From: a virus
Length of the DNA stretch: 24,784 bases
IMG/VR virus record: IMGVR_UViG_3300029952_000647
Location: 1-24,784 of that record
Reading direction: 5' to 3' (one strand)
Part shown: one piece after another, positions 1-24,784 of the stretch
Numbering within the stretch: the first letter of the stretch is position 1
Layout: every line of letters begins with the position of its first letter
Position numbers and translations under genes: made by a program
Notes under the pieces: generated by a model
Databases searched by the model: none
What the model saw: the letters and a program-made list of their open reading frames with translations, nothing else
Told to the model about the DNA's origin: nothing

Positions 1-3000
1 AATGCCAATTGAATTTTCCAGGCTCCAAAAGGGTCAGCGCCTCGCCGTGGAATTGGCCCTGCACGATTGATGGCACGACAAACAGCCCTCGCTTCGCCTT
101 CCCTTTGGATTTCAGGTGGGTGAACGCCGCCAGGGAAATGCTGGTCTTGCCGGAGCCCACGCCCAGGCCGAGCATGGTGTGGCCGTTCGCCTCAATCAGC
201 TTCACCGCGCGTTGCCGACCGACATAAGCACCCGACATATTGGGCGACCACAGCTTGACCGGCTGGCCGGGGCGGAAGTTTTGGCCAACGATGGGCATCA
301 TTCCAGCTATTTGACGCTCGGCAGCGTGCCCAATCGTGTAACGCTCCCCCAGGGCCGGGGCGTGATCGCTGGAGGATGACGCATCATTATCTGCGCCGCC
401 TGGGAGTTCCTGCGCACCGAAGAGCCCCATCTGCGACTGCGCAGACGCCTCCTCAGCGGCGCGTGCCGCATCGAGCTTGTCAGACACTCTGCCAGACGAA
501 TATCGCCCCGCCGACCGGCTGCGGAGCCTGTCAACAAGGTCTCGGTGCTGCGATAGGCGCTGCTCGCGCGCGGCAGGGTCCAATGCATCCAGGTGGTTCA
601 AGTCATTCTGAATGACCGTGCGCCCGATCTTCAGTTCCGAACCGGCGACGCCTCGGTTGTGGGCCTCGGCAAATTTGTGAAGCACCTTGCTCTTGATCAC
701 GTCCTGCATGGATGCGTAGGCGTTCGACGGAGAGCCCATCACCTCCAAATATTTCCCCCACGTCATTGAGCTGGCGTTGAGCTTTTCGGACAGATCATCG
801 CGCTTTGAGCGCCAATCCGCATGCGCCGGGTTGGGGCCGGTGCCGAACATGTCGCCGACTTCCTTCTCCGGCTCGACCTTGCTGAGTTTTTCAAGTTCGG
901 CGCGCATGCCCTCTGCAGCAGGATCGGCCCGGCCATACTCTGCCGCGAAGGTATCGCGGAGGGCGCGTTGGTCTTGCGGTGACAGCTCCCCGATTGGCTT
1001 GAACGCGGCCACGCCTTCGGGGAATTCAGACAGCGCCTCATGTAGCGATTCCACCGCGCGCTGATCGACCGCAAATTGCTGCTTGTGGATAGGCTGCAGC
1101 TTTTCGCCAAACTCGCGCTTCACGAATTCATCGGCCAGATTTTCAAATCGGTCCTGGTAGGCTTCAGCCCGGATCATCTTGCCGTCAGCATCATAGAGCG
1201 GGGCGATTTTCCCAAGGGCGTCCATGAACTGCGCGCGATCACCCGCCACGCGCAGGGTATCTTCATTCAACAGGCCGGACATTATTTCAGCCGGGGAGTC
1301 GCCATCAGCCATCCGCCCGCCGATGTAGGATGAAATCGCGGCATGCACGCCGGATGGAAAGAGGTGGAACGGCTTTGCAAGGCGTGCGGCGGTGCCCGGC
1401 TTTACATTCATGGAGCCCTCCGGACGCCGCGAGACGCCAGCAGGCAACCAATTATCCTCGTCCTGCCGCCCTTCGATGATGTCCATCGCATTCCGCGTCC
1501 TCAGAAGGTCTACTTTCGCGACGGGGCGGGCGAGCCTATCCATGCCACCAGAATTCACCGTCAGCATTGTGGAGGCCCCGATTTTCTCAATCTGGTAGTC
1601 GCCACGCTGCAGGCCGAGCGCCCGCACCCGCGTGATGGCGGCTTCAATCGTCGTGCGACCGAGGGACACCTGCACCTGGTCTTTTTTTCCCGCCTTGAGG
1701 GCGACCACCAAGGCGGCGTTGGCCTCCATCTCACCAAGGGCTGTCCCGAGAACCCGCTCGGCATTCTCTGTGAAGTCCCGACGCTTGGCGTTCAGTTCTT
1801 GCGCAACCGCGAAATCGGCTCCGCTATTGGCCTCGCCAATCTCAATCTCATGTGCCATCTCGTGCCAGTCACGGGCCTCGCGCAGGGCCTTGTCACTCGC
1901 CGCCATGTAGTGATCGACGTGGAAGCTCTGCATGGCACTCTGCAGGTTCTCGACCTCCGCTGGCAGCAGATCGCCCGTGAGCCGACGTGCCAGGATTTGT
2001 GATGCTCCGGCGATGCCAAGGACATCCACAACCGAGCGATCAATCAGGGAAGCCCCACCGGCAGCCAGTGCAACAGCGTTGATGCTATTGTATGCCCCCA
2101 CCCCGACGTGGAGCCCGATGGACTCAGACTTCCCAGCCGTGCGGCCAACCTCATCAAGAAACGCGCGCGTTCGGACAGTCCGAAGGTCGTTTTCCATATC
2201 GCGAACGACACCCTCATCGACCGCCTTTCCAGCGACCTCAATAACATACGCAGTCGGCTCGACATCCTGTTTGGCCTCATTGATCGCTTTGTTTTGCTTG
2301 CTGGCCGCTGATCGCGCCGCCTTCATCAGCTTTTGAGCCGTGAGCATTTCAACGGCCTTTTTCGCGTCTACCAGCGCCGTCGGATCAACGGTCGGACCAG
2401 GATCGCGAATAGCCTGCAGTTCGGCGGCAATCGCCTTCCCCGCTGCCGCGCGTTGTTCCGCGCTCGACGCGACGCCGGGCGCAGGCGGCTTCATCGGGGC
2501 AGGCTTGGATGCCGCCGCTTCCAATTTCAGCTCACGCTCCGTGAGTCCCGCAGCCTCGGCCCGCTTTGGGTAATTCGCGCAGAATCCAAGCCCCTTGGTC
2601 GCACCGTCAACAGGTGACAGGTCTTGAACCGAAATCTGCTCTGGCTTCGCCGATATCATAGGGACTTCGCCGAGGCCCGCGTTTGCACGCATCTCGGCAT
2701 CGTCAAGGAGCTTTCCGCGCTGGTGCTCAACTGCGTCATTCGCGGCCTTGAACAGTTTGCGCGAATGCTCTTGCGCCGCTTTTGCCACGGCGGCGGGCGA
2801 TGCGTTGCGGAAATTCTCTTCAGGGAATCTGGTCTGTGCATCAGTCCACCCGAGAGCGTCAGATACAGTTTTGACGAACTTTTGCTCGTATTCCCTGACC
2901 TGATCCTTCACCGCCTGATGGGCCGCAACCTTGACTTTGTGCAGGCCGTCCTTCTTATCCCGCGCGATCTGGCGCTTCCGCTCCTCGCCGCGATCCTTTG

Positions 3001-3301
3001 AGCGTTTGGATAGGTCGGATTTGTAGTCAGCCTCAGACCTTACGCCCGTCAGGCGCAGGTGGTTCATGGAGCCGCCCGCCCCGCCGATCACCTTGGCCGA
3101 GCCGTCCGGTTGCTGCTTGATGAGGAGCGCGTGCCCCTCGGTGCCGGGGCCGTTCGGTCGAACCGTAATCCAGCGCTCCCCAGCACCAAGCGCCTTCATC
3201 AAATAGACACCAGACCCAGGGCCACCTTTGATCAACAGTTCTGTGATCACCGATGCGCTGACGCTACGGAGGAGAAGAAGCCTTGTCGGGTGGGTGCTCA
3301 T
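1..3301 (-). CDS. Giant polyvalent protein with SNF2-like helicase start (C-terminus beyond window)
   Basis: The minus strand is open from an ATG at 3301 to the left edge: 1100 codons without a stop. A TGA lies in frame six codons upstream, so this is the first ATG; the ribosome site is weak. The N-terminus carries KGGPGSG, a linker common in phage head-associated proteins, then a WITVRPNGPGTEGHALLIK stretch and a Lys/Arg/Glu-rich helical part (about residues 90 to 170). The middle is Ala-rich and mostly helical, with no catalytic motif I recognise. Near the edge, LGVGSGKTS (K at about 1052) is a Walker A motif, followed by FVVPSIVQGQF, which fits helicase motif Ia of the SNF2/DEAD group. The remaining helicase motifs would lie outside. 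It resembles large phage polyvalent proteins thought to be packaged and injected. The open frame is certain, the helicase call is good and the role is inferred. Confidence 0.85.
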   Translation of the reverse strand, partial: MSTHPTRLLLLRSVSASVITELLIKGGPGSGVYLMKALGAGERWITVRPNGPGTEGHALLIKQQPDGSAKVIGGAGGSMNHLRLTGVRSEADYKSDLSKRSKDRGEERKRQIARDKKDGLHKVKVAAHQAVKDQVREYEQKFVKTVSDALGWTDAQTRFPEENFRNASPAAVAKAAQEHSRKLFKAANDAVEHQRGKLLDDAEMRANAGLGEVPMISAKPEQISVQDLSPVDGATKGLGFCANYPKRAEAAGLTERELKLEAAASKPAPMKPPAPGVASSAEQRAAAGKAIAAELQAIRDPGPTVDPTALVDAKKAVEMLTAQKLMKAARSAASKQNKAINEAKQDVEPTAYVIEVAGKAVDEGVVRDMENDLRTVRTRAFLDEVGRTAGKSESIGLHVGVGAYNSINAVALAAGGASLIDRSVVDVLGIAGASQILARRLTGDLLPAEVENLQSAMQSFHVDHYMAASDKALREARDWHEMAHEIEIGEANSGADFAVAQELNAKRRDFTENAERVLGTALGEMEANAALVVALKAGKKDQVQVSLGRTTIEAAITRVRALGLQRGDYQIEKIGASTMLTVNSGGMDRLARPVAKVDLLRTRNAMDIIEGRQDEDNWLPAGVSRRPEGSMNVKPGTAARLAKPFHLFPSGVHAAISSYIGGRMADGDSPAEIMSGLLNEDTLRVAGDRAQFMDALGKIAPLYDADGKMIRAEAYQDRFENLADEFVKREFGEKLQPIHKQQFAVDQRAVESLHEALSEFPEGVAAFKPIGELSPQDQRALRDTFAAEYGRADPAAEGMRAELEKLSKVEPEKEVGDMFGTGPNPAHADWRSKRDDLSEKLNASSMTWGKYLEVMGSPSNAYASMQDVIKSKVLHKFAEAHNRGVAGSELKIGRTVIQNDLNHLDALDPAAREQRLSQHRDLVDRLRSRSAGRYSSGRVSDKLDAARAAEEASAQSQMGLFGAQELPGGADNDASSSSDHAPALGERYTIGHAAERQIAGMMPIVGQNFRPGQPVKLWSPNMSGAYVGRQRAVKLIEANGHTMLGLGVGSGKTSISLAAFTHLKSKGKAKRGLFVVPSIVQGQFHGEALTLLEPGKFNWH

Positions 3302-3313
3302 ACGCCCATTGTC

Positions 3314-3326
3314 GCGTCACGACAGA
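3314..3326 (-). repeat. Recurrent intergenic motif, copy a (TCGTGACG type)
   Basis: This 13-base string is identical to the one at 10207 to 10219. On the minus strand it reads TCTGTCGTGACGC and sits 12 bases upstream of the ATG at 3301. It is also 12 bases upstream of the plus-strand start at 3339, so it lies between two divergent genes. Its function is unknown; a regulator-binding or transcription-start element is possible. Confidence 0.45.
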
Positions 3327-3338
3327 GGGACTGATGAC

Positions 3339-3653
3339 ATGCGCAAAACGCTGATACTCGCCGCAGTGATTGCCGCCACTGGCTGTGCTGCGCACGCTCA
3401 AAGCGTGCGTGTGTGCATGCCCATGGCACAAAGCGCCGAGGTGATAGCACGACGGATCAGCATGGGCCTCGATCCATCCGGGGGAATCCCCCAGATGGAG
3501 AAATTGGTGCACGACGGAATGGTGAAATACGAAGTGCTACTCGAATACAAGCAGATGATTCTTGACCTGAAATCACACCCAAACATCACGCCGGAGACGG
3601 CGTATCAGCTATCAATCGCCGCCTGCGGCTGGAAAGCTCTCTCGTCCTACTAG
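3339..3653 (+). CDS. Small secreted protein of unknown function
   Basis: This 104-residue protein is the only convincing plus-strand gene. The start at 3339 has GAGGG nine bases upstream. The frame stays open further upstream, but only this start gives a signal peptide: MRK, a hydrophobic run to about residue 17, then AHA before Gln-Ser, which fits signal peptidase I. ATGC within the same region is a weak lipobox, so a lipoprotein cannot be excluded. The mature part is about 80 residues, helical, with two cysteines. The gene starts 37 bases from the divergent gene at 3301. Its TAG stop shares the palindrome CTAG with the stop of the convergent 107-residue gene. Such inserted reverse-strand genes are often expressed independently of phage late genes, for example as prophage morons that change the host envelope. 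I do not recognise the family. Confidence 0.75.
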   Translation: MRKTLILAAVIAATGCAAHAQSVRVCMPMAQSAEVIARRISMGLDPSGGIPQMEKLVHDGMVKYEVLLEYKQMILDLKSHPNITPETAYQLSIAACGWKALSSY

Positions 3654-3973
3654 AGCCCGGCATCTTCATCGAACACCACAACCATCTCGCCGTTCGGGTC
3701 TTCAACCGCACCATCAGGGTGCGGGAAAACGGCGTTCTGGCCATACTCCTCAAGTGCCGCCGTTATCGTATCCTGCAGTGACATCTTCGGCACCAGGGAG
3801 GCTGTCATCTCGTCCTGATAGCCCCCCAGCATGTACAGGTTGTCCGTGGTGTAGCCGGATGCCTTGAGGAGGGCTTTGATCGGCCACCAGTAGATGCCGA
3901 ACAGCTTGTAGCGCCGGGGTTCGAGCTGCAATTGCTGCACGATGTTGCGGAAGACGTCCTTCATATCGACCAT
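3650..3973 (-). CDS. Small cytoplasmic protein of unknown function, coupled to the DarB-like gene
   Basis: This 107-residue protein starts at an ATG that overlaps the TAA stop of the 2066-residue gene by one base (TAATG). AAGGAAG lies about eight bases upstream, inside the end of that gene, so translation is probably coupled. The N-terminal half is basic and aromatic (RRYKLFGIYWWPIKALLK), and the C-terminal third is acidic (EDPNGEMVVVFDEDAG). There is no signal peptide or membrane span. The acidic tail and tight coupling suggest a partner or chaperone of the giant protein, but that is inference. A second in-frame ATG three codons later is possible. Confidence 0.75.
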   Translation of the reverse strand: MVDMKDVFRNIVQQLQLEPRRYKLFGIYWWPIKALLKASGYTTDNLYMLGGYQDEMTASLVPKMSLQDTITAALEEYGQNAVFPHPDGAVEDPNGEMVVVFDEDAGL

Positions 3974-6900
3974 TACGCAGCTTCCTTCATCGGTGCATCC
4001 GCAAGCAGCGCGGCCCGGTCTTTTGTTGGGCTGATTGCAGCGAGAAACTCCTTAACGCTCGACGCACTACCGTCCCAGCCCCGCTTGCCGTGACTATGGC
4101 CAGAATGGTCGAATATGGCCGTATGCAAGTCGGCATAGGCCGAGTCCGACGGCGCTGCAGCCACAACCAGCGGATCGTTCATCACGCCATCCGCGCGGGC
4201 ACGGGCCGCAAGGGATTGGGCAACATCGGCAGGCCAGCGCGGACCACCACTCATCGAATACCCACCAGCATGAGAGAAATCGAGCGCAGCCGTCGCAGCC
4301 TTCACCGCATCACGGAAGGTTGGAGCCGAGGCGATTTGTTGGTGCACAGCCTGCCGCAAAGCGGCCTCAGCGGGCTTCACAGACTCCTCGCCGAACACAT
4401 CCCGCATCACATGCTCCCAGGGGTTTTTGCCAGTGGTATCCGATCCGTATTCATGGCCCGGATACACCGGCTTTAGGCCAATCGCAGCGCCGGGACGGCC
4501 CTGCCTACCCACGCCAAACTGCATCTTCATCTGCCGAGCAAGACCGTCACGCACGTAACCCGCGATGGCCTTCTCTTTGTGATCCGGCAGAGGGAGGATC
4601 AGCGAGTGATCATGCAGCTTTCCACGCGCCTCATAGCCGCGAACTGCACTCACCTTGCCGTCGCCGTCGATCAAGCCGTAAGCGTGGCGGGTGCCGTCTT
4701 TGTAGTGGTCGATGGCGTGCTTAAGCGTCTTCTGAATGGCGTCGGCCTCGGCTGCAATCGTCTCAGGCGGTAGGTGGCGAATCTCCTCCAACCGCAGTGC
4801 TTCCCCGCTTTTCACCTTTTGGCTAACGGTATGCTCGCGCAACTTTCGGCTTGCCGTGGCCTCCTCATCCAATGCCTTGGACTCCTCCTCCGCCGAGAAC
4901 TCGAACGGTGCGACGCCCTCTTTCATGCGGTCCAAGTCCATCGTGATCGGCTTCGATGTCAACGCTGTGCCGTAGAGGCGGGCCGTGACCGTCGCTGCTA
5001 CAGGATCGACGTTCGTTACCACCCAGCGCGTCGGCTTGTCTGACCAATGGAAAGGACCATCAGAGCCCCCATCCAGCACGAAGCCCTTGTTCCGTATCCA
5101 GGCGTAGCCAGTCGTCGGCTCAATGACGGCATCATACGTCGATTTCAGCAGATCCTTGTGCTGGAATGCAGCGTTATTCCGCAGGGCGCGGGACGCCTTT
5201 TCAGACGCAATTTCCAGCCTGCGAGTTGAAGAATTCTCAATCCCCTGGCCCTTCATGCGCGTCATCGACGTGCGCATTTTCTGCAAACGCATGAACTCTG
5301 CGATAGCTGCCGTCTTGTCATCAGCCAATTTACGAGCCTTGGCCTCAGCGGTGTTTTTATTGTATTTCTCACGCTCCGCCGCAGGGTCGGCAGAGAGCAT
5401 GATCAGCTCATCGATCCGAGAGAAAGCACCCTCTCGCGCAAGGTTTTCGACCCTATCGCCACCATTCCACAGCATGTCCTGCCAGTCTTTTTTCGCGGCA
5501 ATCGTCTGATATCGGTAGCCGTCGAACGACCCCTTGGCGAGGTAGGTATGGATGCGCACGGCCTCATTGGTGTTGCCCTGACGCAGGCCGCGCCCGTCGC
5601 GCTGCTGCATGCTAGCGGGCTCCCACAGCAGGTCCAGGTGGTGAATGTCAGTGGTGCCCATTTGGAGGTTCACCCCCTCCCCCATGGTTGGCGTGTTGCC
5701 GATCACGAATCGAAACTTACCGGAATTGAACTTATCGCTTACAGACTGGCGCGCGGCTGAGCCTGGAGTTGCTTCACCGTTGATGATTCCAATTTGATTG
5801 CGCGGCACGCCAGCCGCCACAAAGGCCGCTGCGATTTTTTCGTGCATATCAACATGGTCACAGAAGATAACCTGACCACCATCAGCAGAACCCGCGACCG
5901 CCGTTTTAACCATCTCTTCAAGTTTCGGAGACCGCTCACCCGCGTATTTCGGGTTATAAAGCGACATGTCTACCGATACTTTACCCATTTGAGCCATTAC
6001 AGAGAACACATGGCTATTTGCCGTATCGTCTTCCTTCTTTCCCTCAGCAAGCGATGTGCGAAGCTCATGATATACTTCATTTTGCGCAGGCGTCATATCA
6101 ATGTAATGCGTCAGACGATCTGCAGACGGCATCACAAGACCCACATCTTCCGCAGTTGTCCGGTCGATATAGCGACGCATCACCTCGCGCAGCTCATCCA
6201 TGTTTTTGAAGCCGGATGTCACCAGCTCATCCACAAGTTCGCCGTTCACGCCCAGGATCGTATCATGCGTGAACTCGCAGAAGCGATCCAAAAACTCCTC
6301 GCTATTCTTGATGCCCATACGCTCAAATGCATCGGGCGCAATGTGCGAGAGCATCGAATAGATTTCGAGCGGGCTGTTCTTCGTAGGAGTCGCGGTCAGC
6401 AAATAGACGCCCTTGTTTCCATTGGCCTCTCGCAGTGACCGGCTTTTAAAATACGTGTCTTGCGCGCAATTCGACAGGCCGGAGCCGCCTAAAAACTTTG
6501 GCTTCATGCCAAATCGGTTCTTTGCGGCATAGAGGTTTTTATAGGCCGTCGCCTCATCAATCAGTAGCATGTCAATGCCCAGATCATTGAAGTAAATCGT
6601 TCCCTCACGATTGGAAAAGTCGCGTTTCGCGGATTCCTGATCATGAGCCGTCCGCATCTTTTTTATAGCTTTTCCGCTCTTTTCGGCGATTTTATCACCG
6701 CGCTTGGTCCAAAACTCAGAATCGATATACCCCTCCTTGGTGACTGGATCGACATCGATAAAGTTCCATGCTGGCTGACTGATGAAAACGAAATCGTAGT
6801 CGTTTTGCTGCATCTCATGCAGCTTGCGCTGCCGGGTTGCTGCGTCATCTGATTTCGACGTGACGTTTCCGGCCTTGTCAGTCGAATAGGTCTCGCCGAT

Positions 6901-9900
6901 CACCAATACCTTTGAGCCCGGAAACCAGAACTCCGCTGAATTGATCCAATTTGCGAGAACGGATTTGGGCACAACAAAGGTGGGCTTCTTGGCCTCGCCG
7001 GTTGCCTTGGCGAGCTTCGCCAGCATGAGGCCGCGCCCGGTCTTGCCGAGACCCACATCAGCCGCAATGATGCCTTTCCCTGCAGTAAGCGCCCAGCGGA
7101 TGCCTGCATAATGGTAGCTGTTCACCTTCAATGCCGGGTTGAGGCCAGGAATCTCAATCGGCGCGTCGCTGTAGGCCGGGGCGCGGAATCCTCGGTGGGT
7201 CCGGTTGTATCTGTCTTCCACAGACTGGCGCACATCCGAGCCGCGCACCCAAACAGCGAACTCCTCATTCAATTTGGCGAGGTCTTCCCGGCTATCCTTC
7301 CTCACGCCTGTCCGGTTGAGGTATTTATCAATCAGCTTTCCATCACCCCAATTATCACCCGTGACGACGTAGACACCATCGTCATATTCGACATTAAATG
7401 GCGTGGGGCTCCATGACGCACCCGGATTGTCGGCTTTATACTGCGCGACTCTCGCCAATCCCCACGCGTTGATTACGTCAGTTGTAATGAACCCGCTGTT
7501 GATATTTATTTCGACATCTTCCAGGGACTTGGGTCCGATTGCCTCTTCCAAGATCGCGGCCTGAGCCTGCAGCTTCGCTTGATATTCAGGCGGAAGCTCT
7601 GGAAGCGAAGCGGCGATATTTGCCGCGTCGAACTTTTCCCACAGATCGCCGGAAACGTAAGTGTCGAGCGTAGACCATGTGACGCCATCACCATTCACGG
7701 CATATGCCGGAGAGGCGAATAGATGCTCAAGAACTGCCTCGCGATCCTGGCCGGTAGCGTCGGCAATCTGCTCGACCGTGAACCCGCTGCTGGCGAGGGA
7801 TAGCTTCGTGGCGATGGTGTCGAAGTCCAGCAGGCCGACAGCCCTCGCCTCCCCCGTTACCAAATCGGAGTAGCTGCCGTCATCTCGAACAGCACCCAGC
7901 AGGCGGGCTGCGCGGCGGTGCGCTGCATTGACGTTTTCAGCGTGAGTCTCATCCGAAACGCCGCCGATGTTCGGCAGGGATGGAGCATTGAGCCATTGGC
8001 GGAAGTGCTTATTCCGGGCCGGGGCACCGTGCGCGCGGACAAAATCATCCAACGCTTCAATGAGGTTGGTGCGGGCGAATGTCGGGTCTTTGACGCGGCC
8101 CGCAACGAGATCGTCAATCAGGTCAGCAACCGCGCGTGCGTCGGTGACGGCAGGATGCTCTGCCGTAGCGGCTTTGTGCCAGCGCGGCGGCTCACCCTGA
8201 AGGACATAGGCAATGCCATCGATCACGCGAACGTCGCCCAGCTTGTCTTCCTGGTAGGGGGATTTCAAGGCGGCGCTGATGGCGCGCTGCTGTGCAGCTT
8301 CGTCATCGCCCAGCGCGGCCAAGATCGTGGGTACATCCGGGCTCACGATAGGCTGAGCAATCGGGGCCTCGGCGATAGCCGCAGGGACGCCCACCATACT
8401 TCCAGAAACGGTGATGTCGTCACCCATGCCAGCCTTTGCGCGCCAGCCCGGCTCCAATGTGCCAAACACATTAGACGCGCCGCGCCCGCCCGTGACGTAG
8501 CCGCCGCCGACCATCTCGCCATCCCAGATGCCCAACTTTTCCAGCGTCGCCCGGTCAACCGTTGACAGCGCCCCGGCGACATCTTGCGGTCGCTTACGGA
8601 ACAGCACGATGTCGGATGTGACTCCGGTGTGGGATGCCTCGAAGGCCGTATTCGGCAATCGATACGCGCCGAGGAATTCCCCCTTGCGCAACGCCCGCTC
8701 ACGGAACGCTCGCCCGCTCGATGAATCCATGATGCCCGTTGGCACGATCAGCGCCACAAGGCCGCCATCGACGGTCTTGTCCAAGGCGGTATCAACGAAA
8801 TACTGCTCCGCCTTCGACAGGTCGCGCTTGTCGTCGCGGATCATCTCACCGCGCAGGCCGAACGGAACATTTCCGATAACGGCGGCGAACTTCCTGCCGT
8901 CCTGCGTCGCGAACCGCTCCAGGCTCGCATTGCGCACCTCGTGCCCGGCAGGCGTGTGGAGGATGCTGGCAATACGGGCGGAAATCGGCTCCAATTCAAC
9001 GGCTGTCACGCGGGCGTTCGATGGCGCGGTGTGCAAGAAGACACCAGCCCCGCTTGACGGCTCCAACACGTCACCACCAACAAACCCGGCCCGACCGATA
9101 AGGGTCCACATAGCCGACGCAACGGCAGGGTCAGTGTAGAATTCGTTGAGCGAGTCGCCGCAGCCGCCATTGCCGGAATACTGCGCGAGGACAGCCTTGT
9201 CCGCATGCGTCATCTCCGCATCGGTCTTGCCCGCCAGGATGGCCACAGCCTCCGCATTCAGCGCGCGGCGTTCCTCTTTGCTGATACCGGCAGGCACCCC
9301 CCAGGCAATTTGGGGCTCGGCTGCCACGGGTGCCGGGGCGGGTGGCACTTTGCTACTGCCATCGACGTAGGCCTGACCCACGGGGCTGAGCGAAAGATCA
9401 GGCACGCCCAGCGTGGCGAGGACGGCAGCGCCATCGACGCCGCGCGTGCTGGCCATACGGATGAAATTGGCAATGTAGCGGTTGGCATCGGCGATCTTCG
9501 CCGCGAACTCCTTCATCGTCTCAGATTCATAGCGGCCCTGCCCGCCGCGTGCCTTATCCGACGCAATCCCAAGATCGAGGCATTTGCGCGCCTCTTTCAG
9601 CACTGAGACATAGCTCTGCAGCTTCATCATCACAGCCTTTGGCGGCACCTTACCTTCCTGCACATGAGACGGGTCCGCAGCCGCATTCACTGCAGCCTTC
9701 ACCGGATTTGGATTCTTGACATCTGGCGCTTCACGATCCCGCATGAACCAACCGTCAACGCCCTTTGGCTTGAACGCGTAGGCATCCAGCGCCTTGGCTT
9801 GGTCCTCGGTGAGGTCGGGACGGAGAACGCCGGTCAGGCGCTTGCCCTTGGTGGTCGTGTAGGTGAACCGCTTGTATTCTGGTGCGGGGGCAATTACCTC

Positions 9901-10173
9901 CTCTGGAGCTGGAGCTGGAGCTGGAGCCAGGGCCGGGGCGGGAGCGGGAGCGTGTGCTGAGGCGTGATGGAATGAGAGTAGGTCGCTGTCGGCGTGCTCG
10001 ACGTGGTGCGCGAACAGATCGACAGGAGGCGCTGCAGCGCGCTTGCGCCGGATCGCCGTCGTCGGCGCGACATAGGTTCCGTCCTTCGTCGTGTAGCCAG
10101 CCACACGGACCGGCATGTCGAACAGGTTCCCGAGCGCGCCGCCTGGGATGATCGCCTTATAGAAGAACAGCAT
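3973..10173 (-). CDS. Giant DarB-like polyvalent protein: adenine methyltransferase plus SNF2 helicase
   Basis: This 2066-residue protein starts at ATG 10173. Residues 1 to 45 are the LFFYKAIIPGGA module shared with two other proteins here. A Pro/Ala-rich linker follows (about 70 to 95). A Rossmann methyltransferase has motif I EPSSGAG (about 371 to 377) and a variant catalytic motif NVPF (435 to 438), where most N6-adenine enzymes have NPPF or NPPY. A full SNF2-type helicase follows: Walker A GLGKT (K1044), DEAT (1206 to 1209), TATPT (about 1260) and the arginine-finger motif QRDGRGLRQGN (1524 to 1534). The last 500 residues are unrecognised. This order matches P1 DarB, an antirestriction protein carried in the virion, and related polyvalent proteins. 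It probably protects or processes incoming DNA. The domain calls are firm; virion location is inferred. Confidence 0.93.
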   Translation of the reverse strand: MLFFYKAIIPGGALGNLFDMPVRVAGYTTKDGTYVAPTTAIRRKRAAAPPVDLFAHHVEHADSDLLSFHHASAHAPAPAPALAPAPAPAPEEVIAPAPEYKRFTYTTTKGKRLTGVLRPDLTEDQAKALDAYAFKPKGVDGWFMRDREAPDVKNPNPVKAAVNAAADPSHVQEGKVPPKAVMMKLQSYVSVLKEARKCLDLGIASDKARGGQGRYESETMKEFAAKIADANRYIANFIRMASTRGVDGAAVLATLGVPDLSLSPVGQAYVDGSSKVPPAPAPVAAEPQIAWGVPAGISKEERRALNAEAVAILAGKTDAEMTHADKAVLAQYSGNGGCGDSLNEFYTDPAVASAMWTLIGRAGFVGGDVLEPSSGAGVFLHTAPSNARVTAVELEPISARIASILHTPAGHEVRNASLERFATQDGRKFAAVIGNVPFGLRGEMIRDDKRDLSKAEQYFVDTALDKTVDGGLVALIVPTGIMDSSSGRAFRERALRKGEFLGAYRLPNTAFEASHTGVTSDIVLFRKRPQDVAGALSTVDRATLEKLGIWDGEMVGGGYVTGGRGASNVFGTLEPGWRAKAGMGDDITVSGSMVGVPAAIAEAPIAQPIVSPDVPTILAALGDDEAAQQRAISAALKSPYQEDKLGDVRVIDGIAYVLQGEPPRWHKAATAEHPAVTDARAVADLIDDLVAGRVKDPTFARTNLIEALDDFVRAHGAPARNKHFRQWLNAPSLPNIGGVSDETHAENVNAAHRRAARLLGAVRDDGSYSDLVTGEARAVGLLDFDTIATKLSLASSGFTVEQIADATGQDREAVLEHLFASPAYAVNGDGVTWSTLDTYVSGDLWEKFDAANIAASLPELPPEYQAKLQAQAAILEEAIGPKSLEDVEININSGFITTDVINAWGLARVAQYKADNPGASWSPTPFNVEYDDGVYVVTGDNWGDGKLIDKYLNRTGVRKDSREDLAKLNEEFAVWVRGSDVRQSVEDRYNRTHRGFRAPAYSDAPIEIPGLNPALKVNSYHYAGIRWALTAGKGIIAADVGLGKTGRGLMLAKLAKATGEAKKPTFVVPKSVLANWINSAEFWFPGSKVLVIGETYSTDKAGNVTSKSDDAATRQRKLHEMQQNDYDFVFISQPAWNFIDVDPVTKEGYIDSEFWTKRGDKIAEKSGKAIKKMRTAHDQESAKRDFSNREGTIYFNDLGIDMLLIDEATAYKNLYAAKNRFGMKPKFLGGSGLSNCAQDTYFKSRSLREANGNKGVYLLTATPTKNSPLEIYSMLSHIAPDAFERMGIKNSEEFLDRFCEFTHDTILGVNGELVDELVTSGFKNMDELREVMRRYIDRTTAEDVGLVMPSADRLTHYIDMTPAQNEVYHELRTSLAEGKKEDDTANSHVFSVMAQMGKVSVDMSLYNPKYAGERSPKLEEMVKTAVAGSADGGQVIFCDHVDMHEKIAAAFVAAGVPRNQIGIINGEATPGSAARQSVSDKFNSGKFRFVIGNTPTMGEGVNLQMGTTDIHHLDLLWEPASMQQRDGRGLRQGNTNEAVRIHTYLAKGSFDGYRYQTIAAKKDWQDMLWNGGDRVENLAREGAFSRIDELIMLSADPAAEREKYNKNTAEAKARKLADDKTAAIAEFMRLQKMRTSMTRMKGQGIENSSTRRLEIASEKASRALRNNAAFQHKDLLKSTYDAVIEPTTGYAWIRNKGFVLDGGSDGPFHWSDKPTRWVVTNVDPVAATVTARLYGTALTSKPITMDLDRMKEGVAPFEFSAEEESKALDEEATASRKLREHTVSQKVKSGEALRLEEIRHLPPETIAAEADAIQKTLKHAIDHYKDGTRHAYGLIDGDGKVSAVRGYEARGKLHDHSLILPLPDHKEKAIAGYVRDGLARQMKMQFGVGRQGRPGAAIGLKPVYPGHEYGSDTTGKNPWEHVMRDVFGEESVKPAEAALRQAVHQQIASAPTFRDAVKAATAALDFSHAGGYSMSGGPRWPADVAQSLAARARADGVMNDPLVVAAAPSDSAYADLHTAIFDHSGHSHGKRGWDGSASSVKEFLAAISPTKDRAALLADAPMKEAA
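9903..9951. repeat. Hexanucleotide repeat encoding a Pro-Ala linker
   Basis: Four perfect tandem copies of CTGGAG (9903 to 9926) run into degenerate GCC/GGG-rich copies. They encode the Pro-Ala linker between the N-terminal module and the enzyme domains of the DarB-like protein. Because the unit is six bases, copy-number change would alter linker length without shifting the frame. Confidence 0.8.
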
Positions 10174-10202
10174 GTGGCCACAGCTCCGGTTGCAAACCGG
10201 AG
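10076..10202 (-). repeat. Direct repeat copy 1: module coding start plus leader
   Basis: This 127-base segment aligns without gaps to 12172 to 12298. Counted by eye, 94 of 127 bases match. It covers the first 33 codons of the DarB-like gene and 29 bases of its leader. The leader is better conserved (25 of 29) than the coding part (69 of 98). Confidence 0.8.
10184..10202 (-). promoter_or_regulatory. Leader hairpin covering the ribosome binding site of the DarB-like gene
   Basis: The minus strand reads CTCCGGTTTGCAACCGGAG: a perfect 8-bp stem with a 3-base loop. Its 3' arm ends in GGAG, the only Shine-Dalgarno-like sequence before the ATG at 10173, ten bases away. If it folds in the mRNA, it would hide the ribosome site and hold translation low. 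The hairpin is seen in the sequence; regulation is inferred. Confidence 0.6.
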
Positions 10203-10206
10203 AATG

Positions 10207-10219
10207 GCGTCACGACAGA
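10207..10219 (-). repeat. Recurrent intergenic motif, copy b (TCGTGACG type)
   Basis: The same 13 bases as copy a. It lies 33 bases upstream of the ATG at 10173, just before the leader hairpin, in the gap after the helix-turn-helix gene. An AT-rich stretch (AAAATATTTGATC on the minus strand) precedes it and could be part of a promoter, though no clear -35/-10 pair is visible. Confidence 0.45.
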
Positions 10220-10229
10220 TCAAATATTT

Positions 10230-10448
10230 TCAGCGCACCCGATCAATGAATGAGGATATCTCCGCCGACCGCCTCTCGGCCAACGCAAGCACCTCTCCCC
10301 TGATGGAGTCGGGCGGAATGCTGTAACCAGACCCCCATCGTTGAACTGTTCGATGGCTCACGCATAAAGCACGGGCCATCTCGTATTCCCATGACAATCC
10401 ATAAAGGAGAATTCCGACTTCGCGTAAAAGTTCTGATGTCTCAATCAT
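10230..10448 (-). CDS. Small helix-turn-helix DNA-binding protein
   Basis: The start chosen is ATG 10448, which overlaps the end of the upstream gene by 8 bases (ATGATTGA), giving 72 residues. An earlier in-frame ATG at 10499 would lie deep inside that gene. The protein has the pattern of a short Cro/XRE-like helix-turn-helix: W.YEMARALCVSHRTVQRWGSG (about residues 20 to 40), with VSHRTVQRW as the recognition helix, then an Arg/Glu-rich helix. It is small enough to be a dimerising repressor or activator. It lies just upstream of the DarB-like gene and its unusual leader, so it may regulate the accessory block or itself. Its target is unknown. Confidence 0.8.
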   Translation of the reverse strand: MIETSELLREVGILLYGLSWEYEMARALCVSHRTVQRWGSGYSIPPDSIRGEVLALAERRSAEISSFIDRVR

Positions 10449-10872
10449 TTGGCAGCACCGACCATGCCACGCAACGCTCCAGGTCTCCAAGTTCAACAAT
10501 AAGTCCTGGATTCCGGCTTAATGCCCCAAGCCCATCGGGGAGAAGGCCGACTGCCAACCAAGGGAGCGCGGGTCGAACCGGCATTTTAGAAGGCCGTGGG
10601 AACGTCTCTGCCTCTTTCCACATAATATCCGCAGCGTATTGCGTAGTGGCGATCCAGCACCGCGCAACTTCATTCCCACGGCTTGATAAATCGAATGAAT
10701 ACCCGCCGTCAGGTGCATCCCGACGAAATACCGCCCATCCTGTATTCCACAGCGCGCCCGATCCATCGGAAATTGCAGATCGAATCATCGCGATGACGTT
10801 TGGCTCAACCTCAGTTCGAGGACTTTTCCGAACGTGCCCCGTAGCAATGGTGAGGTGATTTAAGTGGTTCAT
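10441..10872 (-). CDS. Hypothetical protein paired with the helix-turn-helix gene
   Basis: This 143-residue protein starts at ATG 10872 and overlaps the upstream 466-residue gene by 4 bases (ATGA). It ends inside the start of the helix-turn-helix gene, so the three are probably translated as a coupled set. It has no signal peptide or transmembrane span. The C-terminal part has a recognisable conserved look (LPWLAVGLLP, then LGDLERCVAWSVL), which I associate with small uncharacterised proteins found beside helix-turn-helix genes in proteobacterial prophages; this is recollection, not a search. It has three cysteines with no metal-site spacing. Function unknown. Confidence 0.75.
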   Translation of the reverse strand: MNHLNHLTIATGHVRKSPRTEVEPNVIAMIRSAISDGSGALWNTGWAVFRRDAPDGGYSFDLSSRGNEVARCWIATTQYAADIMWKEAETFPRPSKMPVRPALPWLAVGLLPDGLGALSRNPGLIVELGDLERCVAWSVLPND

Positions 10873-12269
10873 GCTTCGCCCAACTGTGATGCTGCCTGCC
10901 TCAGACGCTCTGCCAGTTCGTGGGCCAGCGGGCCAGATAGGCGGTGTGCTACCGTGCTCGGGAGGTTGTTCGCCGACCAGTCGTCACCATCGCCGCCGTT
11001 GCCACGCAGACGCCATAGCGATCCATCGTTGGCGTGCACCCACTTTGTGCCGCCGCCGTATGCTGCGACACGCTTCCCAGATTCATAAACCGTTTCACCG
11101 ACCGGGAACGCTCCAGATTTCTCCGGCATTTCCGCCACGCCAGAAAACTCTTGGTCTACTCCCACGATAGCCGAACGCGCTTGGCGTTTTGCATCAGCGG
11201 CGGCGAGAGCAATCTCTTGAGCCTCCTCATACGCCCGGACCTCATCATTCGTTGGATCGCGGAGGTAGGCATAGCAGGCCGATTCGCCCTCGTGGCCCAA
11301 AAACTTACTACCGTAGACGCTTGGCATGTCCTCATTGATATAAAATGTCTTTCCCAGACTTTCGATAATTTGGATGCGTCCATGCGCCATGATCGACTGC
11401 CCGATACGGGGATATTCGGACATCAAAACTGGCGTCCGCCTCGCCGCAACTGCAACCCGATGAGCATCTGCTTCCATGCGCTCTTTTGCGACCGACGCCG
11501 CCCGATCCGCCGCCTCCGCCGCTAAAATCGGTTCCATTTTTGCGAGGGCAAGGCGGAGCATCGGGCGATCCAATTGCGCAACGGACCAAACCTTCCTATC
11601 CGCCTCCCACCGCGCTCCGTGGACTTGCTTTATGATGCCAACAAGGCGCTGATCGTATGGAAACGAAACGAACAATCTATCGCCCTGCGGGGAGACTCCG
11701 ATATGAGGAGTTGCGAGCGGGCCGGTCGCGGCATCGATATCAGCAGCGTCGCGTTTTAATTTAAGCGTCGAGGCCCGTAATGCATCGTCATCCGCCTGCA
11801 GTTTTTGGACCGTATCTCCCTGAGACGCGGCCCACTCCGTCAGGCGCTTCTGCGCGGTCTTGCCTTTGAGATACCACTTCTTTGAATCTGCAAAATAGCC
11901 AATCGCAGGAAACGCTGCTTTCAACGCCGCCTCCAGCTCGCCATTGGCGGGGATTTTGGCATACGCTCCAGTTTTCGCGATATTTGATGTGATGACGATC
12001 ATTTGTGGCCTCGCGCCAATACTGGCGGCCTGATGCCGTCCAGTATCAACAGCCTGCTCCACCACGGGCGGAGCTGCAAGTGGCTTTTCTGCCGCTGGCA
12101 GCAAAACAAGAATCGGTGCGGAAATCGGGGCTATGTGCTTTTTCCGCTCCCCTTGGTGGGGGGACACGTAAGTTCCGTCCTTCGTAGTGTATCCGTGGAT
12201 AGGCACCACCACAGAAAACAAGTCGCTGTGAGCGCCGCCTGGAATAATCGCCTTGAGAAAAAACAGCAT
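10869..12269 (-). CDS. Accessory protein with shared N-terminal module and HARP-like domain
   Basis: This 466-residue protein opens with the MLFFLKAIIPGGA ... GYTTKDGTYV module shared with the DarB-like protein. A region around residues 100 to 150 (ELEAALKAAFPAIGYFADSK, then KWYLKG) and one around 205 to 237 (FPYDQRLVGIIKQVHGARW, then KVWSV) have the pattern of HARP-type domains, known from SMARCAL1-like annealing helicases. Those domains bind branched or single-stranded DNA. No helicase motor is present, so this may supply DNA binding in trans to the SNF2 proteins nearby. An Ala/Glu-rich helical part and a Trp/Gly-rich C-terminus (KWVHANDGSLWRLRG) follow. The GGAG ribosome site lies ten bases before the ATG. 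The module is clear; the HARP assignment is moderate. Confidence 0.85.
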   Translation of the reverse strand: MLFFLKAIIPGGAHSDLFSVVVPIHGYTTKDGTYVSPHQGERKKHIAPISAPILVLLPAAEKPLAAPPVVEQAVDTGRHQAASIGARPQMIVITSNIAKTGAYAKIPANGELEAALKAAFPAIGYFADSKKWYLKGKTAQKRLTEWAASQGDTVQKLQADDDALRASTLKLKRDAADIDAATGPLATPHIGVSPQGDRLFVSFPYDQRLVGIIKQVHGARWEADRKVWSVAQLDRPMLRLALAKMEPILAAEAADRAASVAKERMEADAHRVAVAARRTPVLMSEYPRIGQSIMAHGRIQIIESLGKTFYINEDMPSVYGSKFLGHEGESACYAYLRDPTNDEVRAYEEAQEIALAAADAKRQARSAIVGVDQEFSGVAEMPEKSGAFPVGETVYESGKRVAAYGGGTKWVHANDGSLWRLRGNGGDGDDWSANNLPSTVAHRLSGPLAHELAERLRQAASQLGEA

Positions 12270-12298
12270 GCGACCACAGCTCCGGTTGCAAATAGGAG
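12172..12298 (-). repeat. Direct repeat copy 2: module coding start plus leader
   Basis: Gap-free partner of 10076 to 10202. It covers the first codons and the 29-base leader of the 466-residue gene. The duplication included non-coding sequence, so the module spread as a DNA segment with its own translation start. Confidence 0.8.
12280..12298 (-). promoter_or_regulatory. Weakened copy of the leader hairpin
   Basis: The minus strand reads CTCCTATTTGCAACCGGAG. It differs from the copy at 10184 only at two adjacent bases of the 5' arm. Both changes break pairs in mid-stem (T against C and A against C), leaving CTCC/GGAG and two A-T pairs. The GGAG ribosome site should therefore be freer for the 466-residue gene. 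Confidence 0.5.
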
Positions 12299-12331
12299 AA
12301 ATAGCCTCATCCTAAGAGAAGTAAATTCCGA

Positions 12332-12751
12332 TTATGGAGATACCTGCGTCAGATCGAGGACTCGGGCCTGCCGAGCAATGGTGAGTGCCCCTGCTGTGAC
12401 TGCTTCCTGGAGATATATGACCAGCACGGGGTCTGTCACATCGATTGTCCCGGCTGCGGCCACCATATATCCCCAGAGGGGGTTCGCCGCGATAAGTGCA
12501 GCCAGCTCGGCCGTGGTAAAACGGCGGATGAATTCCAGTGCCGAGATGGTGGTGACGACAGGGATGACAGGCGCGGGTGCGGTGTCACCATCCAGCGTAT
12601 GGGCAGAGAAATACCCCGCCGCCACCGCCTCGGTGCAGGGGCCGACCGTCAAGCCACCCCCTGTCCAAGTGTCGTCCGATGCCTGCGTGATGGTCACTGC
12701 CCGGCCAGTGGCGGAGTTGGTTGTGAAAGTCGCCGTGATCGTGTCGGACAT
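12332..12751 (-). CDS. Small structural-cluster protein, probable fibre companion
   Basis: This 139-residue protein starts two bases after the stop of the glycine-rich gene; AGGTAGG precedes the ATG. The first half is Thr/Gly/Ala-rich and beta-prone (TITATFTTNSATGRAVTITQ), like small phage structural proteins. The second half is helical and may pack as a coiled or bundled segment (ALEFIRRFTTAELAALIAAN). No catalytic motif or signal peptide is visible. Its position after two fibre-like genes suggests a fibre-associated or chaperone-like product; other structural roles are possible. Confidence 0.8.
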   Translation of the reverse strand: MSDTITATFTTNSATGRAVTITQASDDTWTGGGLTVGPCTEAVAAGYFSAHTLDGDTAPAPVIPVVTTISALEFIRRFTTAELAALIAANPLWGYMVAAAGTIDVTDPVLVIYLQEAVTAGALTIARQARVLDLTQVSP

Positions 12752-12753
12752 GT

Positions 12754-14001
12754 TTATGCACCTACCTGTCTGGTGACGCCGAATGTCCCGGCGCTACCTG
12801 CGGTGGTAGACGGGACAGATGCCGCCGCCGCTGATGTTATTGAGCCGAACGCAGTGGCGTTAAACCCGTAGACCGTGGCGCTCGTCCCAGCGGATACTGA
12901 TGTCGAAGCCCCAGACTGTGACAGGACCAGCACTTCAACGTGTCCTCCCTGACCCCCCTCGCCCCCTTGGCCGCCTTTTCCAGTGCCCGTGCCTGCTCCG
13001 CCCGCACCGCCCGCGCCACCCGAGACATCGATAGCATTTGCAATCGGGGAACCAGCAACGCTCTCGAAGACAAAGTAGGCGTCAGTTCCTCCACCACCCG
13101 CGCCGCCCGCGCCCCCCGCCGAGTTACCCGTGGCGGACGCATTGCCGCCCGCGCCGCCCGCGCCACCTTTGCCTTGGATGATCGCGGCGTTGGTATTGGT
13201 CCCACGGATGAGAACACGCGCATGGATTTGGATGCCCGGAGCGCCGCCCCCACCGCCACCACCCGCGCCGGATAGGTTCGTTCCGTCGCCGCCACCCGCG
13301 CCACCACCTGACCCCGCATTGGAGGAAAAGGAATTCCCGCCGTTGGCGTCGTTATTCCCGCCGACCTGTAGGTTGACCTGGGGCGTATTTCGGAAACAAG
13401 TCGCATTGTTGTTGGTGACAACACCGCCCGCGCCGCCCGCGTTCGTGCTGGCACCACCCGTCCCACCAGTCCCGCCCCATCCGCCATTCGCCTGCCCGAG
13501 AGAAGGGACTGTGGAAGCGCCGCCAACACCCGTGGTTCCAGATGCGCCGTTTGTCCCCGCACCGTAACTGCGCAGACAGGTCGAATTGTAGTTCGCGATA
13601 GCCCCACCCACGCCGGGTGTTGCCCCAACAGCAGCAGTCCCTGCATAGGCCAGGACATAGAGCGCCCCCACCTGCGCGGCAGAGATGTCGGCGGAGACAG
13701 AGCAGAACACCCGGTAGCCATTGAGGTTGATTGCCCCCGTGCCGGAAACAACCAGAGTAGTCCAGTGCATGTCCCGCTGGAGTGTCGTGGTGCCCGACGA
13801 GATAACCACCGCGCCGTCAGCGCCCGTGCCAAACAGCGGTGCGCCCGCATAGGGCGATAGCCCCGTGCTGGTCAGCAAAGTTCCAGTGATGGTCTGCGTG
13901 GCAGCATTGCCGAGGGCCAAGTTTGCCCGCGCCGTAGCAGCACTGGCAAGATCAACTAGATTATTGCCGGGCAGCAGCCCAGGAGGGAGTTGCATGCCCA
14001 T
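12754..14001 (-). CDS. Glycine-rich tail fibre or decoration protein
   Basis: This 415-residue protein starts at ATG 14001, overlapping the upstream stop by one base (TAATG), with GAGG eight bases before it. Residues 1 to 60 look like a fibre attachment part (PPGLLPGNNLVDLASAATAR). Then comes a beta-rich stretch with VISSGTTTLQRDMHWTTLVV and a hydrophobic INLNGYRVFCS. The rest is dominated by Gly-Gly-Ala repeats (about 165 to 355) and ends in a beta-rich tail. This architecture is common in phage fibres, where Gly-rich regions form polyglycine-II-like bundles. It could bind the host surface or decorate the head. An out-of-frame opening over the same bases (12837 to 13850) comes from composition. 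Confidence 0.85.
   Translation of the reverse strand: MGMQLPPGLLPGNNLVDLASAATARANLALGNAATQTITGTLLTSTGLSPYAGAPLFGTGADGAVVISSGTTTLQRDMHWTTLVVSGTGAINLNGYRVFCSVSADISAAQVGALYVLAYAGTAAVGATPGVGGAIANYNSTCLRSYGAGTNGASGTTGVGGASTVPSLGQANGGWGGTGGTGGASTNAGGAGGVVTNNNATCFRNTPQVNLQVGGNNDANGGNSFSSNAGSGGGAGGGDGTNLSGAGGGGGGGAPGIQIHARVLIRGTNTNAAIIQGKGGAGGAGGNASATGNSAGGAGGAGGGGTDAYFVFESVAGSPIANAIDVSGGAGGAGGAGTGTGKGGQGGEGGQGGHVEVLVLSQSGASTSVSAGTSATVYGFNATAFGSITSAAAASVPSTTAGSAGTFGVTRQVGA
12940..13470. repeat. Low-complexity GCC/GCG-rich repeats coding Gly-Gly-Ala
   Basis: Runs such as CCCGCGCCGCCCGCGCC recur at about 12990, 13101, 13146 and 13427, with many shorter variants. They reflect reiterated Gly and Ala codons in the fibre-like gene. 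Near-identical short repeats are prone to slippage or recombination, which would change fibre length in units of codons when in frame. Confidence 0.75.
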
Positions 14002-15371
14002 TACACAGTCCTCACGGTCACGATTGCAGTAGAGAGGGGAGCGTAAATACGCGCCCGTCCTTTAAAGGACATGTCCGACCATGAGCCGCCCTGGCTTGGT
14101 GCGCCTACCCCACCAGCAAGCAACACAGAAGAAATCGTGCCTGCTGTCCCAAGACCATCATCAAGAACGATTTGGATTTGCGCGCCGGAATGGTTAACCA
14201 CCTCAATGTTTCCACGGGTGGCGTTGACCGGAGCCGTCGCGATCAGCACGTAACCAGCGAGGGGGACAGCCATCGGGTTGGCACTGTAGTCAATGGGAGT
14301 TCCGCCCGAATGGAGGACTGCACCAATAGTATTGGTGCCTGCTGGAATACTCTGAGCCAGCGTCACCAGCCCAGAGGTTGCTGAAGAATTGGCGGAGATA
14401 GTGATGTTGCCGGTGCCGACTGTGGACACCCGGAGGCGAACACCAGTTCGCGCACCTGTCTCAACGCGGAAGTTTCCGTCCGTGGTGATCGTCGGATAGA
14501 GCGTGCTGCCTGCGATACAGTTAACACCAGCCCAGATAGGCACCGCTGCACCGATGTTGTTCGTGGCCTCCAGGGTGAGCGTTGCCCCGCTGGCGGTAAG
14601 ACCAGAAACGGTGATACCGACCATGTCCTGTGCATTCAGGGCAATGGTGAACGCCGCATTGAGGGTCGCAGCCGGAATGAGTTGGTCGATCAGACGGACA
14701 TCAGGTGTGGAGACAGTCAGGATGCCCGCGAGCTTTAGGAAAATGCCTTTCAGCACGGACACAATCGAACCTGAACCAGTCGCGTAGGCCGCGTCAGCCG
14801 CATTGCCCGTTGCCGCACTGGATGCCGTCGTCTGCGTCGCTATGATGGTGGCGCTGGCATTACCCGATGCCTGCAGAGCAGACGTAGCCTGAGCACCGCT
14901 GTTCGTGGCAATCGTTACAAGAGAAACCCCAGCCGGAGCATCAATCACGGCCAGCGTGGCAGCAACCGATACCGGCTGCGTCGCCTGCCAGAACGTGCCA
15001 GTGACCGCCATCGCTCTACCAAGGCGGTCGTAGATACCAGATAACCAACCCCTGACGCCGACAGCACCCGTCGGCGCGGTCACTCCGGTCGCGTCAGTGC
15101 CATCCAGAGCTGGGGACGCCGCCTGCTTTGCCAGGATTGCAGAGAGAATGACTTGAGATTCACTCTGACCGGACGCTGTCGCAACATTCGCAGCGATCAC
15201 CGCAAGGGACGCCTCGGAGGCGCTGTCAGTTACGGCTCCACTCGAACCACCACCACCGCCGCCAACGATGCTGACCGGCATCGGGTTAGCCGAACTGATC
15301 GGCCTTCCACCTACGTAGATCACCTCAGCGTGCGCTGCTGTGCCGTCCAAGTCGCTCAGATTGTCTGCCAT
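14001..15371 (-). CDS. Low-complexity phage structural protein (fibre or head decoration)
   Basis: This 456-residue protein starts at ATG 15371 with GGGGG about eight bases upstream. It begins DLDGTAAHAEVIYVGGRPI, followed by a Gly-rich hinge (about 37 to 42) and an Ala/Ser/Thr-rich region with GTFWQATQPVSVAATLAV, a phrase typical of phage structural proteins. The C-terminal half is beta-rich (VRLRVSTVGTGNITISAN) with NATRGNIEVVNHSG near the end, suggesting jelly-roll or fibre folds. No signal peptide or enzyme motif is seen. It follows the MuF gene and precedes the glycine-rich gene, so it is probably exposed on the virion. A precise location cannot be given. Confidence 0.82.
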   Translation of the reverse strand: MADNLSDLDGTAAHAEVIYVGGRPISSANPMPVSIVGGGGGGSSGAVTDSASEASLAVIAANVATASGQSESQVILSAILAKQAASPALDGTDATGVTAPTGAVGVRGWLSGIYDRLGRAMAVTGTFWQATQPVSVAATLAVIDAPAGVSLVTIATNSGAQATSALQASGNASATIIATQTTASSAATGNAADAAYATGSGSIVSVLKGIFLKLAGILTVSTPDVRLIDQLIPAATLNAAFTIALNAQDMVGITVSGLTASGATLTLEATNNIGAAVPIWAGVNCIAGSTLYPTITTDGNFRVETGARTGVRLRVSTVGTGNITISANSSATSGLVTLAQSIPAGTNTIGAVLHSGGTPIDYSANPMAVPLAGYVLIATAPVNATRGNIEVVNHSGAQIQIVLDDGLGTAGTISSVLLAGGVGAPSQGGSWSDMSFKGRARIYAPLSTAIVTVRTV

Positions 15372-15393
15372 ACCAGCCCCCGGTTAGGGCCAG

Positions 15394-15409
15394 CATGCCG
15401 TCACGACCG
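15394..15409 (-). repeat. Recurrent intergenic motif, copy c (GGTCGTGACGGCATG)
   Basis: This 16-base string is identical to the one at 21040 to 21055. It overlaps the TGA stop of the MuF gene and ends 22 bases upstream of the ATG at 15371. Because it spans a stop codon and a gap, its conservation is not explained by protein coding. Confidence 0.5.
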
Positions 15410-16621
15410 TTGAACTGGTTTCCGTGCTGCTGCTGCGACATTTGCCTTTGCCGCAGCCTCCGCCCTCGCCTTGGCGATGGTGGCCTCCATGAAGCTGACG
15501 AACTCCAGATTCACCCCAGGTTTCACATCCGGCAGCGCCAACCAGCTACCGCGACAATGCGGGTGCTGAACACCAGCAGCGGGCCACCAGCGCTGATTGA
15601 TTCCGCGCTCCATCAGCATGCCGCCGACGCGCTGGCGCGGTGAGGCGGATCGACCAATGTTCGTCTTGCCCAGCCAGACTTCCGTCTCGCCGTGCTTTTC
15701 GCTCGCAGCCGGATCAATGACGGTGAAGGTCTTGCCGTTGATCGACCTGCAGAATTCGCACGCACCGCGATACGCCTCACGCCGCTGCACCTTCGATCCA
15801 AACCCCTGCGCGGCGATGAATCCCTGATTGCAACACTCCCCGGCCTCGGTGACTGCGATGCGCCGGAAGTCGCGGTTGAGCTGCCCAAACTCATCGAATA
15901 ACCGCGTAGCGAGCGCCTTGTATTGGCCCTCCTTCTGGCCAAGAATTTGTGCCTGAACATGTTCGATGATGATGGTCTTCATCTTCGTGCGGGTGGATTC
16001 CTTGACGGAACTGATCGCAATCGCAGCCCGTGTTTTAGCGACGTAGAGCACGTCAAGCTCGACCGGCGAGAGCACGCGCGGTGGAATTGCAGCAAATGTC
16101 GTCGGCACCAAAGCGGACCAGCCTGCCATCGGGTCGGAGTGCGGTTTATTCTCGGTGCTGGCCGCTTGGATTTTCCCCAGGATCGACGCGCGCACCGTGA
16201 GGTATTCGGCCTCGGAATTAATCACATCATCCGGCAGGTATCGCTGAATCAGATAGTCGGCAACCAGCATCCAATCATCCAGCGAGTAGGCCGCTGGGCT
16301 CTTGCCCTCCAACCGAGCACGCACGTCCGCAAGCTGCGTTGCATCCCAGCGCAGCCATGGCGCGGACGCCTTGGCCAATTCGCCGATAGGCTCGCCCAGC
16401 AGCAACTTACCCATGATATCCTGAATGCGCTGCAGAATAGCCTGAAACCGCTCCGTCACATCCTCCACATGATCAGCCAGCCATGGGTTGTCATGGCGCG
16501 CCCAAATCGACGTCGGATCGCCAACAGGGTCTTCCGAGAGTGCCTTGAACAGGTCTTCGAGGCAATTATTGCACTGGTCTTCGGGGACCGCGCCGATATC
16601 GATCAGAATCGATTCCATCAT
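15401..16621 (-). CDS. MuF-type minor head protein (head morphogenesis)
   Basis: The start chosen is ATG 16621, giving an ATGA overlap with the upstream stop and 406 residues; an ATG further upstream lies deep inside the neighbouring frame. The N-terminal two thirds are helical. The C-terminal domain has the SPP1 gp7/Mu gpF pattern: a helical VTEAGECCNQGF (about 255 to 265), ACEFCRSINGKTFTV (about 284 to 297), then GVQHPHCRGSWL (about 350 to 360). The paired Cys and His/Cys residues may bind metal. MuF proteins sit at the portal vertex and take part in head assembly; some are injected. The tail is an Ala-rich helix with KPVQRS at the end. Family assignment is good. Confidence 0.88.
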   Translation of the reverse strand: MMESILIDIGAVPEDQCNNCLEDLFKALSEDPVGDPTSIWARHDNPWLADHVEDVTERFQAILQRIQDIMGKLLLGEPIGELAKASAPWLRWDATQLADVRARLEGKSPAAYSLDDWMLVADYLIQRYLPDDVINSEAEYLTVRASILGKIQAASTENKPHSDPMAGWSALVPTTFAAIPPRVLSPVELDVLYVAKTRAAIAISSVKESTRTKMKTIIIEHVQAQILGQKEGQYKALATRLFDEFGQLNRDFRRIAVTEAGECCNQGFIAAQGFGSKVQRREAYRGACEFCRSINGKTFTVIDPAASEKHGETEVWLGKTNIGRSASPRQRVGGMLMERGINQRWWPAAGVQHPHCRGSWLALPDVKPGVNLEFVSFMEATIAKARAEAAAKANVAAAARKPVQRS

Positions 16622-19302
16622 GCCCCTGGTGCCCAATCCCGGCCAAGCGGCGTTTTCAGGGGCTCTGCGCTGCCGGATGTGCCCCATGAATAATGCTCTG
16701 AGAACGGGTCGCTTTTTGCGGCATGGTCGCGGACATCTCCAACGCGAGACAATGCAGCCTCATGAGAGCCGTAAGGCCCGGCCACAATGTGCCTGCGCGG
16801 GCCGTTGATGGCCGACACGTAGAAGTGCTTGGCGGCGCTTCCAGCAGCGGGTGGTGTGCCGTCAACGTGTGGCGACGCCGCCGCCCCGCGCTCCTCCGCC
16901 GTCCGCAGCGTGATGGCGTGGCCATCATCGCTGACATTCACGCCAAACGCGCGCTCCATATGATCCAAGACATCACGCGTGGGCGCTTCTGGTGCCTTTT
17001 TTAGGCGCGTGGAAGTGTAGGCTGGCACCAGCTTTCCGTCGCGCACATGAGCATGGACTGTGACGGGTTGCGTAAACAGATCACCCGACGCACCGCCTGG
17101 GATGATCGACTTGAGGAACAGCAAAACACGACCACCCAAGCTCTTGAGCATGCCGCTATGGCCTGGATCGCGAGTCTTTCTCACCTTCGCCTTGAAGTCT
17201 TCCATCGGCATCGATGTGACTTTTCCGATGAATCCAGGATTATCGTAATGCGCGAGATAACCGTCACGCGCCTGTTGCTCATCAGAAAAGCCGAGCATCG
17301 CCTTTTGCTCATCCGGCTCGGTAAAGTGCGGTGGCTTCATCGTATCGACCACGTAGGCGTGTGTCGCATCGTCGTGCGGCCCGACATAGCAGTCGTAATG
17401 ATCGCCATCAGAGCCAAGGGTTTCCTTGATGTATCCGTAATCGTGCTTCATCGTGGTGGACCAGCGATGCCCGCCCTTGGATACACCAGAGCGCACCGAG
17501 CCAGCCGGGTTTTCAACAGTGATCGGGAGCCCCTGGAAAGACCGATGCCCCTTGGCATAATTCCCAGCATCAAGTTGCGCCTGCGTCGGTGCCGACTTGA
17601 GGAAAATGACAGGCCCCAGCGCCTTGCGCATGCCGCCACCAAGCGGGTCTGGAACCTCGTCGCTGTAGAGGTAGGCCGCAGTCCGGTCGCCCTTGTAGGG
17701 CTTCCAGGTTCCGCCATGGAGCACGTCAGTTACGCCGCCCGGCTTGCCTTTGGGGCGGCGGAAGTTTGCCCCCTCGCGATTGCGGAATTCCCATTCGACA
17801 GCATCGCCGACGAGCGACTTGGACATCTGTGAGCCCTCGTCTGGTGCCCCCTTGTCGCTGGACGCCTTAGCCCAGGCATCGCCGTAAATCTGCTTGGACT
17901 GCTCGAACGCGGCCTGCCAGGACGCGCCATCCTCATCCGACCACTGCTCGCGCGGCTTCGCGTCAATTGTGCGCATGGCCTCATAGGGCTTATGCCCAGC
18001 GCCTTTCGCTTCGAGCATGGCTTTTAGGTGCACCTGTACCTCGCCAATGGTTCCATTCTTGAATTTCACCGACAACATGAGATCGCGGTAGCCTTCCGGT
18101 AGAGGCTTGTTGAAGCGGTCTTTCGGCTGTTGCGCGAGTTCCATGCCCCCCTTCTGCAGGGCCGATAGCACGTCTTTGATATCACCCATGCTATCAACGG
18201 CGATGGAGCACCGAACGACATCCTTGAGTTGCGACCAATCGCCGCCGTAATCGGCCTCCACCTTCTCCGCCGCGCGCTTTTCGCCCTTCAAGGGGGCGAT
18301 GAACAACATTCCGCCCGGCTTGGACCACTGAATGTCGTCCATCCCCTTGCCCATCGTCTCATAGCCCAACTTGGAGCAAATCCCCTTTCCGCGATTCAGC
18401 CAACCCTGCAGCTCATCAAGAGCTTCGGCGGACTTGGTGAACAGCTCCTCCTGAGTATGGAACGGCTGAGACGCCTTGGACGGCAGGTGCGCCAGCTCAT
18501 CAGCCGAAAACAGAGGGGCTGTTGCCGCCGCAGTGGCGGGCTGATTTTCGGCAGGCGGAGCTGCAGCCGGTGCCGAGCCCGATGCAGACCGGCCAATCAG
18601 ATGTTCGTGCCGCACCTGATGCTCACGCTCGCCATCGTTCACGGTCACGCCGTCAGCACCGGAGGCCACAATCTTGCCGGTTCCCTGCACGTCGCCGTGC
18701 CGGAAATCAACGGTGTCGCCGTGCTTCATACTCGCCGGAGCCGGAGCGTCCTCTGCCCCCGGCTTTTTTTCGCCCGGCTGATCCTTGTTCGTGCGCACCC
18801 AATGCTTAGCATGACGCCCCGTGCGGTCGGTGCTCTCTTTCAGAGCGAGGCCGGGCCGGTTGGCAATCCCGCCAACGGCCTTCATGAACAGGATAGGCTG
18901 CGGCTTGGGCATGGCGTGTTCCTCGCGTATCACCGCAGCCTTAGCCAGGCGATGCATTCCGTCGATAATCGGGTCATCGTTGGTGGGGTTGGTGGTGGGC
19001 TTGGGTTCGTCCGTATCAGCGACGGCCCCAGCCCCGGCCACATACCGGCTATTCCCATCGTCATCGCGCATGATCGCGCCATCAACGCCAGAATCCACCA
19101 CATCATAGGACTGCAGCATCCGCGACTTATGGCCCAGGAAGGTGTCCCACCCGAGTTGGTGGCGACGCCCCTGGCCGCACTCGCCGGTAAAGCCGTCCTT
19201 GCCGGATGACAAAACTTTTAGCGCCACTGCGCCGAGGTGAGGGTGCTGCGCGTAGACGTGATCGCCACGCTCAACGCCGGGCCGCGCTTTGGCCTTGGCC
19301 AT
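16618..19302 (-). CDS. Multidomain head-associated protein: SH3-like, RelA/SpoT-like and pyrophosphatase-like domains
   Basis: The start chosen is ATG 19302, one base after the portal stop (TGACATG) with GGGGG upstream; an in-frame TTG at 19314 is less likely. It has 894 residues. Two SH3-like segments (about 10 to 85 and 190 to 240: HGDTVDFRHGDV, GKIVASGADGVTV) flank an ILFMKAVGGI stretch. A RelA/SpoT-like nucleotidyltransferase follows: KDVVRCSIAVDS (about 361), KDRF with PLPEGYRDLM (404 to 409) and EVQVH (421), matching the KDYI, GYRSLH and EVQ motifs. Residues 590 to 705 have NPAGSVRSG and DGDHYDCYVG, as in the predicted phage inorganic-pyrophosphatase family. From about 727 the LLFLKSIIPGG module appears. 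It may modify host nucleotides after injection; that is inferred. Confidence 0.88.
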   Translation of the reverse strand: MAKAKARPGVERGDHVYAQHPHLGAVALKVLSSGKDGFTGECGQGRRHQLGWDTFLGHKSRMLQSYDVVDSGVDGAIMRDDDGNSRYVAGAGAVADTDEPKPTTNPTNDDPIIDGMHRLAKAAVIREEHAMPKPQPILFMKAVGGIANRPGLALKESTDRTGRHAKHWVRTNKDQPGEKKPGAEDAPAPASMKHGDTVDFRHGDVQGTGKIVASGADGVTVNDGEREHQVRHEHLIGRSASGSAPAAAPPAENQPATAAATAPLFSADELAHLPSKASQPFHTQEELFTKSAEALDELQGWLNRGKGICSKLGYETMGKGMDDIQWSKPGGMLFIAPLKGEKRAAEKVEADYGGDWSQLKDVVRCSIAVDSMGDIKDVLSALQKGGMELAQQPKDRFNKPLPEGYRDLMLSVKFKNGTIGEVQVHLKAMLEAKGAGHKPYEAMRTIDAKPREQWSDEDGASWQAAFEQSKQIYGDAWAKASSDKGAPDEGSQMSKSLVGDAVEWEFRNREGANFRRPKGKPGGVTDVLHGGTWKPYKGDRTAAYLYSDEVPDPLGGGMRKALGPVIFLKSAPTQAQLDAGNYAKGHRSFQGLPITVENPAGSVRSGVSKGGHRWSTTMKHDYGYIKETLGSDGDHYDCYVGPHDDATHAYVVDTMKPPHFTEPDEQKAMLGFSDEQQARDGYLAHYDNPGFIGKVTSMPMEDFKAKVRKTRDPGHSGMLKSLGGRVLLFLKSIIPGGASGDLFTQPVTVHAHVRDGKLVPAYTSTRLKKAPEAPTRDVLDHMERAFGVNVSDDGHAITLRTAEERGAAASPHVDGTPPAAGSAAKHFYVSAINGPRRHIVAGPYGSHEAALSRVGDVRDHAAKSDPFSEHYSWGTSGSAEPLKTPLGRDWAPGA
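16985..17124 (-). repeat. Internal third copy of the LFFLKAIIPGG module
   Basis: The coding sequence for LLFLKSIIPGGASGDLF and the following V.HAHVRDGKLVPAYTSTR matches the starts of the genes at 10173 and 12269. Here the module is inside a frame rather than at a start. Bases just upstream (GAGCTTGGGTGGTCGTGTT on the minus strand) still resemble the untranslated leader GAGCTGTGGTCGC, now translated. Confidence 0.65.
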
Positions 19303-19303
19303 G

Positions 19304-21031
19304 TCAGCCCCCAACCGTGAAGATCGTCAACGCCTTACCGAAGTCGCCCGCGCCGCCTTGGATATCATCGCCACCCGATTGCCCGCCGCTACCGGCAGCA
19401 CCAGCGCCGCCCTGGCCCGCATCCGGATCACCATAGTCGGGCTTCGGATCACCGGGACCGCCACCAAAGGCGCTACCCTGCTCTGGCTGCTCCGGCTCGG
19501 GTGCTGGCGCATTGAGCTGCATCGCCGGGCCGACAAGAACGGGATTGAGAGGGAGGCCGCCAATCTTCGGGTCAGGATGAGGCTTGTAGCCCTTCTCAGC
19601 CCTCATCTCATCGACCGTCAGAACGAGCTTCTTCGCCTCCCAATCTTTATCGTCATCAGCCTCATCAACCCCAACCCACCGGAAGCACAACTTATCGGTG
19701 AATTCGGAAACGATGAAGTCGGAGATAGTCGATTCCAAGAATGTGAGGTTTGGGCGAAGTCCAACATCCTTAGATGCCGTCAATTTTTCGGCTGTGTCAT
19801 TGCCAGACATACTGGATGACTGCGCGGCGAACGACTCGAAATTAATTTCGTCTGGTGACATGCCGTAAATTGCGCAGACGATGCTCGTCAAGAACGTCAT
19901 CCACTTTGCGAAGTGCATCTCATTAAATTCTGTGCCGAACGCCTCAAACGCAACCTTCGACGCCGGATCGGTTGCGACCATTACCGGGAGCGCCCACGCG
20001 TTATTGACGCCCTTCACCTGAGCATTCCAGTATCGACGGAACGCCGCGAGGTCTTCCTTGCCATAGTCGCCGGAGAGCTGCAGGAGCCCCTTCGGAATGG
20101 CGTTGTTATCGAATCCCGCGATATTATAAGTCATCGCGTTCAGAAATCCGGTGACGACGCGCACCAGCAGTTCAGCCTCGCCCATGCCGTAACCGGCCAG
20201 ACGGACATCCGTGCGTGGGTTGCGCACCTCGTAAATGAGCTGGTCGCGCGTGTAAGCGGTGGCGATCCGACCCTGCAGGGTTTGCAGGGCGTAGATTTCA
20301 TCGTCGCCATCATACCCCTCTTCGGTGCAGAGGCGGATGGTGGCACCATCGACGGCGTAGAACCCGTCGATTCCAAGCGTGCGATCACGCTTCATCTCGG
20401 TTTCGATGGGACACGCATCCATCGTCAGGCTGTCGCGGACGATCTTGGAGACGAAGCTGCGAAAATTGTCCCGCCGCATGGCCTTCCGCTTGCGCGGATT
20501 GAACTCCCAGCCGCAGTTGAGAACGAACCGGGAAAGGAGCTTCGCAGACTCCTCCTCGTCCGACGTCATGATGTGTTTGCGATCAACGCTCCGGATTTCA
20601 AAGCCCGGCCCGCCGTCCTCGCTGATTTGACAATATCGGCTGATTTGGCGGATGCGCGTCATGATGACGGCGTTTAGGATTGGCGTCTGCTCGACCATCT
20701 GCCGGAGCGCATCAAATCCGAGCGGCCCAGGCTTCTCGTATGTATCGCCACTCACCAGGATTTGGAGGTTATCGACATAGACGGATCGCATGCCGCGTTC
20801 GAGCGTGGGCCGCTGATGCCCACCAAATGGCACCGTCATAATTTGCTGCGCTTTCCGCATATCAGCGTCGGCGAAGTCGGACTGAATCATGTCAATCACG
20901 GGCTGGATGGCCGATGACGGAATCAATTCAGATGCCAGCGGACGGTATCCGCGTTGGAGTTCTGCGTTGGCGTCAAAGCGCTCATCGGCAGGGGCGCGGG
21001 GGTCAGAAGCGACTGAGCGTGCAGTGTCCAT
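19304..21031 (-). CDS. Portal protein
   Basis: This 575-residue protein starts at ATG 21031 and ends one base before the next gene. It follows the large terminase in transcription order, the usual place for a portal. Recognisable portal features are the middle part with AIPKGLLQLSGDYG (about 310) and FRRYWNAQVKGV, then MVATDPASKVAFEAFG and FLTSIVCAIYGMSPDEINF, and the C-terminal AEKGYKPHPDPKIGGLPLNP. The last 70 residues are a disordered Pro/Gly/Asp-rich tail ending in ALTIFTVGG. Portals form the dodecameric ring at one head vertex through which DNA enters and leaves. No strong ribosome site is seen before the ATG; motif copy d lies 8 bases upstream. Confidence 0.92.
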   Translation of the reverse strand: MDTARSVASDPRAPADERFDANAELQRGYRPLASELIPSSAIQPVIDMIQSDFADADMRKAQQIMTVPFGGHQRPTLERGMRSVYVDNLQILVSGDTYEKPGPLGFDALRQMVEQTPILNAVIMTRIRQISRYCQISEDGGPGFEIRSVDRKHIMTSDEEESAKLLSRFVLNCGWEFNPRKRKAMRRDNFRSFVSKIVRDSLTMDACPIETEMKRDRTLGIDGFYAVDGATIRLCTEEGYDGDDEIYALQTLQGRIATAYTRDQLIYEVRNPRTDVRLAGYGMGEAELLVRVVTGFLNAMTYNIAGFDNNAIPKGLLQLSGDYGKEDLAAFRRYWNAQVKGVNNAWALPVMVATDPASKVAFEAFGTEFNEMHFAKWMTFLTSIVCAIYGMSPDEINFESFAAQSSSMSGNDTAEKLTASKDVGLRPNLTFLESTISDFIVSEFTDKLCFRWVGVDEADDDKDWEAKKLVLTVDEMRAEKGYKPHPDPKIGGLPLNPVLVGPAMQLNAPAPEPEQPEQGSAFGGGPGDPKPDYGDPDAGQGGAGAAGSGGQSGGDDIQGGAGDFGKALTIFTVGG

Positions 21032-21039
21032 GCCGCGAA

Positions 21040-21055
21040 CATGCCGTCACGACCG
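21040..21055 (-). repeat. Recurrent intergenic motif, copy d (GGTCGTGACGGCATG)
   Basis: Sixteen bases identical to copy c, ending 8 bases upstream of the portal ATG. It lies in non-coding sequence between the tRNA-like element and the portal. Confidence 0.5.
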
Positions 21056-21067
21056 CCCAAGGCGGTC
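21051..21067 (-). promoter_or_regulatory. Perfect hairpin overlapping motif copy d
   Basis: The minus strand reads GACCGCCTTGGGCGGTC: a 7-bp stem with a TTG loop, whose 3' arm is the beginning of motif d. No U-run follows, so it is unlikely to be an intrinsic terminator. It may be an operator palindrome or an RNA structure between the tRNA-like element and the portal. Confidence 0.5.
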
Positions 21068-21089
21068 TGTGCAGGGGGAATGTGGAGGG

Positions 21090-21162
21090 TGGGTGCGGGG
21101 CCGGGAGTTGAACCCAGAAACAGACGGGGGATGAACCCGACTTGGCGACCTGCCTCCCCGCC
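21090..21162 (-). tRNA. tRNA-like element with CAT anticodon and initiator hallmarks, short D-arm
   Basis: The minus strand folds into most of a cloverleaf. The T-arm is CTGGG/CCCGG with loop TTCAACT, matching the TTCRANY consensus. The acceptor stem is GGCGGGG against CCCCGCA, leaving a G-A mismatch at the first pair, followed by C and an encoded CCA. The anticodon arm is TCGGG/CCCGT with loop TTCATCC, so the anticodon is CAT. A mismatched first pair and three stacked G-C pairs under the anticodon loop are hallmarks of initiator tRNA. Against a functional tRNA, the D-arm is only about 15 bases, with at best a 3-bp stem, and position 37 is C instead of a purine. It may be a divergent phage tRNA, a decayed one or a tRNA mimic. 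Confidence 0.45.
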
Positions 21163-21171
21163 CTCTCACCC

Positions 21172-21184
21172 TGCCATCACGACC
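21172..21184 (-). repeat. Recurrent intergenic motif, copy e (GGTCGTGATGGCA)
   Basis: A close match to copies c and d with C to T at one position. It lies in the gap after the large terminase, 9 bases upstream of the tRNA-like element's 5' end, in the position the other copies hold relative to start codons. Confidence 0.4.
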
Positions 21185-21202
21185 ATCGACGCACCCACCC
21201 AC

Positions 21203-23197
21203 CTATGCAGATGGGTCCGACGATATGTAGATCGAACACGCGGCGTCCCGCGCAGCCACGCTGAACATGCGCTCGCTGCACTTCCCTTCGGCGAAGGCGT
21301 AGCAGCTCCCACAGGTGCCGTGGGGAGCGTCTGTCATCATGCCCACGACCTCAGCCGGGAGGCCGGGCATGCTTTCGATGGCCTTCTGAGTTGAGCCCAT
21401 CTGCGCAGGTGTCGGCATGATGAATGATCCTGTTCCGTGAGCCCGGCACCACGCGGCAAATCCCATCATCAGGGAGAAGCTAAAGTGCGGATCGATGCCG
21501 ATTTTGACGACGCGGCGGCGCAGCTTGTGCTCCTCCTCATCCTGCTCCGTCACCAGAGCTGTACGGGTGAAGTGCTCGAACAGCACTTTTGAGAGAAGCG
21601 TGACCGTCTGGCGCTGCCCCTTGACGACGATTTCCTGAGAGAGCCCGTTCGGGTCTGGCATCAGCAGGTTGGCCGACGTGATGCGGGCGAATGCCCAGCT
21701 CATCATTTTATATTGGTCAAGCGAAACGGTGTAGCGGTCCCGGTGCACGGCATCAGTTTTGCGGTCAGCCTTCGAAAGCGTGGCATCCCCCCACTGCAGC
21801 ATATCGTCGTCGATCACCTTATAGCTGGCGACCAGGAACACACGTCCAGCATGCCGACTCGCGAACTGCTTTGCAGAGTCGTAATTTGGAAGCTGCTCAC
21901 ATACGCAAACCGCAACGCGATAATCGCGCATTATTTCGTCAAGCCTTGCCCACGGATTTAGAGCGTGGATTTGCTCGGCATGAATTAGGATTGGCCGACC
22001 ATCCGGCGCGCGTTCCAGCACGACGGCACAGGCAAATCCGCCCATGTTGTCGATGCCCATAAACGCCTGCCCGGAGGATTTCTTCCACGTCACCCCGGCT
22101 GCTTTTCCCGCCGCGACGCAGGCGTTGAGGTGTTCAAGCGTCACCGGCACCTGCGATGGATCGGTGAACGGCTTTCCGAGCTTTCGATTATAGAAATTCT
22201 TCATGTCGGAAGCGTTGTGATACGACTCGATCATCTCGCGGGCGCTGATGGTGGGCGACAGGAACTGCGGGTAATGGACGCTCTCAATGCGCGCCGAGGG
22301 CACTTTGGCGATCCACTTACCTTGCTGCGGGTCTTCAATCCACGCCTTGCAGGCCGTGCACTGGTATCGCCAGTCATCCATGTCATCGTCGTAGGCAATG
22401 CAATCAGGAAAATGCTCATCCAGCACCGACGATTGGCCGCAGGCAGCGCAGGCTGTGTGGAATTGGTGCTGCGTGCCTTTTTTGAACCAAAAATTGATAT
22501 CTGCATCCGGCCAATTGGCCGTGCTTCCCATGAGGGTGAACTTCACCTTTGAGGCGGACAGGCGCTCTCTCGTCTTCTCCATGCTCTCGATGGTCATTTC
22601 CTGCACCTCATCAAAGGACAGGATGTCCATCGGCATTGATTCCGTCGTGGCCTTGCCGCTCGTCCACAGGAAGTAGAGGTTGGAATCGCCTATCTGCCGG
22701 GCCATGACGTTGCCCTCGCCGGTCTTGCGCCGACCTGTGCTGGCGTCCTCAACCATCAGTTTTTTGTAGGCATCCGGAACCGTGCGCAAGATCGGCATGA
22801 AGCGCACCGTGCTCTTGAGCTGCGCGAGCTTCATGTCGGGCAGATACATGCCGATTTTGCAGGGCTCGAATTTTAAGGCCCAGAATATGGTTGCCAGCAT
22901 CTCCATGACGGTGAATCCCACCTGCGCGCATTTCTGCATCACGACGGTGCGGCCCTTCGCCTCTTCGACGGTGCTGGGTATCAGGTCGTAGATGTGCCAC
23001 ATGGAAGGACGGTTTTGGAGCGTGAACGGGATACCGTCCACCCGCAGGCCGCGCCGCCCCAGGTCTTCGCACCACTCACGGAATGTCACATGAGCGGCAA
23101 TCGATCCCACATGATCGAACCCGCATTCAATGGCGAAATCACGGAGCTGCCGCCGCCCTATGGTGGCGAGCTGCGCGGACAGGATATCGACGCCCAC
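21203..23197 (-). CDS. terL: Large terminase subunit, GpA-like
   Basis: The packaging motor ATPase and nuclease, of the lambda GpA-like type. The start chosen is GTG 23197, directly after the small-terminase stop (TGACGTG) with GGGACGG upstream; an in-frame TTG at 23218 is the alternative. It has about 664 residues. The ATPase part has QKCAQVGFTVMEM (about 90), the GpA-style Walker A that lacks GKT, and Walker B LSFDEVQEM (about 190 to 200), then LMGSTANWPD. A zinc ribbon (CAACGQ ... CTAC) lies at about 250 to 295. The nuclease part follows with FMGIDNMGGF and later acidic residues. The C-terminus has a Cys cluster, CGSCYAF.EGKC ... DAAC, also seen in the small protein at 24462. It cuts and pumps DNA into the prohead through the portal. 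Confidence 0.95.
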   Translation of the reverse strand: MGVDILSAQLATIGRRQLRDFAIECGFDHVGSIAAHVTFREWCEDLGRRGLRVDGIPFTLQNRPSMWHIYDLIPSTVEEAKGRTVVMQKCAQVGFTVMEMLATIFWALKFEPCKIGMYLPDMKLAQLKSTVRFMPILRTVPDAYKKLMVEDASTGRRKTGEGNVMARQIGDSNLYFLWTSGKATTESMPMDILSFDEVQEMTIESMEKTRERLSASKVKFTLMGSTANWPDADINFWFKKGTQHQFHTACAACGQSSVLDEHFPDCIAYDDDMDDWRYQCTACKAWIEDPQQGKWIAKVPSARIESVHYPQFLSPTISAREMIESYHNASDMKNFYNRKLGKPFTDPSQVPVTLEHLNACVAAGKAAGVTWKKSSGQAFMGIDNMGGFACAVVLERAPDGRPILIHAEQIHALNPWARLDEIMRDYRVAVCVCEQLPNYDSAKQFASRHAGRVFLVASYKVIDDDMLQWGDATLSKADRKTDAVHRDRYTVSLDQYKMMSWAFARITSANLLMPDPNGLSQEIVVKGQRQTVTLLSKVLFEHFTRTALVTEQDEEEHKLRRRVVKIGIDPHFSFSLMMGFAAWCRAHGTGSFIMPTPAQMGSTQKAIESMPGLPAEVVGMMTDAPHGTCGSCYAFAEGKCSERMFSVAARDAACSIYISSDPSA

Positions 23198-23198
23198 G

Positions 23199-23852
23199 TC
23201 AGCCGTCCCAACGGTCAAAGCAGGCGTTCAGCCGGGCAACAACGCGCTGCCCGAGCTGCGGCGACTCCTCGCGCAAGCAATCCACAACCTCTTGCATGAA
23301 CCGCTCAACTTTGGCCGAATTGTTGATTGACTCGCTGATCTTCGCCGCCGTCTCCATAAGCCTGCGCAAGTGGTCGATGGCCTGCAGAAGCAGGCGCGGA
23401 TTTCGGACGCCGCCCGCGTCATTATGAGCTGATTTCAGAACCTTCGAGCAGGCAGTCACCAGCTCCTTGAGCTGATCCATGACGGCCAAATGGCTGTGAC
23501 CTCCCCGAATTCCCATCTCGACGGCGATCATGTCCTGCACGGTCGGAAGACTGGCGACCAGCACGTCAATGGATTCATCCGGCGCAAGCTCCCCGACCGC
23601 CTCAAACAATGGAGAGCTGGCAGGAGGCCGGATGATGGCCATCCTGGCATCGCCCAAATCACGCATGTCCTTGATGATCCGGTAGACAAGCGACCGACTG
23701 CACCCGCGCTCCACGAACCGCTTGGCGATGGCTGGCTGGTCAATGCCGTCGGGACCGTGCTTGGCAATTTCGCTGAGGACGTATTCCTCCACCTCAGTGC
23801 GGATCGAAATAGCGGTCTTGGCCTGCACGACAACAGGCTTTTTCTTGGCCAT
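23199..23852 (-). CDS. terS: Probable small terminase subunit
   Basis: This 217-residue protein starts at ATG 23852, directly after the TAA of the metallopeptidase gene (TAAATG), with a GGGTGGGG stretch upstream. It begins with a basic MAKKK. A winged or simple helix-turn-helix covers about residues 33 to 70 (QPAIAKRFVERGCSRSLVYRI). The C-terminal half is helical (MDQLKELVTACSKVL, then a long amphipathic stretch), suited to oligomerisation. Small terminases bind the packaging start site and load the large subunit. The family is too divergent to confirm by motif. The call rests on the DNA-binding start, the size and the position immediately before the large terminase. Confidence 0.75.
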   Translation of the reverse strand: MAKKKPVVVQAKTAISIRTEVEEYVLSEIAKHGPDGIDQPAIAKRFVERGCSRSLVYRIIKDMRDLGDARMAIIRPPASSPLFEAVGELAPDESIDVLVASLPTVQDMIAVEMGIRGGHSHLAVMDQLKELVTACSKVLKSAHNDAGGVRNPRLLLQAIDHLRRLMETAAKISESINNSAKVERFMQEVVDCLREESPQLGQRVVARLNACFDRWDG

Positions 23853-24431
23853 TTAGAGAACCCCACCCTTCCGAAGCGCGGCGGCAAATCCGGTCACGTC
23901 TGGAAGCCACGCCCCATAACGCTCGACCACGGCGTTGAACTCCTCCAGGTCATGAGAGCGGAGCGCCCAGATGGGATTGCCGTCTCCATCAAATTTCAAT
24001 TCGCCATCACGATCCACCGCATGAATTGCGTGGCACATTTCGTGGAACACCAGCGCCTCGCGCTGCAGGGGCGACGCCTGAACCCACCATGTGCTGTCCA
24101 GCAGCATGATGAAGTCCGGTAGGCCATCACACACCCTGGCGAGCAACCACGTCCCCACCTGCCCCAGCGGGCCGGAGAAGCGCGGGAGCGTCATTTCGCC
24201 CAAGATAGACTTACCGCCCTTTTCCTTGGGCATTTCGCGCATGAGGAAGAGCATCTTCGCCTCGCCCGCGCGTAGGTGCACGAAGGCTCCCTCATTGAGC
24301 ACCAGCCGCTGCGCGATTTCCTGCGGCCCGAACTCGCCTTCCTGAGCCATGGAAAACAGGTCTTCCGGCCCGATGGGCGCTCCCTCAAATCCGGGTCCGT
24401 CAATTCCGTCCATCACAAGAAAGCCCGCCAT
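23853..24431 (-). CDS. Phage putative metallopeptidase (HExxH zincin)
   Basis: This 192-residue protein has REALVFHEMCHAI, a zinc-binding HExxH motif (H130, E131, H134), and a downstream HDLEEF (about 160 to 165) whose acidic residue can be the third ligand. This matches the small phage metallopeptidase family often found among packaging genes. A conserved aromatic strand, STWWVQAS, precedes the motif. It has no signal peptide, so it acts in the cytoplasm or in the virion. Its target is unknown; processing of a phage structural protein or a host protein are both possible. The gene sits between the small Cys protein and the small terminase. Motif copy f lies about 20 bases before its ATG. Confidence 0.87.
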   Translation of the reverse strand: MAGFLVMDGIDGPGFEGAPIGPEDLFSMAQEGEFGPQEIAQRLVLNEGAFVHLRAGEAKMLFLMREMPKEKGGKSILGEMTLPRFSGPLGQVGTWLLARVCDGLPDFIMLLDSTWWVQASPLQREALVFHEMCHAIHAVDRDGELKFDGDGNPIWALRSHDLEEFNAVVERYGAWLPDVTGFAAALRKGGVL

Positions 24432-24449
24432 GCTGCATCTTCACACCAT

Positions 24450-24460
24450 GACATCACGAA
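24450..24460 (-). repeat. Recurrent intergenic motif, degenerate copy f (TTCGTGATGTC)
   Basis: This retains the TCGTGATG core of copy e. It sits in the 30-base gap between the Cys4 protein gene and the metallopeptidase ATG at 24431. It is the weakest copy and could be chance. Confidence 0.25.
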
Positions 24461-24461
24461 A

Positions 24462-24716
24462 TTAACCCGGCCCAGAAAGCGCCATAAAACGCTGGCAGGC
24501 GGGGTCTTTGGGCCGCACGTCCGTTCCAGCGGACTGCCCCCACTTGGCGCGATTCAGGAGGCATTTGTGTAACTTCTGAATGCCGTTGGTGTAGTGCGCG
24601 CAGGTGCCACAGCTCTGCCCGACCGGCCCCGCGCCGGGCTGGCCAATGTGGCCCTTCTTGGGTGTCGAATATCGGTTCGCGTTCGGCAGAACCATCAAGT
24701 CGGGGGCGCGGCTCAT
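24462..24716 (-). CDS. Small Cys4 zinc-finger-like protein
   Basis: This 84-residue protein starts at ATG 24716 with AGGAAG nine bases upstream, and the ATG overlaps the previous stop (ATGA). The N-terminal half is Pro/Gly-rich and probably disordered. The C-terminal half has CGTCAHY, then HKC, and DVRPKDPACQRF at the end, a four-cysteine pattern expected to bind zinc. Proteins of this pattern are common in phages and uncharacterised. The same CG.C ... KC ... D.AC arrangement ends the large terminase, so a link to packaging is suggested. The metal ligands are clear; the function is not. Confidence 0.85.
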   Translation of the reverse strand: MSRAPDLMVLPNANRYSTPKKGHIGQPGAGPVGQSCGTCAHYTNGIQKLHKCLLNRAKWGQSAGTDVRPKDPACQRFMALSGPG

Positions 24717-24784
24717 TTAATTTCTTCCTGTTCGGTGTCCAAATACGCAGCGATTACTTCCGCTGCGAGGACTGTGTTGATGGC
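24713..24784 (-). CDS. C-terminal end of an unidentified protein (cut by window edge)
   Basis: The last 23 codons of a minus-strand gene enter from the right edge, ending in EVIAAYLDTEQEEIK and a TGA that overlaps the next ATG. The fragment is Ala- and Glu-rich and looks helical. It is too short to identify. Confidence 0.7.
   Translation of the reverse strand, partial: AINTVLAAEVIAAYLDTEQEEIK

Follow-up and report, generated by a model that had tools for sequence, protein, structure and literature searches.

An initiator-type tRNA-like element with a reduced D arm between the terminase and portal genes of a phage

Locus and architecture of the element

The window analyzed here is a stretch of viral DNA of 24,784 nt (IMG/VR record IMGVR_UViG_3300029952_000647, positions 1 to 24,784). 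The 171-nt gap between its genes for the terminase large subunit and the portal protein holds an initiator-type tRNA-like element of 73 nt with a cloverleaf architecture and a CAU anticodon (Table 1). Both flanking genes, which the earlier note had named from the letters alone, were confirmed by profile matches, and they lie on the same strand as the element. A hairpin between the element and the portal gene is possibly a transcript end, although it lacks a T run. Downstream of the portal gene, the window encodes an 898-aa protein (16618-19314, minus strand) in which an inorganic-pyrophosphatase-type domain and a weak match to RelA/SpoT were detected, and it also contains a very long ORF of 2066 aa (3973-10173, minus strand).

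Table 1. Features of the terminase-portal interval in the window
Feature	Position	Strand	Sequence or support
Terminase large subunit	21203..23218	-	phrog_675 (1.8e-80), GpA ATPase
Promoter-like motif before the element	21168..21183	-	GTCGTGATGGCAGGGT; PWM 13.7 bits, sixth best site of the window; tRNA nt 1 at motif position 22
Initiator-type tRNA-like gene	21090..21162	-	CM R2, CM R1, ARAGORN -ps95; minimum-energy fold is a cloverleaf
Acceptor 5' strand	21156..21162	-	GGCGGGG; G1 does not pair with A72
Reduced D arm	21144..21154	-	GGC-AGGTC-GCC; 3 bp, 5-nt loop retaining GG
Anticodon arm	21122..21142	-	AGTCGGG-TTCATCC-CCCGTCT; three G-C pairs under the loop; C37 C38
Anticodon	21131..21133	-	CAT
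T arm	21101..21117	-	CTGGG-TTCAACT-CCCGG
Acceptor 3' strand	21094..21100	-	CCCCGCA
Encoded CCA	21090..21092	-	Discriminator C73 at 21093
Hairpin between element and portal	21051..21067	-	GACCGCC-TTG-GGCGGTC
Promoter-like motif before the portal gene	21038..21053	-	GTCGTGACGGCATGTT; PWM 19.1 bits; ATG at motif position 23
Portal protein	19304..21031	-	PF04860 (5.5e-14) and portal PHROGs

Read on the minus strand from 21162 to 21090, the acceptor 5' strand is followed by an A, the D arm, a second A, the anticodon arm, GTTT, the T arm, the acceptor 3' strand, a C, and the encoded CCA. The initiator hallmarks described in the earlier note are all present on this strand. The anticodon loop (UUCAUCC) has seven nucleotides with U33 and CAU, the 1:72 position lacks a Watson-Crick pair (G1×A72), and the anticodon stem carries GGG:CCC at positions 29-31:39-41. 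These features are shared with bacterial tRNA-fMet, as are the initiator-type acceptor (pairs 2-7:66-71 together with A72), the TTC of the T loop, and the CCA. The short D arm and odd position 37 noted earlier were also found. The canonical D arm is replaced by one of 3 bp with a 5-nt loop that keeps GG, and C37 is accompanied by C38, whereas the bacterial initiator-type tRNAs compared have A37 A38. Further differences from bacterial tRNA-fMet are C73, G1, and a U27-U43 mismatch. The reduced D arm, C37/C38, and the U27-U43 mismatch are all unusual and argue against a working initiator tRNA.

An exact 20-nt T-arm/acceptor stretch of the element occurs in 15 bacterial contigs, most of the occurrences being initiator-type tRNA-Met genes, mainly of Patescibacteria. 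A Patescibacteria host was considered on the basis of this shared stretch but was not adopted, since the cultured relatives of the phage infect Proteobacteria and the stretch differs little from the generic acceptor sequence of initiator tRNAs. With regard to a prophage attachment site, this stretch is the only part that matches bacterial genomes, and no recognized integrase was found among the nine window proteins scanned. Judged by its sequence, the element is an initiator-class tRNA-derived gene.

Covariance models, gene finders, and folding

The covariance-model search proposed in the earlier note returned a significant score. Model R2, built from 24 tRNAs that came from relatives and from bacteria and were chosen independently of the window sequence, scored the element at 26.2 bits (E = 1.8e-6), and the runner-up place in the window reached 11.4 bits. 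Model R1, built from 27 tRNAs, gave 36.3 bits, a score that is partly biased because some of its members were retrieved via the window's own T-arm sequence. The relaxed ARAGORN search, also proposed earlier, gave a divided answer: a 5% relaxation (-ps95) called the element as tRNA-Met, the sole call in the window, but the default thresholds reported no tRNA for it, and a 20% relaxation produced dozens of chance calls. The generic Rfam tRNA model (RF00005) did not report the element up to an E value of 10 or at its 29-bit threshold, a result in which search filters may matter; the model likely misses the element because of the reduced D arm. Rfam scans of the window and of the gap yielded just weak, chance-level matches.

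BLAST searches of the gap against phages, and of the element against phages and Escherichia coli, revealed no homologue except for a 25-nt piece. The anticodon-arm DNA pattern had three matches among viral contigs, all outside a tRNA context.

The predicted fold of the element is a cloverleaf that accounts for 63% of the ensemble, and its folding energy is ordinary (z = -0.87). Since a three-hairpin, cloverleaf-like fold was also formed by 382 of 2000 shuffled sequences (19%), the cloverleaf fold alone is weak evidence, and minimum-energy folding was dropped from the argument because shuffles fare nearly as well. The shuffles would be in keeping with a chance cloverleaf in a G+C-rich gap. That explanation is largely refuted by the covariance-model scores, above all the E value from the less biased R2; moreover, the initiator hallmarks are jointly present, and the place and spacing of the element match those of true tRNAs in two relatives (L055 and L269, see below). 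We regard a chance origin as barely credible.

Initiator-type tRNAs and tRNA-like elements in related phages

Searches with the terminase and the portal retrieved 54 and 39 viral loci, respectively. The cultured relatives, of approximately 86 to 95 kb, are Bordetella phage PHB04, Aeromonas phage ST4, Pseudomonas phages Dolphis, Jeremy, and Touem01, Enterobacter phage phiT5282EW, Yersinia phage fHe-Yen8-01, and Morganella phage Mecenats66, and several of them carry tRNAs inside the terminase-portal interval. At the spot of the window element, most relatives have no tRNA, and an initiator-type tRNA is carried by a minority of the relatives searched. The strict set of initiator features (unpaired 1×72, G29-31:C39-41, and CAU) was found in PHB04 (45118-45193), with C×A at 1×72; in G033 and G010, with G×A as in the window; in G034/G068, with A×A; and in G038, with U×U. 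A CAU tRNA in L085 has the C×A mismatch without GGG:CCC. The 1×72 mismatch thus persists while its letters vary, as expected if the absence of the pair is selected. These tRNAs of the same phage family differ from the window element in having full D arms, and several are encoded on the other strand or far from the terminase-portal interval, so not all of them share a conserved position.

Two further relatives, L055 (3713-3789) and L269 (complement 1062-1133), encode an initiator-like tRNA-Met that follows a promoter-like motif and lies upstream of the portal gene on the same strand. Counted along the motif, tRNA nucleotide 1 falls at position 22 in the window, 22 in L269, and 23 in L055. A search of all of IMG/VR for the strict motif-plus-tRNA-Met pattern returned one contig, L269, and L055 is off by one motif base. 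The L269 tRNA has an Rfam match. In contrast to the window element, both of these tRNAs have a paired 1-72 (U-A) and a full D arm. The earlier reading of the element as an initiator tRNA holds in part, in that the element is of the initiator class and tRNA derived, with full initiator-type tRNAs in relatives; for its exact reduced-D-arm form, no orthologue was found.

The main rival to an initiator tRNA gene is a recent pseudogene, that is, a normal initiator tRNA gene of a phage tRNA island whose D arm has been partly lost and which is now decaying without function. The altered D arm and anticodon loop would fit such decay, a single copy of the element is known, and the relatives commonly carry tRNA-like elements that are truncated or altered (L091, L039, L026, and W05:46098-46152). 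However, the CCA, the initiator mismatch, the promoter spacing, and 15 of the 16 stem pairs outside the D arm are intact. When six good reference tRNAs were each mutated at random to the same divergence, 9.2 to 10.8 pairs were expected to be kept, and the probability of keeping at least 15 was 0.0006 to 0.007 (about 0.001 to 0.007 as weighed against decay). The kept pairs argue for structural constraint, although this test would not detect decay that set in very recently. A pseudogene is accordingly a possibility to be taken seriously, but we do not consider it probable.

Other noncoding elements were observed in the relatives. Tandem tRNA-like elements with the portal gene downstream occur in L039 (5107-5308) and L052. 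Within the former, positions 5215-5282 match the YrlA Y RNA-like family (RF02553) with 45.6 bits, under the cutoff of 69, and consist of a T arm and a D arm linked by an acceptor-like stem closed by UACG. No Ro/TROVE gene, the potential partner of Y RNA-like elements, was found in 40 relatives. The window element has with YrlA and other tRNA mimics the use of tRNA-like modules outside the standard tRNA pool in common, but it is not permuted and has no match to RF02553. In L091, a tRNA-like element (401-460; RF00005, 41.1 bits) has perfect acceptor, D, and T arms without an anticodon arm and is followed by a promoter motif and an int-alpA RNA match at 489-560. Long insertions replace the anticodon arm of tRNA-like elements in L118 (c5187-5286, Jeremy) and L111 (3888-4010, phiT5282EW), both in the terminase-portal interval. 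A conserved noncoding stretch of about 190 nt (82% mean column identity) with a strong 3' hairpin, which is not tRNA-like, lies at the terminase-portal junction of L065 (2499-2691), L066 (815-1001), and L078 (3771-3960), flanked by two copies of the promoter motif.

Promoter-like motif and possible role in translation initiation

The motif GTCGTGAYGnCAnnAT precedes the portal gene in most relatives and often overlaps the terminase stop codon. An ATG is found at motif position 23 or 24 in 53 of 151 non-redundant sites, compared with 2.2 per offset elsewhere. If CAnnAT serves as a -10 element, transcription would start on the ATG and yield a leaderless mRNA. Sites in the window include 21053, 15407, 10216, and 3323 (minus strand). 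The score of the copy before the element is not rare by itself, as approximately 0.3 to 0.5 such sites occur per shuffled window, and this weakly scoring copy therefore counts mainly by its place and spacing. A search for a T7-like RNA polymerase as the reader of the motif gave no match, and the control was likewise without a match anywhere.

Most likely, to judge from the motif, the element is transcribed on its own. The earlier note had also suggested that the element serves as a signal for processing the late transcript. In such a reading, an RNase P or tRNA-maturation site would cut a late transcript that spans terminase and portal. The element would suit that role, being a cloverleaf with an acceptor, a T arm, and CCA that is flanked on the same strand by two late genes. 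However, the element and the portal gene are each immediately preceded by a promoter-like motif and could be transcribed separately without any cut, and most relatives have no tRNA-like element there, which makes a processing signal very unlikely. A predicted start at tRNA nucleotide 1 has a counterpart in Nanoarchaeum equitans, where the promoter sets the transcription start of leaderless tRNAs at or beside nucleotide 1 (PMC10100707); all tRNAs of that organism are leaderless and RNase P is absent, whereas the phage case is predicted from the motif only.

We propose that the element is a divergent phage initiator-class tRNA(Met) gene with a minimized D arm and its own transcription unit that would favor leaderless phage mRNAs, a reading to which we assign a probability of about 0.5. 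It draws on the structure, the initiator hallmarks, the recurrence in the family, and the motif with its spacing; from these we infer transcription, charging, formylation, an effect on translation, and nuclease resistance. The element would be transcribed from its own copy of a late-type phage promoter that lies before the promoter of the portal gene, and the RNA would probably start at tRNA nucleotide 1 or no more than 1 nt from it. With its unpaired 1×72 and CAU, the RNA would be charged and formylated, and the three G-C pairs would keep it in the P site of the ribosome. More initiator tRNA would then be available at the time when it is required by the leaderless late mRNAs, whose promoters are of the same kind. 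Additional fMet-tRNA strongly increases leaderless translation and just slightly increases canonical translation (PMC9031893), and thus a phage with leaderless late mRNAs would gain from an initiator tRNA of its own.

The altered positions 37 and 38 could in addition protect the RNA against host nucleases whose cleavage site in initiator tRNA lies between 38 and 39. Enteric VapC cleaves tRNA-fMet between A38 and C39 (PMC4105405), the bond at which C38 of the element falls, and changes of the anticodon loop at nuclease sites are a tendency of phage tRNAs (PMC10264068). The change of A38 to C recurs in L055, G034/G068, and G037, as well as in L093, which showed neither a related terminase nor a related portal in the stretch examined and was not recognized as a relative. 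The RNA ligase RtcB is encoded by 4 of 40 relatives, namely, PHB04 (41078-42187), G033, G010, and G006. All four also carry a CAU initiator-like tRNA, versus 12 of 40 (P = 0.005, a value that ignores relatedness). Taken from the sequences, the loop changes and the RtcB association would point to the supply and protection of initiator tRNA. The same observations would be compatible with a decoy or nuclease-resistant anti-defense RNA that absorbs or survives VapC-type enzymes rather than supporting initiation as such. However, no VapC or other nuclease of the host is known, and the end groups joined by RtcB differ from those left by PIN-domain nucleases. A decoy therefore appears decidedly improbable.

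Beyond an initiator tRNA gene that favors leaderless mRNAs, a coupled start system may be envisaged, in which one promoter type would give rise both to leaderless late mRNAs and to a 5'-leaderless, nuclease-tolerant initiator tRNA that tilts host ribosomes toward them; this wider proposal is speculative and, on present indications, unlikely. Phage tRNAs are common and their role is disputed. According to one survey, phages generally avoid an initiator tRNA gene when a host nuclease (VapC-LT2) targets its product (PMC10264068). In the phage family studied here, initiator-type tRNAs are retained repeatedly, and the late promoters of the family predict mRNAs without a leader, which would offer a testable link between the tRNA content of phages and their mode of translation initiation.
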